From positions 62,001-126,000 of the IMG/VR virus record IMGVR_UViG_3300033997_000136: DNA of 64,000 bases. One strand, written 5' to 3'. Source of the DNA: a virus. Below the pieces are notes generated by a model, which was given only the letters and a program-made list of their open reading frames with translations, was not told the DNA's origin and did not search any database. The first letter of the stretch is position 1. Each line of letters opens with the position of its first letter. Shown here in pieces: positions 1-64,000 of the stretch. The translations under genes and the position numbers were made by a program.

Positions 1-1437
1 AACCTGTTCATAAAACGCAGCAATGGATAAATACAATCCTGTTTGAGGTGTATTGTCACGAAGCATATTGAGTTCCGCATCCGTCACATACCCAGGTATA
101 CAGACTGCTTTTAATTGAGCTAACGTGGGTATTTGTGGATTCAACACAAAGTTGACTTTAAAACGAGGAATACGTTCTATGTTCAACCCGTTACGTCGCG
201 CCACAATAAACCAAGCCGTTACCCATGCTTCTCGTGCAGACAAGTTAATCCGTTGACCAGTGATAGGGTGTGTGACGTTAACAAACGCGTTTAAGCGATT
301 TGTAGCTGCGTAATACTGCCAGTGTTCTAACAACAAATCCTCAAACGAATGAGGTACACTATCTGTTGCATCAAGAAGCGCTGATTCATACACCTTTGTA
401 TCTAACCGGTTAATCTGCGAATACGCAAATGCTGTTTCAGCTTCAACGATAGCTGTATCCACAACCCGTGGATTGTGGCGTGCCATGGAGTTCTCTAAAC
501 GCATCACGTAATCTACTGACTTCTCTGGATTACTACCATCACCAGGGTGGTCGTTGACCGGTTCTCTAAACACCTCTATCATTGGGATAAGTTCATCCGG
601 CATGTTGTCTAAACGATGCTTAATGACATACCGAGCCAATGGTAAGTTTCTGTCATTGATAATGTTTTGCAAGAGCAATTCAAAGGTGCTTTGTTTACCG
701 ATGTGTTGCATGATGTATCGTAAATTACGATACAAGAACAGTTGTTGTTTTAAAGTTAAAAACGACATGTATTTATCAAGTCGACCATTGGAGGCTAAGT
801 ATTCACGAATGTGAAACGAGTGCACCATTGGTGTACCACAGTTCTCCACACGTAAGTTTAGAATCTCAGCTAAAATGGCACCATACAAGATACCTTGCGC
901 AACTGCAGGGTAATAGTCGTCTGTGATTTCATATCCTGTTACATTCCAACGCGTTGATACGTTGTAAATGTGTTGTTGCAACCGAGGAATTAAATTCTCT
1001 TCTTGTGGTTCAACTAATGTTCTATCGTAATAAAGAATAGTACCATCAGGTGCATCAATGGCATATTGTCTATCAATAGGGTTTAATATCCCTTGAATCA
1101 AATCTTCTTGCAATGGAAATTTTTTGACTAAATCTCTGTAATAAAAACTACCATACGCGTAGGCGCGTGCTGTCGCTTTATGTATCTGTAAATTCTCTTT
1201 AGTGAACTGAATAGTTTCTAAAGTATCTAATGAGACTACTTCCATCATGCTGTCAGTGATATGGTAGTCACCTGCTAAATTCGCATAATACTTATATTGA
1301 CGAACGTCTTCTTCAGAATAGCCGTGTGAGATTAACATGTACTGATTAACACGTTCAGCAGTGATTGTTGATTTTACTATCATGGTAAATGCAAGTTGTA
1401 GACATTTAGCACGGTATACGTTAAAAAAGCTTGACAT
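1..1437 (-). CDS. Probable virion structural protein (3' end outside window)
   Basis: I translated this frame by hand: it is open without a stop from an ATG at 1437 down to base 1, giving 479 residues, and continues beyond the window. GGAG lies 8 bases before the ATG. The protein starts MSSFFNVYRAKCLQLAF, is soluble, rich in Tyr, Leu and Asn, and has no signal peptide or recognisable catalytic motif. Its length, its position divergent from the portal-like gene and its style suggest a virion protein of a large phage. That role is inferred from context. The existence of the gene is well supported by the long open frame and by codon use like its neighbours. Confidence 0.75.
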   Translation of the reverse strand, partial: MSSFFNVYRAKCLQLAFTMIVKSTITAERVNQYMLISHGYSEEDVRQYKYYANLAGDYHITDSMMEVVSLDTLETIQFTKENLQIHKATARAYAYGSFYYRDLVKKFPLQEDLIQGILNPIDRQYAIDAPDGTILYYDRTLVEPQEENLIPRLQQHIYNVSTRWNVTGYEITDDYYPAVAQGILYGAILAEILNLRVENCGTPMVHSFHIREYLASNGRLDKYMSFLTLKQQLFLYRNLRYIMQHIGKQSTFELLLQNIINDRNLPLARYVIKHRLDNMPDELIPMIEVFREPVNDHPGDGSNPEKSVDYVMRLENSMARHNPRVVDTAIVEAETAFAYSQINRLDTKVYESALLDATDSVPHSFEDLLLEHWQYYAATNRLNAFVNVTHPITGQRINLSAREAWVTAWFIVARRNGLNIERIPRFKVNFVLNPQIPTLAQLKAVCIPGYVTDAELNMLRDNTPQTGLYLSIAAFYEQV

Positions 1438-1559
1438 GAGGGAACTCCGTTCAAGTCGTCATTCAATGGCTATATTATCCCCGATTAATGTTTATAGTAA
1501 TCACCAATAATCTGAGCCTATCTTATTTTTTAACCACATCGATGTGAGTAGGGATTTTT
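1438..1559. promoter_or_regulatory. Divergent intergenic region with palindrome
   Basis: This 122-base AT-rich spacer separates two divergently transcribed structural genes, so it must hold promoters in both directions. A perfect 12-base palindrome, CACATCGATGTG, lies at 1535-1546, just before the GTAGGGA ribosome site of the plus-strand gene. It could be a protein-binding site or a hairpin at the 5' end of the mRNA. No clear copy of the AAACMTAYATYAY motif seen elsewhere is present, which fits a different (late) promoter class. Confidence 0.45.
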
Positions 1560-4292
1560 ATGACTAAAAGAGCCGATATTCGGACAGCTGATCACCGTCG
1601 ACGTGTTCAAGCATCGATTATTCGTAAGCTAGTGGCAGACCCACAGCTAAACCCGTCGTATGACAGCGAAGGGAACCGTAGACTTGGCCAACCACCGACA
1701 ACGTTAGCTAACACTATTTCAACGACAACAGCGCAGATATTGGATGATGTAGAATCGTTACGTCAGCTATTGCCTGACGTTGAAGTTGTAGACCAAATTT
1801 TGATTAGCAGTATCTTATCACCCAAAGATTTGTCTACACCTCATTTGACGTACTCTGCTGAGATTGAATCAGAATCCACAGAGTTATTGGGGTTAATGTT
1901 AAATTACGTGGAAGACTTTTTCACTAAAACATATCAGATTAACAAGAAGCTTCCTACGATGCTTCGTGATATGTTGTTTAAAACAGGTAGTCACATTAGT
2001 TTGATTATCCCTGAGTCGACGATTGACCGTTTAATCAACGGTGGTTCATTTACATTAGAGTCAGCTCAAAATATTGTGAATGAACATTTCGTTTTAAACA
2101 CAAGTCGAGTCCAGAACATCGGATTGATTAGTGACCCTGAAGAGATTGCAAAACGTACTAATAAAGAAGTAGGAGCATTAACACTCCAAAGTTTTATGAG
2201 TACAAGCACCTCTGACCTTACACAAGAAATTACGTTGTGTAGATATGTCAATGTCATTGATAACCCTGAAGCGGTAAAAGTACCTAGTTTGTTTGACCAG
2301 GTTCGTAAAGAAAAAGCCAATCGCCAACTTTCGAGTCAGTACAGCATTTTAGGTAAAACACCTACGGCAACGTTACAAGCTGAGAAAGACCAACCAAAAG
2401 TCAAGAAGTTAAAGATAGAAAAGTTAGGTGCAAACGATGCTGAAATCGAACGTACATTAGCTGACCATCGTGACCGTAAAACTGAACAGATGGTTGAGTT
2501 AGGTGTGGACGATTCTGCACCCAACGTAGGGTACGCTGTTGAAATCAACGTCGGCGCTGATGCAGTTGTTCCTATCTGTGGCAACACTCCTGACCAACAT
2601 TTAGCGTATTTGTTTATTCTTGACCAACAAGGTCAGTTTATCAATACACGCGTTGCACAAGACCACTACCGTGACTTGCAACAAAACTACAGCCGTCGTT
2701 CTGATGAAATGAATAGCTCTGTAAGTTCTATTTTACAAGAGCTTCGTGGTTCCAGCACATCAGGAGGTACATCAGGGTTTAGTAGCTTTGAAGAAGCCAC
2801 TCGGGTATTCTCAGAGGCTATGGAGCGTCGTTTATTTAACATCGCTCGTACTGGTGCAGGTACTGAAGATATTAGTATCGGTGATATTAATAACATCAGT
2901 CAAGTCATGTTGGCTCGTATCCTTCAACAGAAGCAAACGCAGATTCTTTATGTTCCTGCACAACTTGTTTCATACATGGCGTTCTTTTACAACAACTACG
3001 GCGTAGGTCGTTCGTTGATGGAGAACACACGGGTACTTGCCAGTATGCGTGTACTGGTTATGGTAACCAACTTACTGACTGCAATTCGTAACAGCACCAC
3101 AGATACAGAGTTAGACATTCAGTTAGACCCAACAGATAGTGACCCAGAAGGAAGCGTTGATGCTGTAGTTAATACCGCACTTCGGATGCGTTCTGCTGCA
3201 ATTCCTCTTGGTCAAGGTAATATCGGTAGCATGATGGATTTTATCAATCGTGCAGGTATTACCGCTGTTGTATCAGGACACCCTGATTTGCCGGAAATGA
3301 AAGTAACGAAGAATGAGAAATCTCGTTCTATGGTTCGTCCTGATACTGAGTTGATGGAAGAACTACGTCGCTTACACTTACAAGGGTTTGGTTTAACACC
3401 TGAAGTCGCTGATGCGTCTAAAGACATCAACTTAGCAACAAGCGTGATTCAATCGAGTTTGTTACTAACCAAACGCACATTGGTTATGCAGTCTGAATTT
3501 GAACCTCAAGTCAGTGACAGATTGCGTAAGTTTGCAACGATGTCCGAACCTATTGTTTCTAAGTTGCGTGAAATCATTCAAACCAATGGTTCATCAAAAG
3601 ACAAAACTAACATCGATTTATTGGTTGCGAAGTTCTTGGAAACGTTAGAAGTAACGTTACCTAAACCTGAACTGGTGAGCTTCCAAGCGTTGATGTCAGA
3701 ATTTGATGAACGTATCACGGGCTGGGAAAAAGCTTTAGAATCGTACTTTGCTGATGAAGTGGGTCAAACTACTTCAAATCCGTTTGTGAATGAAAACATG
3801 GAGATGTTAAAACAATCCGTGCTTAACCATTTAAAACGGACATGGTTACGTAGCAACAACGTGTTCCCTGAATTGGATGCATTGATTGAGAAAGACTTAG
3901 ATGGGAAGACCACATTTAAGTTAGGTGATATTCAATCAGAGCACACGAAAACCATTGACGATATCTGTAAATCGTTTGTGGCATACTACGAAAAACAGGC
4001 AAAGAAACGTGAAAAAGCACAAGCAGCCGAAGGTGATGAATTTGGTGGTGACGCAGGAGGTGGATTTGGTGGTGAAGAACCTGTAGATGCAGGTACAACC
4101 GAAACACCAACAGATGAAACTGCGGGTACTGTGGATGAAACTTCAGATGAAAATGTTCAAACAGAGAACCCTGTTGAAACATCTGGAGATGGTGCTACAG
4201 ATGCAGAACCTACTGAGAGTAAAGATGAACCGAAAGAGGGTGCATCCGATACTCCACCTGAGCAACCTGATGATACTGACTTAGGAATGTAA
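1560..4292 (+). CDS. Probable portal protein / large virion protein
   Basis: This 910-residue soluble protein has an alpha-helical N-terminal half. It contains a stretch around residues 85-160 (sandwich of LxxLL helices, then LFKTGSHISLIIPES) of the kind seen in large phage portal proteins. The last 90 or so residues form a disordered tail rich in Glu, Asp, Thr, Pro and Gly, beginning GDEFGGDAGGGFGG. The length fits portal proteins of phiKZ-like jumbo phages, and the next genes also look structural. It opens a plus-strand unit, with GTAGGGA 5' of the ATG, and is followed by a strong terminator. The portal assignment is an inference from size, style and context; virion protein is the safer call. 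Confidence 0.55.
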   Translation: MTKRADIRTADHRRRVQASIIRKLVADPQLNPSYDSEGNRRLGQPPTTLANTISTTTAQILDDVESLRQLLPDVEVVDQILISSILSPKDLSTPHLTYSAEIESESTELLGLMLNYVEDFFTKTYQINKKLPTMLRDMLFKTGSHISLIIPESTIDRLINGGSFTLESAQNIVNEHFVLNTSRVQNIGLISDPEEIAKRTNKEVGALTLQSFMSTSTSDLTQEITLCRYVNVIDNPEAVKVPSLFDQVRKEKANRQLSSQYSILGKTPTATLQAEKDQPKVKKLKIEKLGANDAEIERTLADHRDRKTEQMVELGVDDSAPNVGYAVEINVGADAVVPICGNTPDQHLAYLFILDQQGQFINTRVAQDHYRDLQQNYSRRSDEMNSSVSSILQELRGSSTSGGTSGFSSFEEATRVFSEAMERRLFNIARTGAGTEDISIGDINNISQVMLARILQQKQTQILYVPAQLVSYMAFFYNNYGVGRSLMENTRVLASMRVLVMVTNLLTAIRNSTTDTELDIQLDPTDSDPEGSVDAVVNTALRMRSAAIPLGQGNIGSMMDFINRAGITAVVSGHPDLPEMKVTKNEKSRSMVRPDTELMEELRRLHLQGFGLTPEVADASKDINLATSVIQSSLLLTKRTLVMQSEFEPQVSDRLRKFATMSEPIVSKLREIIQTNGSSKDKTNIDLLVAKFLETLEVTLPKPELVSFQALMSEFDERITGWEKALESYFADEVGQTTSNPFVNENMEMLKQSVLNHLKRTWLRSNNVFPELDALIEKDLDGKTTFKLGDIQSEHTKTIDDICKSFVAYYEKQAKKREKAQAAEGDEFGGDAGGGFGGEEPVDAGTTETPTDETAGTVDETSDENVQTENPVETSGDGATDAEPTESKDEPKEGASDTPPEQPDDTDLGM

Positions 4293-4296
4293 CGTG

Positions 4297-4318
4297 AAGC
4301 GGGTGGTCTCACCCGCTT
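4297..4318 (+). terminator. Rho-independent terminator
   Basis: A 9-bp stem AAGCGGGTG/CACCCGCTT with loop GTCT lies directly after the portal-like gene, followed by a T-rich stretch at 4333-4353. Confidence 0.75.
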
Positions 4319-4366
4319 GTTATCCTATGTAACTCCTTCTTTATTTTCTTTTATGAGAACAGAACA

Positions 4367-5215
4367 ATGGAAAATGTAACTCCAACCGTGTATGCTGCAG
4401 CAATACAAACGTACAATCAATTGGGGTTAGTGCCTAAGTTTGATCCAGGCGCGACCTTTAATGACTATTTAGGTGTATTCGGTGGCGAAACATTAACTGC
4501 TACAGACCGTTATACCACTGGTTACATGAGCATCGGTATCGGTGGTCACACCAACGAAACTGGTCCTGATGGTTTCCCATTAGGTGGAAGCAACATTCAC
4601 CAACCGGGTGATGTTCGTGCGTTTAAACCATTTCCGTTTATTATGCGGTTAATTACCGATGGATTAAATACCGAAGAACGGAAAAAGTACCGTGGTCGTC
4701 GTATTGAATCACATCAAGGTCGTCAGTATGAGTGCTGGTACATTCGCGTTATTGACAAAACACCTTTACAGGTAAACAAGTGGCGTCAAATTAACAACAA
4801 CGGTCAGATTAGTACGGTGTTGTTTACACCGAATGATGAGAACATTAATCCGACTCCTGTGACACCTACTACATCAACAGGTAGCACGATTCAAGCGACA
4901 GGTGATTTCCTTTACACAAGTTGCGTGTACAACTTTGTACTGGATGAAAACGATGCGGCTGAACTTCGTAACTGCGCTGAGATTATTTACAATAACGAGC
5001 GTTATGCTGTTATTAGTGAAGTGGTTATTCAAGCAGGTACAGACCGTTTAAAAACAGGTCCAGGTCCAGGTCAAACAACAATCAACTACACAGAAGCTGT
5101 TTGTGTTCAACCCATGGCGTTCCTTGTGACTGAATCATCTATGGTAGTCAATAACAAAGGCTACACATGGACGATTGACTTAGGTGCAACTGAACCTCTG
5201 GCATCAGCAACCTAA
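4367..5215 (+). CDS. Probable virion structural protein
   Basis: This 282-residue protein is rich in Gly, Thr and Asn and predicted mostly beta. It has no signal peptide or enzymatic motif. It begins MENVTPTVYAAAIQTYNQLG and has a glycine-rich stretch (GGHTNETGPDGFPLGGSN) near residues 59-76 and a Pro/Thr linker near 160-175. It lies between terminators, immediately after the portal-like gene, the usual place for a head or tail-completion protein. I cannot name its exact role. Neighbours and composition support a structural call. Confidence 0.6.
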   Translation: MENVTPTVYAAAIQTYNQLGLVPKFDPGATFNDYLGVFGGETLTATDRYTTGYMSIGIGGHTNETGPDGFPLGGSNIHQPGDVRAFKPFPFIMRLITDGLNTEERKKYRGRRIESHQGRQYECWYIRVIDKTPLQVNKWRQINNNGQISTVLFTPNDENINPTPVTPTTSTGSTIQATGDFLYTSCVYNFVLDENDAAELRNCAEIIYNNERYAVISEVVIQAGTDRLKTGPGPGQTTINYTEAVCVQPMAFLVTESSMVVNNKGYTWTIDLGATEPLASAT

Positions 5216-5241
5216 TCCTTTGTAAATTAACTTAAGGATAT

Positions 5242-5267
5242 CGAGAGAGTGGTCACCCACTCTCTCG
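5242..5267 (+). terminator. Rho-independent terminator
   Basis: An 11-bp perfect stem CGAGAGAGTGG/CCACTCTCTCG with loop TCAC is followed by TTTTATATTT. The next gene starts only 10 bases after the stem. Confidence 0.85.
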
Positions 5268-5277
5268 TTTTATATTT

Positions 5278-5520
5278 ATGATTAATTTTGATGAAATCTT
5301 ACAGTCTCTTCATCCGTATATTCCCGTGGATTCTACTGAGGCTATTTCTCGTGTGAAGTCAATAAACGGAAGCACATTCATGATTCTTTATAAAGCTCCA
5401 CTTGCGATTGCACATAAGTGTGTGATAGTAACGTTGGAGTTTGCATTCGTAGATAATGTGTTTACCGTGGTGAATAAACAGATTCAATCGTGGTCACGCA
5501 TTCCTTATCAATTAATTTAA
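5278..5520 (+). CDS. Small hypothetical protein
   Basis: This 80-residue protein (MINFDEILQSLHPYIPV...) starts 10 bases after a terminator stem and has no visible ribosome-binding site, so translation may be weak or nearly leaderless. It has a beta-rich central stretch (STFMILYKAPLAIAHKCVIVTLEFAFVDNVFTVV in shorter strands) and no membrane segment strong enough to call. It ends 15 bases before the beta-propeller-like gene. Codon use resembles the neighbours. I do not recognise it. Confidence 0.55.
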   Translation: MINFDEILQSLHPYIPVDSTEAISRVKSINGSTFMILYKAPLAIAHKCVIVTLEFAFVDNVFTVVNKQIQSWSRIPYQLI

Positions 5521-5535
5521 TGTTCGGAGTACGTT

Positions 5536-6591
5536 ATGTTAGAAATGGCCCCAGTTATTGAAGCGCAAACATTAAAATATCAACAAATTACAGGTTATGG
5601 TTTGACATCAACTAGTGTTATGCACACTCATCCAGATATAGATTATTTTATAATCTATACACCAGGAACAGATCAAACCAGTCTCCAATTTTACACTACA
5701 GTTGACGGCAGCCCGATTTTCTTTGCGTTTGCTCAAGCAGATTATGCGGAGTTATCGACTATGCAAGTGCGGTGTATGGAGTATATTTCAACGTATGACG
5801 TTTGGGTGGTCTTAGGTAGAAACGGTGACGCCGCAATGCTTCGCATTTCAGATTTAGATTCGTTTCCAACTGTAGAAGTATTATGGCGTGGAACAATTGT
5901 TGGATTTGAAGCAGTATTACCTAGAAATATGATACACGGTGGATTTGGTTCCGATTTAATCTTTGTAACCAACGGTTCAAGTATTTATAGATTAATAATA
6001 ACTCCAACCAAACCAGGTTCACAATCACTAGATTTAACGTACGACAGCGTAATTGCAATTACAGGTAGTCGCGCAATAACTCATTTTCATCGTCTTGATG
6101 GTCAAGATATCATTTTAGCATATGGAACCGATACAAGTACCACAAATAAAGTAGTCATTATAAATGGTTACAGCGTTGTTGTGTCTGGTGGTATAAACCC
6201 AACCTCTAGTTTATTTATAGGTGCGTGGTATGATCCAAACTGGGACCGTATTTGTGTAATGCTTTCGAGTGGCGGATGGGCTTGTTTTTCAAGAACAACA
6301 GGTGCTATTCAATCTCTTGGTGGTGGTACGATTAGTATTAGTGTAAGTAGTCCAACCGCGTGTTTTTACGTAAAGAAAAGTAAAAAGTTATTTATTGCAA
6401 GCACAGGTGCAACGCGGTTAATTTATCAGTGTTCACTCGCATCACCCGCAGCATCAAGTGGTACACCCACACTAACTCTTGAACAGAGCTATGCAACAAC
6501 TGCAACTAATTTAGGTCTAGCTCCAGCTATATTCCTTGCTAGATTAAAACAATTAGTGTTTAGTGGTGGTCATTTATTAAAGTTTAAATAA
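5536..6591 (+). CDS. Beta-propeller-like virion or tail protein, MLE-type
   Basis: This 351-residue protein consists of repeated short beta strands with aromatic/Gly turns and alternating Ser/Thr-rich loops. Examples are DYFIIYTPG, YDVWVVLGR, DLIFVTNGSS, QDIILAYGT, DRICVMLSSGGW and KLFIASTGATR, spaced about 45-50 residues apart as in a beta-propeller of about seven blades. It begins Met-Leu-Glu, like five other putative virion proteins here. CGGAG precedes the ATG. A role as a tail or fibre-associated binding protein is inferred from fold style and position among structural genes. Confidence 0.6.
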   Translation: MLEMAPVIEAQTLKYQQITGYGLTSTSVMHTHPDIDYFIIYTPGTDQTSLQFYTTVDGSPIFFAFAQADYAELSTMQVRCMEYISTYDVWVVLGRNGDAAMLRISDLDSFPTVEVLWRGTIVGFEAVLPRNMIHGGFGSDLIFVTNGSSIYRLIITPTKPGSQSLDLTYDSVIAITGSRAITHFHRLDGQDIILAYGTDTSTTNKVVIINGYSVVVSGGINPTSSLFIGAWYDPNWDRICVMLSSGGWACFSRTTGAIQSLGGGTISISVSSPTACFYVKKSKKLFIASTGATRLIYQCSLASPAASSGTPTLTLEQSYATTATNLGLAPAIFLARLKQLVFSGGHLLKFK

Positions 6592-6600
6592 GGTAACACT

Positions 6601-7182
6601 ATGCTGTATCATCCTTCACAACAACCGTATTGGCATCGGTTCGCTGGGTTTGACCCTGGTAGTCACAATTTAGGTGCAGCTATTGTTGATATTAACTTTG
6701 TTACATCTGAGGTGTACGTAGCCGATACACGCACCTTTGTCTCTGAGAAGTTTATTCAGATTCATCAGCGACATGATTTAACAATTTATGGTGATAGACA
6801 AGGACGTTTACTGAGTATCGAAGAGTTTGTGTATCGTTACTTATGCGACCATCAACCTGATGTGATTGCAAGTGAAGGTCCGTTTTTACAAATGAGTGTT
6901 GATGCTTATGCAACCCTTATTGAGTGTGTTGCAAGTATTCGAAACGCCACGCGTAACTATACACTTGAAATACCGCTTCTTACGTATCAACCACGTAATG
7001 TAAAATCAGCAGTCAATGCAAAAGGAACTGAGAAATCAGATATGTATGATGCAGTGTTAGTCTATCCAAAGATTAGTTTTGCGCCACACATTCGTTACGA
7101 GAACTTAACTGAACACTCCATTGATGCGATTGCAGTTGCTATTACTGCTGCACTTGATTGGGGGTTTAAACCACAACCGTAG
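6601..7182 (+). CDS. RuvC-like Holliday junction resolvase
   Basis: This 193-residue RNase H-fold nuclease of the RuvC superfamily would cut branched DNA, for example to clear junctions before packaging. The motifs are visible in order: FDPGSHNLGAAIVD (Asp18), SEGPF (Glu92) and EHSIDAIAVA (His172 and Asp175). The HxxD form of the last motif matches Thermus-type RuvC rather than the DxxD of E. coli. The protein is close to the usual RuvC length. It lies in the structural and lysis block, 9 bases after the propeller gene, which suggests late expression. A terminator stem overlaps its stop codon. Confidence 0.85.
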   Translation: MLYHPSQQPYWHRFAGFDPGSHNLGAAIVDINFVTSEVYVADTRTFVSEKFIQIHQRHDLTIYGDRQGRLLSIEEFVYRYLCDHQPDVIASEGPFLQMSVDAYATLIECVASIRNATRNYTLEIPLLTYQPRNVKSAVNAKGTEKSDMYDAVLVYPKISFAPHIRYENLTEHSIDAIAVAITAALDWGFKPQP

Positions 7183-7206
7183 AAGAAGGGGTAATTCCCT
7201 TCTTCT
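7181..7206 (+). terminator. Rho-independent terminator
   Basis: A 10-bp stem AGAAGAAGGG/CCCTTCTTCT with a six-base loop begins inside the TAG stop of the RuvC-like gene and is followed by a T-rich tract at 7208-7220. Confidence 0.85.
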
Positions 7207-7241
7207 ATTTCCTTTTTCTTATGTAAGAAGTGAGTATCATT

Positions 7242-7700
7242 ATGCCAACATTTTTACTATCATTGAAAAAAAACGCATTAAAAATTATTGCAGGGATTGC
7301 AGTAATCCTTTTACTTGGATGGTACATTCAATCGTTAAACCGAGATATTGCTACACTTCAAAGTGAAGTAACCTCAACAAAAGAAAAAGTCATTGATAGC
7401 AATGCCGTCGTGGAGTTTGAACAAAGCAAAGCGGCTATCACTGATACTGTAACAACCGCGACTGTGGAAGAGAAAGAAAAACTTACCACAGAAACTAAAA
7501 CCATCATTGTTGAAGTGGAGAAGACCGTTGAACGCATCATTCAATCTGCACCTGAAAAGAACCACGTGCCTGCTGTTACTCACACTGTTGTTAATGGGAT
7601 GTGGAACCAATACTGTTTACTTGCAAAAGACGACCCTGGCTGTACCGCCGAATCATCTCCTAAAGCCAGTGAAGGCAGTACCACCCCCACCTCGCGGTGA
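7242..7700 (+). CDS. Inner-membrane spanin (Rz-like)
   Basis: This 152-residue protein has one N-terminal membrane anchor (about residues 9-28, KIIAGIAVILLLGWYI). A periplasmic, Glu/Lys/Thr-rich, coiled-coil-like region to about residue 110 follows, then a cysteine-bearing C-terminus. This is the architecture of an i-spanin, which joins an outer-membrane lipoprotein to disrupt the outer membrane at lysis. A lipoprotein gene is embedded in its 3' half in another frame, the classic Rz/Rz1 arrangement. The start is either GTG 7230 or ATG 7242; GTGAG 7 bases upstream favours 7242. Confidence 0.85.
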   Translation: MPTFLLSLKKNALKIIAGIAVILLLGWYIQSLNRDIATLQSEVTSTKEKVIDSNAVVEFEQSKAAITDTVTTATVEEKEKLTTETKTIIVEVEKTVERIIQSAPEKNHVPAVTHTVVNGMWNQYCLLAKDDPGCTAESSPKASEGSTTPTSR

Positions 7701-7884
7701 ACTTGACAACCAACGTGCTGAAAAGATTATTGAAGCACTTGGTAAGTTGTACAACGCTCAAACGGCTGTAGTGGGTCAATGTAACATTCAGCTCAACGGC
7801 ATGGACGTATGGATACGTGAGGCCAAAAAAGAATTGGAACGGATTGATAAGAAAACCAATGAGCAAAAGTTGGACAACTTATGA
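7528..7884 (+). CDS. Outer-membrane spanin lipoprotein (Rz1-like)
   Basis: This 118-residue lipoprotein overlaps the i-spanin gene by 173 bases in the +1 frame. A basic N-terminus and hydrophobic stretch (CLLLLTLLLMGC) end in a lipobox whose Cys (TGT at 7600-7602) would be lipidated. A proline-rich segment (AVPPPPRGE) and a charged helix follow, typical of o-spanins. TTG 7528 is the best start because GGAG lies 7 bases upstream; an earlier in-frame TTG at 7507 has no such site. No ATG is available before the signal. It overlaps the next gene by ATGA. Confidence 0.83.
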   Translation: MNASFNLHLKRTTCLLLLTLLLMGCGTNTVYLQKTTLAVPPNHLLKPVKAVPPPPRGELDNQRAEKIIEALGKLYNAQTAVVGQCNIQLNGMDVWIREAKKELERIDKKTNEQKLDNL

Positions 7885-8321
7885 TAGTTCTTGATTTATT
7901 AGACGAAGACTCCGCAGTCCCACTTGTTGAAGTCCCATGGGGTGTACCACTCATCCACTATGTGAACAAATGCGTAGGTGAATCGCTCTTAGGTTTATCT
8001 ACACGGATATGTGATGTTCGTCCTCTTCTTGAAACAAAAGATAGCCAATTGCAATTTGAAGTGCTTACACGTGAAATTGTAAAAGGTGATTTTTACACTG
8101 GTGAAATCTGGGCAAAGCTTCAGACAGAAACAAGTGAGGTTCAGAAGAAATCTACTGAAGTGACGTATCCACTTTTTACACCTAAGGCTATTATCTTGTT
8201 TGCATTGTTGTTTTTAGTTGTACTTAAGATGTCGTACGAGTACGCATTGACTGGACAATTGAATCTGGAGATACTAAGTAAGGTTATAGACGCACTCTTA
8301 TCGTTAGTTGGTTTAGGGTGA
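7881..8321 (+). CDS. Membrane protein, possible holin
   Basis: This 146-residue protein has a soluble N-terminal 95 residues, a strong membrane segment at about 102-119 (KAIILFALLFLVVLKM) and a hydrophobic C-terminal helix at about 129-146 (LEILSKVIDALLSLVGLG). It overlaps the o-spanin gene by 4 bases, so it is translationally coupled to a lysis cassette. A holin or lysis-timing role is inferred from position and the C-terminal hydrophobic pair. The long soluble N-terminus is unusual for a holin, so this remains tentative. Confidence 0.5.
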   Translation: MIVLDLLDEDSAVPLVEVPWGVPLIHYVNKCVGESLLGLSTRICDVRPLLETKDSQLQFEVLTREIVKGDFYTGEIWAKLQTETSEVQKKSTEVTYPLFTPKAIILFALLFLVVLKMSYEYALTGQLNLEILSKVIDALLSLVGLG

Positions 8322-8330
8322 TTCTATAAT

Positions 8331-8348
8331 CTTACAGATATACATTAT
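8331..8348 (+). promoter_or_regulatory. Candidate phage promoter
   Basis: The site carries TTACAGATATACATTAT (8332-8348), identical over 17 bases to 27244-27260. It belongs to a family of TAYATYA-core sites before the first genes of transcription units here. The ATG of the next gene is 36 bases downstream. Confidence 0.55.
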
Positions 8349-8383
8349 CTCTATGAGTTGATAACATAAACAAGGAAAGCTCG

Positions 8384-8695
8384 ATGGATTACAGTAAGTT
8401 AAATAAACGGCTTGTAAAGGCTGTTTCAAAAGGCTGTTCGTTTTCTGGTATGACCACGTTAGATATGGACTCCATGCGTATTATCATTGAAGTAGATGCA
8501 TCTGTAAACAAACACGCTGCTAAGAATGTGGGCGATTACTTCACTGGTGCAACTGCAAGTGCTATAGCGTCTGCCGCAGGGTTGCGTGGTAAGCTACGTG
8601 TTGTGTCATCTCCAACGTATTTGTTTGTTTGTGTGAAAGATGAGAAGGGTAAAACCACTCATGAGTTAAAATCATCGAACGAAGTAGTCGCATAG
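8384..8695 (+). CDS. Hypothetical protein
   Basis: This 103-residue protein has a central Ala/Gly/Ser-rich helix (FTGATASAIASAAGLRGK) between beta-like strands and no confident membrane anchor. It is a single-gene unit with its own candidate promoter upstream and a strong terminator built on its stop codon. AAGGAAAG lies 6 bases before the ATG. It may be abundantly expressed given its private promoter and good ribosome site. I do not recognise the family. Confidence 0.7.
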   Translation: MDYSKLNKRLVKAVSKGCSFSGMTTLDMDSMRIIIEVDASVNKHAAKNVGDYFTGATASAIASAAGLRGKLRVVSSPTYLFVCVKDEKGKTTHELKSSNEVVA

Positions 8696-8722
8696 AGAGA
8701 GGAGCTAATGCTCCTCTCTCTA
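8693..8722 (+). terminator. Rho-independent terminator
   Basis: A 13-bp stem (8693-8705 with 8710-8722) and loop TAAT begin in the TAG stop codon of the preceding gene; a weak T-rich tail follows. Confidence 0.85.
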
Positions 8723-8741
8723 GCTTTATATACCTTTTCTA

Positions 8742-8763
8742 ACAGCATACACTTAATGTATGG
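8742..8763 (+). promoter_or_regulatory. Possible promoter with 5' hairpin
   Basis: ACAGCATACACTTAAT resembles the ACAGATATACATTAT promoter-like motif at 8335 and 27245. CATAC/GTATG can pair across a seven-base loop at 8746-8762. The next ATG is 25 bases downstream. Confidence 0.3.
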
Positions 8764-8787
8764 ATTATAATTAAAAAGAGAAACACT

Positions 8788-9594
8788 ATGAAAACACTGC
8801 GCATTGGTCAGGTTACGTTTACGCAAATAGACCCACATGAGCCTATTCCTGTACAAGATGGTTACATTCTTGTGCGTGAAGAGATTACAAAACAAACATA
8901 CGTGTGTCAAACAGACAACATGGCAAATTTCTATGCTCGCTCTGTATTGGATACAGAGTTTCATGACAATGTGTTCAGAGCAATGATGTCATTTGTAAAA
9001 CAACAAAAACGTAGTCGACTCACATACTGGTACAGCCCTCGGGGTTCGTTACGTATTTATCGAACGGCTGAGTTCACAGGAATGATAAACGAGTTACGAC
9101 AACGAAGACTCTTAGTGACAGAACGAGTCCATAGTGATTTACATGCACGTGGGTATTACTTATTTTGCATCACTGCACTCGACCGTGAATGGTGTTGGTA
9201 CACGATTCGTAAGATGACTCAAGGTCAATACAATCAAGAACGTTGTGATTTTATTGATTATTTTCATCAACGCTTAGTCGATGGTTACTCTATTGACGGT
9301 GACCAATTTATCATGCATCGTAATCGTAGTAGTCTAACTCCTAACCGAGTAAAGAATGAGCAACGATTATTTGAAGCAGGTCTTTTTGAAAGAAATGAGA
9401 TTATAGTCACCACAGTGGCAAAGTGTTTACCAACCATCAGTGATGTAAAAGATAAACTACTTCGTCATCACGAACAACACACCCCTCATTTTCATGTATT
9501 AGAAGACCGTATCTTTTCACCAAACAATCCATTGTTTGTGTGTGACAAACCTTTATCAAAACAATTACCGCAAAAGGAAACCCCAGTATGTTAA
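8788..9594 (+). CDS. Hypothetical protein, paralogue of 24727-25383
   Basis: This 268-residue soluble protein is rich in Arg, Tyr and His. Its opening TLRIGQVTFTQIDPHEPIP and central GYYLFCITALDREWCWYTI parallel TLTLAGFTFKQID and YGVYRFLIDIDGRRAYYLS of the protein at 24727-25383, so the two look like diverged copies. There is no signal or membrane segment. It overlaps the next gene by 7 bases. The basic, aromatic composition would suit nucleic acid binding, but that is a guess. Confidence 0.7.
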   Translation: MKTLRIGQVTFTQIDPHEPIPVQDGYILVREEITKQTYVCQTDNMANFYARSVLDTEFHDNVFRAMMSFVKQQKRSRLTYWYSPRGSLRIYRTAEFTGMINELRQRRLLVTERVHSDLHARGYYLFCITALDREWCWYTIRKMTQGQYNQERCDFIDYFHQRLVDGYSIDGDQFIMHRNRSSLTPNRVKNEQRLFEAGLFERNEIIVTTVAKCLPTISDVKDKLLRHHEQHTPHFHVLEDRIFSPNNPLFVCDKPLSKQLPQKETPVC

Positions 9595-10844
9595 GTTATA
9601 CAGCGATTGACTCTATCATTAACGTGTTAAAACAAAACGCATCTGCTTTAGGTGCACTCCAAAATGCAGCAACACCCATACCACAGCTTGAATCGGCTAT
9701 TAGCTTTTTAAAGAATCAACAACACCAGGCAGCGTGTTCGTTAGAAGCATTCTTAAAAACAGATTACCACCGTGTGACACAAGCGCTTTTAGGGTTAAAT
9801 GGTTTAACGTATTACAACTTAAGCCAACAAAAACAAGAGTTCTTTGCTTTGTTAAGACAACACTTAATGTATCACCAAACAACACTTGTCAGTAACCAGT
9901 TTGTTCAGGTAGAAACAAAAGAAGGGTCTAGTTATCTGACTATTACGTTAGAACCGAAAGACGATTCACGTAACCCTCATGACAACAATTCTATTCAAAT
10001 ACCTAGTCCCACTATTGACGTACGCATTTCAAGTCGCAGTGTGTACGATGTTAATCTATACACTCCTGTAGTTCATCCATTTACAGGAGACCATATTAAC
10101 CTTAACATCTGTACAGTCTCCGATAGTGAAATTGACTTTATGTTAAGTCAACTGCAAAGTAGCGTGGGTATGATTTCGTACGAACCACTGGAGTTTTACA
10201 TTACCTCTATCGCCAACTTACTGTACGAGTATGAACAGCTTCTGTATAAAAACAGAGCGTTTCAAATTCACGGTAAGGAAAGTCGTGGTAAGACAAAGAT
10301 TAGTCAGTTGGATATGACGAATCGAGAAATTGCAGTCAGTCACGAAGTAGATAGCATTTCTAGCTTCATAGCAAATCAAGGCGATGTATTTATTACTGTG
10401 GATAATGCTGAATCGTACGGTGTGTTGGATTCAGGATACGCATGGGAGTTATTACTTGATGGAAGTTTAGTGCTTAACCATCAGTTTAATAAGTACATCG
10501 ACTATCGTTACTGTCGTTCAGAGGAGGATAAGAAATACGGTCGTGTATCTAATCCATTTGGTTCTCGTAACAACAACACTGATTTACGTCCGTTCTATAA
10601 TCCAATCCGGTTTTTAGAACAGATGTTTAACGATGATACACCAACGTCAATTCGTGTGCTGTTAAACGACAATGGTGTAGTTCATCCATGGGCGCGTAAT
10701 TTGGATATGACTACGTTTGAACCGCTGCAAGAGTATAAACCTGAAGATGTTGTAAAATTGAATCTGATGCGTTTAGAACTTATAAAGCGTGTCAGTGTTC
10801 AGTATCTGAAAAACAAATCAATGGGGGTATTCAACGATGTTTAA
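9588..10844 (+). CDS. Hypothetical protein, 418 aa
   Basis: This large soluble protein has a helical N-terminal third (AIDSIINVLKQNASALGALQ and following), a beta-rich middle (residues 100-170) and a mixed C-terminal domain. It is translationally coupled to both neighbours, overlapping upstream by 7 bases and downstream by 8. No catalytic motif is evident. Together with 8788-9594 and 10837-11217 it forms a three-gene unit closed by the terminator at 11266. I do not recognise it. Confidence 0.7.
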   Translation: MLSYTAIDSIINVLKQNASALGALQNAATPIPQLESAISFLKNQQHQAACSLEAFLKTDYHRVTQALLGLNGLTYYNLSQQKQEFFALLRQHLMYHQTTLVSNQFVQVETKEGSSYLTITLEPKDDSRNPHDNNSIQIPSPTIDVRISSRSVYDVNLYTPVVHPFTGDHINLNICTVSDSEIDFMLSQLQSSVGMISYEPLEFYITSIANLLYEYEQLLYKNRAFQIHGKESRGKTKISQLDMTNREIAVSHEVDSISSFIANQGDVFITVDNAESYGVLDSGYAWELLLDGSLVLNHQFNKYIDYRYCRSEEDKKYGRVSNPFGSRNNNTDLRPFYNPIRFLEQMFNDDTPTSIRVLLNDNGVVHPWARNLDMTTFEPLQEYKPEDVVKLNLMRLELIKRVSVQYLKNKSMGVFNDV

Positions 10845-11217
10845 AAACAGCAAACGTTTGCCTCTAGCAATTATACTTGTGAACTTGTTCACTTGTTTAT
10901 TGTTATTGGTTACATTACCGTCTAAAGCGAATGCTAATGCGTTTTACACCACGTTAACTAAAGGAGGTGAAAGTATACCTTGTTTAGAGAAACAAGCGTG
11001 TAAGCTCGTTGTAGCGCGTTATAACGGCAATTTAAAAGTGACAGTGCATCTAAATGATGCACGTTGTCAACGACTGACAGCATTTGTATTAGATGAAACA
11101 AAACTTCCTATGTTTAACGACTATTTTATTATCGAAAAACATAAGTGGTCACCTATCCAACCTGCTACGTTAAAATCATGGGAATGTGTGGCTGGAGTGC
11201 GTACTACATTAAGTTAA
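10837..11217 (+). CDS. Secreted periplasmic protein with four cysteines
   Basis: This 126-residue protein has a clear Sec signal peptide: basic start, hydrophobic residues 8-27 and a likely cleavage after ANANA at residue 35. The mature part (about 91 residues) has four Cys (49, 55, 77, 117), fitting two periplasmic disulfides. The CLEKQAC stretch matches CLMNERC in the membrane-anchored protein at 22831-23304. A phage-made periplasmic protein could act in superinfection exclusion or envelope modification. That is inference; no family is recognised. Confidence 0.7.
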   Translation: MFKNSKRLPLAIILVNLFTCLLLLVTLPSKANANAFYTTLTKGGESIPCLEKQACKLVVARYNGNLKVTVHLNDARCQRLTAFVLDETKLPMFNDYFIIEKHKWSPIQPATLKSWECVAGVRTTLS

Positions 11218-11369
11218 TAATTGACTTATTCTATGGTTGCACGCCATTACACCTCATGTAGGTATACCGAGAGATAGCGCTAAAGGACTCGTGTCTTTTT
11301 CCTGTCTCTCGGTTCATCTTTTTATTTTTTCAGATACTTATTTTTTGTTTAGTGTAGATGAGGTTGTAT
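11218..11369 (+). promoter_or_regulatory. Intergenic region before lectin-like gene cluster
   Basis: This 152-base spacer contains the terminator at 11266-11313 and then TCAGATACTTATTT (11330-11343), a weak relative of the ACAGATATACATTAT motif. It should hold the promoter of the virion protein cluster that follows. No ORF of note is present. Confidence 0.35.
11266..11313 (+). terminator. Long-stem terminator
   Basis: A nine-bp outer stem ACCGAGAGA/TCTCTCGGT (11266-11274 with 11305-11313) encloses an inner stem AAAGGAC/GTCTTTT (one G-U pair, loop TCGT). A tract rich in T follows at 11314-11330. The two-tier stem differs from the simple hairpins elsewhere in the window. Confidence 0.75.
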
Positions 11370-12137
11370 ATGTTAGAACTTGTTCAGTTCGCAAAAGATA
11401 GACCACGATTTATTCAAAGTGGGTTAAAGTTGTATCTAGATGCATCAGACCAACGTTCTTACAACGGTGGTTCACAGTGGAATGATTTAAGTGGGAACAA
11501 CAACCACATTGCATTTACAGGACCTATTGTAAAAGAAGGCGCGTTTTTACATGGCAATGCTATTAATAGTTTTGGTCGAACTATTAATACGTTTGATTTA
11601 ACAAACAAACGTGCTGTCACTATTTTTTGTTTGATGAAACACCCTGACACAGGTACTGCTCCAGCTATTGATGGGATTGTGTACGAACACACCCCTGATT
11701 GGAACGCAGGTAATACCTATGGGTCAGTAACATACGGTGGTTTTGGTGTGGCTATGAATACAAGTGGTACTGCACATTTAGCACACGGTATTCATGCTCA
11801 GTATCAAGGTAATTCCCCTTACTCAGGTGTAAATATCTTATCACCAGATATAACCAAAGAAACACTGTACACGTTTATCCACGACACCAATCAAGTTACA
11901 CCACCTCAATCTAAAGCGTATATTAACGCTGTTGAATTTACAGGTGAAGTGGGAATACCTTACAATGGTATTTCTAATCAATCCATGGGAAATGATTATT
12001 TGTTCTTATGGACTCGTGGCGGTGTAGGGTCATTTAACGATACACGAATTGCGTTAATGTTGATTTATGATAGAGTCTTAAGTTTGTCGGAGATTCAATA
12101 CACGCGTTCTATCTTGTTAGATAGATTTACTTTGTAG
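11370..12137 (+). CDS. LamG/concanavalin A-like virion protein, MLE-type
   Basis: This 255-residue protein has the hallmark opening of phage concanavalin A-like (LamG) domains: SGLKLYLDASDQRSYNGG, then WNDLSGNNNHIAFTG. The closing FNDTRIALMLIYDRVLSLSEIQ corresponds to the usual I..i.iYnRaLs..EI motif of these domains. Such domains bind glycans on virion surfaces. The start at 11370 is preferred over ATG 11358 because GAGG lies 6 bases upstream and because it gives the Met-Leu-Glu start shared with the next three genes. It is the first gene of a four-gene tail or fibre cluster. Confidence 0.8.
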   Translation: MLELVQFAKDRPRFIQSGLKLYLDASDQRSYNGGSQWNDLSGNNNHIAFTGPIVKEGAFLHGNAINSFGRTINTFDLTNKRAVTIFCLMKHPDTGTAPAIDGIVYEHTPDWNAGNTYGSVTYGGFGVAMNTSGTAHLAHGIHAQYQGNSPYSGVNILSPDITKETLYTFIHDTNQVTPPQSKAYINAVEFTGEVGIPYNGISNQSMGNDYLFLWTRGGVGSFNDTRIALMLIYDRVLSLSEIQYTRSILLDRFTL

Positions 12138-12163
12138 CTCGATAATTCCCCATAGAGACTATT

Positions 12164-12688
12164 ATGTTAGAATTCTTCAAACCTTCCTACATTTCCAATA
12201 TAGACGATGCGTTACTTCATTCGTTTTCATTGCGAAATACATTACGTGATGAAAGGACTCCCACTATTTTAAGCGCACCTAAAGGTACGATTCGCTCTAC
12301 TTACTTAGATGTGAAAAGTGGAGATGTTAGCATACCAGGCGATACAACGGATGGTTATGATGTGTTAACAATAGGGTTCTGGTTGCGTTACAAAACGGTG
12401 AAAGGATTCAACACAAATTCATTATACACCCCCACAGATACCTTGTGGCATTTTTGGGTAATGGTGGTCACACGTGAAGAAGATAAATTGCGATTTGATT
12501 GTGTTATAGATAATGAGAGTGCGTTTACGCTCACATGGGATAAACCCAGAGAAAAAGCGTCTATGATGTTAAAACAGTTGTTTAATAAAAAAGATGTATC
12601 ACTTGCAATGTTGCGTGTGTATACGCAAGGAATGGTAATGTCTGATGCCCGTACGTTGTACGGAAAAGCTCAACGTGTAAAACCTTAG
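12164..12688 (+). CDS. Short lectin-like virion protein, MLE-type
   Basis: This 174-residue protein begins MLEFFKPSYIS. LTIGFWLRYK and LWHFWVMVVTREEDKLRF resemble core strands of concanavalin A-like domains. Its ending MSDARTLYGKAQRVKP mirrors ISDIRTYGHY...NKLKP of the next protein, so it looks like a shortened paralogue of 12706-13371. The spacing to both neighbours is under 30 bases. A glycan-binding virion role is inferred. Confidence 0.65.
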   Translation: MLEFFKPSYISNIDDALLHSFSLRNTLRDERTPTILSAPKGTIRSTYLDVKSGDVSIPGDTTDGYDVLTIGFWLRYKTVKGFNTNSLYTPTDTLWHFWVMVVTREEDKLRFDCVIDNESAFTLTWDKPREKASMMLKQLFNKKDVSLAMLRVYTQGMVMSDARTLYGKAQRVKP

Positions 12689-12705
12689 TATTTAGGTGGT
12701 AGTGT

Positions 12706-13371
12706 ATGTTAGAAATAACGCGGCAACGAGATGCGTTTCAAATATTGGGAAAGAAATTAAAAGCACATTTCCCGTGTCGTAATTTGAATGATAGTAAAGG
12801 TGGTAGTCCTCTACTAGGTGATGGATTAGTTCAAACTGATTCAATTAATGTACAAAACCGTTCTATCACTATTCCATCTGCATCCATGCCACAGAATGTA
12901 TTTACGTTAGCATTTTGGATGAAGCACAATACTTCTCCAACGGGTGGTTGGGATAGACCGTTATTAATGCGGCAATCAAGACAGCCCGGAATGTGGTTGT
13001 ACGATGGAAACAACGCGCTTCACATGTCAACATTTTTAGTTGACACACAAGGCGGACAACATAATTGTACTCCAGACAACCCAAGTCTTCCTGAAAGTCA
13101 AGTTAATCCAAATGTCTGGGTACATGTGTTGTATCGATTTAGATACAATCCACAAAACGGTGTAAGCAGTATGTCACAGTTTATCAATGGTGTAAAGATA
13201 GGACATAGTGACTATCCATATGCACCACTAGCCGCAACGACTGATTTAACGATTAGCACGTGGTATCCATGTAGCATATCTGATATAAGAACGTATGGAC
13301 ATTACTTAACAGACATTGAATGTGGGTTAGTCTATGCGCAATCGAATAAGTTAAAACCGGTAGGGAGTTAA
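12706..13371 (+). CDS. LamG-like virion protein, MLE-type
   Basis: This 221-residue protein has a typical concanavalin A-like pattern: FTLAFWMKHNTSP (residues 66-78), WVHVLYRFRY, QFINGVKIG and ISDIRTYGHYLTDIECGLVY near the end. It begins MLEITRQRD after GGTGG. It lies between two other MLE-start genes and probably sits on the virion surface or tail, where such domains bind carbohydrate. Confidence 0.75.
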   Translation: MLEITRQRDAFQILGKKLKAHFPCRNLNDSKGGSPLLGDGLVQTDSINVQNRSITIPSASMPQNVFTLAFWMKHNTSPTGGWDRPLLMRQSRQPGMWLYDGNNALHMSTFLVDTQGGQHNCTPDNPSLPESQVNPNVWVHVLYRFRYNPQNGVSSMSQFINGVKIGHSDYPYAPLAATTDLTISTWYPCSISDIRTYGHYLTDIECGLVYAQSNKLKPVGS

Positions 13372-13373
13372 TC

Positions 13374-14096
13374 ATGTTAGAAGTAATGAGTGGCACTGAT
13401 TTACGTCCTATTGATAAAACGCTAATTCATGCTTCAGATTGGAGTTTTACACAATCTCAGTTTTTTACCTTAAGAGGATATTACGAACCTATGTTAGTAG
13501 GTCCTCACGGTCAGAAGCAAGTATTGCGTTCATTATCGGATGGATCTAATGGATGGACCGGTGGCTGGGATAGTTATCTTGTGAAAGCTAATCCTAATGT
13601 ATTACATCGTATCACATGTTGGGTTAAAATAAAAAATAAAGGTGGTGTTGTTCCAAACGGTGTGTTACGTGGGTATATTTACCTTGGTACAAACTGGTCA
13701 GGTAATGAACCAGTACAAACATTGCGCGATGGTTCAGATAATTTTAATCCTTATTTCCATGTCACCTTTGTAGATAACTTACCTGAAAACGAATGGTTAT
13801 TACTTGTAGGATATGTGCATCCTGTAAATACACCATTCGGTGGTCCTCGTAGTGAGTCTGGTATATGGCAATTATCCACAAATCAGAAAATAGTAAATGC
13901 ATGGGATGATTTTAGATTTAAATCTGGGACGACCAAAATCTTAAATCGTTGCTATCACTACTACGACCAGATTCCCGGAATCGAAGTATTGTACAACGAC
14001 CCACGAATTGATGTGTGTGATGGAAGTGAACCTACCATAACTCAGTTATTAAACGGGTATGGTGTCAATATGCGAAAACGTCCAATCGTAACTTAG
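13374..14096 (+). CDS. Carbohydrate-binding-like virion protein, MLE-type
   Basis: This 240-residue protein starts 2 bases after the previous stop, with GGGAG within the end of the previous gene. It begins MLEVMSGTDLRP and is rich in Trp, Gly and Asn. Strands such as HRITCWVKIKN, VLRGYIYLG and WLLLVGYVHP suggest a jelly-roll carbohydrate-binding fold. It is the last gene of the MLE cluster and is closed by a long terminator that starts at its stop codon. The virion role is inferred from the cluster. Confidence 0.65.
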   Translation: MLEVMSGTDLRPIDKTLIHASDWSFTQSQFFTLRGYYEPMLVGPHGQKQVLRSLSDGSNGWTGGWDSYLVKANPNVLHRITCWVKIKNKGGVVPNGVLRGYIYLGTNWSGNEPVQTLRDGSDNFNPYFHVTFVDNLPENEWLLLVGYVHPVNTPFGGPRSESGIWQLSTNQKIVNAWDDFRFKSGTTKILNRCYHYYDQIPGIEVLYNDPRIDVCDGSEPTITQLLNGYGVNMRKRPIVT

Positions 14097-14126
14097 AGAA
14101 GAGAGAGGCAACTGCCTCTCTCTTCT
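14097..14126 (+). terminator. Rho-independent terminator
   Basis: A 14-bp stem (14097-14110 with 14113-14126) is followed by a T-rich tail at 14131-14147 and closes the lectin-like cluster. Confidence 0.85.
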
Positions 14127-14148
14127 ATGTCCTTTTTTATCTTTTTAT

Positions 14149-14161
14149 AAACATACATTAT
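14149..14161 (+). promoter_or_regulatory. Candidate phage promoter
   Basis: AAACATACATTAT follows the terminator tail. The same 13-mer recurs at 48998-49010. A CTGTGT/ACACAG hairpin lies about 17 bases further on, near the expected transcript start. The first ATG with a ribosome site is at 14242. Confidence 0.55.
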
Positions 14162-14241
14162 CATTGTGTATTAATCACCTGTGTATAAAAACACAGAATG
14201 ACATTATCATCATGGAAGTAGTTTCCATCAGGGAGTTGAAT

Positions 14242-14742
14242 ATGCGCGATAAGTTAATAAAACTAATTCACAACTTTAAAAACGCACATCGGTTAAATGA
14301 CGAAGATGTGATTGTTAACTTCGGTGCTGCGATGGTTATCTTGTACTTACGAGATAGTTGTAATGACATCGACATGTGTGTTAGTCCACTTCATTATAAA
14401 GCAATCAAAACAGCGTATGAAGATGACATTCGTGGTGGTGAGCTATGTACAGTTCAAACCTGTATTGACATTATTGATGGGAAAAGTGTTTCAAAAGAAT
14501 ACCTTGAGATACAGTTTCAAGGTCACACGTTTGAAGTGCATAGTGATGATTTTAATCGTCGTCAGTATCATCAACTACAAACTGTTGGCTTACAGGTTGA
14601 TAGTGCGTTTCAAATTTTAGAAGATAAGCAGCGGTTGAACCGTCCTAAAGATGCAGACGATATTTCTCGTCTGCAAAAAGAAGTGAGTCGTCTAAGAGCA
14701 GAGTTAGATGAACAAAAACAATGTTCTGTGTTTAAATCATAA
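14242..14742 (+). CDS. Nucleotidyltransferase-fold protein with coiled-coil tail
   Basis: This 166-residue protein has the signature hG-G/A-A/S then D-h-D of nucleotidyltransferases: VNFGAAMV (residues 25-32) and NDIDMCV (41-47; Asp42 and Asp44). That could bind metal and transfer a nucleotide to RNA, protein or a small molecule. Residues about 138-160 form a coiled coil (ISRLQKEVSRLRAELDEQ). The start at 14242 has GGGAG 7 bases upstream; a longer frame reaches back into the promoter and is rejected. It resembles bacterial accessory or toxin-type nucleotidyltransferases, but no antitoxin is adjacent. The substrate is unknown. Confidence 0.6.
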   Translation: MRDKLIKLIHNFKNAHRLNDEDVIVNFGAAMVILYLRDSCNDIDMCVSPLHYKAIKTAYEDDIRGGELCTVQTCIDIIDGKSVSKEYLEIQFQGHTFEVHSDDFNRRQYHQLQTVGLQVDSAFQILEDKQRLNRPKDADDISRLQKEVSRLRAELDEQKQCSVFKS

Positions 14743-14763
14743 TAATTGAAAAGGTAAATCCCC

Positions 14764-15924
14764 ATGACCGTATTATCCGCAGCAATGCAATTTGCATTAA
14801 ACATTAAAGACCCTGTTGTGTTTTCTATGTACAACCCAGTCATCCAACACACGGTGCAGACATTCACGTCGTTTAACGACCACTATCCACCAAACAAAGC
14901 AAACCAGTTAGTCTGTCAAAGTCTGTTCTTTCAAGACCTGTCTGCGTTGTTACAGATACCTATACCACCTTTAAGACAAACAGAGATGTTGATGTACGCA
15001 CCATCGTTACCCCTGTATTTCTTTGGCCCTGAATTTTGTAACATGATTCATCGTTCTATCATGAACGAAATTCATCGTACGGCAGGACCTACTGTACTTG
15101 GGAACATCAGTACCTACAACACGTATGCGCAGTACACTGATGTCTCTTTAATTATTAAAGATGTGTTGTCGTATTACTCAGCACAGTATGACGATATATT
15201 CGGTCATCTGTATCCTCTTTTGTTTTGTATTTACAAAGAGGTCTTTGCAAAACCATTTACTGATTTTTCAGACTGGGAGTTAGTTCCATTAGACCTTCCT
15301 GATAGCTCACCATTAAAAGAGCACTCAAACTATCTGTTTGAGTTAAAGGAGAGTGACCCTGTTGCATTTCAGTTGTGGTTAGACATGGGGACGATGGTGA
15401 TTCAAAGCCTTCGTGATTATTTACGTGCTGCTTTAGTGGTGAATGAATTCGCTGAGTTTTATTATCATACGGTTCATAAGTCAAAAGTTACATTTGACTA
15501 TGCAGGTGATATTAACATTCACGATTCAAAAGTGAAGCGGTATATTGAAGCATTCAGTCACCAATCCATGTATGTATCTAATCGTCGCTACCTGTATCGT
15601 ACGTTTATTGCAAACATGGTAGAACAGTTATCACACATCTTAGATGCAGGCATCACCACTGCATTTGGTGTAGTACCTATCTACTTTACACCACATGGAT
15701 GGGTATTAGCTATTTGCAGTGACCAGCTATTGGTTGATGCGCAGAAGGTCATTCCTACTATCAAAACTAAAGATGATTTGATAGAGCATTTGGTAGCCTC
15801 TGAGCACAACCCGTTTAGTTTAAGTGATGACCAGACTGTGTTTATCATGAGTTCGGTTCCATCTGCATCAATACACGTTACACCTGTTAATTCAGGTGCA
15901 CCTTCGCTTAAAGTGGTTCAATAA
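14764..15924 (+). CDS. Hypothetical protein, 386 aa
   Basis: This soluble protein is rich in Tyr, Phe and His, largely helical, and has no signal peptide or catalytic signature that I can name. It lies 21 bases after the nucleotidyltransferase-like gene and 11 bases before thyA, so it is probably co-transcribed with both. Possible roles in nucleotide metabolism come only from the neighbourhood. Confidence 0.7.
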   Translation: MTVLSAAMQFALNIKDPVVFSMYNPVIQHTVQTFTSFNDHYPPNKANQLVCQSLFFQDLSALLQIPIPPLRQTEMLMYAPSLPLYFFGPEFCNMIHRSIMNEIHRTAGPTVLGNISTYNTYAQYTDVSLIIKDVLSYYSAQYDDIFGHLYPLLFCIYKEVFAKPFTDFSDWELVPLDLPDSSPLKEHSNYLFELKESDPVAFQLWLDMGTMVIQSLRDYLRAALVVNEFAEFYYHTVHKSKVTFDYAGDINIHDSKVKRYIEAFSHQSMYVSNRRYLYRTFIANMVEQLSHILDAGITTAFGVVPIYFTPHGWVLAICSDQLLVDAQKVIPTIKTKDDLIEHLVASEHNPFSLSDDQTVFIMSSVPSASIHVTPVNSGAPSLKVVQ

Positions 15925-15935
15925 GGAAAACCCAC

Positions 15936-17297
15936 ATGACTATTAAAAATAATGCTGACAAACAGTACCGCGATTTAATTCAGTACATCTTAACGAACGG
16001 TCGTTTTAAAGGTGACCGAACTGGCGTAGGTACAAAGTCAGTCTTTGGTTACCAGATGCGTTTTGATTTAAGTAAAGACTTTCCATTGATTACAGGGAAG
16101 TTTACATCATTCAAAGCGTTAAAGGCGGAGAACATCTGGTTTGCGTCTGGTTCATGCAACAACAAAGACCTGAATGAATTAGGTGCTACCATTTGGGATG
16201 AATGGGATGTTGTTCCTGAGAACTTTATCACCTTAGTTAATCGTATTCGTTTAAATACCGAACATGAAACATTGTGGTTAGAACGCACCGGTCAGCTTAG
16301 TATTGAAATGGCTAACCTTAGAGAAATGCCAGCATTTACATTAGATAGCAACACAATAAAAGTCAAAGAAACACATTCAGCTAAAAACGTTCAGGGTTTA
16401 ACTGCACGTGAATTACTGATTAGCGGCCCTTTCACAGACAAATGTCTGGAAGACGGGTTCAGTGAGCATTTGATTAAATACAATCAACTACAACATCAAC
16501 TGTATAAGGAATCCATTGCGTTTTGTCAGGAACACAACATTCCATGGACAATCGGCGATTTAGGTCCGGTGTATGGTAAAATGTGGCGTTCATGGCCTTG
16601 TGTTGACGGTACAACTGTTGACCAGTTAAGTCGTGCGATAGCGACACTCAGAACAAATCCGACATCCCGTCGTATCATTGTTACTGGTTGGAATCCTGAG
16701 TTACTGCCAGAAGAAGGTCAGTCACACGCTGTTAACGTAGTTAACGGTAAACAAGTATTGCCACCATGTCATTTGTTGTTTCAGTTCTATGCTGAAGAGT
16801 TGACTGTTGGTGAACGAGATTGGTATGCTACTCGTCTGAAAAACAAAGACGGTGTGTACTATGATGAAGCAATGGAAATCGCTGCATTATTGAATGAACA
16901 CCAAGATAAATCTGAAGAAGAACGCGATGAGTTGTTGACAGCTCTTCTTAACAGACTGGGTGTGCCTAAACATCGTTTATCGTGTCAGATGTATATTCGG
17001 TCTAACGATGTGTTCTTAGGTACTCCGTTTAACATCGCTGGTTATGCTTTAGTAACGTTAATGGCTGCACAGGTAGTCGATATGGTTCCAGGTGATTTAG
17101 TGTACACCATTGGTGATGCACATATCTACACCAACCATATGGAACAGATTGAGCAGTATCTGGCACAAGAAACGTTTCCTTTACCTACAGTGAAGTTAAA
17201 TCCAAACGTAAAAGAAATAACTGATTTTACGATGGATGATATCGAACTCATTGGTTATCAGCATGGCGGTAAGATATCTGCACCTGTAGCTGTTTAG
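15936..17297 (+). CDS. thyA: Thymidylate synthase ThyA with two large insertions
   Basis: This enzyme makes dTMP from dUMP using methylene-tetrahydrofolate. Visible family motifs are GDRTGVGTKSVFG (26-38), AENIWFASG (64-72, with the conserved Glu), IWDEW (86-90), GDLGPVYGKMWRSWP (207-221), NPTSRRIIV, LPPCH (catalytic Cys278), RSNDVFLGTPFNIAGYAL and GDAHIYTNH. At 453 residues it is far longer than the usual 264. About 110 residues are inserted after IWDEW, and about 55 between FYAEEL (283-288) and LSCQMYIRS (348-356). The core appears intact and active. It is the last gene of its unit. Phage ThyA supports rapid DNA synthesis. Confidence 0.95.
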   Translation: MTIKNNADKQYRDLIQYILTNGRFKGDRTGVGTKSVFGYQMRFDLSKDFPLITGKFTSFKALKAENIWFASGSCNNKDLNELGATIWDEWDVVPENFITLVNRIRLNTEHETLWLERTGQLSIEMANLREMPAFTLDSNTIKVKETHSAKNVQGLTARELLISGPFTDKCLEDGFSEHLIKYNQLQHQLYKESIAFCQEHNIPWTIGDLGPVYGKMWRSWPCVDGTTVDQLSRAIATLRTNPTSRRIIVTGWNPELLPEEGQSHAVNVVNGKQVLPPCHLLFQFYAEELTVGERDWYATRLKNKDGVYYDEAMEIAALLNEHQDKSEEERDELLTALLNRLGVPKHRLSCQMYIRSNDVFLGTPFNIAGYALVTLMAAQVVDMVPGDLVYTIGDAHIYTNHMEQIEQYLAQETFPLPTVKLNPNVKEITDFTMDDIELIGYQHGGKISAPVAV

Positions 17298-17303
17298 CAA
17301 AAT

Positions 17304-17330
17304 AGAGAGAGGAGCATTGCTCCTCTCTCT
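17304..17330 (+). terminator. Rho-independent terminator
   Basis: A 12-bp stem AGAGAGAGGAGC/GCTCCTCTCTCT with loop ATT lies just after thyA, with a short T tail. Confidence 0.85.
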
Positions 17331-17354
17331 TATCCGTTTTGATGAGGTTAAATT

Positions 17355-18020
17355 GTGGATAGCGCAATAGAATTGTTAAGCTTCTTAGAAAAATTGCAAG
17401 ACAATTCAAAATACAAAGTAAACTGGTTTATTAAGTTAAGTGAGGCAGAAGATTTTCGAATTGTGTGTGGTGTGGATTCTGATTCAAAAGAACCTATCAT
17501 ACCTACTAATCTACATGCTGAACGAGTGATTGTCACACATGATTCTCGAATGTTTAATTTAGCCATAGTGGTGAGTAAAAATGCTGTTGATGAGGTTGAT
17601 GTTGACCCATTAAGATTTGGTGCATATTTGCTATTAAACGAACCAAAACCATTACCTAACGTTCCCAAAGTTGTGTTCTATGGTAACGGTGGTGGTATTG
17701 ATAATCATCTTGCTAACGCAACTGTAGTGCGTTATGACACCATCAACGAGTATGTTGCTGATTTAATAAAAGAGTTAGCGAGGTATAGTGAATGTAAGTT
17801 AGTATTCGGTATAAAGAATCCGAATCTACGTTGTCATGCGTATGATTCGCGCATCAACAAATTTGTGTGGATGTTAACTGCTGACCATATTGGCCCATCT
17901 CATATTACACCAAGTCAGTTTGTAAAATGGTGTTATTTTGAAGATGGTAGCGACCGCACTATGTCGTTAAATAAAGAAATCATTAAACAACAACTCAGTT
18001 GTTTAACAGCTAATAATTAG
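17355..18020 (+). CDS. Hypothetical protein, paralogue of 18278-18715
   Basis: This 221-residue protein starts at GTG with GAGG 7 bases upstream. Residues about 38-90 (CGVDSDSKEPIIPTN, VTHDSRMFNLAIVV, DVDPLRFG) align with VGIDSVTGESILPSN, SSDERMVNHLIII and DIHPDRFG in the protein at 18278, so the two share a domain. The C-terminal 110 residues are unique to this copy. The only other gene between them is a small membrane protein. Function is unknown. Confidence 0.65.
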   Translation: MDSAIELLSFLEKLQDNSKYKVNWFIKLSEAEDFRIVCGVDSDSKEPIIPTNLHAERVIVTHDSRMFNLAIVVSKNAVDEVDVDPLRFGAYLLLNEPKPLPNVPKVVFYGNGGGIDNHLANATVVRYDTINEYVADLIKELARYSECKLVFGIKNPNLRCHAYDSRINKFVWMLTADHIGPSHITPSQFVKWCYFEDGSDRTMSLNKEIIKQQLSCLTANN

Positions 18021-18027
18021 CGGTGGT

Positions 18028-18258
18028 GTGCAAATGTTTAAAGATATTTCTGTGGTTCTATTAACAGTAGTTATTTGTGCTGCTGTTTACATTGCTGCTG
18101 TTTGTTTAACGTGGCAAACGCTAGTGTTTATACAAGGCGGTGTTTCAGGATACGATTATTACACTGGTAGTATTGTAGGACTTGTAACTCTTGCTTTGTC
18201 TAATAAATGGATATTAAAAGCTGTGTACAAGTTGATAGATTGGTTAAAACTTGATTAA
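18028..18258 (+). CDS. Small two-segment membrane protein
   Basis: This 76-residue protein begins with TTG or ATG near 18028-18034; the ATG at 18034 follows GTGGTG. Two hydrophobic segments, about residues 7-28 (VVLLTVVICAAVYIAAVCL) and 44-62 (GSIVGLVTLALSN), and a basic C-terminus suggest a hairpin in the inner membrane. It lies between the two paralogous genes 17355 and 18278. The family is unknown. Confidence 0.55.
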   Translation: MQMFKDISVVLLTVVICAAVYIAAVCLTWQTLVFIQGGVSGYDYYTGSIVGLVTLALSNKWILKAVYKLIDWLKLD

Positions 18259-18277
18259 CTCTATTAGGAGAATTTAA

Positions 18278-18715
18278 ATGTCAGCATCATTAACTGAGCA
18301 ACAAAAGTTGGAAATCACAATTGAGTTTTGTGACTTTATTGAACAGCGTATAAAAAGTCGCAACACAATGGCAGCAACATTAACTGCTGCTATAAAACCA
18401 GAAGTGTTACCGTCTGTTCATTTGTTTGACTTTCGTTCTAATTTTGTAGACACTACTGTGATTGTTGGGATTGATTCTGTTACAGGCGAATCTATTCTAC
18501 CATCTAATTTTACACTAGATAACGTAAAGTTAGTATTCAGTAGCGACGAACGTATGGTTAACCATTTGATTATCATTGATAACGAAGATACTCAGATTAC
18601 CGCAATAGACGATATCCATCCAGATCGTTTTGGAACTGAGACTATGTTGTCTGGTTCTATACCTATCGGCGTCACTTGTGCTAGTGATTTGTTAAAAAGA
18701 ACAGTCGTTCCGTAG
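18278..18715 (+). CDS. Hypothetical protein, paralogue of 17355-18020
   Basis: This 145-residue protein has AGGAG 8 bases before its ATG. After an N-terminal helix (EQQKLEITIEFCDFIEQRI), it shares the VGIDS...E.I.PSN...DER...H...DRFG domain with 17355-18020, at about 25-30% identity by eye. It lacks the long C-terminal part of that copy. Its stop codon lies inside a hairpin at 18712-18735. Function is unknown. Confidence 0.65.
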   Translation: MSASLTEQQKLEITIEFCDFIEQRIKSRNTMAATLTAAIKPEVLPSVHLFDFRSNFVDTTVIVGIDSVTGESILPSNFTLDNVKLVFSSDERMVNHLIIIDNEDTQITAIDDIHPDRFGTETMLSGSIPIGVTCASDLLKRTVVP

Positions 18716-18735
18716 ATGTGTTTTAATGCATCTAC
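18712..18735 (+). terminator. Hairpin over a stop codon
   Basis: GTAGATG (18712-18718) pairs with CATCTAC (18729-18735) over a ten-base loop. The stem includes the stop of the preceding gene and a spurious ATG at 18716. No strong T tract follows, so it may be a processing or stability hairpin rather than a terminator. Confidence 0.4.
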
Positions 18736-18757
18736 TTATAAAAAAGAGAGAATCCCC

Positions 18758-19432
18758 ATGCAGAACAATGTCGTTGATTTATTTTCTAGAAAACCACATA
18801 TACCTACAACTACTCAGTGGGAGTTAGAAGCACTTTCTGCGTTTCTGAATCAACCCTTGATGCCTAATAAACTAAAAGGTATTAGCACAGAAGAACGTGT
18901 AGGTTTGAATCAAGTAGGGTATTACGTTCGTCAATACCGCAGTGAAATGGATGCTATCTCAAAAACATTTGATGGTGGAGTTAACTACGGTTATTTCTAC
19001 CGAGTCATCAATGGTCAAGAAGTAGACTACATTGCAATTGGCGAAGTTCACTTTGCAAGACGTACCACTGAGACGTCAATACTTGAGCAACTTCATCATC
19101 CGATTATGTATCTGTCTATGCGACGTGTTCGCAGTGAAACAGATTACCAATACACACCTAACAGTAGTGCGATAGATAAATGCGTAAGTTTATCCCTTAT
19201 GAATGACATCGTGGATGATTTTAATCCTCAGCACTATTCGATTGGTAAACGTAATCTTCAGCGTATCATTGAACTATTTGTTCGAAACGCTGAAACCACA
19301 ATAGGTGGTGCTGTCGTTGAGAAAAATGACAGTAAATACATACTGGCTCACTACTTCACTATGAGCGTGTTAAAAACAATGTGGGTTGTAGAAGCCACGT
19401 TAGTTATCCCAAGAAACAAACGGAGATTGTAA
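18758..19432 (+). CDS. Hypothetical protein
   Basis: This 224-residue soluble protein begins MQNNVVDLFSRKPHIP. The ATG at 18758 is preferred because GAGAG precedes it and the in-frame ATG at 18716 lies inside a hairpin. The central block GYFYRVINGQEVDYIAIGEVHFARR (in shorter strands) is beta-rich, and the C-terminus is basic. It overlaps the next gene by one base. No family is recognised. Confidence 0.65.
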   Translation: MQNNVVDLFSRKPHIPTTTQWELEALSAFLNQPLMPNKLKGISTEERVGLNQVGYYVRQYRSEMDAISKTFDGGVNYGYFYRVINGQEVDYIAIGEVHFARRTTETSILEQLHHPIMYLSMRRVRSETDYQYTPNSSAIDKCVSLSLMNDIVDDFNPQHYSIGKRNLQRIIELFVRNAETTIGGAVVEKNDSKYILAHYFTMSVLKTMWVVEATLVIPRNKRRL

Positions 19433-20049
19433 TGGATAAAGAACAAATGAATGGAATAACAATCACACCGATGGTTCCTGTGTACCGGATATGTATCGAT
19501 ACTGAACACGGGGACTACGGTCCATTTAGTGCAAACTTTCACACGGATGACTTGGTTGTGAAAGATGTGTGTGATGCATACCGCTTTCACTTTGCGATGC
19601 AAAAAGAACCACGAGAGGATGGAATTCCAAATCCATCAGGGTATCGGTCTGGGTTTTTACCTAATACACAACAACTTTATTGGTTACAGAATCCATTCTT
19701 TGGAACCAAAGGTCGTTTGTTAAACAAAATGCAAGAGGTAGGATTTGTCATTCGTGAATATCTTGTTCCATTGAAGTATATCCACATTGGCGAACATCAA
19801 GTTATGTTTCACCCAGAACGAGCTACGTTTGTAAAGAACCACGCTATACTGGATGTCCTTGATGAAATGGACGAACATTTAGACCCACGTAACTTAGATA
19901 CCGATGTATTGATTAAACAATACAAAGAAGTTCATGGTATTTTAGTATCCACATCTAAATCTCCATCTATTCTATCTCGTTTTCAACTTAATCAATCTGT
20001 TCGGAAATACTTCAAAAAGTACAGGAACATGTTGGCAACGTCTAATTAA
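19432..20049 (+). CDS. Hypothetical protein
   Basis: This 205-residue protein starts at the ATG that overlaps the previous stop by one base, with GGAG 6 bases upstream. It has no signal peptide. Acidic and aromatic blocks near the N-terminus (RICIDTEHGDYGPFSANF) are followed by a basic C-terminal helix (VRKYFKKYRNML). A mixed alpha/beta fold seems likely. I do not recognise it. Confidence 0.65.
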   Translation: MDKEQMNGITITPMVPVYRICIDTEHGDYGPFSANFHTDDLVVKDVCDAYRFHFAMQKEPREDGIPNPSGYRSGFLPNTQQLYWLQNPFFGTKGRLLNKMQEVGFVIREYLVPLKYIHIGEHQVMFHPERATFVKNHAILDVLDEMDEHLDPRNLDTDVLIKQYKEVHGILVSTSKSPSILSRFQLNQSVRKYFKKYRNMLATSN

Positions 20050-20076
20050 CTTTTACCCACAACTAGGAATCAATGT

Positions 20077-20700
20077 ATGTTTCCAAACCGCATATCGCTA
20101 TTTTTAATTGGTACAGCGCTTACACTGTTGTACATAATGTTTGTTGATTTGTTACCTTACGTTCAACGTGTTGATGAGAGGGATTGGAACTCTCTTCAAG
20201 TGGAGCGACGTATTGAAACTACTGTTCTTGAGAAGTATCAAGACTTGACACCCATCACAGGTGTCAAACACTATCTTCATTTACAGTGGCGTGACTTACG
20301 TGTGAAGATAGATGTTCCTTCAAGTGACTATCATGACGCAGTGAAAGGTCAGATGTATGAGATTCGCTGCTACGAAGATTTCTTCTCGTTTGATTGTACG
20401 TACCCTGCGTACTTTGATAACGGTGCTGAAGTCTGGTCGAAACTTATTATTCCATTTTGGCTAGGTGTATTTCTACTCTTGGTTATCATTGGTTTATTGA
20501 TAACATCGATATATCGTCGTCGTGAGCTTGATATTCACAATCGGGTATTTGGTAACTACGTAGACAAGTATCAGTTTGATGAAGCTAAAGTGGAAGAGAT
20601 GTTGGTAGGTACGATGAATGATAAACCTATATCACCAGCAACGTTAGCCAAACAATTTGATAACGACGATTCAGTTAAACAAGAGGAGAGGACTTCGTAA
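20077..20700 (+). CDS. Two-pass membrane protein with periplasmic C-x8-C domain
   Basis: This 207-residue protein has membrane segments at about residues 6-24 and 123-145 that enclose a periplasmic domain of about 95 residues with two Cys (98 and 107). A cytosolic charged tail of 60 residues follows. The protein at 31223-31735 has the same layout, the same C-x8-C spacing (100 and 109) and a Gly six or seven residues before the first Cys, so they are probably homologous. The orientation follows the basic RRR after the second segment. A role at the host envelope is inferred. Confidence 0.7.
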   Translation: MFPNRISLFLIGTALTLLYIMFVDLLPYVQRVDERDWNSLQVERRIETTVLEKYQDLTPITGVKHYLHLQWRDLRVKIDVPSSDYHDAVKGQMYEIRCYEDFFSFDCTYPAYFDNGAEVWSKLIIPFWLGVFLLLVIIGLLITSIYRRRELDIHNRVFGNYVDKYQFDEAKVEEMLVGTMNDKPISPATLAKQFDNDDSVKQEERTS

Positions 20701-21104
20701 TGGAATTACCTGAGAACTTTAATCACGACTTGATGAACAACGCATTTAAACCTCCTGAAGATTTTCAAGCATGGATAGATAAAATGCGTTTATTAGGCGA
20801 TGTACGAGAAGTGCGTGAACTTGCGTTAGAATATTCTCAAGCAAAGGTACGTAAATCTACATTGACTGTTCTTCGCATGAAAGCAAAAACGCAGATGTGG
20901 TTAGAGAAATCTAAATCACATACGGTGGTGTTAAATCGCTATACGTTAGGTGAACATTTCGATGTCTTTCATCAACTGACTACTTCACAAATGGTGGAGT
21001 TGTTAAATGAGTTGGTTGATGATAACTCAACCCACATTACGCTTAAAACCCGTAAATTCAAAACACGTAACACCTTTACAGTTACGTTCCACAAACTAAA
21101 CTAA
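20700..21104 (+). CDS. Hypothetical protein
   Basis: This 134-residue protein overlaps the previous stop by one base (TAATG), with GAGGAG upstream. It is helical in the first 90 residues, with many Lys/Arg (KVRKSTLTVLRMKAKTQMWLEK), then has a short beta ending (HITLKTRKFKTRNTFTVTFHK). It is strongly basic, which would suit nucleic acid binding, though no fold is recognised. Confidence 0.6.
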   Translation: MELPENFNHDLMNNAFKPPEDFQAWIDKMRLLGDVREVRELALEYSQAKVRKSTLTVLRMKAKTQMWLEKSKSHTVVLNRYTLGEHFDVFHQLTTSQMVELLNELVDDNSTHITLKTRKFKTRNTFTVTFHKLN

Positions 21105-21127
21105 TAGTGACAGGGAGTTAATCATCG

Positions 21128-21454
21128 ATGCGTAAGTTACACTATCTGGTTGAGTTCATTTATAAAGGGCGTTCGTTTACGCTCTGCATACAAGCAGAAC
21201 TTCAAGAGTTAGGTCAGTTGATGTTTATCCAGACGTGCATTGAAGAGCAGTTGAAAGAAGGTATCTTTCGAAGCATCATTTATGTTGAAGGAGATACACC
21301 ACCTGAGTATGAAGTGCTTCCGCAATTTGAACTTCGTGATGGTTTTGTTTTACAGGTGTGTAATCAAACACATGTGTTAAAACACGGTCAGCGTTATGGT
21401 CGTGACCAATTGGTGAAGTTCATTAAAGAACAACTGAAGTTAGAAACTGAATAA
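21128..21454 (+). CDS. Hypothetical protein
   Basis: This 108-residue soluble alpha/beta protein begins MRKLHYLVEFIYKGRSFTL and ends with a Lys/Glu helix. It is the last gene of the unit that began at 17355 and is closed by the terminator at 21458. No signature is seen. Confidence 0.6.
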   Translation: MRKLHYLVEFIYKGRSFTLCIQAELQELGQLMFIQTCIEEQLKEGIFRSIIYVEGDTPPEYEVLPQFELRDGFVLQVCNQTHVLKHGQRYGRDQLVKFIKEQLKLETE

Positions 21455-21457
21455 GAC

Positions 21458-21475
21458 GGAGGGCAATTGCCCTCC
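21458..21475 (+). terminator. Rho-independent terminator (AATT loop)
   Basis: GGAGGGC/GCCCTCC with loop AATT is followed by CTCTTTATTTTTTT. The stretch from the stop codon through the T tract is identical, over about 37 bases, to 58592-58628. Confidence 0.9.
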
Positions 21476-21510
21476 TCTTTATTTTTTTATTTGTTTTTTA
21501 ACAAAAAATC

Positions 21511-21523
21511 AAACCTACATCAT
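21511..21523 (+). promoter_or_regulatory. Candidate phage promoter
   Basis: AAACCTACATCAT follows an A/T-rich run after the terminator. It matches the AAACMTAYATYAY consensus shared by seven sites. The XRE-type gene starts 40 bases downstream. Confidence 0.55.
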
Positions 21524-21562
21524 CGTTGTGTTAACCGTCATTATAACTAAAGAGAACTATTT

Positions 21563-21820
21563 ATGTTACCAACAACTATTTATAGCGTAGAAGAACTCCG
21601 TGTGTTTTTATCAAAGCAATTGTTAGAAGCACGTAAGAAAACTGGATTGTCGCAATTAGAATTTGGTTTACTTGTCAATCGCTCATCTTCTCAAGTGTCC
21701 CGTTGGGAAAATATAGCCAACGGAAAAGCAGTGAAAACACTACCCTCAAACGATTCACTATTGATTACCTTATTTGGGTTAAACCATAAGTTAATCGTTA
21801 AAGCAGAACCTAAACCTTAG
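21563..21820 (+). CDS. XRE/Cro-family helix-turn-helix regulator
   Basis: This 85-residue DNA-binding protein has a classic HTH at about residues 15-50: ARKKTGLSQLEFGLLVNRSSSQVSRWEN, with the Q (SQLE), recognition helix SSSQVSRWE and following hydrophobic helix. A short C-terminal beta stretch (NHKLIVKAEPK) could dimerise. It is the first gene after a candidate promoter and may repress it or host genes. The exact target is unknown. Confidence 0.85.
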   Translation: MLPTTIYSVEELRVFLSKQLLEARKKTGLSQLEFGLLVNRSSSQVSRWENIANGKAVKTLPSNDSLLITLFGLNHKLIVKAEPKP

Positions 21821-21882
21821 ATTTCTTTACGGTGTTGATTTAAGGTATGTATCTTAATTAACTACTACTCCAGTGAGGGTGT

Positions 21883-22473
21883 ATGAAATCTATGGAATTT
21901 GTGACGTCAGACTTACATCTTGACCACAAGAAAGCAATCCCATTAAACAACAGACCGTTTGAATCATTGGAAGAACAACGTGCTGTGTTTTTAGAACAAG
22001 TAAAAGAGTTACCTGAGAATGCTATTCTGTATATCTTAGGTGATATGTTTACAAAGAGTAACACCAAGTGTCATGAAGATAATTTCATCTACTGCACACT
22101 TGAAATGATACATGCGGTGCATCCAACCATTACATTAGTGTTTGTTGTTGGAAACCATGACAAACAGTTACGTACACTGTACGAGTGTTTTGGTCAAGTC
22201 CATGACATGCTTTATCTTCGTTATAAAACTCACAGGATAATCATGTCTCATTATCCGATGATGGAATGGGATAGAGGGCAGTATGGAACGATGCACTTCT
22301 TCGGACACTGTCATGGTCGCATGGAACATCCAGGTCGTGCATTGGATGTAGGTTGGGATGCACATCAGTTGAAGATTCAATCGATTGATACACACGTTGA
22401 AACTTTATTGAAGAAACCTATTTACCAACCGTGTCATGACAAGAACAATGGTAAACTTAGTTTAACGGAGTAA
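21883..22473 (+). CDS. Calcineurin-like metallophosphoesterase
   Basis: This 196-residue protein has all the motifs of the two-metal phosphoesterase fold: TSDLHLDH (Asp10, His12), ILGDMF (Gly53-Asp54), GNHDK (90-94), SHYP (His123) and GHCHGR (His142, His144). It would hydrolyse a phosphodiester or phosphomonoester; the substrate cannot be read from sequence. Phage relatives of this small type are often called phosphoesterases without a known substrate. GTGAGGG lies upstream. It is followed by a 40-residue membrane peptide gene. Confidence 0.88.
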   Translation: MKSMEFVTSDLHLDHKKAIPLNNRPFESLEEQRAVFLEQVKELPENAILYILGDMFTKSNTKCHEDNFIYCTLEMIHAVHPTITLVFVVGNHDKQLRTLYECFGQVHDMLYLRYKTHRIIMSHYPMMEWDRGQYGTMHFFGHCHGRMEHPGRALDVGWDAHQLKIQSIDTHVETLLKKPIYQPCHDKNNGKLSLTE

Positions 22474-22476
22474 TAT

Positions 22477-22599
22477 ATGTATCCACATCCAAGTCGTGTG
22501 AAACAAATGTGTAACGATGGTAAAGTTGTTGCTATTGCTTGTGTTATTGCAACGCTGATTCCAGTCGCTGCGTTCTTTTACGGTGTATTCACTAACTAA
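22477..22599 (+). CDS. 40-residue membrane peptide
   Basis: This short gene (ATG 22477, TAA 22597-22599) has GGAG 6 bases before the start. The peptide, beginning MYPHPSRVKQMCNDGK and then VVAIACVIATLIPVAAFFYGVF, has a basic N-terminus and one membrane segment. Spacing and ribosome site match the neighbouring genes, so it is probably real. Confidence 0.6.
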   Translation: MYPHPSRVKQMCNDGKVVAIACVIATLIPVAAFFYGVFTN

Positions 22600-22610
22600 A
22601 GGAAACTGTT

Positions 22611-22826
22611 ATGCACCACAATCAACAGATGGTAGATAACTGCTGTGTTACGGCAACTACCATGTGTAAACGTTTAGGGATGAATCGGCAACAAATCAAC
22701 GTTGTGGTTCGAACCATTGAAACGCTTGACCCACAGATGTCTGTTTTACAAGACTTCTTACGTGATTTATCAATGTTAAAAACGTCACAAGATGTCAGTG
22801 ACTTTATTACTAAACTAGAAGGATAG
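22611..22826 (+). CDS. Small hypothetical protein
   Basis: This 71-residue helical protein has four Cys in the first 20 residues region (NCCVTATTMCK) and a hydrophilic rest. It is preceded by AAAGGAAACTGTT. The clustered Cys could bind a metal, but the spacing is not a known zinc motif. It is packed between two membrane protein genes, 4 bases before the next. Confidence 0.55.
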   Translation: MHHNQQMVDNCCVTATTMCKRLGMNRQQINVVVRTIETLDPQMSVLQDFLRDLSMLKTSQDVSDFITKLEG

Positions 22827-22830
22827 TCCC

Positions 22831-23304
22831 ATGTCTATTGAATTAAACGATAACGTAAAGAAAGGGTTGTTGTTATTAACGTTAGTAGCTGCTCTTATTG
22901 CTGTAATAGCGGTATTACGCTTTGGTCGAATAGTAGTTGCGTTTGACAGACCTACTGCATTTGCTACGTTTACACAAGAAGCACAATTTAGTACACAACA
23001 TCCGGTGCATCGTTGTTTGATGAATGAACGCTGTGTTGTGTACTTATACCCGACATACCGTGGTGTGCAAGCACTTATGTTTACTGAGGTAGGTGGTGAT
23101 AAAGATATTCATTATGCAGCACCTCAGGGTATTAACCAAATCCTAGCACCTGCTATTGTCGGAAGTGGTTTGCACTTACGTCCATGTGGTGAACGCGTTT
23201 GTGTCAGAACTAGCGAGATGAGTCCTGCCTCTGTTGCATTATTAAGTACGATGAATCTAAGTGGTTCTGTTGAAATAGGTTCCAGTATAAACGTGTACAG
23301 ATGA
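22831..23304 (+). CDS. Membrane-anchored periplasmic protein with four cysteines
   Basis: This 157-residue protein has one N-terminal membrane segment (about residues 12-30, LLLLTLVAALIAVIAVL) followed by an exported domain. Two Cys pairs are present: CLMNERC (62 and 68) and CGERVC (119 and 124). The first pair has the same CL-x4-C form as in the secreted protein at 10837-11217. Probably an inner-membrane-anchored periplasmic domain stabilised by disulfides. Role unknown. Confidence 0.65.
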   Translation: MSIELNDNVKKGLLLLTLVAALIAVIAVLRFGRIVVAFDRPTAFATFTQEAQFSTQHPVHRCLMNERCVVYLYPTYRGVQALMFTEVGGDKDIHYAAPQGINQILAPAIVGSGLHLRPCGERVCVRTSEMSPASVALLSTMNLSGSVEIGSSINVYR

Positions 23305-23311
23305 GGTCACT

Positions 23312-23623
23312 ATGAATACAAAAAAATTACCGAACATGACTGAGTTATCGTCAGGTAATTATTTGTGTAGAACTCAAGCTGGGTTTAAGAAAGCTTGCAA
23401 ACTTGAGTATGATAAGCGAAGCTGGGACACTGATATGGTTAGGGAAGGATTCCCAAAGAAATATCCATGTGTGGTTTGGTTCAGTGAGTTCTATCGTGGT
23501 TATGAAGGTGTTGCTGTTCACTCAATGTCTCTTAACCGCTACGCTAAAAACGTATTCAAAGAACTTCAGGAGCTTTTAGATTTAGACCCTGTGCTTTGTG
23601 AAACAATCAAATTACCTAAGTGA
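23312..23623 (+). CDS. Hypothetical protein
   Basis: This 103-residue soluble protein is rich in Lys, Tyr and Trp (YDKRSWDTDMVREGFPKKYP, WFSEFYRGYEG). GAGG lies upstream of the ATG. It sits in a run of closely spaced genes, with 7 bases separating it from each neighbour. No family is recognised. Confidence 0.6.
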   Translation: MNTKKLPNMTELSSGNYLCRTQAGFKKACKLEYDKRSWDTDMVREGFPKKYPCVVWFSEFYRGYEGVAVHSMSLNRYAKNVFKELQELLDLDPVLCETIKLPK

Positions 23624-23630
23624 GGGTATT

Positions 23631-24056
23631 ATGTTCAACTGCCCTAAATGTTGGGATAATCCATGTACATGTGCATTGGATAGAACCATCGTGCTCCCTG
23701 AAGCGCTTCATCCAGATACTGTGAAAACGTTAAAGACAATGGCTGAGGATTTAGGAAATAAACTTCTAAGTTCTCAAGTCAAACTCAATCTAACAAACGG
23801 GTGGAAACACCCACCTCAATCTGGTGATATGAATCAAGGTCGTTTCTTTACTACCAGAGAAGGGTGTATTGAAGCGGTTATCAAACATTTTGAAAAAGGT
23901 GATGTTCTAGATGTGATTGCCTATCTGATGTTTATGCGGGAACTTGGTTGGTCGTTGCCGTGGATTGCTAAAGTAAATGACGTGATGTTATCTGAAAATG
24001 ATAAACTCACGATTGAACAGATAGCACAACAAACGCAGAAAGAAGAGGAAGAATAA
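23631..24056 (+). CDS. Protein with N-terminal CxxC...CxC zinc-ribbon-like motif
   Basis: This 141-residue protein opens with MFNCPKCWDNPCTC, a compact four-Cys motif likely to bind zinc. A helical body follows with GRFFTTREGCIEAVIKHFEKGDVLDVIAYLMFMRELGW. The ATG at 23631 follows GAGGG; an earlier in-frame ATG at 23598 lies inside the previous gene. The GD.LDV.AY..F..ELG pattern resembles segments in phage proteins of unknown function. The role is not known. Confidence 0.65.
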   Translation: MFNCPKCWDNPCTCALDRTIVLPEALHPDTVKTLKTMAEDLGNKLLSSQVKLNLTNGWKHPPQSGDMNQGRFFTTREGCIEAVIKHFEKGDVLDVIAYLMFMRELGWSLPWIAKVNDVMLSENDKLTIEQIAQQTQKEEEE

Positions 24057-24057
24057 A

Positions 24058-24483
24058 ATGGAATCTATTCTGTTTGCTGGGGTTCTTATTCTAAGTTGCG
24101 TGGTATTAATCCAACAGCTAAAAATAAGAAAGATGTATTTGGATTGGCGGACAAATCAGGATTTATTTAAATTCATCACTGAGTTGTCTGATAAAGTAGC
24201 ATCTATCAATGGGTTACATGTCCACATCCCCAGTGCGTATTATGATAACCGAGTGGATGAGTACCAGTTCACACCTATTGGTGCAGTCCACTCACCAATC
24301 CTTTCTTTCTCTGTGTTTGTGAAGTTCAACTGTGGTGAACGTTATTTTGTTGGTGTTATTGAAGTACACCGACACGATGTGCAATACACCAACTTAGACC
24401 CTGCAAAACTATTTCCTTTATTGTTTAATAAAATAGACAAAGAGTTAATGGTGCAGGTATGGAACCATGAGCGTGAGTGTTAA
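24058..24483 (+). CDS. N-terminally membrane-anchored protein
   Basis: This 141-residue protein has a single membrane segment at residues 3-20 (SILFAGVLILSCVVLIQ) followed by a basic stretch (KIRKMYLDWR), so the body should face the cytosol. The body is beta-rich (ILSFSVFVKFNCGERYFVGVIEV). Proteins at 41394, 45273 and 47601 share this layout. The stop codon lies inside an 18-base palindrome at 24473. Function is unknown. Confidence 0.65.
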   Translation: MESILFAGVLILSCVVLIQQLKIRKMYLDWRTNQDLFKFITELSDKVASINGLHVHIPSAYYDNRVDEYQFTPIGAVHSPILSFSVFVKFNCGERYFVGVIEVHRHDVQYTNLDPAKLFPLLFNKIDKELMVQVWNHEREC

Positions 24484-24490
24484 CACTCAC
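24473..24490 (+). terminator. Terminator built on a stop codon
   Basis: The perfect palindrome GTGAGTGTTAACACTCAC contains the TAA stop of the preceding gene at its centre and is followed by CTCGTTTTATTATTT. Confidence 0.7.
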
Positions 24491-24525
24491 CTCGTTTTAT
24501 TATTTATAACAAAGAAGAGATAATC

Positions 24526-24708
24526 ATGGCTAAATATGACCCCCTATTGACGAAAACAATAAACCCTACACAGGTTGTTGATACTCCCACTCACGTGAAA
24601 ACTCCAGAGCCTGTTTCTGACAAGAAAGCACAAAAGTCAGAAGACAGTTCAAAGACCTCTAAACGTTCAAGTAGTTTAGACCACAGAGAACAGTATTGGT
24701 TTTTCTAA
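24526..24708 (+). CDS. Small disordered protein
   Basis: This 60-residue protein is rich in Lys, Ser, Thr and Pro (TKTINPTQVVDTPTHVK, KKAQKSEDSSKTSKRSSS) and likely unstructured, ending in aromatic QYWFF. GAAGAGAT lies upstream. It may act as a peptide that binds a partner by its aromatic C-terminus. No family is known. Confidence 0.55.
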   Translation: MAKYDPLLTKTINPTQVVDTPTHVKTPEPVSDKKAQKSEDSSKTSKRSSSLDHREQYWFF

Positions 24709-24726
24709 GTAGAAAGGATTCTTCAA

Positions 24727-25383
24727 ATGAATACATTAACCTTAGCAGGGTTTACTTTTAAACAGATTGACCGAAGTACCGTGAACTTACCTGAGTTGTC
24801 TGATTTGCCGGGACTTATTTTGCTTCAACATAAAGTCACTAAAAAGATGTCAGTCAGTGCTGTAAAAAGTATTCGGCAATCCTGTGCATTTTATGACTTT
24901 AGTGCGTTTGTAACGAATCATCAAGGTCGTAGGACACATTCACGTGAACATGGGTTTCATTGGGATATGTTTATTGGTGAACGCTTGTACACTCATGCAC
25001 AAAAAGTAACAAATGCTTTACGTCAAAGTAGTGAGTTAATCTTCTCACCGCAAGGTACTGAAGCACACTCAAGTCGTAAAAGCAAACAATACGGCGTGTA
25101 TCGCTTTCTCATTGACATTGATGGTCGTCGAGCATATTACCTTAGTGCTACACCAAAGACGCATTACGAGGTTCTGGTGTGGCTTAATCGTGTAAGAGAC
25201 GGTGAAGTGAATCGTGGTACAAAAGAGCTTCGTGAGTTCTTAAGTACCCTTCCACGTAAACTTCTTGCAGGTGATGTGTATCCACTTAGTGTCACAGAAA
25301 CGTTTGAGTACATGATGCAGGCACGTAATGCGTTGTATGAAGAACGTCGTTCATTAGAGAAGCGAGGTTGTAAAGTGGTATGA
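24727..25383 (+). CDS. Hypothetical protein, paralogue of 8788-9594
   Basis: This 218-residue basic protein is rich in Arg and His. Its opening TLTLAGFTFKQIDRS and central YGVYRFLIDIDGRRAYYLS parallel the protein at 8788-9594. It overlaps the next gene by ATGA. There is no membrane segment. A nucleic-acid-binding role would fit the charge but cannot be shown. Confidence 0.65.
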   Translation: MNTLTLAGFTFKQIDRSTVNLPELSDLPGLILLQHKVTKKMSVSAVKSIRQSCAFYDFSAFVTNHQGRRTHSREHGFHWDMFIGERLYTHAQKVTNALRQSSELIFSPQGTEAHSSRKSKQYGVYRFLIDIDGRRAYYLSATPKTHYEVLVWLNRVRDGEVNRGTKELREFLSTLPRKLLAGDVYPLSVTETFEYMMQARNALYEERRSLEKRGCKVV

Positions 25384-25841
25384 ATACACAACAGGTCATT
25401 CTAGACTTACATCCAATTGAACCACTGATGCAAGAACTTGCGGATTTATATCCACCGGGTGCACATTGGTTAGAACGGTTTTGTGTTGAACTTTGTCCAG
25501 ATGTCATGACTGCGTATTACTATCACTTTGATGATCAACCTTATAGCCCAGGGTTTAATTTTGGTGATTCGATTAAGCAAATCGCCGCTATTTCAGTTGT
25601 TGAAAGTGCCACTACGTGGTTACATGAACACCTTGAAGAACATGACATGCTTGAGATGTTTAATGCTGTTTATGACGAACGCGCTATTATTGAACTCATT
25701 GTGTGTATTGTGATTGAACTTGCAGCACCCCTTATTCAACATGCGTATCGGGATAAGTGGGTAGATGTACTTGCAGACACTACGGTATATGTAGAAGAAA
25801 TAAACCGTTACACTGCATGTATTGTTTTTGAATATTATTAA
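25380..25841 (+). CDS. Hypothetical acidic protein
   Basis: This 153-residue acidic, helical protein (LMQELADLYPPGAHW, WLHEHLEEHDMLEMF, IIELIVCIVIELAAPLIQ) is translationally coupled to the upstream basic protein by a 4-base overlap. The basic/acidic pairing could mean the two proteins bind one another; this is speculation from charge and coupling. No family is recognised. Confidence 0.6.
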   Translation: MNTQQVILDLHPIEPLMQELADLYPPGAHWLERFCVELCPDVMTAYYYHFDDQPYSPGFNFGDSIKQIAAISVVESATTWLHEHLEEHDMLEMFNAVYDERAIIELIVCIVIELAAPLIQHAYRDKWVDVLADTTVYVEEINRYTACIVFEYY

Positions 25842-25852
25842 AAAGGACTATC

Positions 25853-26449
25853 ATGACTATCAGACCCCTTGTTGTATCATTTGATTTAGATGATACTCTC
25901 TTTAATACGTCTACGTATTTTAAAGAAGAGTTATTAAAAGTAGGTGCACATATCACGGGTGAAGAAGGGTTTTACACCCCTGAAAACACACAAGGTAAAA
26001 TCACTCCTTTATTAGAGTCTGCAGACTTTATGAAAGAAGCGGATATTTATCCTGCGTTTAAAGAACTATCACAGTGGATGAAATGGACGCGTACGATGTA
26101 TCCAACTATTCAGTTTGTTGTGTGTTCTCACCGTGGGTTTCATGAACGTGGCAAAGAGTACAGTCAAATTCAACTGAGCAAACACAATTTACAGTTTGAC
26201 TTTGAGTTTTACATTTGCCATGAAAAAGAACCGTGTAAGTTGGACTTTTTAAATGTTATGTTTAGCGAAACTGTTTATCTACATGTGGATGATAAACCAA
26301 GCCATTCAGCGACGGAGCTTTCAGAACGTATTATTATCGTTGATAAGCCATGGAATCAACACTACACAGGAGCCTATACCCGTGAAACAACAGACACCAT
26401 ATTACCCCATCTCACCAAACGAATCGCCGACTATTATACCGGTGTCTAA
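25853..26449 (+). CDS. HAD-superfamily phosphatase, 5'-nucleotidase-like
   Basis: This 198-residue protein has HAD motif I SFDLDDTLF (nucleophile Asp11, acid Asp13), motif II VVCSHRG (Ser92), a Lys (CKLDF, about 129) and the motif IV acids in HVDDKPSH (146-147). The small size and motif IV resemble 5'(3')-deoxyribonucleotidases, which trim nucleotide monophosphates. A role in adjusting nucleotide pools would fit a phage that also carries ThyA. The substrate is inferred. The next gene begins inside its 3' end. Confidence 0.8.
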   Translation: MTIRPLVVSFDLDDTLFNTSTYFKEELLKVGAHITGEEGFYTPENTQGKITPLLESADFMKEADIYPAFKELSQWMKWTRTMYPTIQFVVCSHRGFHERGKEYSQIQLSKHNLQFDFEFYICHEKEPCKLDFLNVMFSETVYLHVDDKPSHSATELSERIIIVDKPWNQHYTGAYTRETTDTILPHLTKRIADYYTGV

Positions 26450-26966
26450 TGACCACCCATCGATTGTTCAAATCACAGGGCGTTCTATCGTAAACGAACC
26501 TCTGCGGGCTGTATCTATTCTTCTTGTAGATGAAAGCGAATGTGTGTTGTATTCGTACGAACCTACGGAAGTACAGGTGATGGGAGATATGGAAATTGTG
26601 ATGAAGTTTGCAAAAGAACACATCAATGGTGACTTTAGTTTGTATATCCCTGTAGCAGATAGCACAGTTGGACATTACATGACTGGTGTGTCTCTTCAGT
26701 TAGTTGCACGTAAACGTTCAAACCAATATCTGTATCCACCACAACAACCTGACCATCTGTTAAGTGTGTTTACAAGCCCACCGCAATGTGTACATGGATA
26801 CAATCCGTATGCTGTGTCAAAAGAGTTGACCTCAGTTGTGGATTCTATCCAAACAAAGAACCCAATACTTCATGCTACGCTTTCTGAGTTTAGTGTAGAA
26901 GAGCTAGGGTTGTTGTTTGTAAGTGCGCTCTTTACCATTCCGTTAGACAGACATAGAACACATTAA
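26382..26966 (+). CDS. Hypothetical protein overlapping the HAD gene
   Basis: This frame is open from 26253, but the best start is GTG 26382 with GGAG 9 bases upstream, giving 194 residues and a 68-base overlap with the HAD gene. The protein is soluble and begins VKQQTPYYPISPNE. It contains strands such as AVSILLVDESECVLYSY. The overlap is longer than usual in this genome. It is followed by a 340-base region without plus-strand genes. Function is unknown. Confidence 0.55.
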   Translation: MKQQTPYYPISPNESPTIIPVSNDHPSIVQITGRSIVNEPLRAVSILLVDESECVLYSYEPTEVQVMGDMEIVMKFAKEHINGDFSLYIPVADSTVGHYMTGVSLQLVARKRSNQYLYPPQQPDHLLSVFTSPPQCVHGYNPYAVSKELTSVVDSIQTKNPILHATLSEFSVEELGLLFVSALFTIPLDRHRTH

Positions 26967-27200
26967 TGTGCCTATGATATGTACGAATACCGTACACTGA
27001 AGTGTACGTGCTTCTTTAACAATTTGGTAAACCACAGACAAACCGATTCGATTCGGAGTAATGCAGTTGTGTATCCACCTCACAGACCACGATGAACCTA
27101 CATGTAGAGTTTTGACACAGGTCGTGTTAGGGGTAACGTAGTGATGCTTGTCACAAGTGATTGTACTTAGAGGAAACTCTGGTGCAGTTGCTTGTGACAT
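26943..27200 (-). CDS. Possible antisense small gene in intergenic gap
   Basis: The minus strand is open for 85 residues (MSQATAPEFPLSTITCDKHHYV...) from an ATG at 27200, in a stretch of about 340 bases where the plus strand codes for nothing. Codon use looks like that of the phage, and the sequence reads as a plausible protein with four or five Cys. Against it, the ribosome site is weak and every neighbour is on the plus strand. It ends 24 bases inside the preceding plus gene. Alternatively the region is a non-coding RNA. Confidence 0.35.
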   Translation of the reverse strand: MSQATAPEFPLSTITCDKHHYVTPNTTCVKTLHVGSSWSVRWIHNCITPNRIGLSVVYQIVKEARTLQCTVFVHIIGTLMCSMSV

Positions 27201-27304
27201 TATTTTCTTTTTTTCCCTTTTTATTTTTTTGTTTTTATAATTTTACAGATATACATTATTAGTGTGGTAACATCCTGTTAATAACTCATAGAAGAATAGG
27301 GTAT
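26967..27304 (+). promoter_or_regulatory. 338-base intergenic region with hairpins and promoter
   Basis: The region holds a 7-bp hairpin CGTACAC/GTGTACG with loop TGAA at 26991-27008 and a stretch TGCTTCTTTAACAATTTGG at 27008-27026 that resembles the boxA region of bacterial rRNA leaders. It also has palindromes CTACATGTAG and CTTGTCACAAG, and a T-rich tract at 27203-27240. The promoter-like motif at 27244-27260 comes last. It may encode a structured RNA, or the minus-strand ORF noted separately. Confidence 0.4.
27244..27260 (+). promoter_or_regulatory. Candidate phage promoter
   Basis: TTACAGATATACATTAT is identical to 8332-8348. A small TAAC/GTTA hairpin follows within 25 bases, and the first ATG is 45 bases downstream. 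Confidence 0.55.
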
Positions 27305-27634
27305 ATGGATAGAGAAATCATTGTAGACTTGTATGAGTTTTATGGCGATACAGTGAACGCAAAGTACGCTAAAGATAAGTTAAGTGCCTTACAACTGGTG
27401 GTGCATTCAGCACAAGCAATTGTCAATGGAGACACTACATTTACGTATCGTCCTGAAAAAGACAGTTCACTTAATCTGTTTATGAATCATGTTGTTTATC
27501 ATGTTAAGAAGTTGATGATACAAAACAATGTGATTCGAGTTCAGTTGATTGCATTTGATTTAACAAAAGACAGTATCACCATTCGTGTGACAGCATTGAA
27601 GAAGGTTTCTGATGGAAAAAATACAAGCGATTAA
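27305..27634 (+). CDS. Hypothetical protein
   Basis: This 109-residue soluble protein has helices flanking beta strands (NVIRVQLIAFDLTKDSITIRVTAL). It is the first gene after a candidate promoter, with AGGG 7 bases before the ATG. It overlaps the next gene by 23 bases. No family is recognised. Confidence 0.65.
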   Translation: MDREIIVDLYEFYGDTVNAKYAKDKLSALQLVVHSAQAIVNGDTTFTYRPEKDSSLNLFMNHVVYHVKKLMIQNNVIRVQLIAFDLTKDSITIRVTALKKVSDGKNTSD

Positions 27635-28214
27635 ACTGGACATTATGGATATTCAGTATTTTGTTCAGCAAATGAATATCGATGATGAACACATCCACAA
27701 CATCTTACAATGGGTGTTGTTAAAAACACCAGAGCTGGTGACGTATGTAGAACACCTTCGTTATCATGGTAAGGTTCATGTGTCTAAGAACCAACACTCA
27801 CAACACGCGAATGTGCGGTATAAACAACCTGCAAGTTCAAGTGTTATTAACGATTTGATAGAGGACTTCAAAGAAACCTTTACCAATAAAATTGTGTTCA
27901 ACGGCTATGACACACTTGAGAACAACACAGTAGATTTCTCGTTAACGCAAAACAGAGAAGTCACTGAATACATCACACGGCACGTGTATGCTGCACTTGC
28001 CATGATGTGTGAATTATTACAGACGTTTGTTTCGTTAACGTTAAGCCGTGTTCATGCAAACGAAGTAAAACAGTGGGAATTAGATAGACCTGATTGCCCA
28101 TTCCAATTTGACGTCATTGACTTTGAACTTGCTGAGTTTGAATACAGTGATGTCACATACACCATCACGTATGCTACGTCATACGACCAACCCATAGACC
28201 CAGTAGAGGAATAA
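27612..28214 (+). CDS. Hypothetical protein
   Basis: This 200-residue protein has helical N- and central parts (FVQQMNIDDEHIHNILQWVLL, VYAALAMMCELLQTFVSL) and an acidic beta-rich end. It is coupled to 27305-27634 by a 23-base overlap; GAAGGTTTCTG precedes the ATG. Only 2 bases separate it from the next gene. Function is unknown. Confidence 0.65.
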   Translation: MEKIQAIKLDIMDIQYFVQQMNIDDEHIHNILQWVLLKTPELVTYVEHLRYHGKVHVSKNQHSQHANVRYKQPASSSVINDLIEDFKETFTNKIVFNGYDTLENNTVDFSLTQNREVTEYITRHVYAALAMMCELLQTFVSLTLSRVHANEVKQWELDRPDCPFQFDVIDFELAEFEYSDVTYTITYATSYDQPIDPVEE

Positions 28215-28216
28215 CC

Positions 28217-29155
28217 ATGTCAAACGGAAAAGTCAGCTCGTTACCGTTATTTGTTTTACACACCGCAGTCAGTGCCGCACGTATCGTAGGTGCTCGTCAT
28301 AGTGACACACCACGGTTTCTTACGTTAACACTTCAACCCGATGAACACTCACCAGAAACACTTGAGATTGAAGTGTCTCATGCGTATCTGCGTGAAGTGC
28401 CTGGTGGTCGCGTTCCACATGAAAGTCTGGAACGTTGTTTCACGTACCATGAAACAAAAGCGATTGGTGGGTTTTACGTACTGATGCACCACGGCGTCCA
28501 GCGTCAGGAAATGTGGTGGACTGAAGAGATGGTGAACGACCATCTGAAGAAAATCGGTAGCGTTGAAAAGCTGTCAGTGGCGTACTCGTTGCCACAGTCT
28601 ATTGTGGAGTCATTCGCTAAGTTTTCAGGGTTTGATGCTGTCAAATACATCAACGATTTGGTTGGCAATGAATTAGTTATTGACCCAGTGGGTGCTCATG
28701 CACCTATCGGTTTAGAATATGTATCACCGGATGATCGCCGTCGTTTATTGACACAGCGTGATTTTGTTCTACACGAACTGAATGAATTGACTGAAAACCT
28801 AGAGCTGAACAACACAGCATTATTAGGTGATGATGTTCAGGACCTTCTGTTCACATCTAATGGTGTCGGTTATTTAATCGGTCAGGATTCAGATGCCAAC
28901 AATGTGCATGTGAATTTATCCAACATGACCAAGTTCGACACAACCCGTGAAGACTTGGAAAAGACCATCGTTAAGTATGAAAGCAAAGGTCTGGATATCT
29001 TAGTCGTCCAAAAACAATGTACATTCGGTGATGAAGAGTTCACCTTCTTTATTGTCATCTCTGCAAAAGACCAAGCGGATGACCGGGGTCACCCAGCACC
29101 AAAAGGGAAGTGGTTAAAGTCGCATAAGTTTGTAGAACCGAAGTACGGTATGTAA
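28217..29155 (+). CDS. Hypothetical protein of higher GC content
   Basis: This 312-residue soluble protein begins MSNGKVSSLPLFVLHTA. Bases 28381-28500 are about 51% GC, clearly above the neighbours, with more C- and G-ending codons (CTG, CGC, GTC). This fits high expression or separate ancestry. It has an alpha/beta body with no catalytic motif that I can name. It is the last gene of its unit and is closed by a 24-base palindromic terminator. It is probably an abundant early protein. Confidence 0.7.
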   Translation: MSNGKVSSLPLFVLHTAVSAARIVGARHSDTPRFLTLTLQPDEHSPETLEIEVSHAYLREVPGGRVPHESLERCFTYHETKAIGGFYVLMHHGVQRQEMWWTEEMVNDHLKKIGSVEKLSVAYSLPQSIVESFAKFSGFDAVKYINDLVGNELVIDPVGAHAPIGLEYVSPDDRRRLLTQRDFVLHELNELTENLELNNTALLGDDVQDLLFTSNGVGYLIGQDSDANNVHVNLSNMTKFDTTREDLEKTIVKYESKGLDILVVQKQCTFGDEEFTFFIVISAKDQADDRGHPAPKGKWLKSHKFVEPKYGM

Positions 29156-29163
29156 GTGTAGTC

Positions 29164-29187
29164 AGGAGTAGGGTATACCCTACTCCT
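29164..29187 (+). terminator. Rho-independent terminator
   Basis: A perfect 24-base palindrome (stem AGGAGTAGGGTA with its complement) is followed by CTTTCT. Confidence 0.8.
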
Positions 29188-29210
29188 CTTTCTATTCACA
29201 AGGAATCATC

Positions 29211-29615
29211 ATGAGATTAAAAGAAATCGACGTTGAAAAATGTCAAGAGATTCGTGACGAAGTAGCTCGCCTTATTGAAATTGTGAAGACGGGTAATTAT
29301 CCAAATGCTAAAGCCACCATTGGACTGCTGTATGTGAAGTATTTGGTAGGAAAAACATTTACTGAAGATTATGTACGTCGTTTAGCGGAAGCGTCATACA
29401 CACCCAACACATGGGAAGCCTACGCTGCTGTACGTCGTTTATTTCAACACAATGGCTTTACAGCGATGTTTCCGCACAACACGCGTCGTTACCCTCACCC
29501 ATTGACACACTTCCCTTGGTCATTGGACTTAGAACTTACCCCTGAGCAGAAAACATACATGGTCGAATGTGCATGGTCTGTCAAAGCGATGCGCGTTAAG
29601 AAAGAAACGGTGTAG
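29211..29615 (+). CDS. Hypothetical protein
   Basis: This 134-residue, mostly helical protein begins MRLKEIDVEKCQEIRDEVARLIEIVK. The middle is rich in Tyr and Arg. AAGGAAT precedes the ATG. It lies 6 bases before the AP2-like gene at 29622, so the two are probably co-expressed. No family is recognised. Confidence 0.65.
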   Translation: MRLKEIDVEKCQEIRDEVARLIEIVKTGNYPNAKATIGLLYVKYLVGKTFTEDYVRRLAEASYTPNTWEAYAAVRRLFQHNGFTAMFPHNTRRYPHPLTHFPWSLDLELTPEQKTYMVECAWSVKAMRVKKETV

Positions 29616-29621
29616 TGTTCT

Positions 29622-30206
29622 ATGTGTCGAGTAAAAACCCCACTTCCTTTACACATTCGTGAAGCACTGTCTGATGAACTTATTTCTATTTTAAATGAAG
29701 ATAGACACTGCATGTCATTTCCTAATCAACATTTGATTCAGGTACGGATGCAATATCAGAAGAAAGTCATCTTCAAAAAATCATACTCGTTAAAATCATT
29801 TGCTTCTATTCAAGAAGCGGTTGAGACGATTATTGTTGAAGTAAAAACTCAACGACAGACGGTACTTACGAACTATGTTCCTATTCACACATCTGCACGA
29901 GGTTTGAATGGATTTAACCAATACACAAAAGTAGACAAACGTCGAAAACAAAACAACGTCTATTATGCGTATTACTTTAACTACAAATGCCCACAAGCAA
30001 ATAAATGGAGACAACGTATCTTCCATCACGGTGCAACACCACCTACACCTGCGCAACATTTACACGTGTTACACACCGTCTTATTCTTAAGACATGAGCT
30101 TCGCCAAAAGAAAGAAGCATTTCGAATGAGTGATTACCCAGAATGGCGTAATTACCGGTATTACAATACACCCCACGAACCAATTGATTATTTAAACCTT
30201 CATTAA
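29622..30206 (+). CDS. Basic DNA-binding-like protein, AP2/integrase-N-like
   Basis: This 194-residue strongly basic protein has two similar modules. The first (about residues 43-75, IQVRMQYQKKVIFKKSYSL then a helix FASIQEAVETIIVEVK) has the strand-strand-strand-helix pattern of AP2 or integrase N-terminal DNA-binding domains. The second (about 105-160) contains YYAYYFNYKCPQANKWRQRIF followed by PPTPAQHLHVLHTVLFLRHEL. DNA binding is inferred from these patterns and charge. No nuclease motif is present. Confidence 0.55.
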   Translation: MCRVKTPLPLHIREALSDELISILNEDRHCMSFPNQHLIQVRMQYQKKVIFKKSYSLKSFASIQEAVETIIVEVKTQRQTVLTNYVPIHTSARGLNGFNQYTKVDKRRKQNNVYYAYYFNYKCPQANKWRQRIFHHGATPPTPAQHLHVLHTVLFLRHELRQKKEAFRMSDYPEWRNYRYYNTPHEPIDYLNLH

Positions 30207-30221
30207 AAAGAGAGAATCCCC

Positions 30222-30653
30222 ATGCAAATGCCAAATGTAAAAGATATGTTAACTCCACAACAAAACCTGTTCAATGAAACAGTAGTGACTATTTATCAGC
30301 GCACATCAGAACGGTTAAATAAAAAAGGAACTGAACATCGTCAGGTCTTAGATAGTGCTATTGTGCGCATTTTTGCTGCGTATGTGGAAGGTGTACAAGA
30401 TGGTAGTGATTTACCAACGTACAATCGAACAGAACGGATTGCTGATTTATATCCCTCATTTCGCTTAGCGATGTCACGTTTATTAAACGCGTATGGAAAC
30501 AAACCATTGACGTTTGGACGAGACACTAAGACACCCGATATTAGTGCATCTATCAAACGTAGTCTTTTGGTATTTCGTGAACATCAAAGCGCACTGTTTC
30601 CAAATCAGAATGAACTTCCGTATGTTCAGATTCTTTTAGATAGACTGTTATAA
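30222..30653 (+). CDS. Hypothetical protein
   Basis: This 143-residue helical, soluble protein begins MQMPNVKDMLTPQQNLFNETV, and its upstream region AAAAAGAGAGAATCCCC is nearly the same as that before 18758. The C-terminal part contains KRSLLVFREHQSALFP. It lies 10 bases before the next gene. No family is known. Confidence 0.65.
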   Translation: MQMPNVKDMLTPQQNLFNETVVTIYQRTSERLNKKGTEHRQVLDSAIVRIFAAYVEGVQDGSDLPTYNRTERIADLYPSFRLAMSRLLNAYGNKPLTFGRDTKTPDISASIKRSLLVFREHQSALFPNQNELPYVQILLDRLL

Positions 30654-30663
30654 GGAGAGTAGT

Positions 30664-31200
30664 ATGTCTACCGTTACCGCAATTGAATTATTTTTAGAAC
30701 AACCCCGGTCGTTAAAGATTCGTGGTGTGACGTATGAACTCATTCGCGATTTTAGCCAACAGGAGCTTCTACAGAACACGTGCTTATTAATCCTTACTGA
30801 GTTAGGGATGGCAATGTTTGTAGCGACTACGCCTCAGGTGCTTACGTTTGATGACATTCAAGAAGCCAATGCTCAAGCATTTCCAATGATGGTTGATGAT
30901 TGGTATGCATATCACATTGTGTGTGCTGAAAAATCACTTCGTGTCATGACGACTGAAAACGCATCCTGGTACGTTGTTGAAACCGTTCACGGAAAACGCC
31001 CTTTTGGAACAACGTTCTTAGGTGTGTCTACTTCTAAAGAAGAAGGAACGGCAGCGATTGCTATCTCACCATCAGTTGTAGAACGTGCTAAAGCACATGC
31101 TCGTTTAGTAACAGGCGTTACTGAACACTTAGAGTCCATGACTGGGTTAGCACTTCTTCATCGACAATGGGTTCGTTTCATTGAGACTATGAGCGCGTAA
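30664..31200 (+). CDS. Hypothetical protein
   Basis: This 178-residue soluble protein has a Leu- and Ala-rich central region. The opening SLKIRGVTYELIRDFSQQ weakly resembles the starts of 8788 and 24727 proteins (TL.I...TF.QID). AAGGAGAG precedes the ATG. Its stop codon lies in the loop of a short GAGCGC/GCGCTC hairpin at 31191-31206. Function is unknown. Confidence 0.65.
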   Translation: MSTVTAIELFLEQPRSLKIRGVTYELIRDFSQQELLQNTCLLILTELGMAMFVATTPQVLTFDDIQEANAQAFPMMVDDWYAYHIVCAEKSLRVMTTENASWYVVETVHGKRPFGTTFLGVSTSKEEGTAAIAISPSVVERAKAHARLVTGVTEHLESMTGLALLHRQWVRFIETMSA

Positions 31201-31206
31201 GCGCTC
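31191..31206 (+). terminator. Short hairpin over a stop codon
   Basis: GAGCGC/GCGCTC pairs around GTAA, which contains the TAA stop. A weak T-rich TTCTTA follows. It may reduce read-through rather than terminate fully. Confidence 0.4.
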
Positions 31207-31222
31207 TTCTTAGGAAAAAGTC

Positions 31223-31735
31223 ATGTACAAAATATCAAGTAAAGTAAAATGGATAGCAACGTGTATTCATGCGTTATTTATCTTTGGTGTTATTTGTGCT
31301 AACGAACTATTTATCGCACCTAAAGTTATCGCACACGATGCTCGTATTGTTCAGGAGTTTGTAAGTCTTAATAAACCAGTGATTACTGTAGAAACAAAAC
31401 TTGTTGAATACGATAGACATGGGACAGATTACTTTGTTTTGGATAAAGAAGGTAACAGTGTGTCTGTCACTCGTGGAACCTATGCGACGTCTAAGAAAGG
31501 TGATGTGCTCACATTCATGTGTGACCAAGGTCCATTTTTAGTGACGTGTATAAAAATTGAAGGTGGTTTTGATGGAACCCCCTTAATCACGGGTTGGTTG
31601 TATTCTTTGTTGATTGCTGGTGTGATTGTTCTACTGTGCTTTTGGTCAACTACAGTACGAGCAGTCTGGTGGATTCGTACTAAGTTTTACGCATGGCGTG
31701 AGGCTAGAAAATTTATTGGGGATATGGACGTATGA
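31223..31735 (+). CDS. Two-pass membrane protein with periplasmic C-x8-C domain
   Basis: This 170-residue protein has membrane segments at about residues 10-30 and 121-142 enclosing a periplasmic domain of about 90 residues with Cys100 and Cys109. A short basic cytosolic tail follows. Layout and the G-x6-C-x8-C spacing match 20077-20700, marking them as probable homologues despite little overall identity. It overlaps the next gene by 4 bases. An envelope-level role (for example exclusion of other phages) is a guess. Confidence 0.7.
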   Translation: MYKISSKVKWIATCIHALFIFGVICANELFIAPKVIAHDARIVQEFVSLNKPVITVETKLVEYDRHGTDYFVLDKEGNSVSVTRGTYATSKKGDVLTFMCDQGPFLVTCIKIEGGFDGTPLITGWLYSLLIAGVIVLLCFWSTTVRAVWWIRTKFYAWREARKFIGDMDV

Positions 31736-32406
31736 AAACAAAGCTGTTTGCGTTTATGGGAAGACTGGGTGAAATTGAAACAGGGTATTTGTACACTGCA
31801 TTAACGCCACAAACGTTGTTATTAATCCAACGCGACGTAGCTGTCATTGTAGTCACTAACTTACCCATCCGTACACTGGACTACATTGATTTTGAAAAGA
31901 CGTCGTTTGAAGAGGTATCTCGTTTTCCAACAAACAACTTCTTTGCACAGTACCCAGTATTGTTGCGGCGCACTGTCTTTGATAAAAGCTTTTATCAGTC
32001 ACTGGATGATGACAGACATCGTGTTATGAATTGGCAACCTAGTGAGATATCTACATTGGGTCAATTGTCTCATCCATCGACTGTTTTATTAAACCCACAG
32101 TTTACGAAAGATGACGAACGTAGTCCTAACTTTCATCAGACTAAACTGGAAGTACAGTGTAAACATTTAAGTAAAGTAAATGCTTCACTGTCTATGGCTC
32201 GGTTAATGGTAGCTGAAGCTACCACGTTGTCAGACATCATTACTAAAAATGATTTTGACCTACTGTGTACTAAGTACAAGCCTCTCTCAACTAAACCTGT
32301 ACAGGGTGCTGACCGGTTTGTTACACAGTTACCAGACAACTCAGAAGTTGTTTCTGTTCGTGAAGAAGGTGAAACATTTAGACTATTTGTTTCAGAAAAA
32401 TTTTAA
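31732..32406 (+). CDS. Hypothetical protein
   Basis: This 224-residue soluble protein is translationally coupled (ATGA) to the two-pass membrane protein upstream, so it may work with it on the cytosolic face. It has an alpha/beta N-terminal part (TLLLIQRDVAVIVVTNLP), a His/Ser-rich centre and a beta ending. No motif is recognised. Confidence 0.65.
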   Translation: MKTKLFAFMGRLGEIETGYLYTALTPQTLLLIQRDVAVIVVTNLPIRTLDYIDFEKTSFEEVSRFPTNNFFAQYPVLLRRTVFDKSFYQSLDDDRHRVMNWQPSEISTLGQLSHPSTVLLNPQFTKDDERSPNFHQTKLEVQCKHLSKVNASLSMARLMVAEATTLSDIITKNDFDLLCTKYKPLSTKPVQGADRFVTQLPDNSEVVSVREEGETFRLFVSEKF

Positions 32407-32429
32407 ACTATTCAAAGAAGGAAATTAAG

Positions 32430-33110
32430 ATGAACGCAGTTACTACAGAAATCGTTACTAATGATAAACAGCAAAAAGTTGCGATTGCTAGAATTGGTAA
32501 TCAACAACACACATTAATTCTGGACAACCACGAAGAACATCTCGCCGGGATGATGAAGTTGTTATTTCATCGCACTGATTACCACAAAGGGATGTGTATT
32601 CGCGTACACGATGAAGCAGTTGAAGTGAACATCATTAACTTCCAACCAGGTGAATGGATAGATGAGTCTATCGACTCGATATTGTTGGCGTTAATTTCAA
32701 CAGTTGAGCACTGGATGCCGTTTAAAGATGTATTCATTGACCGCGACTTTAAAGGTGGCGTTGTAAGCCTTGTTTTCAAACACAGCGGTTATGTCACTAC
32801 AGTGAATACAATTGTTTCGTATATCCAGACGTTAACGGGTTGCCGTCTGAATTTACCGCCAGTGTTTATTGCAGCACAAGCTCAACAAGGGTCTATTGAA
32901 TTGCCAACGCAATGTATCGGTTACGTTGACCATGTGGATTTAACTGACATCAGCAGTTCGTTTATTGCAAACTTTAACTACGGTGAATTTACACATCATG
33001 TTGGTTTGGCATCTCGCGACTACGGTAGTGTCAACGTTGAACGTATCCCCAATACATCGTTGTGGATGGTTATCGAATCGTTAATCAAGAAAGTGGGCGT
33101 ACTTAAATAA
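32430..33110 (+). CDS. Hypothetical protein
   Basis: This 226-residue protein is beta-rich and soluble (QKVAIARIGNQQHTLILDN, CIRVHDEAVEVNIINF). GAAGGAAAT lies upstream of the ATG. It contains no Cys pairs or catalytic signature. It lies in a run of similarly sized unknown genes, with 12 bases to the next. Confidence 0.65.
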   Translation: MNAVTTEIVTNDKQQKVAIARIGNQQHTLILDNHEEHLAGMMKLLFHRTDYHKGMCIRVHDEAVEVNIINFQPGEWIDESIDSILLALISTVEHWMPFKDVFIDRDFKGGVVSLVFKHSGYVTTVNTIVSYIQTLTGCRLNLPPVFIAAQAQQGSIELPTQCIGYVDHVDLTDISSSFIANFNYGEFTHHVGLASRDYGSVNVERIPNTSLWMVIESLIKKVGVLK

Positions 33111-33122
33111 CGGAGTAGGTAC

Positions 33123-33719
33123 ATGTTCACATTATCGTTGGAAACTATGTTGTCTACGATGGTTGCTGGGAATGGTTTCTTGTTTATTTCACTAAGGAAT
33201 AAACAGATATCCCATCCACCAGAGATTCATTCAGACCATATCCCACAAGCGTATGTTCCTAGTGTTCAGAAATGGTTAGCTGCTTTAACTGAAGTTAGTG
33301 TAACCAAATGGATAGAAGTAGCTATCTATCCAAAAATCTCTGAACAGGATAAAAAGGATATCGATTCGATTTTAAAAGAGTCGGAATATTGTCACGTGAT
33401 TGCGACTATCGATGGGTATCTTTTTATTTGTGACCGGGATAAGAAACATGTGTGTATTGACTTGTTGACTGTAAATTGCGGTTTACATCCTGTCTTTGAT
33501 ACGTTTCGCTTTAACCGTGTGTACAAAGGTCCTTCACAGACTGCATACTTAATGGTGTGCGTAGGTCCTGATGGGAACTGTGTTTTAAAACCACAGACTG
33601 AAGAGTTGAGTCTTGCGTCATTAAAAGACTTACCTGTACTTCGGTTTCATCCATACAGTAGTCAACAACGATTTATGCGACAGTATGTATCTGCTGATGT
33701 GTGGTCAAGACTACCTTAA
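33123..33719 (+). CDS. Hypothetical protein
   Basis: This 198-residue soluble protein is mixed alpha/beta with a YCHVIATIDGYLFICDRDKK strand pair near the middle. GGAG lies upstream of the ATG. It is the last gene of the unit that began at 29211 and is closed by the terminator at 33734. No family is recognised. Confidence 0.65.
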   Translation: MFTLSLETMLSTMVAGNGFLFISLRNKQISHPPEIHSDHIPQAYVPSVQKWLAALTEVSVTKWIEVAIYPKISEQDKKDIDSILKESEYCHVIATIDGYLFICDRDKKHVCIDLLTVNCGLHPVFDTFRFNRVYKGPSQTAYLMVCVGPDGNCVLKPQTEELSLASLKDLPVLRFHPYSSQQRFMRQYVSADVWSRLP

Positions 33720-33733
33720 ACCCATAGACACAT

Positions 33734-33761
33734 AAGAGAAGGAGCAACTGCTCCTTCTCTT
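33734..33761 (+). terminator. Rho-independent terminator
   Basis: AAGAGAAGGAGC/GCTCCTTCTCTT with loop AACT is followed by ATTTTTT. Confidence 0.9.
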
Positions 33762-33785
33762 ATTTTTTCAAGGAAATAAACAAGT

Positions 33786-34805
33786 ATGAAAAAGCAAACT
33801 TCTATGTCTACTTTTAGTGAAAATGAACTGATGATGGCGTTTATTCTTATACGGTTTGGTCTTAGCCACAAACTTCCCTATGTCCAGTACATGGATGAAA
33901 ATGGCGTTACGAACACTAGTCTCTTTACCGACCTTACTGGTGCTTATAGTGCATTATCCTTTATTGAATTTGTAACGTGGGCCAATGGAATCTCATTATC
34001 AATTGATAATGAAGAACGTCGCTCTTTTATATCTACTGTTAATGAACTCATTCCTGCTGAGAAAGAGTTTTACAAAGAATTACCTGAAGACAAATGGGAT
34101 GATACATACTTAGTTGATGAATCTACCCAGGTACAGATAGCAAATATTTTATCACCACATTTCTACTCATTAGTTCATCCTGCAATGTCGTTGTTAGAAA
34201 AACAAATGATGCGCACATTAGCCATGCACCAACAGATTGATATGATTTTGTTTTTAGACCCAGTGCGTGAGTTACGCTCTTACGGAACGATTCATGAACA
34301 TGATGAATACATTGATATCATGGCAACACCGATGTACTGGCGTAATGCCAGTGACCGCGCTGTTGCGCACATGATGGCATACAACGTCATGGTGCATCCT
34401 CTGTTAACTAACGTAGGGTATTTTATCGATGATTCCCGATTAAAAGATATTGAATTATATCGACCAATCGCATTACCGCACCAACACCAACAACGATATG
34501 ATGATCGTAGAGTTAATGATACGTTTATTGTGGGGATACTTACGGATTATGAACCTACCACGCCGTATTGTGATGTTGTTCTTTATTGTTACACATCCAA
34601 AGGGTTCTGGTTTGTAGATTACGATAGTCGTCTGTTAGTTAAAGTTAACCCCGGTGAACTGCAGGAAAGTTCACTTAACTTAACAAAGTCTGTTTTAGGT
34701 GAACGCACAATGGCTGTAGATGCGATTCTATCAGAGAAAAGTTCTACAGGTGATGGCTTGGTTGATGTGTTAAACGACATAAATCAAACGTTACGTAAAT
34801 CATAA
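33786..34805 (+). CDS. Hypothetical protein, 339 aa
   Basis: This soluble protein has a long helical N-terminal region, a Met/His-rich middle (AVAHMMAYNVMVHPLLTNVG) and a beta-rich part near residues 240-280 (FIVGILTDYEPTTPYCDVVLYC). It is preceded by AAGGAAATAAAC. No motif indicates an activity. It sits directly after a terminator, so it probably has its own promoter in the 24-base gap or is reached by read-through. Confidence 0.7.
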   Translation: MKKQTSMSTFSENELMMAFILIRFGLSHKLPYVQYMDENGVTNTSLFTDLTGAYSALSFIEFVTWANGISLSIDNEERRSFISTVNELIPAEKEFYKELPEDKWDDTYLVDESTQVQIANILSPHFYSLVHPAMSLLEKQMMRTLAMHQQIDMILFLDPVRELRSYGTIHEHDEYIDIMATPMYWRNASDRAVAHMMAYNVMVHPLLTNVGYFIDDSRLKDIELYRPIALPHQHQQRYDDRRVNDTFIVGILTDYEPTTPYCDVVLYCYTSKGFWFVDYDSRLLVKVNPGELQESSLNLTKSVLGERTMAVDAILSEKSSTGDGLVDVLNDINQTLRKS

Positions 34806-34824
34806 ACAATAGACGAGGTGGTAC

Positions 34825-35154
34825 ATGTCTACCGTAAGTCCAGCAGGAAGTATTGTTACGCTAGGTTGCAAATACTATCACGAATATGACCTGATAGTCA
34901 AATGCTTAAAAGAAATCGACATCGTTATTGAAGTCCAAAAGGTTAGGACCACATTAGGTGTTTTAGATGAACCGATTGACGATTACCTTCCTCAAGTTAT
35001 AGTGGAGTTACAACGCAGTGGTTTAATTGAACTTGTGCGGCCTGTTCACCACATACATTGGGATATTGGTTCGTCAGATATCAACTTGTTATTTAAAGAG
35101 GCTCCGTTTTTCTACGATGAAGTAGTAGAATTGTTAGAAAAAGAACCCACTTAA
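34825..35154 (+). CDS. Hypothetical protein
   Basis: This 109-residue alpha/beta protein ends in an acidic helix (EVVELLEKEPT). GAGGTGG lies upstream of the ATG. It is the second gene of a two-gene unit closed by the terminator at 35165. The HHIHWDIGSSD stretch near residue 75 is notable but not a known motif. Confidence 0.6.
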   Translation: MSTVSPAGSIVTLGCKYYHEYDLIVKCLKEIDIVIEVQKVRTTLGVLDEPIDDYLPQVIVELQRSGLIELVRPVHHIHWDIGSSDINLLFKEAPFFYDEVVELLEKEPT

Positions 35155-35164
35155 AGATATATAG

Positions 35165-35192
35165 AAGAGAAGAGGCACATGCCTCTTCTCTT
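35165..35192 (+). terminator. Rho-independent terminator
   Basis: AAGAGAAGAGGC/GCCTCTTCTCTT with loop ACAT is followed by TATTTTTT. Confidence 0.9.
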
Positions 35193-35219
35193 TATTTTTT
35201 GTCGATTTAACTAGATTTC

Positions 35220-35233
35220 AAACCTATATCAAT
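35220..35233 (+). promoter_or_regulatory. Candidate phage promoter
   Basis: AAACCTATATCAAT fits the AAACMTAYATYA consensus. A TAGTGC/GCACTA hairpin (about 35243-35268) lies where the transcript would begin. The ATG at 35297 is 63 bases downstream. Confidence 0.55.
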
Positions 35234-35296
35234 ACGGTGACATAGTGCAATGAATAACAGCGCACTACTTAACTTCACTTAAAAGGATATACAATC

Positions 35297-35554
35297 ATGA
35301 AATTAACAAAAAGAGAAATCTTAGAAAACGCTCCTATTTACTTAAACGAAGTAAATGGTTGGTTAGACCGTTCATTATCACCAAGTAACGAAGACTGGAC
35401 TATTGGTCACTTCGTTGTGTTCATCAAAGCGTATCGTTTTAATGCTGACAATCACAAGTCACGTTACTACGTTCGTTTAATCAAAGCATTAATCACTCGT
35501 TTCCCTAGCTGGAAGAAAGTGATTGAGAATGCTAAAGCGTACATGCAAGCGTAA
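35297..35554 (+). CDS. Small basic protein with own promoter
   Basis: This 85-residue helical protein (MKLTKREILENAPIYLNEVNGW...) is rich in Lys, Arg, Tyr and Trp. Codons are unusually optimised (many GTT, CGT and AAC), which suggests strong expression. It is a single-gene unit with its own candidate promoter and 5' hairpin, and with an unusual double hairpin at its 3' end. It may bind nucleic acid or a host protein. The family is not recognised. Confidence 0.7.
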   Translation: MKLTKREILENAPIYLNEVNGWLDRSLSPSNEDWTIGHFVVFIKAYRFNADNHKSRYYVRLIKALITRFPSWKKVIENAKAYMQA

Positions 35555-35593
35555 GAGGGTGGTTATGAAAACACCCTCTGTCTTTTCATAACC
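35554..35593 (+). terminator. Terminator with overlapping alternative hairpin
   Basis: AGAGGGTG (35554-35561) pairs with CACCCTCT (35572-35579). The loop of that hairpin, GGTTATGAAAA (35561-35571), is itself the perfect complement of TTTTCATAACC (35583-35593), which is followed by ATCTTTTATT. The two stems are mutually competing or could form a pseudoknot. Confidence 0.7.
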
Positions 35594-35604
35594 ATCTTTT
35601 ATTA

Positions 35605-35656
35605 GTAGTTACATCAAAGAGTTTTATCAAAGACTCTTCTATTGTAATTATTTCAA
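35605..35656 (+). repeat. Conserved intergenic hairpin element, copy 1
   Basis: TTACATCAAAGAGT, a hairpin AAGAGT/ACTCTT, then CTATTGTAATTATTT lie before the gene at 35686. A second copy with the same flanks but a different stem sequence lies at 37453-37497. Confidence 0.55.
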
Positions 35657-35685
35657 TTACAGTTAACCAACAAAAGGAAAGTCCC

Positions 35686-36201
35686 ATGATAACTTTAAAC
35701 GTATTAACAAAAGAACAACAACAAACTATTTTCAACTCAACTGTCCGTACATTCAAACGCGTTGTTGAATGCATACGCGCAGTAAACGTTGAGGAAGCGG
35801 TTGAAACACATCGTGTTGAGTTTACCACATATCGCACCACTATCGATACCATCATTAACAAAAACGTAACTGCGTTGGTTGAGGTGAGTATAATTGGCAT
35901 GATTGCTACATTGTACACTATCCCATTGGTGTATCCAACAAAACCAACACTTGCAGCAGACGTTGGTTTCATTCAGATGAAGTCTTATCTGAGAGAACGT
36001 ATCACAGATATTCGTCTGATTGAACAAACTGAACAAGAATTGATGTTCTTTGGTAAATCACAATTCATGTTCAGCGACTTGAACACACACCAGTTAGAAG
36101 AAGCACAAGCGCTTATGGACGATTATGCTCCGTATGTACTTGCGATGTTTGAAAACATTGAAGCAGCACCTGGTTTACTTCAGTTAACTGTGGAGGTATA
36201 A
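35686..36201 (+). CDS. Hypothetical protein
   Basis: This 171-residue helical, soluble protein begins MITLNVLTKEQQQTIFNS. Helices are rich in Val, Thr and Glu, and a moderately hydrophobic stretch (EVSIIGMIATLYTIPLVYP) lies at about residues 66-84. AAAGGAAAG precedes the ATG. The unit starts after the conserved hairpin element at 35605. Function is unknown. Confidence 0.65.
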   Translation: MITLNVLTKEQQQTIFNSTVRTFKRVVECIRAVNVEEAVETHRVEFTTYRTTIDTIINKNVTALVEVSIIGMIATLYTIPLVYPTKPTLAADVGFIQMKSYLRERITDIRLIEQTEQELMFFGKSQFMFSDLNTHQLEEAQALMDDYAPYVLAMFENIEAAPGLLQLTVEV

Positions 36202-36205
36202 GCTA

Positions 36206-36583
36206 ATGGTAACGCAAGGTAATTTCGATAAGACTATCGTAAAAGGTCAAAAGGTTGTCGTTCGGTTAGACGATAACAAAACCATTGTATTGGTTGGTAC
36301 TGTGTTTCGCAACACAGGTAAAGCACTGTATGTTACACATGCGGATGGTTTGTGTATCTGTTTTCCATCGCAGTATCCAAACCATGTTCAGTCAACTATC
36401 TTCATGACTGCTAAATTTGCAGCGAAACATTTAAAGAATATATCTTTAGATGAATTAACTGCGTTTGTAGCAGCACATCCATCCACAGTTATGGCGTCTG
36501 ATTTTAAAACAGACATAGACGCAGCAGAATATGCTGAAGTGGTCGCATTAGAGGGTCAGTACAATGACATTACATCTATCTGA
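36206..36583 (+). CDS. Hypothetical protein
   Basis: This 125-residue protein has a beta-barrel-like N-terminal half (GQKVVVRLDDNKTIVLVGTVF, KALYVTHADGLCICFPS) resembling SH3-like folds, and a helical C-terminus. It starts 4 bases after the previous gene, with GGAGG upstream, and overlaps the next by 20 bases. No family is recognised. Confidence 0.62.
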   Translation: MVTQGNFDKTIVKGQKVVVRLDDNKTIVLVGTVFRNTGKALYVTHADGLCICFPSQYPNHVQSTIFMTAKFAAKHLKNISLDELTAFVAAHPSTVMASDFKTDIDAAEYAEVVALEGQYNDITSI

Positions 36584-36974
36584 GTTAGAACTGCAACTGT
36601 TGTTAAAACGTGACAGTGGTGATTTAGACATCTATGGGTTTATTAAAAAATGCATAGAAGAGGATTGCGTGGTTGTACTCAGAGCTGCGTCAATACCTAA
36701 TTGGTTTGGAAATGATGAACCGATATCGCTAGTTAGCTTATCTAGCTACAGTACGTTGTTATCAGGTCCTGAAGAATCAACCACAGCAGTCATTACACAG
36801 GACGACAACATTCTGTGGTTTATTTTAAATTTGTGTCACACCATCACGATTGGTCCTGAGAAATACAGTGACTGTACGTATGTGGTAAGTGGTGTGGATG
36901 CGAATATCAGTTTACTGATAAAGCGTACAACTGCACGATTATTGGCTGACCACCGGGTTGAAGGAGTAGATTAA
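36564..36974 (+). CDS. Hypothetical protein
   Basis: This 136-residue soluble alpha/beta protein begins MTLHLSELELQLLLKRDSGDLD. It overlaps upstream by 20 bases and downstream by 1 base. The ATG is preceded by GAGGG. The protein is acidic. I see no motif. Confidence 0.6.
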   Translation: MTLHLSELELQLLLKRDSGDLDIYGFIKKCIEEDCVVVLRAASIPNWFGNDEPISLVSLSSYSTLLSGPEESTTAVITQDDNILWFILNLCHTITIGPEKYSDCTYVVSGVDANISLLIKRTTARLLADHRVEGVD

Positions 36975-37450
36975 TGTACTGGAGTCCAGAAGACACTAAA
37001 CGGATTGCTATCACGCAACTTCAACGAAAGTCTATTTTAGCGCCATTTGTAGTAAATACAACTGTTCCTGAATTAGATGTAAGTGAGTTTAATAATCGTA
37101 AACTCAATTGTTTGCTTGTTTACTGGACAACCATATCGGAAACGTACCCGATAACATCGTATCCTCAATTGGATGCGTTGATGAATCAAGTAGACAAAAC
37201 AACATCAGAGTTTCCGACTACTGTAGTGATAGACACGCGTCCAGGTAAAGGGGAGACTGAATCACAATCACGTGATAAGTATCTTCGCCAACGACGAGAC
37301 AAAGAACAACATCTTGCGTGTATTGAAGCTGGAAAGTTATTGGTGGAGTTATTTAATGATCCTGATGAAAACAAGAGGATAATTCAGTTTATGAAATCTA
37401 TTGTTTCTATAAGCACCCGAAGTAAACAAACAGTTGTACCGTCTAAATAG
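36974..37450 (+). CDS. Hypothetical protein
   Basis: This 158-residue protein begins MYWSPEDTKRIAITQLQRKS at an ATG overlapping the previous stop by one base, with AAGGAG upstream. The central stretch IDTRPGKGETESQSRDKYLRQRRDKEQ is charged and probably helical or disordered. It is the last gene of the four-gene unit begun at 35686. Function is unknown. Confidence 0.6.
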   Translation: MYWSPEDTKRIAITQLQRKSILAPFVVNTTVPELDVSEFNNRKLNCLLVYWTTISETYPITSYPQLDALMNQVDKTTSEFPTTVVIDTRPGKGETESQSRDKYLRQRRDKEQHLACIEAGKLLVELFNDPDENKRIIQFMKSIVSISTRSKQTVVPSK

Positions 37451-37452
37451 TA

Positions 37453-37497
37453 ATTACATCGAAGAGATTCTGTGAGTCTCTTCTATTGTACTTATTT
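37453..37497 (+). repeat. Conserved intergenic hairpin element, copy 2
   Basis: ATTACATCGAAGAGA, a hairpin GAAGAGA/TCTCTTC, then CTATTGTACTTATTT closely match the element at 35605-35656. The stem differs but still pairs, a sign that structure is conserved. Confidence 0.55.
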
Positions 37498-37536
37498 ACA
37501 CTTCCGTAAAAAGTCAACTTGATAAAGGAAATCACT

Positions 37537-38046
37537 ATGTATTTAAAAGCTTTAATTCAACTCATCATGAACCCATCACTGGTTGGTGTGGGTTCACATA
37601 TTGACAAACTGTGGGAAGTCTATGAGCAGGAAGTTAATCCAAAAGTAAAAGCACCCGGTAGCGTAATGAAACGCTACTTCGAGCAGATTAAAAACCCATC
37701 CGCCATTCATGGTGAGTCTCTGCTTATTTCACATCAGTACATTATGAATGGGGTAAACATTGAAACGTTTCCCTTTTCACAGATGGTGTGTATTGAGCGT
37801 TTAACCGGCGATTTAAATCGATTAGACAATGAGCAGTTAATGGCATTGTGGAATCGTGCTCTTCGTGTGGACGCACGGTATGCAAGTGGTCTGATTAACC
37901 TAGATGGTAAACCATTAACACCACGTACTAACCCGCGTACACACATTCAGTGGATAAACTGGGTGACGGTGAACTGTTCTCGTTTATTTGTTCAAGGTGA
38001 AACAACGATTGATGAATCGTGTTTATTTGTAAAAGTCACTAAGTAA
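37537..38046 (+). CDS. Hypothetical protein
   Basis: This 169-residue soluble helical protein starts at the ATG 37537 with AAAGGAAA upstream; an earlier in-frame start is less well placed. It begins MYLKALIQLIMNPSLVG. It is followed 27 bases later by another unknown gene of the same unit. No motif is recognised. Confidence 0.65.
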   Translation: MYLKALIQLIMNPSLVGVGSHIDKLWEVYEQEVNPKVKAPGSVMKRYFEQIKNPSAIHGESLLISHQYIMNGVNIETFPFSQMVCIERLTGDLNRLDNEQLMALWNRALRVDARYASGLINLDGKPLTPRTNPRTHIQWINWVTVNCSRLFVQGETTIDESCLFVKVTK

Positions 38047-38073
38047 TTCAACCCCTATCTGGAGATATGACCT

Positions 38074-38952
38074 ATGAGTCTTACAGCAGCAGAAGTACAA
38101 GCGTTCCATTCGTATTTAAACTCGGTCGATTGGACGTACAATTACAGCGATGACATTACAGCATGGCGTCGTGGTGAACAGCAACAAACTGAATTAAAAC
38201 AGCAGTGTGAAGAGCACTCGTGGAAACACCGCCATTTTGTGTTATACAAAGCGATGCGGAAGATTCTACAAGATGCGTGGGAAAATGCAGGGTATGGTAA
38301 AAACCACCGTCTGTATTATCGCCAAGCGTATTTAAATATGCAGGCGTTTGTAGATACCGTAGAAGAACTCTACAAAGACGTGTTCTCAGTAGAATTAGCT
38401 CGTTATCAAAAAGAGCGAATTGCTACATGCAGTGATGAAGAGTACACGCAAGTGAGTTCTATTTACTTAGCTTTAACAAAAGAGTTGTATGAGCATCGCG
38501 ATAAACTCAATCTGAGTATATACGAGAACTACGTTGAGCGTCATATGCGTGACTATCTAAAACTGTGGCCTGATGCACGTGCTGATTTAGCACCAACATT
38601 TATGATTGGTGTAAGTATTAACCACGTCGCTTTGCCTATGGAAATTTACGATGCTATTAAACGAGTAACGTTAGATATCCGTAAATTAGGACCTGTGGAA
38701 TCGTTGGATATTCAGTTCCATCACAAAGTGATGCAAACTGTAGACTATCTGTTCTCAGAAGAAGTTCCTGAGTATCGCAAATACTGCGCCAACAATGGTC
38801 GTTGGGGTCCTTGGTTTAGTATTCAACCAAAGTATCTCATTACTAGTTCCATTAGTCGTTCAACTGATTGTGAGTTCAGTAGTAAAGCACAGTTTAAACT
38901 AATGAACTGTTTACCAGCATTCATGGTTGGTAAATTAGGTTTTTATATTTAA
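38074..38952 (+). CDS. Hypothetical protein, 292 aa
   Basis: This helical soluble protein is rich in Tyr, His and Arg (HRHFVLYKAMRKILQDAW, RLYYRQAYLNMQAFVD). CTGGAGAT lies upstream of the ATG. It is closed by an AATT-loop terminator just after the stop. No catalytic signature is seen. Confidence 0.7.
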   Translation: MSLTAAEVQAFHSYLNSVDWTYNYSDDITAWRRGEQQQTELKQQCEEHSWKHRHFVLYKAMRKILQDAWENAGYGKNHRLYYRQAYLNMQAFVDTVEELYKDVFSVELARYQKERIATCSDEEYTQVSSIYLALTKELYEHRDKLNLSIYENYVERHMRDYLKLWPDARADLAPTFMIGVSINHVALPMEIYDAIKRVTLDIRKLGPVESLDIQFHHKVMQTVDYLFSEEVPEYRKYCANNGRWGPWFSIQPKYLITSSISRSTDCEFSSKAQFKLMNCLPAFMVGKLGFYI

Positions 38953-38954
38953 TG

Positions 38955-38976
38955 AGAGGGAGCAATTGCTCCCTCT
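38955..38976 (+). terminator. Rho-independent terminator (AATT loop)
   Basis: AGAGGGAGC/GCTCCCTCT with loop AATT is followed by TTTATTCC. Confidence 0.85.
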
Positions 38977-39006
38977 TTTATTCCGTCTTATTACGAGGTA
39001 AGTTTT

Positions 39007-39984
39007 ATGTACCATTTAATTATTAACTTAAGTTTTCGAGAAAAAATAGTACAACACCCATTAAACAACACCCCAACGCTTACGTTAGAAGACAGCATCA
39101 CTGTTCCGTTACTGGTAGACCCGTACAGTATTGTCAGTGGTATCGAATTGATTAAACGTGCTGTAGCAGAACATTTTGAGTGCAGAGAAGGTATGAACCC
39201 AACGGGTCTTTTCGCATCAATAGCTCAACGTGTACCTACGAATGCAATAGGTGCTGCACGCGTGTATTGGAAACAACTGCGTAGTATTTGTAACGAACTC
39301 AACGAAGTGATAGGTGAAGGGTATTTACCTACATGGCACGAAGTCATTGAAGTGAGTAATTTACAATGCGGCGTCCAGTTTATGGTTGTAAGACATGGTG
39401 ATATTATCAATGACTTCACAAGCAATACTGGTTTTATTAACTTACAAGCCGCGATAAACGCAAATTCTGAACTGTGGATGAAAGATGGGTTAACAATGTC
39501 TGTTATTCCACCAGCTCGTGACATGGTTCTTATTTTTAATAACAAAGAACAGATGGATACGTTTGTTCACGTTATTAAATTAATGGCACCATTTAACAAA
39601 GTACAAGTTATCATCCGTAACGCAGAAGGTACTGCACTTACTGCACCGGCAGTTGTGAATCACCCAAGTGTTTACATTCGCGCTGGTTGTATTGACAATG
39701 ATAAAGATGTTAACGAGTTAGCGGGTTTTACTGAGAATCTTGAACTTAACGAACATCAATTAGAATCAGGTGTTCGTGTGTACTTTAGTTCTGAAGTAAA
39801 AGATGCTGTTGATATTGTTTCTAACTTAGAATACGCAATTGGTTTTGTGCTTTCTGAGAATAACTATCATGGCGATACATATCGTCGGGTTGTGACAAAG
39901 GAATCATATCCACTTACACGTCGCAACTCATCGTTACGCCCACATCGTTTACCATTAGAACTTTTTAGTCGTGGGTTCCAATAA
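39007..39984 (+). CDS. Hypothetical protein, 325 aa
   Basis: This soluble protein is mixed alpha/beta (VQFMVVRHGDIINDF, MVLIFNNKEQMDTFVHVI, VQVIIRNAEGTALTAP), with codon optimisation similar to 35297. TENLELNEHQLESG near residue 245 is close to TENLELNNTALLGD in the 28217 protein, a short shared stretch that may be chance. It is a single-gene unit before a promoter region. Function is unknown. Confidence 0.7.
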   Translation: MYHLIINLSFREKIVQHPLNNTPTLTLEDSITVPLLVDPYSIVSGIELIKRAVAEHFECREGMNPTGLFASIAQRVPTNAIGAARVYWKQLRSICNELNEVIGEGYLPTWHEVIEVSNLQCGVQFMVVRHGDIINDFTSNTGFINLQAAINANSELWMKDGLTMSVIPPARDMVLIFNNKEQMDTFVHVIKLMAPFNKVQVIIRNAEGTALTAPAVVNHPSVYIRAGCIDNDKDVNELAGFTENLELNEHQLESGVRVYFSSEVKDAVDIVSNLEYAIGFVLSENNYHGDTYRRVVTKESYPLTRRNSSLRPHRLPLELFSRGFQ

Positions 39985-40003
39985 ACTGATTCAAAAACAA
40001 GTT

Positions 40004-40016
40004 AGACCTATATCAC
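40004..40016 (+). promoter_or_regulatory. Candidate phage promoter
   Basis: AGACCTATATCAC fits the shared motif, and GTGA follows it, as also at 35237. A leader hairpin begins 8 bases later. The ATG at 40091 is 75 bases downstream. Confidence 0.5.
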
Positions 40017-40023
40017 TAATGTG

Positions 40024-40052
40024 ACCCTCGCGTTGGAAATCTATCCGAGGGT
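40024..40052 (+). promoter_or_regulatory. 5' leader hairpin
   Basis: ACCCTCG (40024-40030) pairs with CGAGGGT (40046-40052) over a 15-base loop, just after the candidate promoter. It would lie at or near the 5' end of the mRNA. There is no T tract of terminator type, so a stabilising or regulatory role is more likely. Confidence 0.5.
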
Positions 40053-40090
40053 TATTCACTTATCTTTAATTACTGTAAAAGGAAATCATC

Positions 40091-40891
40091 ATGAATGGTT
40101 CAGAAATGTTAGAGAAGTTACACGCTCGTTGTGAAAACAAAATTGACTTCAAGTCAGAATGGGAAAATGGCACTGGGTATTTAGATGGTGCTGTCCACAT
40201 GCAGTTGAAAGGTGCTGACGGTACAGTGTATGCATCTGTTGATGATCATCAGCGTAAAATCATTTTAGTCAAAACCTGTTTTGGTAACGTCGTTGTATTT
40301 CAACGTTATAAAGATGGAGCACATGGCGCAGTCGTAGGTAATGTACCTAGTGAGTTACGTACGTGGTTACCGACCGGTGCATGGTCTGCTGATGCGTTAG
40401 AGATGAACACCAATACGTATCAAGAACCAAGTCTCAATATCGGTATACGTTTAAATGTATTACGTAGAGATTTTGACCGTATCGGATACAAAACGTTACA
40501 GACGGTTAACGGTACACCAATGAAAAAGGTGATGGTATTGTTAGGTAACTCAACAGACACCGACGGCATCACTATCTCTGAAGGTATTGTCGTTCGAGAA
40601 GACAAAAATGGGCATTCATTTGCCATTGCATTACCTTACGGCGTGTGCATTGCTACAAACATCGTGGAAAAAGTAAACGAAACAGACGAGTATTATTATT
40701 CTACTTCGTCGTTACCGTTAAGTGCGACTAATTTAAAATATCGCACTGCTATTGAAAACATGTATGGTGTTCCGTATAGTGATGAATTACTTTTAGCTAT
40801 GCGTAGTGTCAAAACGTTAAAGACATTCATTCGCTCTAAACAAGAAGCGATGAAGTACATTTCTGAACGTTGTGAGTTTATAAACGATTAA
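40091..40891 (+). CDS. Hypothetical protein sharing a domain with 49884-50414
   Basis: This 266-residue protein has AAAGGAAAT upstream of its ATG. Residues about 55-100 (KIILVKTCFGNVVVF ... VPSELRTWLPTGAWSADAL) match AIAIVTPYGPVVAY ... VPNELKCYLPSEFWVGESL in the 49884 protein, indicating a shared domain. The rest is alpha/beta without known motifs. It is a single-gene unit with its own candidate promoter, leader hairpin and terminator. Confidence 0.7.
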   Translation: MNGSEMLEKLHARCENKIDFKSEWENGTGYLDGAVHMQLKGADGTVYASVDDHQRKIILVKTCFGNVVVFQRYKDGAHGAVVGNVPSELRTWLPTGAWSADALEMNTNTYQEPSLNIGIRLNVLRRDFDRIGYKTLQTVNGTPMKKVMVLLGNSTDTDGITISEGIVVREDKNGHSFAIALPYGVCIATNIVEKVNETDEYYYSTSSLPLSATNLKYRTAIENMYGVPYSDELLLAMRSVKTLKTFIRSKQEAMKYISERCEFIND

Positions 40892-40904
40892 TCGCTTGTA
40901 ACAG

Positions 40905-40930
40905 ATAAGGAGAGGTATACCTCTCCTTAT
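40905..40930 (+). terminator. Rho-independent terminator
   Basis: A perfect 26-base palindrome centred on TATA is followed by TTTTTT. Confidence 0.9.
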
Positions 40931-40962
40931 TTTTTTATCTCTATTATAAAAAGGAAAATGCC

Positions 40963-41397
40963 ATGTCTGGTATTGCTTTAAACAAACAATTGTTGATGAT
41001 TTTAAACAAAGTCAATGGTTATGAAAAATTACCTCTGTCTGAACACTTTGGTAGTCGTATGCAACGTACCATTTACATTAAAGGTGAAGGCGAAACGACG
41101 ATTGCTGTAATAGATTCAATTGTAGTGGGTGATTGGGCATTAATTTCTACACGCTACATCACTCACCCTGTTGACTCTTACTTAATTGTGGCGGTGAGTA
41201 GAGCAGAAATGTATCGTCGAATGGCATGTATTTCTGAATTTGATGCACCTCTTTATGTCACAGAAGAAGTAGCTAGACATGTGTTAAAACAAGTGACTTA
41301 TTCAGCATCGCAAAGTTTATGTTGGAGAATCGGTGAGTATGATTCATGTAAAACAACCGATGTGTTTTTAGAATTAATGTTAAGGGGAATCAAATGA
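40963..41397 (+). CDS. Hypothetical protein, paralogue of 46493-46906
   Basis: This 144-residue soluble protein shares with the 46493 protein the pattern LMIL..vnGyekLPl...fG...q.TiYi..e..T...V..s.VVGD over its first 60 residues. The two therefore look like diverged duplicates. AAAGGAAAA lies upstream of the ATG, and it overlaps the next gene (a membrane-anchored protein) by 4 bases. Function is unknown. Confidence 0.65.
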   Translation: MSGIALNKQLLMILNKVNGYEKLPLSEHFGSRMQRTIYIKGEGETTIAVIDSIVVGDWALISTRYITHPVDSYLIVAVSRAEMYRRMACISEFDAPLYVTEEVARHVLKQVTYSASQSLCWRIGEYDSCKTTDVFLELMLRGIK

Positions 41398-42062
41398 CAA
41401 CGACTGGTTGGTGGATAGTTATATTCATTTGTGTACTTGTTATTGCTGTAGACGCTACACGTTCACTACGGAAGATGCACAAGCGTCAAATTGAACGAAT
41501 TGAACGCAACGCACAAATTCATTTAGAGCAATCTGTGTTTAATGACCTACTTCCTCAACTGAACACGTTTATTGTAAACTGGATACATTCTTTTGAACGA
41601 ATATCTGGTATGGCACCTAATCTGAAAGAGAGATTAGCGGCGTTAGATGAGGCAATCCCGGACAAGATTCCGCACTTCTGGTTTGTCCGAGACACTGGTA
41701 TTGAACTGGAAGATTCATTTAAACTATCGGTAAAGATGGATGATGACGGCATTGAACCAGATACGTTTAAACAGCAGTTGAATCAAAAACAAACTGATGT
41801 GAACACGCTGCGTGCTGACTTTGTTTTAACAACGCTGTCAAAGGTTACAGAAGACCGTTTACTTGGGTTTGATTTGTATCCTATTTTAGAGTTGATGTTT
41901 AACTTAGTGCATCGTGTAGGTGGCTCTATACACGATGTGTACCCAGTGTACAACGATGGTCCGTTAGATGGCTTTGCGTTAAGAACAAAACACCATGTTG
42001 TTTATTTAACAGGTGTTTATCCTACCGATAAAGAATTTAAATTAAAAGGAATTGTATCGTGA
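41394..42062 (+). CDS. N-terminally membrane-anchored protein
   Basis: This 222-residue protein has one membrane segment at residues 4-21 (GWWIVIFICVLVIAVDA) followed by a basic stretch (RSLRKMHKRQIERIER), placing the 195-residue body in the cytosol. A coiled-coil-like region lies near 120-140 (FKQQLNQKQTDVNTLRADF). It overlaps both neighbours by 4 bases. The layout is the same as in the 24058, 45273 and 47601 proteins. Role unknown. Confidence 0.65.
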   Translation: MTTTGWWIVIFICVLVIAVDATRSLRKMHKRQIERIERNAQIHLEQSVFNDLLPQLNTFIVNWIHSFERISGMAPNLKERLAALDEAIPDKIPHFWFVRDTGIELEDSFKLSVKMDDDGIEPDTFKQQLNQKQTDVNTLRADFVLTTLSKVTEDRLLGFDLYPILELMFNLVHRVGGSIHDVYPVYNDGPLDGFALRTKHHVVYLTGVYPTDKEFKLKGIVS

Positions 42063-42577
42063 GAACAGTTTCAATTAAATGGGGTGGAAATATGGATGCT
42101 AATCAAGTTCATCCGTCAGGGTTATTAACTGAAGAACAAAAGGATAAGTTAAACGAACTAATGACATATGGCGTACCTTCATTGGTAAGTTATGCAGGTG
42201 TGTTCTTTGCAGTAATGGATGAAGGTGAAGTGGAGGAGGAAGTAGTTACGTTTCCACTAGAGATGCTTTCTGGTACAACTGAAGCATTTACTCGTGTGTT
42301 ACGTGTTATCACACCACATGTCGATGACCGAATTCCTGCGGGTGGTATTTCTATTAACGTTGTTGTATCTATAGACGGTATCTCTGAAGCCAGCGTATTT
42401 GATTTATGGTACGTGGGTCGTCAACTGATGATACCTCAGCGAGTATTGACTGAAGTTCAAAATCACATGTACGCAAGCGCGAATGCGCTGGATGAACAAC
42501 TGATTCAACAATTGTTAACCTCGGATTATAAAACAATTATTGGTGATAGTAATCCGTTTATTCACGTAAAGCTGTAA
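42059..42577 (+). CDS. Hypothetical protein
   Basis: This 172-residue acidic protein starts at GTG 42059 (AAAAGGA 8 bases upstream, ATGA-type overlap with the previous gene) or at ATG 42092. It begins MRTVSIKWGGNMDANQVHPSG. The body is beta-rich in the middle (ISINVVVSIDGISEASVF). It is the last gene of the unit before the terminator at 42590. Function is unknown. Confidence 0.62.
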   Translation: MRTVSIKWGGNMDANQVHPSGLLTEEQKDKLNELMTYGVPSLVSYAGVFFAVMDEGEVEEEVVTFPLEMLSGTTEAFTRVLRVITPHVDDRIPAGGISINVVVSIDGISEASVFDLWYVGRQLMIPQRVLTEVQNHMYASANALDEQLIQQLLTSDYKTIIGDSNPFIHVKL

Positions 42578-42589
42578 CTACGCTACAAC

Positions 42590-42613
42590 AAGGGAAGAAA
42601 TGTCTCTTCCCTT
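42590..42613 (+). terminator. Rho-independent terminator
   Basis: AAGGGAAGA/TCTTCCCTT with a six-base loop is followed by TACTCTCTAT. The U tract is weak, so read-through into the next gene is possible. Confidence 0.65.
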
Positions 42614-42635
42614 TACTCTCTATAAGGAGAACCTT

Positions 42636-43886
42636 ATGTCAGATTCTAAAAAACCGCCAGTTAAAATCAATTTACCACAACCTGAAGTCACTACGTTAAA
42701 TGCATATCGTCCTAATCCAGTGCGTGACAATGCAGATAATGAATTGCGGTCTGAATTGTACAGTCGCTTCTTATTGCCTGGTGAGACGTTAGAAGAATGT
42801 GAAGCACGCATGAATAAAGATTTGCGTGAATCGCGTAAAGCATCCCTACGCTTACTTTCGGAAAAAAGTGGGATGGTCAAGCCGGGTGTCTTCAGAAAGC
42901 GAAAAGTCAAAGAACGGTCACAAGTTGCAGGTAGTGTAACAATGAAGTTCTTACTGGACAATGGGTTTACTCAGGAGAAACCATTAAACATTGTACTGTC
43001 AAGAATAGACCAAGTTGTAGCACAAGGTCGGTTACACATCATTGTTTCACCTACTGCTAAAGATGGATACAGAACAGTAGTCACTCGTTCTGAACCATGT
43101 CTAGTTGATACATTTGGTGTTTATTTTATTTTGATGCCTGTAAATGTGGAAAATGATAGCGTAAGCTGTCAACAGTCTAACGTTTTGGATGACTTGGTTC
43201 GCAGTCACACTGTACCTGAAGACCAAGCATTTGACGTGATAGTTATACCAATGCACTTACCACTACGTGCTTATAAATCATTAAGTGGTCCAAACAAAGA
43301 TATGGATAACTGGGTGCAAGAAATGGATGCGCTTATTGAACAAGATGTATTATCTCGCGCACGACATTGTTCTGCATGGGAAGAGGTTCGAAACAAACCA
43401 AACTACCCAGAAGAGTTACAGGACAGTGTTAGTCTGGCTAGTGATGACTTTGTTGAAGGGATGGAAATCGTGGGACAACCTACCAATAGAGATTTGTTGT
43501 TTGGTTCACAAGCAGATAAAATGTACGTACCCGAGTTGGTGGAACGTATAAAAGAATCTTGCAAAGACAAACCGGTTGTTGTAGTTACACCACGTCGCCC
43601 AAGATTTCCTTCGTTCTTTGCAGGAAATGTTGCAATGGATAGCGAAGCGGATGTTGTATTCTCCATAAGCAACACTGTGTTTAGTGGTGATACGCATTTA
43701 GCGATACATCAACCTAAGAAACGTCCAGAAGGTATCTCTGGTGTTCAATTAAAACAAACACCTAAACGTGTGTTTGTGCAATTAGGAAATGGTGCTGTGT
43801 ATTTTGCAGCAAATCATCAACATGCTGAAGAGGTACATCGCGTCATTATTGATGCAGTTAAGCCTATTCGAAACAGTAAGTCGTAG
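42636..43886 (+). CDS. Hypothetical protein with C-terminal HQHAE motif
   Basis: This 416-residue protein starts at ATG 42636 with AAGGAGAA upstream; an in-frame start at 42600 lies in the terminator. The first 110 residues are charged and likely partly disordered (DLRESRKASLRLLSEKSG, FRKRKVKERSQ). The end carries VFVQLGNGAVYFAANHQHAEEVHRV, a motif shared by the proteins at 43899 and 44778. The function of the motif is unknown; it is a possible small beta-hairpin plus helix domain. Confidence 0.7.
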   Translation: MSDSKKPPVKINLPQPEVTTLNAYRPNPVRDNADNELRSELYSRFLLPGETLEECEARMNKDLRESRKASLRLLSEKSGMVKPGVFRKRKVKERSQVAGSVTMKFLLDNGFTQEKPLNIVLSRIDQVVAQGRLHIIVSPTAKDGYRTVVTRSEPCLVDTFGVYFILMPVNVENDSVSCQQSNVLDDLVRSHTVPEDQAFDVIVIPMHLPLRAYKSLSGPNKDMDNWVQEMDALIEQDVLSRARHCSAWEEVRNKPNYPEELQDSVSLASDDFVEGMEIVGQPTNRDLLFGSQADKMYVPELVERIKESCKDKPVVVVTPRRPRFPSFFAGNVAMDSEADVVFSISNTVFSGDTHLAIHQPKKRPEGISGVQLKQTPKRVFVQLGNGAVYFAANHQHAEEVHRVIIDAVKPIRNSKS

Positions 43887-43898
43887 GAGAACATTCTC

Positions 43899-44135
43899 AT
43901 GAATGAAGTTACTAAGTTTTTAGAACAACAAGTAGAAGCACGGCGCAAAGCAAAGAAACAACTGCTTCAACAACCTAAGTGTAGTGTTATCACGATTCAA
44001 AACGATACACGTCCTTGGAAAGCGTGGGGTGAAGATATTTCAGCTAACGTGGTCTCTATTTTGGGTGATGGTACGATTCGTCGTTACACGTCTCACCAAT
44101 CAGCAGAGATAGGGAATAAACTGAGCAGACAATAA
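43899..44135 (+). CDS. Small protein with HQSAE motif
   Basis: This 78-residue protein has a basic N-terminal coiled coil (KFLEQQVEARRKAKKQLLQQ) followed by ANVVSILGDGTIRRYTSHQSAEIGNKL (residues 49-75). This ending matches the C-termini of the 42636 and 44778 proteins. TAGGAGAA lies upstream. Its stop codon lies in the loop of a hairpin at 44123-44144. It looks like a minimal form of the HQ[HS]AE domain. Confidence 0.65.
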   Translation: MNEVTKFLEQQVEARRKAKKQLLQQPKCSVITIQNDTRPWKAWGEDISANVVSILGDGTIRRYTSHQSAEIGNKLSRQ

Positions 44136-44144
44136 CGTCTGCTC
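44123..44144 (+). terminator. Hairpin over a stop codon
   Basis: GAGCAGAC/GTCTGCTC encloses AATAAC with the TAA stop. GATTATTGT follows, a poor U tract, so termination may be partial. Confidence 0.55.
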
Positions 44145-44164
44145 GATTATTGTGAGGATGTCGT

Positions 44165-44503
44165 ATGTTTAAAAAGTGGAATGAACGCCGTAAACTCTGT
44201 AAGTTAGTTGAGATGTATAATGCAAGACTACCTTCAGGTCGTCGTGCTCCTGAACTGGTGCTAAAAACAGTGAATGAAAATACGCTTACAGGAACTTCGA
44301 TGTTTAGTATTGATGTCGTCAATTTCATTCAGAAAGCATTACATAATGCGCAGGTCACAAACACAGTGACTGAAGCACACATTGCACTAGAGAAACAAAC
44401 AAAGCGTTGGTTCTTTAGACCTGCAGCGGATGCTGGACATTGGAATGTATTTATTTATCATTTCAAATACCACGTTGTTGAACTGTTTGTTAGCTTAGAC
44501 TAA
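44165..44503 (+). CDS. Hypothetical protein
   Basis: This 112-residue soluble, basic N-terminal protein begins MFKKWNERRKLCKLVEMY. Its C-terminal part has aromatic strands (RWFFRP, HWNVFIYHFKYHVVELFV). GTGAGGATG lies upstream. It lies in the HQ[HS]AE neighbourhood but lacks the motif. Function is unknown. Confidence 0.62.
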   Translation: MFKKWNERRKLCKLVEMYNARLPSGRRAPELVLKTVNENTLTGTSMFSIDVVNFIQKALHNAQVTNTVTEAHIALEKQTKRWFFRPAADAGHWNVFIYHFKYHVVELFVSLD

Positions 44504-44512
44504 GGAGGTGAT

Positions 44513-44785
44513 GTGGACAGTGCATTTAAAATAAAACTTCAACAGATAATCGGTTCTAACGCTCGTTTGAGTATTGTAACTGATTCTGTAGGTTCTGTGA
44601 AAGTAACTGTGAAGCGAAAGCTTAAACAGTTACCTAAAACACAAATGGTAGAAAAGGTTTTAACTGAAGCCAATCCGTGGTTTGATGGTGATGTGTTAAA
44701 CACATTAAAGTTTCAAGACGCGTACGTATTTACCGTCCCTAGTTTATTAATTCAACAATCTGTAGGAGTAGATTATCGTGGTTAA
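44513..44785 (+). CDS. Small protein with a consensus ribosome site
   Basis: This 90-residue protein starts at GTG 44513, immediately after TAAGGAGGTGAT, a full match to the Shine-Dalgarno consensus, although the gap to the GTG is very short. Alternative in-frame starts are not better placed. The protein is basic with beta strands (RLSIVTDSVGSVKVTVKRKL). It overlaps the next gene by 8 bases. No family is recognised. Confidence 0.62.
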   Translation: MDSAFKIKLQQIIGSNARLSIVTDSVGSVKVTVKRKLKQLPKTQMVEKVLTEANPWFDGDVLNTLKFQDAYVFTVPSLLIQQSVGVDYRG

Positions 44786-45257
44786 AATTCAAAACTCTGG
44801 TGTTTATGGTCAACACGTAACACCGCGTGGTATCACTGAAGAAATGGCTGATGAATTTAACAGTAAGGTTCTAAAGACATTTGGTTTACCGCAAACCATC
44901 CTTAAATCAAAGAACCACCCTGACATCATCAATCAAGCAGCACATGTTCATTATGTGCCTGACACTGAAGTTAATTATTCAAATTCAGTGGCTCGTTTGC
45001 AGGCTAAATTCTTGTTAACCAAAATCAAGAACTTTAATCCAGCAAATCCATCCTTTATGTTGTTAGCACAACGCGCTGGTCCTATCTGCGTTCGTTTAAG
45101 TTGTGGTATCACGTATCGTGTGTTTTCGCATCAACACGCAGAACGTTTACGGCGGTTGAACTACATACCTAATAAGAACGTGAATCAAGCTTCGCTTGAT
45201 GACATGATACTTTCATTGGGCGTTGATTTATTCAATCCACCCAATACCCCTTGTTAA
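44778..45257 (+). CDS. Protein with HQHAE motif
   Basis: This 159-residue protein starts at GTG 44778 with GTAGGAGTAG upstream. The motif GPICVRLSCGITYRVFSHQHAERLRRL (split across residues 101-127) matches the C-termini of 42636 and 43899. The N-terminal 90 residues are helical and basic. The three genes lie within 2.6 kb of each other, which suggests duplication in place. Function is unknown. Confidence 0.65.
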   Translation: MVKIQNSGVYGQHVTPRGITEEMADEFNSKVLKTFGLPQTILKSKNHPDIINQAAHVHYVPDTEVNYSNSVARLQAKFLLTKIKNFNPANPSFMLLAQRAGPICVRLSCGITYRVFSHQHAERLRRLNYIPNKNVNQASLDDMILSLGVDLFNPPNTPC

Positions 45258-45272
45258 CTGGAGATAAATAAG

Positions 45273-45857
45273 ATGGATAACGTGTTTTTGTTTGGTACTT
45301 TATTGATAGTTGGATTTGTAATTGGTGTAGCGACTGGCTTGCCTCTTGTGTACAAATACATTCAACATAAGCAAGGTATCGCAGGTACTGAAGAGGAAGT
45401 GATTACTGTGGAAAAGTTTGAAGCAGAACCTGTTGTCGATGCTGGTTTTGAAGTAGAACTTAAAACCATTGGTCCACTTTTTGTTAAGCTGTGGAAGTGC
45501 ATTGTACAAAAAGAAGCCATGTTAGGTTCAAAGTTAGAGAAGCACTATCGACGTTTTGTTGTGCGAGGTGTTGAACTTAACGAACATCCAAAAGATGATA
45601 AATACAATTGCACTTCATGTACTGAAGCGTTTGCGATGGATTATCTTTCAGAACAATCGTTGATACTTCATGCGATGCCTCTTGACTATTGTGAAGATTT
45701 CTTAAAGTACGTCACCAGAGATGTGTTTGAACGATTGGGTATTGACCGGACTATGTATCCTAGTCGCTGGTTTATCTTAAGCTACAAAGACATTGATACA
45801 CGTATTGTGGGTGTACGGATGCGCACAGCGAATGTGTGTATTGACTACATAGCGTGA
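45273..45857 (+). CDS. N-terminally membrane-anchored protein
   Basis: This 194-residue protein has one membrane segment at about residues 3-27 (VFLFGTLLIVGFVIGVATGLPLV) and then a 165-residue body, probably cytosolic as in the 24058, 41394 and 47601 proteins. A CTSCTEAF stretch near residue 110 is a possible metal or disulfide site. CTGGAGAT lies upstream. Function is unknown. Confidence 0.65.
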   Translation: MDNVFLFGTLLIVGFVIGVATGLPLVYKYIQHKQGIAGTEEEVITVEKFEAEPVVDAGFEVELKTIGPLFVKLWKCIVQKEAMLGSKLEKHYRRFVVRGVELNEHPKDDKYNCTSCTEAFAMDYLSEQSLILHAMPLDYCEDFLKYVTRDVFERLGIDRTMYPSRWFILSYKDIDTRIVGVRMRTANVCIDYIA

Positions 45858-45864
45858 GGTCAGT

Positions 45865-46479
45865 ATGTCAGCATCAGTGACAAGTCACTTCACGTACCAC
45901 AGCCTCGAAAAGGTCAAAGTGCGAACAGCGTTGACTGCGGAACAAGTGGCATGGATACTCCACTACAGACTTGCATTAAAGCTCGGTACAGATGTAGGTA
46001 CTGTAAAGATGCGTTTTCTATTATGGTCACCGGTTGATAATGACTACTTTGTGATTTTACAAGACACCTTAAACGGTGATGTGATTACGCTGTTACCTAT
46101 CGAGTACCATGAAAATCTAGCGTATAAAATTGACGATGTTAAACGCGAATACGCAAAGCGGTTACTTCCGTCAATGGAAGTGTTAGATTATTGGATGTTA
46201 ACGCAGGAGCAACAAAGTAAGCCTAGTAACTTCTTTGTAAATGTCTTGTACACCAATAGTGAAGGGTTAGCTAAAGCAAAACAATTGTTTAGTTGTCCAA
46301 TCACTGACCAGTGTTCAACCATCGATGAGTTAATAAAACACGGCTTATCTAAAAAAGATGTAGAACGTGCTATCGCCTCACTTGAAATAGACCCTAGTTC
46401 AGTCACTGGTCTATCTGTTCGAATGGGTCGAAAAGGAAATCCACTGTATCAGCCACTGTCGGCAATACAAACCAAATAG
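45865..46479 (+). CDS. Hypothetical protein
   Basis: This 204-residue soluble protein begins MSASVTSHFTYHSLEKVKV after GTGAGG. It has an N-terminal alpha/beta part and a C-terminal helical region (TIDELIKHGLSKKDVERAIASLE) that looks like a small HTH or helical hairpin. No clear DNA-binding signature is present. Confidence 0.62.
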   Translation: MSASVTSHFTYHSLEKVKVRTALTAEQVAWILHYRLALKLGTDVGTVKMRFLLWSPVDNDYFVILQDTLNGDVITLLPIEYHENLAYKIDDVKREYAKRLLPSMEVLDYWMLTQEQQSKPSNFFVNVLYTNSEGLAKAKQLFSCPITDQCSTIDELIKHGLSKKDVERAIASLEIDPSSVTGLSVRMGRKGNPLYQPLSAIQTK

Positions 46480-46492
46480 AAGGTAAAACGTT

Positions 46493-46906
46493 ATGACTAT
46501 TTTAGAACAACTAATGATTATCCTTGCTCAACTGCCTGGACATAAAACTTTACCTATTTATAACAAAATAGGTGCTATTCATCAATCTACTGTCTATGTC
46601 CCAGATACAACAATTGGAACTGAAGTTTTACTTGTAACCGCATGTGTTGTGGGTGACGCCAGTGTGTTCTGGATTCATGATGTGAAAATGAAAACACCAA
46701 ACATGTTGTTAGGTATTGGTAAACGCGAAGACTTTTATACAGTCGTTAAAGCGTTTCCTTCACTAGGTCAAGTATTGATTCGAACGAATGACGAGATTGA
46801 AACAATACTTGCAGAACTTAGTAAAGTGTATCACTCTGGAATGACAACAAAAGTAGGTTTGACCACACAAAGTGTCACTGACGAATTTTTAGCTCTTTTT
46901 CAATAA
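46493..46906 (+). CDS. Hypothetical protein, paralogue of 40963-41397
   Basis: This 137-residue protein shares the LMIIL...pGhktLPiynkiGa.hqsTvYvpd.t.GT...V.a.VVGD pattern with the 40963 protein. The C-terminal half has diverged. AAGGTAAA lies upstream of the ATG. Function is unknown; the two copies lie in separate transcription units. Confidence 0.62.
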   Translation: MTILEQLMIILAQLPGHKTLPIYNKIGAIHQSTVYVPDTTIGTEVLLVTACVVGDASVFWIHDVKMKTPNMLLGIGKREDFYTVVKAFPSLGQVLIRTNDEIETILAELSKVYHSGMTTKVGLTTQSVTDEFLALFQ

Positions 46907-46917
46907 GGATAGTCGAT

Positions 46918-47517
46918 ATGTTAAATAAATTAAAACTACCTAGTTTTAAACTTTCCAACGGCAATACGCACGTTACGTTACACATGCCACTTATTCCAAA
47001 TACAGCCAATTGGGACGTAGATGGAGACATTGACTCAACAGATGGTCGTGCAGTGTACTACGACGACAAACAACAATCGTGGGTGAAAGTATACGGCGGT
47101 GAGTTGTTTAGTGAAACAGCTTTGAATGACCAGGCTGTAGTAAAATGGGTAGGTAACACAGAACCACGGATGTTAACCTTCAGCGACCGTTACAGTTGCT
47201 TATCTCCAGACAATGGTTTTATTACGTTAATTACGTGCGAAAATTCATCAGTTAATTTAAATCAATTAGAAGATGATTTAACGTACAAATACACGTTTCA
47301 TGATGCGTCTAAACATCTACTAAATCAACTTGAACGGAAGAATGTGCAATTTGGTTCTGGTGAGACTTTGCAAGAATCGGTGCAACATGCAGTCTACATG
47401 TATTCTGCAATCGCATTAAAGTACGTATTCCCGTTAAACTACACTGATGATTTGGTGTACATGTTCTTAAATGAATATGCGCAAAAACTAAACAGCGGTA
47501 TAGAGTCTGATGTTTGA
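46918..47517 (+). CDS. Hypothetical protein
   Basis: This 199-residue protein has a beta-rich N-terminal half (LNKLKLPSFKLSNGNTHVTL, GRAVYYDDKQQSWVKVYGGE) and a helical C-terminal half. AAGGATAG precedes the ATG. It ends before a spacer with two weak hairpins. No motif is recognised. Confidence 0.62.
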   Translation: MLNKLKLPSFKLSNGNTHVTLHMPLIPNTANWDVDGDIDSTDGRAVYYDDKQQSWVKVYGGELFSETALNDQAVVKWVGNTEPRMLTFSDRYSCLSPDNGFITLITCENSSVNLNQLEDDLTYKYTFHDASKHLLNQLERKNVQFGSGETLQESVQHAVYMYSAIALKYVFPLNYTDDLVYMFLNEYAQKLNSGIESDV

Positions 47518-47563
47518 ACTAGGGGTTTATACTCCTTAATCAATCCAAAGTAAATAACAACAT

Positions 47564-47587
47564 GGGGATGAGTATTTATTCATTCCC
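47564..47587 (+). promoter_or_regulatory. Hairpin just upstream of a ribosome site
   Basis: GGGGATGA/TCATTCCC (one G-U pair, eight-base loop) ends 3 bases before GGGAG, the ribosome site of the next gene. It could terminate upstream transcription in part or control access to that site. It also rules out an in-frame ATG at 47562 as the real start. Confidence 0.45.
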
Positions 47588-47600
47588 AAGGGAGTGTGTT

Positions 47601-48314
47601 ATGAATGGACAGGTGAATGAACTTGTTGTGGGAATCATAGGTGCTATTGTTGTTTTGTTTATGATTGTTGCTATTGTATCAATCATTCGACAAAGAGACG
47701 CAGCTAGTCGGATGGCGGTGTTGCATCAAGAGAAGCTGTTAAAGCAGAGATTGCGTAAAGAGGAACATCTTCGTTTTGAACCGTTTGTTCGTGATTTTAA
47801 CGAACGTATACGTAAACATCTCGATGGGATGGTGACTCAAAATGCGTTATCAGGATGGATTGAACCCCATCCTCGTTTCTTGTTGCTTGAAAAACATATT
47901 CCAATTGTAGATGTACTTAATAACGTTTACTACGGAGTGTGGAGTTCTTACTCTCTGAAGTGGTTCTCTACCGATTACATTGAAGATGCTAAATTGTTAG
48001 ACAATGAAAACTCATTACATACCTACGTTAATCAGGTTGTTTCTAGAGATAGGAACTCAGATGACCAATGGACAGTGGATAAGTGTGATGCTATTATTCT
48101 ACATTTAGCAAAACAATGCATACTCAAGTATCGTGTGTTAGACCCTTCCACTTACTTTAATGAGCTACAAGAAGCTGCAAGACGAACAACGCTGGATAAT
48201 CGTTACCCAGTTCAGGTTATCACTGGGCAGACGAAAGATGTCCCTTCTCAACACTACATACGTGGTATTGTGCTTCACCTCACCTATCACAAATTAGTGT
48301 TCTTAATTGACTAA
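47601..48314 (+). CDS. N-terminally membrane-anchored protein
   Basis: This 237-residue protein starts at ATG 47601 with GGGAG upstream. One membrane segment (about residues 7-29, LVVGIIGAIVVLFMIVAIVSII) is followed by a basic stretch (RQRDAASRM...KQRLRKEEHLR), placing the 200-residue body in the cytosol. The body starts with a helix FVRDFNERIRKHLDGM. The layout is the same as 24058, 41394 and 45273. Role unknown. Confidence 0.68.
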   Translation: MNGQVNELVVGIIGAIVVLFMIVAIVSIIRQRDAASRMAVLHQEKLLKQRLRKEEHLRFEPFVRDFNERIRKHLDGMVTQNALSGWIEPHPRFLLLEKHIPIVDVLNNVYYGVWSSYSLKWFSTDYIEDAKLLDNENSLHTYVNQVVSRDRNSDDQWTVDKCDAIILHLAKQCILKYRVLDPSTYFNELQEAARRTTLDNRYPVQVITGQTKDVPSQHYIRGIVLHLTYHKLVFLID

Positions 48315-48332
48315 GGTATATTTGGAGTTTTT

Positions 48333-48953
48333 ATGGCACTCTATTCTGAAACAAAACCAGCGGTTGTTATTCTGAAAGACTACAGTCGCTTACCCGTAGT
48401 AGCAAAGTACGTTGCGTTTCTTGCTGTTGACGATGTATATATGTTAGTTGCCACGCAGGAAGTTGCACATGGGGATGTGGTTACACAGCTTTATCACACA
48501 CCACCTGTGGATATGTCAGAAAACCATATCCCGTTGACGGTGACTGGTTTACTTCACCGGTATCAAGTGGAAGATGTCTTTTCAGATATTTTTCGCACTG
48601 ATAAGGTGGTGGATAAACGATTCTTTGCTAAAGTAGAACCTTACGTTAGTTTCTTTGGTTTACATCAATTCTTTAGTGATAGAGCCAGCCATGAGATAGA
48701 CGACGAAAAACCGTTGAGTGCTTTAATCCGCGAACGACAACGGGATGCTTTCTATCAACGTGACCAGTTGGGTGAGTTTAGCACGTATGAACCTGTAACA
48801 ACCAACACACATTTACATGACTTAGTAGTTCAGTTTGTTGAACAGAAACAACACATTGCGCTCACTATTCCTGTAAGTGAATTTAAGTCCTTTAAACCAA
48901 CTGTAGCTGGATGGGTGTATTGGCATACAGGACATGCAACAGAAGACGAATAA
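48333..48953 (+). CDS. Hypothetical protein
   Basis: This 206-residue soluble protein begins MALYSETKPAVVILKDYSRL, with beta strands in the first 60 residues and a charged helical centre. TTGGAG lies upstream. It is the last gene of its unit and is closed by the AATT-loop terminator at 48956. Function is unknown. Confidence 0.65.
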   Translation: MALYSETKPAVVILKDYSRLPVVAKYVAFLAVDDVYMLVATQEVAHGDVVTQLYHTPPVDMSENHIPLTVTGLLHRYQVEDVFSDIFRTDKVVDKRFFAKVEPYVSFFGLHQFFSDRASHEIDDEKPLSALIRERQRDAFYQRDQLGEFSTYEPVTTNTHLHDLVVQFVEQKQHIALTIPVSEFKSFKPTVAGWVYWHTGHATEDE

Positions 48954-48955
48954 GA

Positions 48956-48975
48956 GGAAGGGCAATTGCCCTTCC
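48956..48975 (+). terminator. Rho-independent terminator (AATT loop)
   Basis: GGAAGGGC/GCCCTTCC with loop AATT is followed by CTTTATTTTTT. Confidence 0.9.
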
Positions 48976-48997
48976 CTTTATTTTTTGTCTTTTTTTC

Positions 48998-49010
48998 AAA
49001 CATACATTAT
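48998..49010 (+). promoter_or_regulatory. Candidate phage promoter
   Basis: AAACATACATTAT is identical to 14149-14161 and follows the terminator's T tract. The ATG at 49050 is 40 bases downstream. Confidence 0.55.
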
Positions 49011-49049
49011 ACTCATGACACGATTGAATAAAAACAAAAGGAGGTTATC

Positions 49050-49301
49050 ATGTCAATTCTATTTATTAAAGTTCTTTACGTTTTACTATTAAATACAACG
49101 GCAAGTTACTTTGTTAAGAAAGGTCTTTTAAAAGCAAATAAGACAGAGGTGGTGTGTATTTCATTTTCACGTATTTATCTTACGACTGAAAAGAAAGCAC
49201 TTGGGTATTTACCTCCTCATGCGATTCGTTTTGTAAAACACAAACAAGAGATTCGTATCTATCCTCATTTACTTTTAAAAGGGTTTTCTCTTATTAAATA
49301 A
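49050..49301 (+). CDS. Small basic protein, possibly membrane-associated
   Basis: This 83-residue protein has a strong ribosome site (AAAGGAGG) and is first after a candidate promoter. The first 20 residues are hydrophobic (ILFIKVLYVLLLNTTASYF), and the rest is rich in Lys. It may be a membrane-anchored peptide. No family is recognised. Confidence 0.6.
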   Translation: MSILFIKVLYVLLLNTTASYFVKKGLLKANKTEVVCISFSRIYLTTEKKALGYLPPHAIRFVKHKQEIRIYPHLLLKGFSLIK

Positions 49302-49320
49302 TCAAAAGAAGGAACATCAC

Positions 49321-49821
49321 ATGTCAACAAATAAATCAACACAATACACGATACCACCTGAGCTTATCGCTCAGTTTGGTACAGATACAGTTCGAGACCA
49401 CATGGCTCGCTCTTTAGGAAGACCTCCATCAAGTGATGAGTTATTGGCTGCTGTAAAGATGAAAGATGCGTATGCTTTTCCTAAAGACATTTTCTACGCG
49501 TATGAACATGCTCAACATTACTTAAGTCAAGACCGACGTCTTGCACTAGGGTTAGATTCGAATAAACAATACTTTGTTCGCATACAACCACCTGCTGATA
49601 ATTCAGCAGGTATTTTTCCACCCAACGAACTTAGACAACGTTTGTCATCTATTTATGAACAATATGTTGAATACAACATACCTAAAGCAGGACCCTACGG
49701 TAGTCATGTTGTTCATCGAAGTTGGGGTATGTTATCTTTGGTCGCAAAAGCTGTTAATAAAGCATTAAAGCTTACATGCAGTGGTCAATTTGGCGCACCC
49801 ACGCCATATATTCGAAACTAA
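49321..49821 (+). CDS. Hypothetical protein
   Basis: This 166-residue soluble protein begins MSTNKSTQYTIPPELIAQFG. Helical segments alternate with Pro-rich loops (SLGRPPSSDELLAA, IQPPADNSAGIFPPNE). GAAGGAAC lies upstream. It precedes a weak GGGTAG/CTACCC hairpin at 49831-49859. Function is unknown. Confidence 0.62.
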   Translation: MSTNKSTQYTIPPELIAQFGTDTVRDHMARSLGRPPSSDELLAAVKMKDAYAFPKDIFYAYEHAQHYLSQDRRLALGLDSNKQYFVRIQPPADNSAGIFPPNELRQRLSSIYEQYVEYNIPKAGPYGSHVVHRSWGMLSLVAKAVNKALKLTCSGQFGAPTPYIRN

Positions 49822-49830
49822 AAACATACA

Positions 49831-49859
49831 GGGTAGGTACTTTTTATAGTCAACTACCC
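49831..49859 (+). terminator. Weak terminator-like hairpin
   Basis: GGGTAG pairs with CTACCC over a 17-base AT-rich loop and is followed by CTTTTCTTTAT. Confidence 0.5.
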
Positions 49860-49883
49860 CTTTTCTTTATAAGGATTATAACG

Positions 49884-50414
49884 ATGCCCACTTCAAAAGA
49901 TATACCTGCACAACAGTTTGTGAATCTTTTTGGTTCTACGCCATTTCAAAATATTGTTGTGATTCAAAAACGTTCTATCGCATCTCGCAGTGATGCGTTT
50001 GATAACGAACCCTACTACCGTGGTCTTACGTTAAGTAAAGGGTGGTTAGAACACGTTATTCTTTTATTAAAGAAACCGTACGTTGCTGCAATAGACGATA
50101 TTACAGCATATTCTATCCTTCGTGCAAGCGATTCAGATATCAAAGCATCACCGTGGGTGCTTACTCATGCGGCTATCGCTATAGTGACGCCATACGGCCC
50201 TGTGGTTGCGTATACAGTGGCTGGTGAGGAGATTATTCGTTCTCATGTACCAAATGAGTTAAAGTGCTACTTACCTTCTGAGTTTTGGGTAGGTGAATCA
50301 TTGAATTACTTCATCCCTAAACTTGCTGATTTCTGCAGACGAAGAGCATTGGATGTTGCAGCGGCAAAAAATCCAACATTAGAAACAATCAAAGAATCGG
50401 TAGGTAACTCGTGA
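49884..50414 (+). CDS. Hypothetical protein sharing a domain with 40091-40891
   Basis: This 176-residue protein starts at ATG 49884 with AAGGA upstream; longer in-frame starts run into the previous gene. AIAIVTPYGPVVAY and VPNELKCYLPSEFWVGESL match the 40091 protein (see there). It overlaps the first of three winged-helix-like genes by 4 bases and may work with them. Function is unknown. Confidence 0.65.
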   Translation: MPTSKDIPAQQFVNLFGSTPFQNIVVIQKRSIASRSDAFDNEPYYRGLTLSKGWLEHVILLLKKPYVAAIDDITAYSILRASDSDIKASPWVLTHAAIAIVTPYGPVVAYTVAGEEIIRSHVPNELKCYLPSEFWVGESLNYFIPKLADFCRRRALDVAAAKNPTLETIKESVGNS

Positions 50415-50728
50415 GTACATTAATTGTTGAAGCCTTTACCCATCAAGCCCTTTGGTCTGCAAAGTCTCCATTTCGAAATAGTCCGCTTGCAAAGAGCACA
50501 GACCGTTTTATAAACCACGTTCGTATCGAGTTAAACTTAGAAGGTGTGTATTACGTCATTACTAAGTTGATGAAGAAACAGTATGCAGGTGGTCGTCCTG
50601 CGGTGTTAAAACATTTAGCCATGTTAACTAAGGTTGGTACACTTACTCGTATCGAAAATGGTAAAGAAACAACGTGGATGATGATGGTCGATGTATCACA
50701 ACAACAAAATCAAGGAGCGACGTCATGA
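50411..50728 (+). CDS. Winged-helix-like DNA-binding protein, copy 1 of 3
   Basis: This 105-residue protein starts at GTG overlapping the previous stop. The segment YAGGRPAVLKHLAMLTKVGTLTRIENGKETTWMM (residues 58-91, split here for description) has the helix-helix-wing pattern of winged-helix domains: a GGRPAVLxHL recognition helix, then a beta wing. It shares this pattern and its start (I/L-x-x-AF) with the next two genes. It is probably a phage regulator that binds DNA. The target is unknown. Confidence 0.65.
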   Translation: MSTLIVEAFTHQALWSAKSPFRNSPLAKSTDRFINHVRIELNLEGVYYVITKLMKKQYAGGRPAVLKHLAMLTKVGTLTRIENGKETTWMMMVDVSQQQNQGATS

Positions 50729-51195
50729 AAGACATTATTTTAACAGCCTTTGCAGACCATGCAAAGAAAGCGTTGGGTGAAGGTCAAGCTCAATTAAGTA
50801 AACCAGATGTGGTACGCAATACCGTCAAAGCAACACCTGGGTATGTCGTTGTTACTCCACAAGGTGACATTGTAGTACAAAAAGCATTTAAAGATATTGT
50901 GGATGTGATTCGTACTGTATTAGGTAAAGATGTACCCGGCGGTAAACCTGCAGTCAGTCGTGTGGTTGATACCTTAGTACGACAAAACGTGTTTAAACGT
51001 GTTGTTTGCAATTTAACGGGCGGTACGTTGCTTGAGTACAAGTTACCTAACAACGTCAAGGTAGATGTACTTGAGTATGCTACGCATCGAATTGCAGCAA
51101 ATCAATTAGCAAAACAACAAATGCGTTCGTCATTAGGTCAGTTGACCTCAAAGGTGATTCGAACCGCTAAACAATTTATCCGAGGTAGTGAATGA
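50725..51195 (+). CDS. Winged-helix-like DNA-binding protein, copy 2 of 3
   Basis: This 156-residue protein starts at ATG 50725 (GGAG upstream, ATGA overlap), not at the longer in-frame start. It begins MKDIILTAFADHAKK. GGKPAVSRVVDTLVRQNVF (72-90) then KRVVCNLTGGTLLEY correspond to the recognition helix and wing of its neighbours. A basic C-terminal extension (AANQLAKQQMRSSLGQLTSK) is unique to this copy. Confidence 0.65.
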   Translation: MKDIILTAFADHAKKALGEGQAQLSKPDVVRNTVKATPGYVVVTPQGDIVVQKAFKDIVDVIRTVLGKDVPGGKPAVSRVVDTLVRQNVFKRVVCNLTGGTLLEYKLPNNVKVDVLEYATHRIAANQLAKQQMRSSLGQLTSKVIRTAKQFIRGSE

Positions 51196-51605
51196 AAGAG
51201 TTAATTTTAAAAGCATTTAAGTCGCGATTAGCGGGTGTGCTGCAAACACGTTTACTTAAACAGTCACCGTTTTATCATGAAGTAAATGGTAGTCCAGTTG
51301 CAGTGATTGCATTAGATTTAAATGGTATCTTCTACGGTGCGACTGAGCAGAAACCAAATGAGCGTGTTCGGTACATTCCAGGTGGTCGTCCAGCGCTTTT
51401 AAACCATCTAAAGAAGTTAGTAAACGATGGCGTATTGATTGACCAAGGAACCAATTGGGGTCCTCGGTATTGGGCGTACAAATTTACTGGTGAAGAGTTG
51501 GAAACTATCGTTGAAGAAACGAAGCGTCCACGTGAATTTGCTGAAGTATTCTTTCCAGTTAAAACTGAAGAGGTGAATCAACATGAAACGAGTGAACAGC
51601 TCTAA
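51192..51605 (+). CDS. Winged-helix-like DNA-binding protein, copy 3 of 3
   Basis: This 137-residue protein begins MKELILKAFKSRLAG, close to copy 2. It contains LDLNGIFYGATEQ (like LNLEGVYYVITKL of copy 1), GGRPALLNHLKKLVNDGVL (64-82) and a wing GPRYWAYKF. It overlaps copy 2 by 4 bases and the AlpA-like gene by 23 bases, so all are translated from one message. It is a presumed DNA-binding regulator. Confidence 0.65.
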   Translation: MKELILKAFKSRLAGVLQTRLLKQSPFYHEVNGSPVAVIALDLNGIFYGATEQKPNERVRYIPGGRPALLNHLKKLVNDGVLIDQGTNWGPRYWAYKFTGEELETIVEETKRPREFAEVFFPVKTEEVNQHETSEQL

Positions 51606-51840
51606 AGAGCAAACTATCACTGAAGTGACTCGCGACGATGGTAGTGTAGTTCGTTTTAGAAAGTTATTAACAGCTAAAATGGTGTGTGAGCTTTTAAGCA
51701 TTAGTCGTTCAACGTTAGAACGTCATCTCAAAGATGGAAAGTTAATGTCTCCAACATTCTATCTAGGACAATCACCTCGTTGGGCTGATATCATGTTAAT
51801 TGATTGGCTAAAACAAAAGACAGGAGGTCAATGTGGCTGA
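51583..51840 (+). CDS. AlpA/excisionase-like helix-turn-helix protein
   Basis: This 85-residue protein has a MerR/AlpA-like HTH: LLTAKMVCELLSISRSTLERHLKDGKLMSP (helix, turn, recognition helix), then PRWADIMLIDWLKQK, the pattern of AlpA family regulators and excisionases (target chosen, then a W..d...W segment). It is the fourth DNA-binding gene in tandem. In a phage without a visible integrase it is more likely a transcription regulator than an excisionase. Confidence 0.8.
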   Translation: MKRVNSSKEQTITEVTRDDGSVVRFRKLLTAKMVCELLSISRSTLERHLKDGKLMSPTFYLGQSPRWADIMLIDWLKQKTGGQCG

Positions 51841-52600
51841 AGGGTCTATTCAAGCTTATCTACATCAATGTAGGGCTGCTAAAGGTATCATTGGTTTTAC
51901 GCCAGAAGAATTGGCCACTGAAACAAAAACAGATGCGTTGTTAAAGCGCATTGTGAAACATTTAGACGCAGTTGTTGAGATGGGTATTAATTGCGCAGAC
52001 TCAGATACGGTACTTACTAACCATGCTGAGTTCTGTGAACTTGCAAGTCTTATCCATGATGTACCTACCATTGAGTTCATTGAGGCAGTAGTCAAGAACG
52101 ATTATCGCTGTTCAATAGAACATCACTTTGGTTTATTATCAATGATGGTCATGTTAACCACCTTTAGAAACAAAGGTCAGATTTCAATCCTAGAATGGAT
52201 GCAGTCTATCTTGTTGTGGGGTTGTTTAGCTGACCATTCACGTCAACCTATCAAAGACAATATTGTAAAACACGATTGGGGGCGTGCTGCTGCTTTCTAC
52301 ACTAAACTATTGGCTAAAGAAATAGCAATGGCACCCATTGTTCATTTCACAGCCCCTAAAATGGTAGATGTGTACGATGAAGTGGTTAATGGATTAACTG
52401 ATATGGTTGGACAACACTTTGTAGATGCTGGAATTGCAAAGCGAATCAACACTAAAGTAGTCGTTATTGGAAGCGTTGGACACCCCACTATAACGACAGC
52501 GTGTCGTGTGCCGGGTAAGTTGTTGGAACCATCATTCTCAGCAAAACCATTTTGGGTTCAACGTCAAGAAAAACAGTCTCGTCGACAACATCGACGTTAA
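51833..52600 (+). CDS. Hypothetical protein, 255 aa
   Basis: This helical protein starts at GTG 51833 with AGGAGGT upstream and overlaps the AlpA-like gene by 8 bases. His-rich blocks (IEHHFGLLSMMVMLTTF, ADHSRQPIKDNIVKHDWG) could bind metal but match no motif. The C-terminus is strongly basic (RQEKQSRRQHRR), suitable for nucleic acid contact. It is coupled to the regulator cluster and may act with it. Confidence 0.65.
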   Translation: MAEGSIQAYLHQCRAAKGIIGFTPEELATETKTDALLKRIVKHLDAVVEMGINCADSDTVLTNHAEFCELASLIHDVPTIEFIEAVVKNDYRCSIEHHFGLLSMMVMLTTFRNKGQISILEWMQSILLWGCLADHSRQPIKDNIVKHDWGRAAAFYTKLLAKEIAMAPIVHFTAPKMVDVYDEVVNGLTDMVGQHFVDAGIAKRINTKVVVIGSVGHPTITTACRVPGKLLEPSFSAKPFWVQRQEKQSRRQHRR

Positions 52601-52616
52601 ATTACAAGGAGTGCGT

Positions 52617-52916
52617 ATGGATTTAGACAACCACAAAATGATAGCGTTTTTTGGTGAAGAATTTACTCAGTTACTACTCGTTGTTTTTAAACTATCACCA
52701 ACTACTACAGTGAAATTACTTCGTCATCACGACAAACATTATAGAATCGAAGTAGTTTCACCTAATCCGATTTCACTTGAATTGGAGCAAGTTATACAAA
52801 AATTAGTAACGTCAGCGGTACTTAGCGATTACATTCAGAAAAGGTTGTTTGTAAGTGGTGAATTAACGATATGGCAAACTAGTGATTCACCACCTAGTAT
52901 TATGTTAACAAGTTGA
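52617..52916 (+). CDS. Small hypothetical protein
   Basis: This 99-residue protein starts at ATG 52617 with AAGGAG upstream; an in-frame ATG at 52506 lies inside the previous gene. It is alpha/beta, with a VKLLRHHDKHYRIEVVS strand pair. It is followed by another small gene of the same unit. No motif is recognised. Confidence 0.6.
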   Translation: MDLDNHKMIAFFGEEFTQLLLVVFKLSPTTTVKLLRHHDKHYRIEVVSPNPISLELEQVIQKLVTSAVLSDYIQKRLFVSGELTIWQTSDSPPSIMLTS

Positions 52917-52935
52917 TCTAATATAAAGGATGGAT

Positions 52936-53250
52936 ATGAGTAACTTTAAAAAACTATGCAGTGGTTATGGTGCTTATATCCATCTTTGGTTTCTATTTTA
53001 TAAAACAAGGAGGTGGTTACGAAAAGACCTTACACCATTAAAACGAATGGTTATTGAACTTCAGTATCAAATGGTAGTAACAACATTCTTAGCGATAAAA
53101 GGAAAGCGTAAGTGGATACCTATCCCTTCTGAATGTAATGCAATCAAACCAGACATTACGGAGACCTATGAGAAAATAAACAAACGGCAACTTGCTGTAG
53201 AAGCAATACGTGAACGACAAACCATTCAACAACAACAAAAGGACCTCTAA
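52936..53250 (+). CDS. Small basic protein
   Basis: This 104-residue protein starts at ATG 52936 (AAAGGA upstream) or ATG 52930. It is rich in Arg, Lys, Tyr and Trp, and a C-terminal Gln-rich coiled coil (EAIRERQTIQQQQKDL) suggests self-association. No membrane segment is clear (HLWFLFYKT is short). Function is unknown. Confidence 0.6.
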   Translation: MSNFKKLCSGYGAYIHLWFLFYKTRRWLRKDLTPLKRMVIELQYQMVVTTFLAIKGKRKWIPIPSECNAIKPDITETYEKINKRQLAVEAIRERQTIQQQQKDL

Positions 53251-53274
53251 CTCTTTTATTTATTCTTTTTGTTT

Positions 53275-53305
53275 TGTGTAAGATGTACGCGCTCATACTT
53301 ACGCA
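53275..53305 (+). promoter_or_regulatory. Strong hairpin in leader of transglycosylase gene
   Basis: TGTGTAAG (53275-53282) pairs with CTTACGCA (53298-53305), and ATG/CAT inside extends the stem. It lies 30 bases before the ATG at 53335 and after a T-rich run at 53253-53272. It could be a terminator of the previous unit (weak tail) or a leader hairpin. Confidence 0.45.
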
Positions 53306-53334
53306 AATTGACTTCCAATAGAAAGGACGATGTG

Positions 53335-54063
53335 ATGAAAACAGTATTATTCTTATTATTAACCCTGGTTGCATTCAACTCGAACGCTTCATTCGATCAA
53401 TTTGGCACAACAATTATCAAAGCCGCACAAACTGTTAACGTAGACCCATTGGTACTTAGTGCGTTTGCTCACAAAGAAACAAACTTCAGAAACGTGAAAG
53501 CAACGTATAAAAAATCTACCGCTGCTGGTCTTTTTCAAATTAACAACAGAACCTGGAAAGGTCTTCTTGAAAAGTATGGACATGAAGTCCATTTAGATAC
53601 AACCGCAAGTAAATTTGACCCACGTGCTAATAGCTTAATGGCTGGTATCTATGTACGTGAAAACGCAAAAGCATTGAAACGTGTTTTAGGTCGTAAAGCA
53701 ACCCCTGCTGAAATGTACATGTCACATCTACTAGGGTTAGGTGGTGCTATTAAAGTATTAACCGCTAAACGTAGTAAAGTCATCGCTGATGTTGTAGCTT
53801 ATGCCATCGCTGGAAATAAACGTTTATTTGTGACTGAAAAAGGTAAGTTCAGAACCGTTGGACAATTCCGTGATTACATGCATTGGAAGTTTAGTCAGGT
53901 GATGAATGATATCAAAGATACTGTAGATACCACTGTGGCTAAAATAGAAGCCCAGAAGCACTACAATGAAATGAAACGCAAAGCCACTACCTATGTGTCA
54001 AGTATAGGTGATGTCTCGTTAAAATTGATTACCGTGTCCATATTTGGACGAACACTAACCTAA
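53335..54063 (+). CDS. Exported lytic transglycosylase-like lysozyme (SLT fold)
   Basis: This 242-residue protein has a Sec signal peptide (MKTVLFLLLTLVAFNSNA, cleavage near residue 18). An SLT/goose-lysozyme domain follows: AFAHKETNFRNVK with catalytic Glu48, then STAAGLFQINNRTW (residues 61-74), a LLGLGGA segment and a C-terminal helical region. It would cleave the glycan strands of peptidoglycan from the periplasm. The start at 53335 has AAGGACG upstream; an in-frame start at 53269 lies before the leader hairpin. It is a separate enzyme from the GH108 endolysin of this phage. Confidence 0.82.
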   Translation: MKTVLFLLLTLVAFNSNASFDQFGTTIIKAAQTVNVDPLVLSAFAHKETNFRNVKATYKKSTAAGLFQINNRTWKGLLEKYGHEVHLDTTASKFDPRANSLMAGIYVRENAKALKRVLGRKATPAEMYMSHLLGLGGAIKVLTAKRSKVIADVVAYAIAGNKRLFVTEKGKFRTVGQFRDYMHWKFSQVMNDIKDTVDTTVAKIEAQKHYNEMKRKATTYVSSIGDVSLKLITVSIFGRTLT

Positions 54064-54065
54064 GA

Positions 54066-54095
54066 AGAAGGACAGAGCAAATGCTCTGTCCTTCT
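54066..54095 (+). terminator. Rho-independent terminator
   Basis: AGAAGGACAGAGC/GCTCTGTCCTTCT with loop AAAT is followed by CTATGCTTTTTTTAT. Confidence 0.9.
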
Positions 54096-54124
54096 CTATG
54101 CTTTTTTTATAAAAGGACCCCACA

Positions 54125-54823
54125 ATGAACATTAGAAACCCATTAGTTATTCCAAAAGAAGTGTACAATTCATCCACGTGTGATGATGAGACCTTTAAAG
54201 AATTTACAGCAACGCTTCGTTATATGCAGGGAATCGGAGAATCTCCTATTCGATTGATTCTACCAGAAGACTACGATGTAAATCAAACAAGGGCGTTTGT
54301 AGAACGTCTGTGCCTACGCGAAGGGATGATGTTGAGTTGGTTCTATTACGACCGTATTCAAATGTTAACTCCTGAACGTCAAGTGGAGATGTTAGGTGTC
54401 AACATTTCTCAATTGATTGCACACGATGTAATTCGTGATGTACAACATCTTCTTCGCAGACGGTTGTCTGAGACTATCATGAAAGACATTCATGTCAACC
54501 CAGAAGAACCTGACGTAGGTGCCCCATTGTTGGACCAATATAAACTTACGAGTGATTTAGTTGCAGGTGGGTATGATGTTAAGATTACACCGATACCTGC
54601 GTATATCTGTGGCTTACACCCACTTGTTGTACATGTGTCTGTAAATACACATCAACTTAATCACCGGTATGAAGAATACGCTTTAGTCGTCAATCAATCC
54701 TTCGTTGTGTTTGAACACATGTTAGAAGGTCAGGTGACTTCAGCATCGCAACATTTATCTCATTTGTTTAAAGAATATTTTAAACAGATTAAATCACAAA
54801 TTAAACCAAAACAAGAAGGCTAA
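54125..54823 (+). CDS. Hypothetical protein upstream of AAA ATPase
   Basis: This 232-residue soluble protein begins MNIRNPLVIPKEVYNSS and is mostly helical, with LLRRRLSETIMKDIHVNPEE in the middle. It starts 29 bases after a terminator and ends 7 bases before the AAA ATPase gene, so the two should be co-expressed and may form a complex. No motif is recognised. Confidence 0.68.
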   Translation: MNIRNPLVIPKEVYNSSTCDDETFKEFTATLRYMQGIGESPIRLILPEDYDVNQTRAFVERLCLREGMMLSWFYYDRIQMLTPERQVEMLGVNISQLIAHDVIRDVQHLLRRRLSETIMKDIHVNPEEPDVGAPLLDQYKLTSDLVAGGYDVKITPIPAYICGLHPLVVHVSVNTHQLNHRYEEYALVVNQSFVVFEHMLEGQVTSASQHLSHLFKEYFKQIKSQIKPKQEG

Positions 54824-54830
54824 TCTTTTT

Positions 54831-56141
54831 ATGGAAACAAAACGTGTCTTTGTCCCAGACAACAACCGCTTTATTTTGCAGACGTTAAATCCATCTCCGG
54901 TTGCTGAGAAGCTACCACCAAAAATATACCGTGCTTGCTTTGACCCACAGACAGGTACTATCTTTGTTGAACACCTGTATGACAAATTTGTTCTGCCAAA
55001 GAAGATATACGGTAGTTTACACCATCAGCGTGTTCAGCGCGTATTAGACCATCATGCCACAAGCAAAAGCTCGTTAGGTGTCTTATTGATGGGTTTAAAG
55101 GGAACAGGGAAAACACTGTTTTCCTTTCTTATCTGCAATAAGTTATTGGAGAAAGGGCATCCTGTTATTTACTTTGATACCCCTATCCCAGCGTTTGTGG
55201 CTCGCCATCTGATTGAGTTTATTGATGATGGTGTGTTCTTACTGGATGAGTTTGGTAAGTTGTTTAAAGCGTATGCTAATGAGCCAAATGGAAGTACAGT
55301 AGATGCACAGTCGCAATTGTTAACTGCGTTCAGTGACCGCAACTTAACACGTCGCATGATTTTGGTGACAGATAACAACGAATCTAATTTGTTGTACGAA
55401 CTGAAAGACAGACCAGGTCGTTTTCATTACCGTTTCATGTATGCTCGTTTACCTAACTCAGCGATTGAAGAGCGTGTAGATGCAGACATCACCGACCCTG
55501 AACAGGCGTTATTGTTGAAGTATTACGGGTTCTATCAGGAAGTCTCTATGGATTGCTTAGATGCAGCTGTGGGATTGATGAAAGAAGTCAATGATGTGGA
55601 TACATGGTTAGAACAAATCTCATGGATTAACATTCCTGTGATGCGTTTCTTCCGCTTGTATTGCTCACCTAACGTAAACTATTCATCAATGCGTCACCAG
55701 TACAGCAAAGATAAAGACGAACAGCCTGAGTACCCAACCTACAGTTGCCAAATCACCATGACAACAGCAACCAGTGGTCAGGTTTCTTTATTGAAACTCA
55801 ACATGGATGAAAATGGTAAACAAATCGGAGCTGAACTGTTAGACACAGTAAGTTGGCATTACAACGATACATTGATTATTGGTGATAAGTACATTACTGA
55901 TAAACAGTGGATACGTATGGACCGCCCAAGTCGTATTGTTGCAGGTCGTGTTGAGAACATGGTGTTGTTCCCTGATTTTCCGTTAGTCACGTGTACTATC
56001 TTTACACAGCTCACTATGGAGCGTTTGCACTACCCACTGGTGTTAGATTGTCCAATGGGGATGATGTTAAACGACAATGGTGAACCTGCAAAAGGTAGTT
56101 TGGATGGGCGTTCTTCCAGATTCCTTGAATCACATTTCTAA
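54831..56141 (+). CDS. AAA-family ATPase
   Basis: This 436-residue protein has Walker A GLKGTGKT (88-95), Walker B VFLLDEFGK (135-143), a sensor-1-like ILVTDNNESN (177-186) and an arginine-rich DRPGRFHYRF (193-202), all in one ATPase domain at about 65-210. An N-terminal 60-residue part and a C-terminal beta-rich domain (about 290-430) flank it. It could be a replication, packaging or remodelling motor; the sequence does not decide. It is downstream of the terminator at 54066, in a unit with 54125. Confidence 0.85.
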   Translation: METKRVFVPDNNRFILQTLNPSPVAEKLPPKIYRACFDPQTGTIFVEHLYDKFVLPKKIYGSLHHQRVQRVLDHHATSKSSLGVLLMGLKGTGKTLFSFLICNKLLEKGHPVIYFDTPIPAFVARHLIEFIDDGVFLLDEFGKLFKAYANEPNGSTVDAQSQLLTAFSDRNLTRRMILVTDNNESNLLYELKDRPGRFHYRFMYARLPNSAIEERVDADITDPEQALLLKYYGFYQEVSMDCLDAAVGLMKEVNDVDTWLEQISWINIPVMRFFRLYCSPNVNYSSMRHQYSKDKDEQPEYPTYSCQITMTTATSGQVSLLKLNMDENGKQIGAELLDTVSWHYNDTLIIGDKYITDKQWIRMDRPSRIVAGRVENMVLFPDFPLVTCTIFTQLTMERLHYPLVLDCPMGMMLNDNGEPAKGSLDGRSSRFLESHF

Positions 56142-56152
56142 GAAGGTTTTGT

Positions 56153-56506
56153 ATGGACTTTGAAACATTCCTTTTAGTAGTGAATGCACGGGTCATCAAT
56201 GCACGTTTAAATGCTGAAGAACAAAAAGAGCGCTTCAATCGAAAAGAAGCGCTTTACCATGCGTTGCTGTATGTAACCAACAACTTTAAACTTGATGCTG
56301 AATGCAATCAAGCGATAACACGGTTGTTAATTACGTACGGTTCAACAAAGACGAATTATGGTGTCACTCAAATAGAGTATCACTTTGATTCGTACATGGT
56401 GATGTTGTTTGGTCGTCAGTATATTCCTAATGACGGTGCTAAGTTACCTGAGCACATCTTAGCGGATTTTGAATCATCAATAGCACGAGGTGTAGTAGTG
56501 GGTTAA
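56153..56506 (+). CDS. Hypothetical protein
   Basis: This 117-residue helical protein begins MDFETFLLVVNARVINARLNAEEQKERFN. AGAAGG lies upstream, 11 bases after the AAA ATPase stop. Its stop codon is at the centre of a 30-base perfect palindrome. Function is unknown. Confidence 0.62.
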   Translation: MDFETFLLVVNARVINARLNAEEQKERFNRKEALYHALLYVTNNFKLDAECNQAITRLLITYGSTKTNYGVTQIEYHFDSYMVMLFGRQYIPNDGAKLPEHILADFESSIARGVVVG

Positions 56507-56519
56507 CCCACTACTACAC
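56490..56519 (+). terminator. Perfect 30-base palindrome over a stop codon
   Basis: Bases 56490-56504 are the exact complement of 56505-56519, so the TAA stop (56504-56506) lies at the centre. Only CTTATAC follows, so the U tract is poor. It could terminate partly or bind a dimeric protein. Confidence 0.6.
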
Positions 56520-56543
56520 TCTTATACCCCACAGGAGTTTATC

Positions 56544-57185
56544 GTGAATATAAATCGACTTATGCAATCAGGGTTTCCAGTTGAAGCAATGAAAAACTTA
56601 GTTGCATCTATTAACCATGCAATGAACACCAATCAAACCTTTGAATTAGAGTTTGATGAGACTATTTTACGCAGTGCATTTGCTATCAAAAACTTTATTC
56701 GAACGCTGTGTTTTGATTATGACTTACCGCTGCATTATATCGTCAATAATCGACTCACGTTAAAATCATCTAAAGTGATTACGCAGGAATTTATTAACGC
56801 TGCTAAAGCATGGACAGACGATGTTGTTGCGATCATTCGTAATGATGTTATCATTGCCATTCCAGAACTGGTTGCTAAATGGAAAGAAGCTGAAAAGAAT
56901 AGCGATGCATTAATCTCTATTGAGATTGACATTGTTACGTCAAACAACGCTTTAGGTTCTGTAACATTCAAGACTATTCCTGTGAACAACAAACGTTGTC
57001 TGATAGGGTTAGTGAGAATGACACATCCTCACCTTAAAGAACCGTTTAAAGATGTAATCATTGAACTGGTGGAAGGTGTGTATTTAGCTCAATCAGACTT
57101 AACTGAATTGGACTACATAAAGACCGACTTAATTGAGTTCTCTAAACTGGTGGACCAACAGTTAAAAACAGAAGGTGTAAATTAA
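56544..57185 (+). CDS. Hypothetical protein
   Basis: This 213-residue protein starts at GTG 56544 with ACAGGAG upstream. It is soluble with mixed helices and strands (ALISIEIDIVTSNNALGSVTFKTI). One base separates it from the next gene. No motif is recognised. Confidence 0.65.
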   Translation: MNINRLMQSGFPVEAMKNLVASINHAMNTNQTFELEFDETILRSAFAIKNFIRTLCFDYDLPLHYIVNNRLTLKSSKVITQEFINAAKAWTDDVVAIIRNDVIIAIPELVAKWKEAEKNSDALISIEIDIVTSNNALGSVTFKTIPVNNKRCLIGLVRMTHPHLKEPFKDVIIELVEGVYLAQSDLTELDYIKTDLIEFSKLVDQQLKTEGVN

Positions 57186-57186
57186 A

Positions 57187-58191
57187 ATGGATGCACTGTG
57201 TATTGTTAATTATTATTGCAGCGAAATTGGTCGTGAGATAGATGTAGAACTATCAACACTTTCACAGTCAGAAACTGGTACATTTCACATCAAACAAACA
57301 AACGGTGATGTGCATGTATTTCACTCACATGAAGATATCTATTCACACATTGTTCACAGCGTGCTTAGATTCTGTGGGTGTGGGATGCCTGAAGATGCAA
57401 TGCATTTTTACATGCAGCAATTAATGGCTTTGGAAGTAACTCCTATAAAAGACTATAATGGTCGTGTAGGTGGTTTGGATTTCTTTATCCACATTGCTGA
57501 ATTGCAACAGATGTTTGATAAAGCGACTCAAACCTTAACACCTAAAGCAAGAGCCATTCTTCACGCGCTGTCTATTCTTTTTCCAGTTCATCTCAAAAAC
57601 GAAGAACATGAGTTGTGTCCGTTAAATGAATTTGTGATGGACAAAGAAGCGTATGATGCAATAATCCATACGGAGATTGATCCTGTATGGAAAAAAGCAC
57701 AAGAAGATGCAGGAGTATCGTTTGAAAAAGAACAACTGCCTATTCACTGGTATGTGTTTAACCATGTGAATGTATTAGGTTTCCATCTTTTATTGGACAT
57801 CTATAAACACATAGATCAAATAAAGAACCCTGAGTGTGCAAAAATTCAACGAAGTGAATGGTGTTCATCTAACTACGGTGCTCAGTATTGGACGTGGTAC
57901 ATGATTGACAACATTTTAGACCTTGAACAACACGGCGGTTCATCGCCTGGGTGGTTAAGTGAAACAGGTCAGAAAACGATTGTACATTTACATCAATTGT
58001 TTGTGGCCAGTCCATTACCGTCGTATGTTGAAGAACTGTTGGTGCATCGTTGTGAGTTTAGTGTTGTATCTGATTACAAAGCGGACTACGTTAAAGCGGT
58101 GTTATCTATTTTGAAACAACGGTTTACAAAAGAAAATAATACAGTTGGTCTTGAATCAATTGAGGGTATTCAATACGAGAAGAGGAAATAA
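57187..58191 (+). CDS. Hypothetical protein, 334 aa
   Basis: This soluble helical protein begins MDALCIVNYYCSEIGREID and contains Cys/His-rich segments (VLRFCGCGMPEDAMHFYMQQ). The C-terminus is basic. It overlaps the next gene by one base. No catalytic signature is seen. Confidence 0.68.
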   Translation: MDALCIVNYYCSEIGREIDVELSTLSQSETGTFHIKQTNGDVHVFHSHEDIYSHIVHSVLRFCGCGMPEDAMHFYMQQLMALEVTPIKDYNGRVGGLDFFIHIAELQQMFDKATQTLTPKARAILHALSILFPVHLKNEEHELCPLNEFVMDKEAYDAIIHTEIDPVWKKAQEDAGVSFEKEQLPIHWYVFNHVNVLGFHLLLDIYKHIDQIKNPECAKIQRSEWCSSNYGAQYWTWYMIDNILDLEQHGGSSPGWLSETGQKTIVHLHQLFVASPLPSYVEELLVHRCEFSVVSDYKADYVKAVLSILKQRFTKENNTVGLESIEGIQYEKRK

Positions 58192-58595
58192 TGAAAGCAA
58201 AAGACTATTGGCGTTACAACACTCCAGTAACTGCGTTTCGCAACTGCCCAGAAGACGTTGCGGAAGGGTGTGGTGAAATCGATGGGTCTATGTTAGATTT
58301 AGATAACGTAGTTCCATCTGTGGCAGCTCGCAAGAATCAAACCTGTAATATCTTTGATGATGGTATTCCTGAAGACCAGACTCAAGAGCAATTCTTTTTA
58401 ACTGCAGCGAATATGCATCTGGAATTAGCAAAAGGTTTTTATGAATTGAGTCAGGGTTTAACCACATCTGTAGCTCCGCACGACAAATATTTACCTGATG
58501 TTGAAATCGTTACTGATGAAAACGTAGCAAATGTTCGTAAACGTTGGGCCATGCAAATGGGTACGGGTTTCATTGCTTTACGAAAAGACGAATAA
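58191..58595 (+). CDS. Hypothetical protein
   Basis: This 134-residue acidic protein starts at ATG overlapping the previous stop by one base, with GAGAGGAA upstream. Part of the N-terminal half looks disordered (AEGCGEIDGSMLDLDN). It is the last gene of the plus-strand accessory region and is closed by the AATT-loop terminator at 58599. Function is unknown. Confidence 0.62.
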   Translation: MKAKDYWRYNTPVTAFRNCPEDVAEGCGEIDGSMLDLDNVVPSVAARKNQTCNIFDDGIPEDQTQEQFFLTAANMHLELAKGFYELSQGLTTSVAPHDKYLPDVEIVTDENVANVRKRWAMQMGTGFIALRKDE

Positions 58596-58598
58596 GAC

Positions 58599-58616
58599 GG
58601 AGGGCAATTGCCCTCC
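58599..58616. terminator. Terminator between convergent genes (AATT loop)
   Basis: GGAGGGC/GCCCTCC with loop AATT is identical, with its flanks, to 21458-21475. The T tract serves plus-strand transcripts. The minus-strand Nudix gene ends at 58631, so the stem may serve it too. Confidence 0.9.
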
Positions 58617-58630
58617 TCTTTATTTTTTGT

Positions 58631-59113
58631 TTACCATTTAGACCAATGACTTAATCCAAGGCTTACAGCAGGTGGTACACTACAGGTTAATTGTAATTCA
58701 TTGACTACCAGTTGAAGCACAGGGTCATTCACACGCTGTAATTCATAAACAGATTTAAACGCTAAATCAGAATGCATCTCTGGTTCATTGTTTACAATTG
58801 GTCCATCAAAGGCAACTACCATAAACACATGTGTTGTGTAATGAATATCTTGCACTCCATTGGCTTGTTTCTTTACAGCAGAGTGTTCAATCTCATACAG
58901 TTTATGAAAGTCAGTCACATCAATATTGAGTTCTTCCTTTAACTCACGAACTAATGTAGTCTCAGGTTTCTCACCTGGGTCTATTGTTCCTGTAGGTAAA
59001 CTAATACTTCCACGACTCTTATGAAAGAGCGTAAAGATTCTGTCTTTCTTCTTAGAGAGAATAACCGCTGCGATTCCTGATTGGAAAACAGGGTGTGTGA
59101 CAAGTTTAGTCAT
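58631..59113 (-). CDS. Nudix hydrolase
   Basis: This 160-residue protein has a Nudix box GTIDPGEKPETTLVRELKEELN (residues 42-63, listed in shorter parts: G42, E48, R56, E57, E60, E61), with Asn in place of the usual Gly near the end. It would hydrolyse a nucleoside diphosphate linked to another group; the substrate is not readable. The start is ATG 59113 or GTG 59125, both overlapping the membrane protein gene upstream. It is possibly part of a small nucleotide or lysis-related minus unit. Confidence 0.85.
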   Translation of the reverse strand: MTKLVTHPVFQSGIAAVILSKKKDRIFTLFHKSRGSISLPTGTIDPGEKPETTLVRELKEELNIDVTDFHKLYEIEHSAVKKQANGVQDIHYTTHVFMVVAFDGPIVNNEPEMHSDLAFKSVYELQRVNDPVLQLVVNELQLTCSVPPAVSLGLSHWSKW

Positions 59114-59426
59114 TTTTTGTTCCACGCATTAAAGCTGAACCTGTAAGTAGAGCACCGTATGCAATATGAATCAAGCCACTGTTTTGAAGTGTGTAAGGAA
59201 TATGTGCTCGGTATGCAGTTTCCATAATACGCAGTTGCATGTCTGGTGTGAACGTCTGCATCTGAGTTAGCAATTCACTCATTGAGGGGCGATGCCAACC
59301 TAACCATGCAGGGACTATAATAAAGTCAAACAGACAAATAAGGCTGTAGACAAAAGCAAGACCTGCCTTCCAGTGTGATGCCATCCACGTTTTTAATTCA
59401 GGCTTTGTTTGATTTTCTTCATCCAT
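59106..59426 (-). CDS. Two-segment membrane protein, possible holin
   Basis: This 106-residue protein starts at ATG 59426 with GAGGAT upstream; an ATG at 59444 is less well placed. Membrane segments at about residues 21-42 (KAGLAFVYSLICLFDFIIVPAW) and 84-100 (GLIHIAYGALLTGSAL) are joined by a hydrophilic loop. Size and layout resemble phage holins of the 3TM/GTA type, which permeabilise the inner membrane to let lysozyme through. It is coupled to the Nudix gene. The holin call is inferred. Confidence 0.55.
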   Translation of the reverse strand: MDEENQTKPELKTWMASHWKAGLAFVYSLICLFDFIIVPAWLGWHRPSMSELLTQMQTFTPDMQLRIMETAYRAHIPYTLQNSGLIHIAYGALLTGSALMRGTKND

Positions 59427-59537
59427 TTGACTATCCTCATACATTCAGTGGGCTATACGATGATTATTTTTAAATGCTGACGTTATCTTACGAGACCTTT
59501 ACGCATTTATTTCGAATTAAGACAAAGGACGTTTGCT
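59427..59537. promoter_or_regulatory. Divergent intergenic region
   Basis: This 111-base AT-rich spacer separates the minus-strand holin-like gene from the plus-strand gene at 59538 and must hold promoters for both. It includes TTATTTTTAAATG and a run GACGTTATCTTACGAGACC, neither matching the AAACMTAYATYAY motif. AAAGGACG before 59538 is the ribosome site. Confidence 0.35.
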
Positions 59538-60266
59538 ATGAGCACACCCATTATTTCTGTTCGTCTACGTGACTATGTGGAGAGCACTGTAGGTATACTT
59601 ACATGCATCGATGCTAAACGTATTGTCAGAAAAATAAAAGAAGATATACAACAGGACTATGTAGAACAATTGTCAGTATCGTTAACTGGGTACAACCGTT
59701 GGACTCGTAGTTTTTTAAATGCTGTTGTAGATGAGATGTATAAACAATTTGAGTGGACAAAACGTCCGTCGTATCATTTACAGTTTCATCATCAATTAAT
59801 ACAATCGTTAGCTACGCTTGCAGCAATGCAAACACCACATCCCCATACACTTCATGCAAATATGTTGTCTGTAATAAAAGAAGACATGGAAGAAATATGG
59901 TGTGAAGATATTCCATTCTATTTCTGTGTGGATGAACATCATTTATCTATGCATCCTGTATTAGTAGATGATGATGAACTAGGTGCAATGACATGCGCTT
60001 ATGTCAATAGTGTTGTGTTTCAAGGTGTAGATGGAATTGATGTTCATGTAGTTCCTGATGTGGTCTTGTTTCACAAAGGTCAACTCTACAGTTATTTAGC
60101 TGTACATGCATTAGTTTATGAAAAACACCTAACAGAACACCACAAACTTTTACTTCGTTGGTTCCAATCGATTTTAAAGCATCTGGAATTGACGGAGGAC
60201 TACTTTAAAGTAGAACTAACACATATACTGCCTGATGGTGGTAACTTAGCACAGGAGCGCGTATGA
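59538..60266 (+). CDS. Hypothetical protein
   Basis: This 242-residue soluble protein begins MSTPIISVRLRDYVESTVG. It is His-rich, with HLQFHHQLIQSLATLAAMQTPHPHTLHA in shorter stretches. The body is helical, and beta strands are seen around 150-180 (GVDGIDVHVVPDVVLFHKG). It overlaps the next gene by 4 bases. No motif is recognised. Confidence 0.65.
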   Translation: MSTPIISVRLRDYVESTVGILTCIDAKRIVRKIKEDIQQDYVEQLSVSLTGYNRWTRSFLNAVVDEMYKQFEWTKRPSYHLQFHHQLIQSLATLAAMQTPHPHTLHANMLSVIKEDMEEIWCEDIPFYFCVDEHHLSMHPVLVDDDELGAMTCAYVNSVVFQGVDGIDVHVVPDVVLFHKGQLYSYLAVHALVYEKHLTEHHKLLLRWFQSILKHLELTEDYFKVELTHILPDGGNLAQERV

Positions 60267-60796
60267 GGCGTTTTGATGCATTAGAAACATTCTTCAATAA
60301 ACATTTAGCGGATAATGACTTCAGTCCATTAAATGTATTGTCTGAACAAGACTTGTATATCCAACCCGGTGAATACGTTGCTCACTATTTATACAACCTT
60401 ACTCAGAAAAAAGAACTCGTTTCTTTTATGAAAGAACATTACCCTGAAGTTGTTGCTGAGATGGAAAATCATTGTGTAGATGTCATGAGTACCTTCTGCA
60501 CTTTATTCACTGCACTTCGTACAGGTGTTGAACACGATGTTGGTTTCTATGGTTACTGTGCTAAACGCATTTCGCCGAATGAAGGTGATGGTCGTTCTTA
60601 CAATCAGTTAACCAAACAGTGTCAGCTTTGGTTTTTTAATAACAGAGAAAAAGCCAAGACGATGTTTGAAGCGTTGGAATTTAAAGACGCACTATTTGAC
60701 GATGCTCACGTAGACGAGTTTGTTTTATTAGTAAGTTATTCTACGTATGCAAATAACGTGATTAAATTAAATCATGTATGGGTATGTGGTCCTTAG
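60263..60796 (+). CDS. Hypothetical protein
   Basis: This 177-residue soluble helical protein is translationally coupled to the upstream gene and begins MRRFDALETFFNKHLADND. It ends 9 bases before the convergent terminator at 60806. No motif is recognised; the pair 59538/60263 forms an isolated plus-strand island in a minus-strand region. Confidence 0.65.
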   Translation: MRRFDALETFFNKHLADNDFSPLNVLSEQDLYIQPGEYVAHYLYNLTQKKELVSFMKEHYPEVVAEMENHCVDVMSTFCTLFTALRTGVEHDVGFYGYCAKRISPNEGDGRSYNQLTKQCQLWFFNNREKAKTMFEALEFKDALFDDAHVDEFVLLVSYSTYANNVIKLNHVWVCGP

Positions 60797-60805
60797 ACAG
60801 AATAG

Positions 60806-60839
60806 AAGATACAGAGGAGCTGATGCTCCTCTGTATCTT
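60806..60839. terminator. Bidirectional terminator between convergent genes
   Basis: A 15-bp stem (60806-60820 with 60825-60839) and loop TGAT lies between plus gene 60263-60796 and minus gene 60844-61395. A and T runs on both sides suit termination in both directions. Confidence 0.85.
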
Positions 60840-60843
60840 TATA

Positions 60844-61395
60844 TCACCAATTTAAACTCAAACGAGGACTTTCTGATTGAAGTGTAATCTCTCCACGTTT
60901 TTGAAGACGTTTAAGATTCTTCTCACATTGTTCATCCGTAAACTTTGTATCACTATTCCAAGCCCATTGCAACAACCCTTGTCGCTGTCGTGTATTGCAA
61001 GATTTATCGCCTACCTTACACTTCGCTTGAACTTGTGCGTTGTGTCTAGCAACAAAACTTCTCCAACGACCAATCTGCCATTCATCTTCTTTTGGGATAC
61101 GACGACCTAAGTAATAAAGACAATACCAACCAAACCATCCGTAGGGTGAGTCCTTAGTAAGCCACCCATTCTTCTTCCACTCAGATAATCCTTGTCGAGA
61201 CTTTACACCGTAGTAATTAATGCTTTCATCAGGTTCATCGTTAGGTCCTAACACCTTAGGAAGTTTATACCACGACGCAGGTAATCCTTTTATTGCGTTG
61301 ATGTACTTCCCTTCAAAGACACCCATCTCTAACATTTCAAGAGGTGTATAACTTGGTGCAAAACGAGGGTCCCACACGCTATCTTTTTTTATCAT
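60844..61395 (-). CDS. Trp-rich conserved phage protein
   Basis: This 183-residue protein begins MIKKDSVWDPRFAPSYTPLEMLEMGVFEGKY in parts. It contains YGVKSRQGLSEWKKNGW, YGWFGWYCLYYLGRRIPKEDEWQIGRWRSF and TRQRQGLLQWAW. The dense Trp/Tyr/Arg pattern recalls a family of unnamed proteins of large phages and other large DNA viruses with the theme MLE.GVFEGKY. Strong conservation of aromatics suggests a nucleic-acid- or glycan-binding role, but this is not known. GAGGG lies upstream. Confidence 0.7.
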   Translation of the reverse strand: MIKKDSVWDPRFAPSYTPLEMLEMGVFEGKYINAIKGLPASWYKLPKVLGPNDEPDESINYYGVKSRQGLSEWKKNGWLTKDSPYGWFGWYCLYYLGRRIPKEDEWQIGRWRSFVARHNAQVQAKCKVGDKSCNTRQRQGLLQWAWNSDTKFTDEQCEKNLKRLQKRGEITLQSESPRLSLNW

Positions 61396-61412
61396 TACGT
61401 AACCCTCGTTTG

Positions 61413-61877
61413 TTAATGTAGGTAAACACTCTTTGGATTTGAATCATTCACATGATTTCCATTAGTTAATGTAAAGAAAAACATTGTAAATGGTTTCTGA
61501 ATCAAACCAGACGAATGTGTTTGGTCAGCATAGCCGGTACTGGTATGGGTATAAGTTGAACCACCTATTGTGATTTCAGTAAAATCGATAGGGGTGTTTC
61601 TATGATCACCATCGACAGCAATCTCCAGCGTTGTTGAAAGGGCACCAGATGCGGTTTCATGCATGATACCGATAGTTAAGACTTTCATCCTGGGTCGAAT
61701 GTACAGAGTTTTGTTAGAAAACCCTTGTGGTGGTGAGTTTAAAACCCATTCTTCATAATTATGGATTCTGTAGGTTAAAAAATCATTCCACCAAAAATTA
61801 GATGCTCGTTCAAATGCGATAACAGCTTTTAAATCTAACCCGCCATTTTTTGTAAAAGAAGAACTAAACTCTAACAT
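61413..61877 (-). CDS. Virion or fibre-associated protein, MLE-type
   Basis: This 154-residue protein begins MLEFSSSFTKNGG, like the plus-strand MLE proteins at 5536 and 11370-13374. It is beta-rich and Thr/Ser-rich, with TLYIRPRMKVLTIGIMHETA and GSTYTHTSTGYADQTHSSG. It lies downstream of the tail fibre genes on the minus strand. A surface or fibre-associated role is inferred. Confidence 0.6.
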   Translation of the reverse strand: MLEFSSSFTKNGGLDLKAVIAFERASNFWWNDFLTYRIHNYEEWVLNSPPQGFSNKTLYIRPRMKVLTIGIMHETASGALSTTLEIAVDGDHRNTPIDFTEITIGGSTYTHTSTGYADQTHSSGLIQKPFTMFFFTLTNGNHVNDSNPKSVYLH

Positions 61878-61888
61878 ATCGTTCTCAC

Positions 61889-62254
61889 TTATTGACCGTA
61901 GTCTAATTTAACCAATTGACTACCACGGTATCCAAAGTTACTGTACTTTACATCAGAACGAAGAAACTCTTCTGCGAGTTGACTATCTTTTATCATTCGT
62001 TCTAAATGTAACCAAAATAAACCAGTGTGGTGGATAGGTCTTACTCGTTCCTGTATTAAGAACCATCCACCTGGACACATCCAATACACTTTGGCCAATT
62101 CTGGAAAACCACAGCGACCAAAGGTGTGTTCTTGTATGTTGCAAAGTAATCCTGTTAGGAATAATTTCCATGAACAGAACGAAGGGAATTTAATCGCATA
62201 GTTAGAAACTAATAACACATAGCGCGTGGTTCCCTTGTGAAACTGAATAGACAT
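61889..62254 (-). CDS. Miniature protein-kinase-like protein
   Basis: This 121-residue protein keeps a kinase-like framework in very small form. YVLLVSNYAIKF has a Lys at 22 in the ATP-binding position. Near the end, DVKYSNFGYRGSQLVKLDYG places Asp101, Asn106 and Asp118 as in the catalytic-loop Asp, the Asn and the DFG-type Asp of kinases. The N-lobe Gly loop is missing. It could be an active small kinase or a pseudokinase. AGGTGGTGAC lies upstream. It is coupled by position to the endolysin and MLE genes. Confidence 0.5.
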   Translation of the reverse strand: MSIQFHKGTTRYVLLVSNYAIKFPSFCSWKLFLTGLLCNIQEHTFGRCGFPELAKVYWMCPGGWFLIQERVRPIHHTGLFWLHLERMIKDSQLAEEFLRSDVKYSNFGYRGSQLVKLDYGQ

Positions 62255-62275
62255 GTCACCACCTATTTATTCTAC

Positions 62276-62899
62276 TTACGGATAACGAGCAGAGATGTAA
62301 TGTGCAAAACGTTTTAACGCTTCCCATGTACGGTTTTTCCAACCGTTCATAAAATCTTCATTGGCTTCACGCTTCAATGAGATTTCAACGTAATGTACGT
62401 TTTGGAATCCATCTAACAACATGTACAGTTGGTCTACTGCTTCAGAACTACCTTTGTTGCGTTTGAAATACGCATTTAAAGAACTGATGGTTTGACCGCC
62501 AATTGAACCATCAATGGTAATATCAGGATAATCCACACTACGGCGGTTTAACACATTCAGTATTTTTTGGATAGATGTACCGACGTTACCACGACCAGCG
62601 TTTACACCAAAATCCAATACCTTCTCAGCCAACATAGGACTTAATGCGTATATTTCGTGACAACGCATTTTCTCCCACCATGAGGTACGATATATCTCTT
62701 GTGCCAATGCGATTGGAAGGGTTTTCATATCTCCATCCCAATTGTATTTTGGCCACAGGTGTTTGTGTTCTAATGCAGTAGCCACTGTGATACCATGATT
62801 AGTGGCTTTCCCTGTATCGCTAGGATGGTCGACATATCCTGATTCAACACCACATAAGTGGTCGATAATTTCTTGTTCAGTCATTGCTTTAACTGGCAT
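62276..62899 (-). CDS. GH108-type endolysin (N-acetylmuramidase)
   Basis: This 207-residue lysozyme would degrade peptidoglycan at lysis. The N-terminal GH108 motif is GVESGYVDHPSDTGKATNHGIT (Glu19 as catalytic residue, within residues 17-38, split as GVESGY then TGKATNHGIT). The C-terminal part (about 110-200, TIDGSIGGQTISSLNAYF) looks like the peptidoglycan-binding domain usual in this family. The start at ATG 62899 has GGAG 6 bases upstream; an ATG at 62911 is less likely. No signal peptide is seen, so export relies on a holin. It follows a minus-strand terminator. Confidence 0.9.
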   Translation of the reverse strand: MPVKAMTEQEIIDHLCGVESGYVDHPSDTGKATNHGITVATALEHKHLWPKYNWDGDMKTLPIALAQEIYRTSWWEKMRCHEIYALSPMLAEKVLDFGVNAGRGNVGTSIQKILNVLNRRSVDYPDITIDGSIGGQTISSLNAYFKRNKGSSEAVDQLYMLLDGFQNVHYVEISLKREANEDFMNGWKNRTWEALKRFAHYISARYP

Positions 62900-62929
62900 A
62901 ATAAACTCCATAACAAAAAAATAAAAGAA

Positions 62930-62949
62930 GAGGGAGTTTTCACTCCCTC
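62930..62949 (-). terminator. Rho-independent terminator, minus strand
   Basis: GAGGGAG/CTCCCTC reads on the minus strand with loop TGAAAA and is followed by TTCTTTTATTTTTTTG. It closes the tail-fibre unit before the endolysin gene. Confidence 0.85.
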
Positions 62950-62961
62950 ACTTTTAAACTA

Positions 62962-63216
62962 TTATTGATTAAACAAAATACCAGAACGACTTTGCTCTAA
63001 TAAAGTGTTTAACTCATCTGTAGATTTCCCATCGCAAACCTTTGTTACATCTCTTAAAAATTCACGACGATTAAGTGCTGATATTTTTAATTCATCATCA
63101 CCTAATGCTACAGCTAACGTAATCTGACGATCATTTTCTTCAAACTGCCTTACTCGACGAAGACGAATGTCATCTTTGACCAATTGAGTAGCGGCGTCTA
63201 AGTTTACTTTAAACAT
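62962..63216 (-). CDS. Small fibre-associated protein
   Basis: This 84-residue helical protein begins MFKVNLDAATQLVKDDIRLRRVRQFEEND, a pattern (N-terminal strand, then a K/R-rich DDIR.RR helix) common in small phage tail-fibre accessory proteins. The ATG at 63216 has GGAG upstream; a longer frame starts inside the previous gene. It overlaps the upstream gene by 8 bases. A chaperone or assembly role for the fibre is inferred from context. Confidence 0.6.
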   Translation of the reverse strand: MFKVNLDAATQLVKDDIRLRRVRQFEENDRQITLAVALGDDELKISALNRREFLRDVTKVCDGKSTDELNTLLEQSRSGILFNQ

Positions 63217-63481
63217 CAGAAGCAACTCCTTCAAATGTATCATGTATTGAACCTACACCACTTGGTGGTCCAGCTTCTTTTTCATCGATAACCATGGCAT
63301 CTAACAAAAATTCATCATTAGGTAGCTGTGATTCATCAATAATCCAGAATGGAACTTTAGGTGGAACATCTTTTTTACCGATAACTTCCAGCGAAAAATG
63401 TTGCAACGCTTCAAGTGTTGGAATGAGTAAAATAACCCCAGCGGCAGCGTCAGGATTGTTGTAAACTATGACTTTTGACAT
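63209..63481 (-). CDS. Small tail-fibre-associated protein
   Basis: This 90-residue protein starts at ATG 63481 with GGGAG 7 bases upstream. It has the pattern MSKVIVYNNPDAAAGVILLIPT then KKDVPPKVPFWIIDESQLPNDE, typical of small proteins encoded next to phage tail fibres. Position directly after the fibre gene supports an assembly or accessory role. This is inferred from family style and context. Confidence 0.65.
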   Translation of the reverse strand: MSKVIVYNNPDAAAGVILLIPTLEALQHFSLEVIGKKDVPPKVPFWIIDESQLPNDEFLLDAMVIDEKEAGPPSGVGSIHDTFEGVASDV

Positions 63482-63497
63482 CAATAAGCTCCCTAAA

Positions 63498-64000
63498 TTA
63501 ATTAACGGCCATCACAGACACGTATGGTAAATCGCGCGCATCAAAACCGTTAACGTTCGTACTTACGTTCAACGAGTTAACAGGTCTTGTATCACTAGAT
63601 TGTTGACTCACCGTACCGTCACCAGACGCATCATTATCACTAGCAAAACCAAATACAGCATAGTTAGTATTCGCTATAGAGTTCAGATAATTTATGCGAT
63701 AACGACCTTGTGAGATTCGAGTAATTGATGACACATTGCTTGAACGCTGGATAGAAGGGGTTGAGTTACCAGAACCCGTACCTAGCCATGCGACAAACAT
63801 AACGATGTTACCACCACCAGTTAACAGTGAATTTAACTGTTGCACTTGTGTAGCAGTCATCACACCCGCATTACCAGTGGTTGCAGCAGCGATAGCTACA
63901 GCACCGCCTGTGGACGAATACAGAGTGACATTACTACCGCCATATGCAGCACTTAGGTTAGTGCCCACATTGACCTGTGCACCGGCTTGGATGCCGTTTA
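63498..64000 (-). CDS. Tail fibre C-terminal part (5' end outside window)
   Basis: The frame is open to the window edge and continues upstream, so at least 167 residues are visible. Repeats rich in Gly, Ala, Thr and Ser (GIQAGAQVNVGTNLSAAYGG, TLYSSTGGAVAIAAATTGNAG, MTATQVQQLNSLL) are typical of phage tail fibres. The end is a compact Asn/Ser-rich domain (SITRISQGRYRINYLNSI, NYAVFGFASDND) for receptor binding or trimerisation. A GTG at 63968 is in frame but is not the true start. It is the first gene of the minus-strand tail unit seen here. Confidence 0.8.
   Translation of the reverse strand, partial: NGIQAGAQVNVGTNLSAAYGGSNVTLYSSTGGAVAIAAATTGNAGVMTATQVQQLNSLLTGGGNIVMFVAWLGTGSGNSTPSIQRSSNVSSITRISQGRYRINYLNSIANTNYAVFGFASDNDASGDGTVSQQSSDTRPVNSLNVSTNVNGFDARDLPYVSVMAVN

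Follow-up and report, generated by a model that had tools for sequence, protein, structure and literature searches.

A tandem cluster of small predicted DNA-binding genes in a putative early operon of a chimallivirus

The DNA analyzed here, referred to as the window, is a stretch of 64,000 bases corresponding to bases 62001-126000 of a 213,150-base (~213 kb) IMG/VR virus record. Between 50411 and 52600 of the window, five genes, G1 to G5, overlap head to tail (Table 1). The overlap between the upstream gene and G1 comprises 4 bases (GTGA). The G1/G2 (50725-50728) and G2/G3 (51192-51195) junctions likewise comprise 4 bases each (ATGA), and 8 bases are shared by G4 and G5. The initial annotation had described a cluster at 50411-51840 in which three coupled genes share a GG[RK]PA[VL] motif, a common start and 4-base overlaps, and in which an AlpA-like gene overlaps the third copy. 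Its coordinates, overlaps and motifs were all confirmed, the last overlap measuring 23 bases. The 255-residue protein with a basic tail (RRQHRR) was also found behind the cluster as described. For G2, the longest open reading frame begins at GTG 50674; the ATG at 50725, however, combines a good ribosome site with the start motif shared by the other two copies.

Table 1. Features of the cluster and of the transcription unit around it (window positions)
Feature	Position	Strand	Basis
Intrinsic terminator of preceding unit, GGAAGGGCAATTGCCCTTCC then CTTTATTTTTTG	48956..48985	+	Hairpin-plus-T
Probable early promoter, CAAACATACATTATACTCATGACAC	48997..49021	+	Weight matrix site, directly after terminator
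166-aa protein, no family assigned	49321..49821	+	Same transcription unit as cluster; family profile searches without match
176-aa protein, no function assigned	49884..50414	+	ORF; overlaps G1
G1, 105 aa, probable winged-helix paralogue, pI 9.9	50411..50728	+	Homology to G3
G2, 156 aa, divergent paralogue, GGKPAV, basic C-terminal extension, pI 10.0	50725..51195	+	G1+G3 HMM; model unusable
G3, 137 aa, predicted winged-helix paralogue, helices 43-52 and 65-78, wing strands 82-86 and 93-98	51192..51605	+	Structure model, paralogy
G4, 85 aa, AlpA/excisionase-type (HTH_17-like) predicted DNA-binding protein	51583..51840	+	PHROGs, PF12728 below cut-off, Noxifer gp161
G5, 255 aa, no function assigned, basic C-terminal tail QSRRQHRR	51833..52600	+	ORF
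Transglycosylase-like gene	53338..54063	+	Precedes terminator that closes the unit
Terminator closing the unit, long stem, after transglycosylase-like gene	54066..54105	+	Next long-stem forward terminator after 48956

A promoter motif was derived by k-mer comparison of intergenic with coding DNA, followed by a weight matrix. The comparison yielded ATACATTAT, which occurs in nine upstream regions and in no gene, and the resulting motif, CAAACATACATTAT-N5-TG, lies just upstream of genes. At a score of at least 14, the matrix returned 21 sites in the genome, 20 of them intergenic and all 20 on the coding strand; since the hits had also served to train the matrix, this count is descriptive only. 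Sites were located upstream of, among others, the genes for chimallin (207869) and an RNA polymerase (RNAP) subunit (9586). Seven lie in the window (8335, 14148, 21510, 27246, 35219, 40003 and 48997) and 13 more elsewhere in the record. The motif is read as the probable early promoter of the phage, predicted to be used by the virion RNAP; early motifs of phiKZ-like phages are likewise AT-rich (PMC7598289). The presence of seven such sites suggests that most of the gene-dense stretch of the window would be early. The cluster itself is placed inside a unit from 48997 to about 54100, with the promoter motif at its head and terminators at both bounds. A hairpin near-identical to that at 48956, with a TTTATTTTTT tail, is also found before 21479 and at 58599-58621; the near-identical terminators at about 21460, 48956 and 58599 read GGAGGGCAATTGCCCTCC or GGAAGGGCAATTGCCCTTCC, then CTTTATTTTTT. 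Directly after the motif site at 21510, an 85-aa protein that resembles XRE-type helix-turn-helix (HTH) proteins by eye is encoded at 21563-21820.

Of the 237 genes predicted in the phage, only G1, G2 and G3 contain the GG[RK]PA[VL] motif; these three also have an MKxxILxAF-like N-terminal start in common. Smith-Waterman alignment gave scores of 75 for G1-G3, 55 for G2-G3 and 47 for G1-G2, compared with shuffled means of about 26-27 (sd about 4.5). The observed score was reached by none of 1000 shuffles for the first two pairs and by 1 of 1000 for G1-G2. In a search of the phage proteome with an HMM built from G1 and G3, G2 was the sole other significant match (E 0.0016). At the DNA level, G1 and G3 retain a 52-nt direct repeat (50586-50637 and 51379-51430, 73% identical) that spans the presumed recognition helix and the motif. 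Because of the shuffle-tested similarity, the HMM result, the restricted motif and the residual repeat, local duplication is the best account of G1-G3 as tandem paralogues, and the earlier proposal of duplication in place is supported. Since two unrelated phage genes score 50 and 47 against G2, its kinship is the least secure of the three and forms the weakest link of this account. That G2 is instead an unrelated gene carrying a chance GGKPAV motif appears very unlikely: single-sequence searches with G2 gave no significant match, an unrelated gene reaches a similar score with it and its model does not show a wing, but it is ranked first by the G1+G3 HMM, its score with G3 exceeds all 1000 shuffles and it has the same start as the other two copies. 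Other paralogous pairs were observed in the gene-dense region, at 40963-41397 and 46493-46906 (E 9e-7) and at 17355-18020 and 18278-18715 (E 1e-6).

A recognition helix followed by a beta wing had been suggested for all three copies. An AlphaFold2 model of G3, calculated from a three-row alignment, reached moderate confidence (mean pLDDT 61.5), whereas the other four models remained at pLDDT 34-48. The G3 model shows a helix, a beta hairpin, the two HTH helices and then the two wing strands, and the second HTH helix opens with the GG[RK]PA sequence. In a fold search against the PDB the best match had an E value of 0.038, none being below 0.001. The matches were mostly winged-helix proteins (winged helices of the origin recognition complex (ORC), MarR, Fur, CodY and histone H1), together with a few other entries such as the Roquin ROQ domain. 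Matches in BFVD were weak and mixed. The G2 model (pLDDT 41.7) was unusable, and its fold search was uninformative. For G1, the only Pfam match of note was a weak one (E 0.037) of residues 44-89, the region equivalent to the G3 HTH, to the SoFic C-terminal domain, which we take to be a winged-helix domain. No winged-helix family profile in Pfam, NCBIfam or PHROGs was matched above cut-off by G1-G3. The predicted HTH regions of all three proteins are basic (pI 9.5-9.9). The suggested fold is thus supported for G3 at the moderate confidence of its model and is probable for G1 by homology to G3; it carries over to G2 only weakly, because the G2 model failed.

The assignment of G4 as AlpA-like is supported by PHROGs families and by a homologue in the Pseudomonas phage Noxifer. 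G4 matched the HTH/DNA-binding families phrog_10045 (E 4.3e-6) and phrog_597 (E 6.7e-6) of PHROGs; matches to PF12728 (23.7 bits, E 5.9e-5; cut-off 27 bits) and to the excisionase-type TIGR01764 were below cut-off. Homologues were detected by tblastn in Noxifer (NOXIFER_161, gp161; 42% identity) and in the Burkholderia phage FLC9 (gp243; 36% identity). G4 is predicted to be an AlpA/excisionase-type HTH protein. The two homologues resemble G4 itself and differ in their surroundings, where the G1-G3 motif is absent. In FLC9, two AlpA-like genes, gp242 and gp243, are adjacent (2233-2785 of the examined FLC9 stretch), giving a second chimallivirus with small HTH genes in tandem. The genes gp244-gp246, which lie upstream of the FLC9 homologue in a similar layout, were considered as a parallel cluster and rejected; they lack the motif, and gp244 appears acetyltransferase-like by eye.

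The same two genes, near-identical, were found at both ends of the record (41-1042 and 212106-213107; phmmer E 9e-89 and 1e-120). This is the pattern of an end-repeated assembly, and the record looks essentially complete. A profile search identified chimallin as a 636-aa protein (PF25677, E 9.7e-43). Because chimallin, a phiKZ-type major capsid protein, a divergent DNA polymerase of phiKZ type and several RNAP beta-type subunits of multisubunit RNAPs are encoded, the phage is, by its gene content, a nucleus-forming jumbo phage of the Chimalliviridae. The DNA polymerase found its best named matches in RAY/MadMel-type Erwinia phages, with an identity of only 38%; among the matches found, one IMG/VR record alone, a 68-kb contig, contained the same polymerase (100% identity). 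A scan with the capsid protein revealed no close kin of the phage, and a family scan for defence families gave weak matches only.

Relatives of G1-G3 outside this phage were sought in several collections. No relative was detected in phage records with G3, G1 and the cluster DNA as queries, in IMG/VR contigs, GTDB genome contigs or PDB sequences, or, by profile, in ten chimalliviruses and three IMG/VR contigs. The collection scans used short peptide patterns or tblastn, by which remote homologues could be missed, and within the collections searched the three-copy family appears to be an orphan. Regarding known systems, a survey reports that transcription factors, mostly of the HTH or winged-HTH type, are encoded by 92% of jumbo phages, with a median of 2 and a range of 1-15 (PMC7824862). 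The cluster resembles these factors in consisting of small phage-encoded predicted DNA-binding proteins; it differs in that the G1-G3 family was not found elsewhere and is present as three coupled tandem copies. The G3 model shares the helix-turn-helix-wing layout of MarR-type regulators, whereas no significant sequence match of G1-G3 to any such family was obtained. The chimallivirus RAY, to whose type the best polymerase matches belong, encodes with gp094 a regulator-type protein that localizes to host DNA (PMC10299810), an example of a regulator from this family that associates with the DNA of the host. RAY gp094 has an XRE HTH rather than a winged helix.

Taken together, we consider it on balance probable that the cluster encodes early-expressed phage transcription regulators that arose by local gene triplication, accompanied by the AlpA-like G4. 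This reading draws on the paralogy and the residual repeat, the G3 model and its fold matches, the weak SoFic match of G1, the HTH profiles of G4, the basic HTH regions, the early-type promoter and the bounding terminators, the chimallivirus markers and the jumbo-phage precedents; against it stand the lack of a winged-helix profile above cut-off, the moderate G3 model from a three-row alignment, the unusable G2 model and the failure to find relatives outside the phage in the collections searched. One small winged-helix gene would have been duplicated locally to give G1, G2 and G3, which then diverged. The proteins would be made early and together by way of the overlapping start and stop codons, and may assemble into homo- or hetero-oligomers that contact DNA with the recognition helix headed by GG[RK]PA. 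Once bound, they would repress or activate promoters, whose location may be the phage nucleus or the host chromosome. The earlier suggestion that the cluster could switch gene classes or act on host promoters would be compatible with the early-type promoter upstream. Four predicted regulators in one operon are dense, not extraordinary, given the range known for jumbo phages, and although this set of phage regulators is unusually dense, it is probably an ordinary one.

Two other functions are the main rivals of a regulatory one. Winged helices can also mediate protein contacts, and the G1-G3 proteins might bind proteins instead of DNA, for example to inhibit a host RNAP, nuclease or a defence protein early in infection, with the tandem copies reflecting diversification against host targets. 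The early-type promoter, the setting among many short genes without assigned function and the divergence and orphan status of G1-G3 would all fit such a role; however, the basic HTH regions and the coupling to a second, HTH-type gene favor DNA binding, and we regard this possibility as unlikely. A role on phage DNA in replication or recombination, as origin-binding or Xis-like architectural factors, is decidedly unlikely. The ORC winged helices among the best fold matches of G3, the excisionase-like nature of G4 and the uvsX gene adjoining the Noxifer homologue point in this direction, but ORC and MarR winged helices match G3 about equally weakly, so that the fold cannot separate this role from a regulatory one, and the scan of window proteins turned up neither an integrase nor an excision context.

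With transcription regulation as the preferred reading, the locus touches on how chimalliviruses time their gene expression. The non-virion RNAP (nvRNAP) of phiKZ did not transcribe from middle promoters in vitro (PMC7598289). It would be a long shot that G1-G3, as a new lineage-specific and co-translated winged-helix family, form a heteromeric early-to-middle switch for the phage RNAPs, and possibly provide the specificity factor for middle promoters that has been missing in chimalliviruses. HTH and winged-HTH factors are already known from jumbo phages; what is new here is the apparently orphan G1-G3 sequence family, a small case of gene triplication inside a coupled phage operon. An early operon rich in predicted DNA-binding proteins would be a natural place to seek factors that govern the choice of middle promoters in chimalliviruses, or regulators of host takeover.
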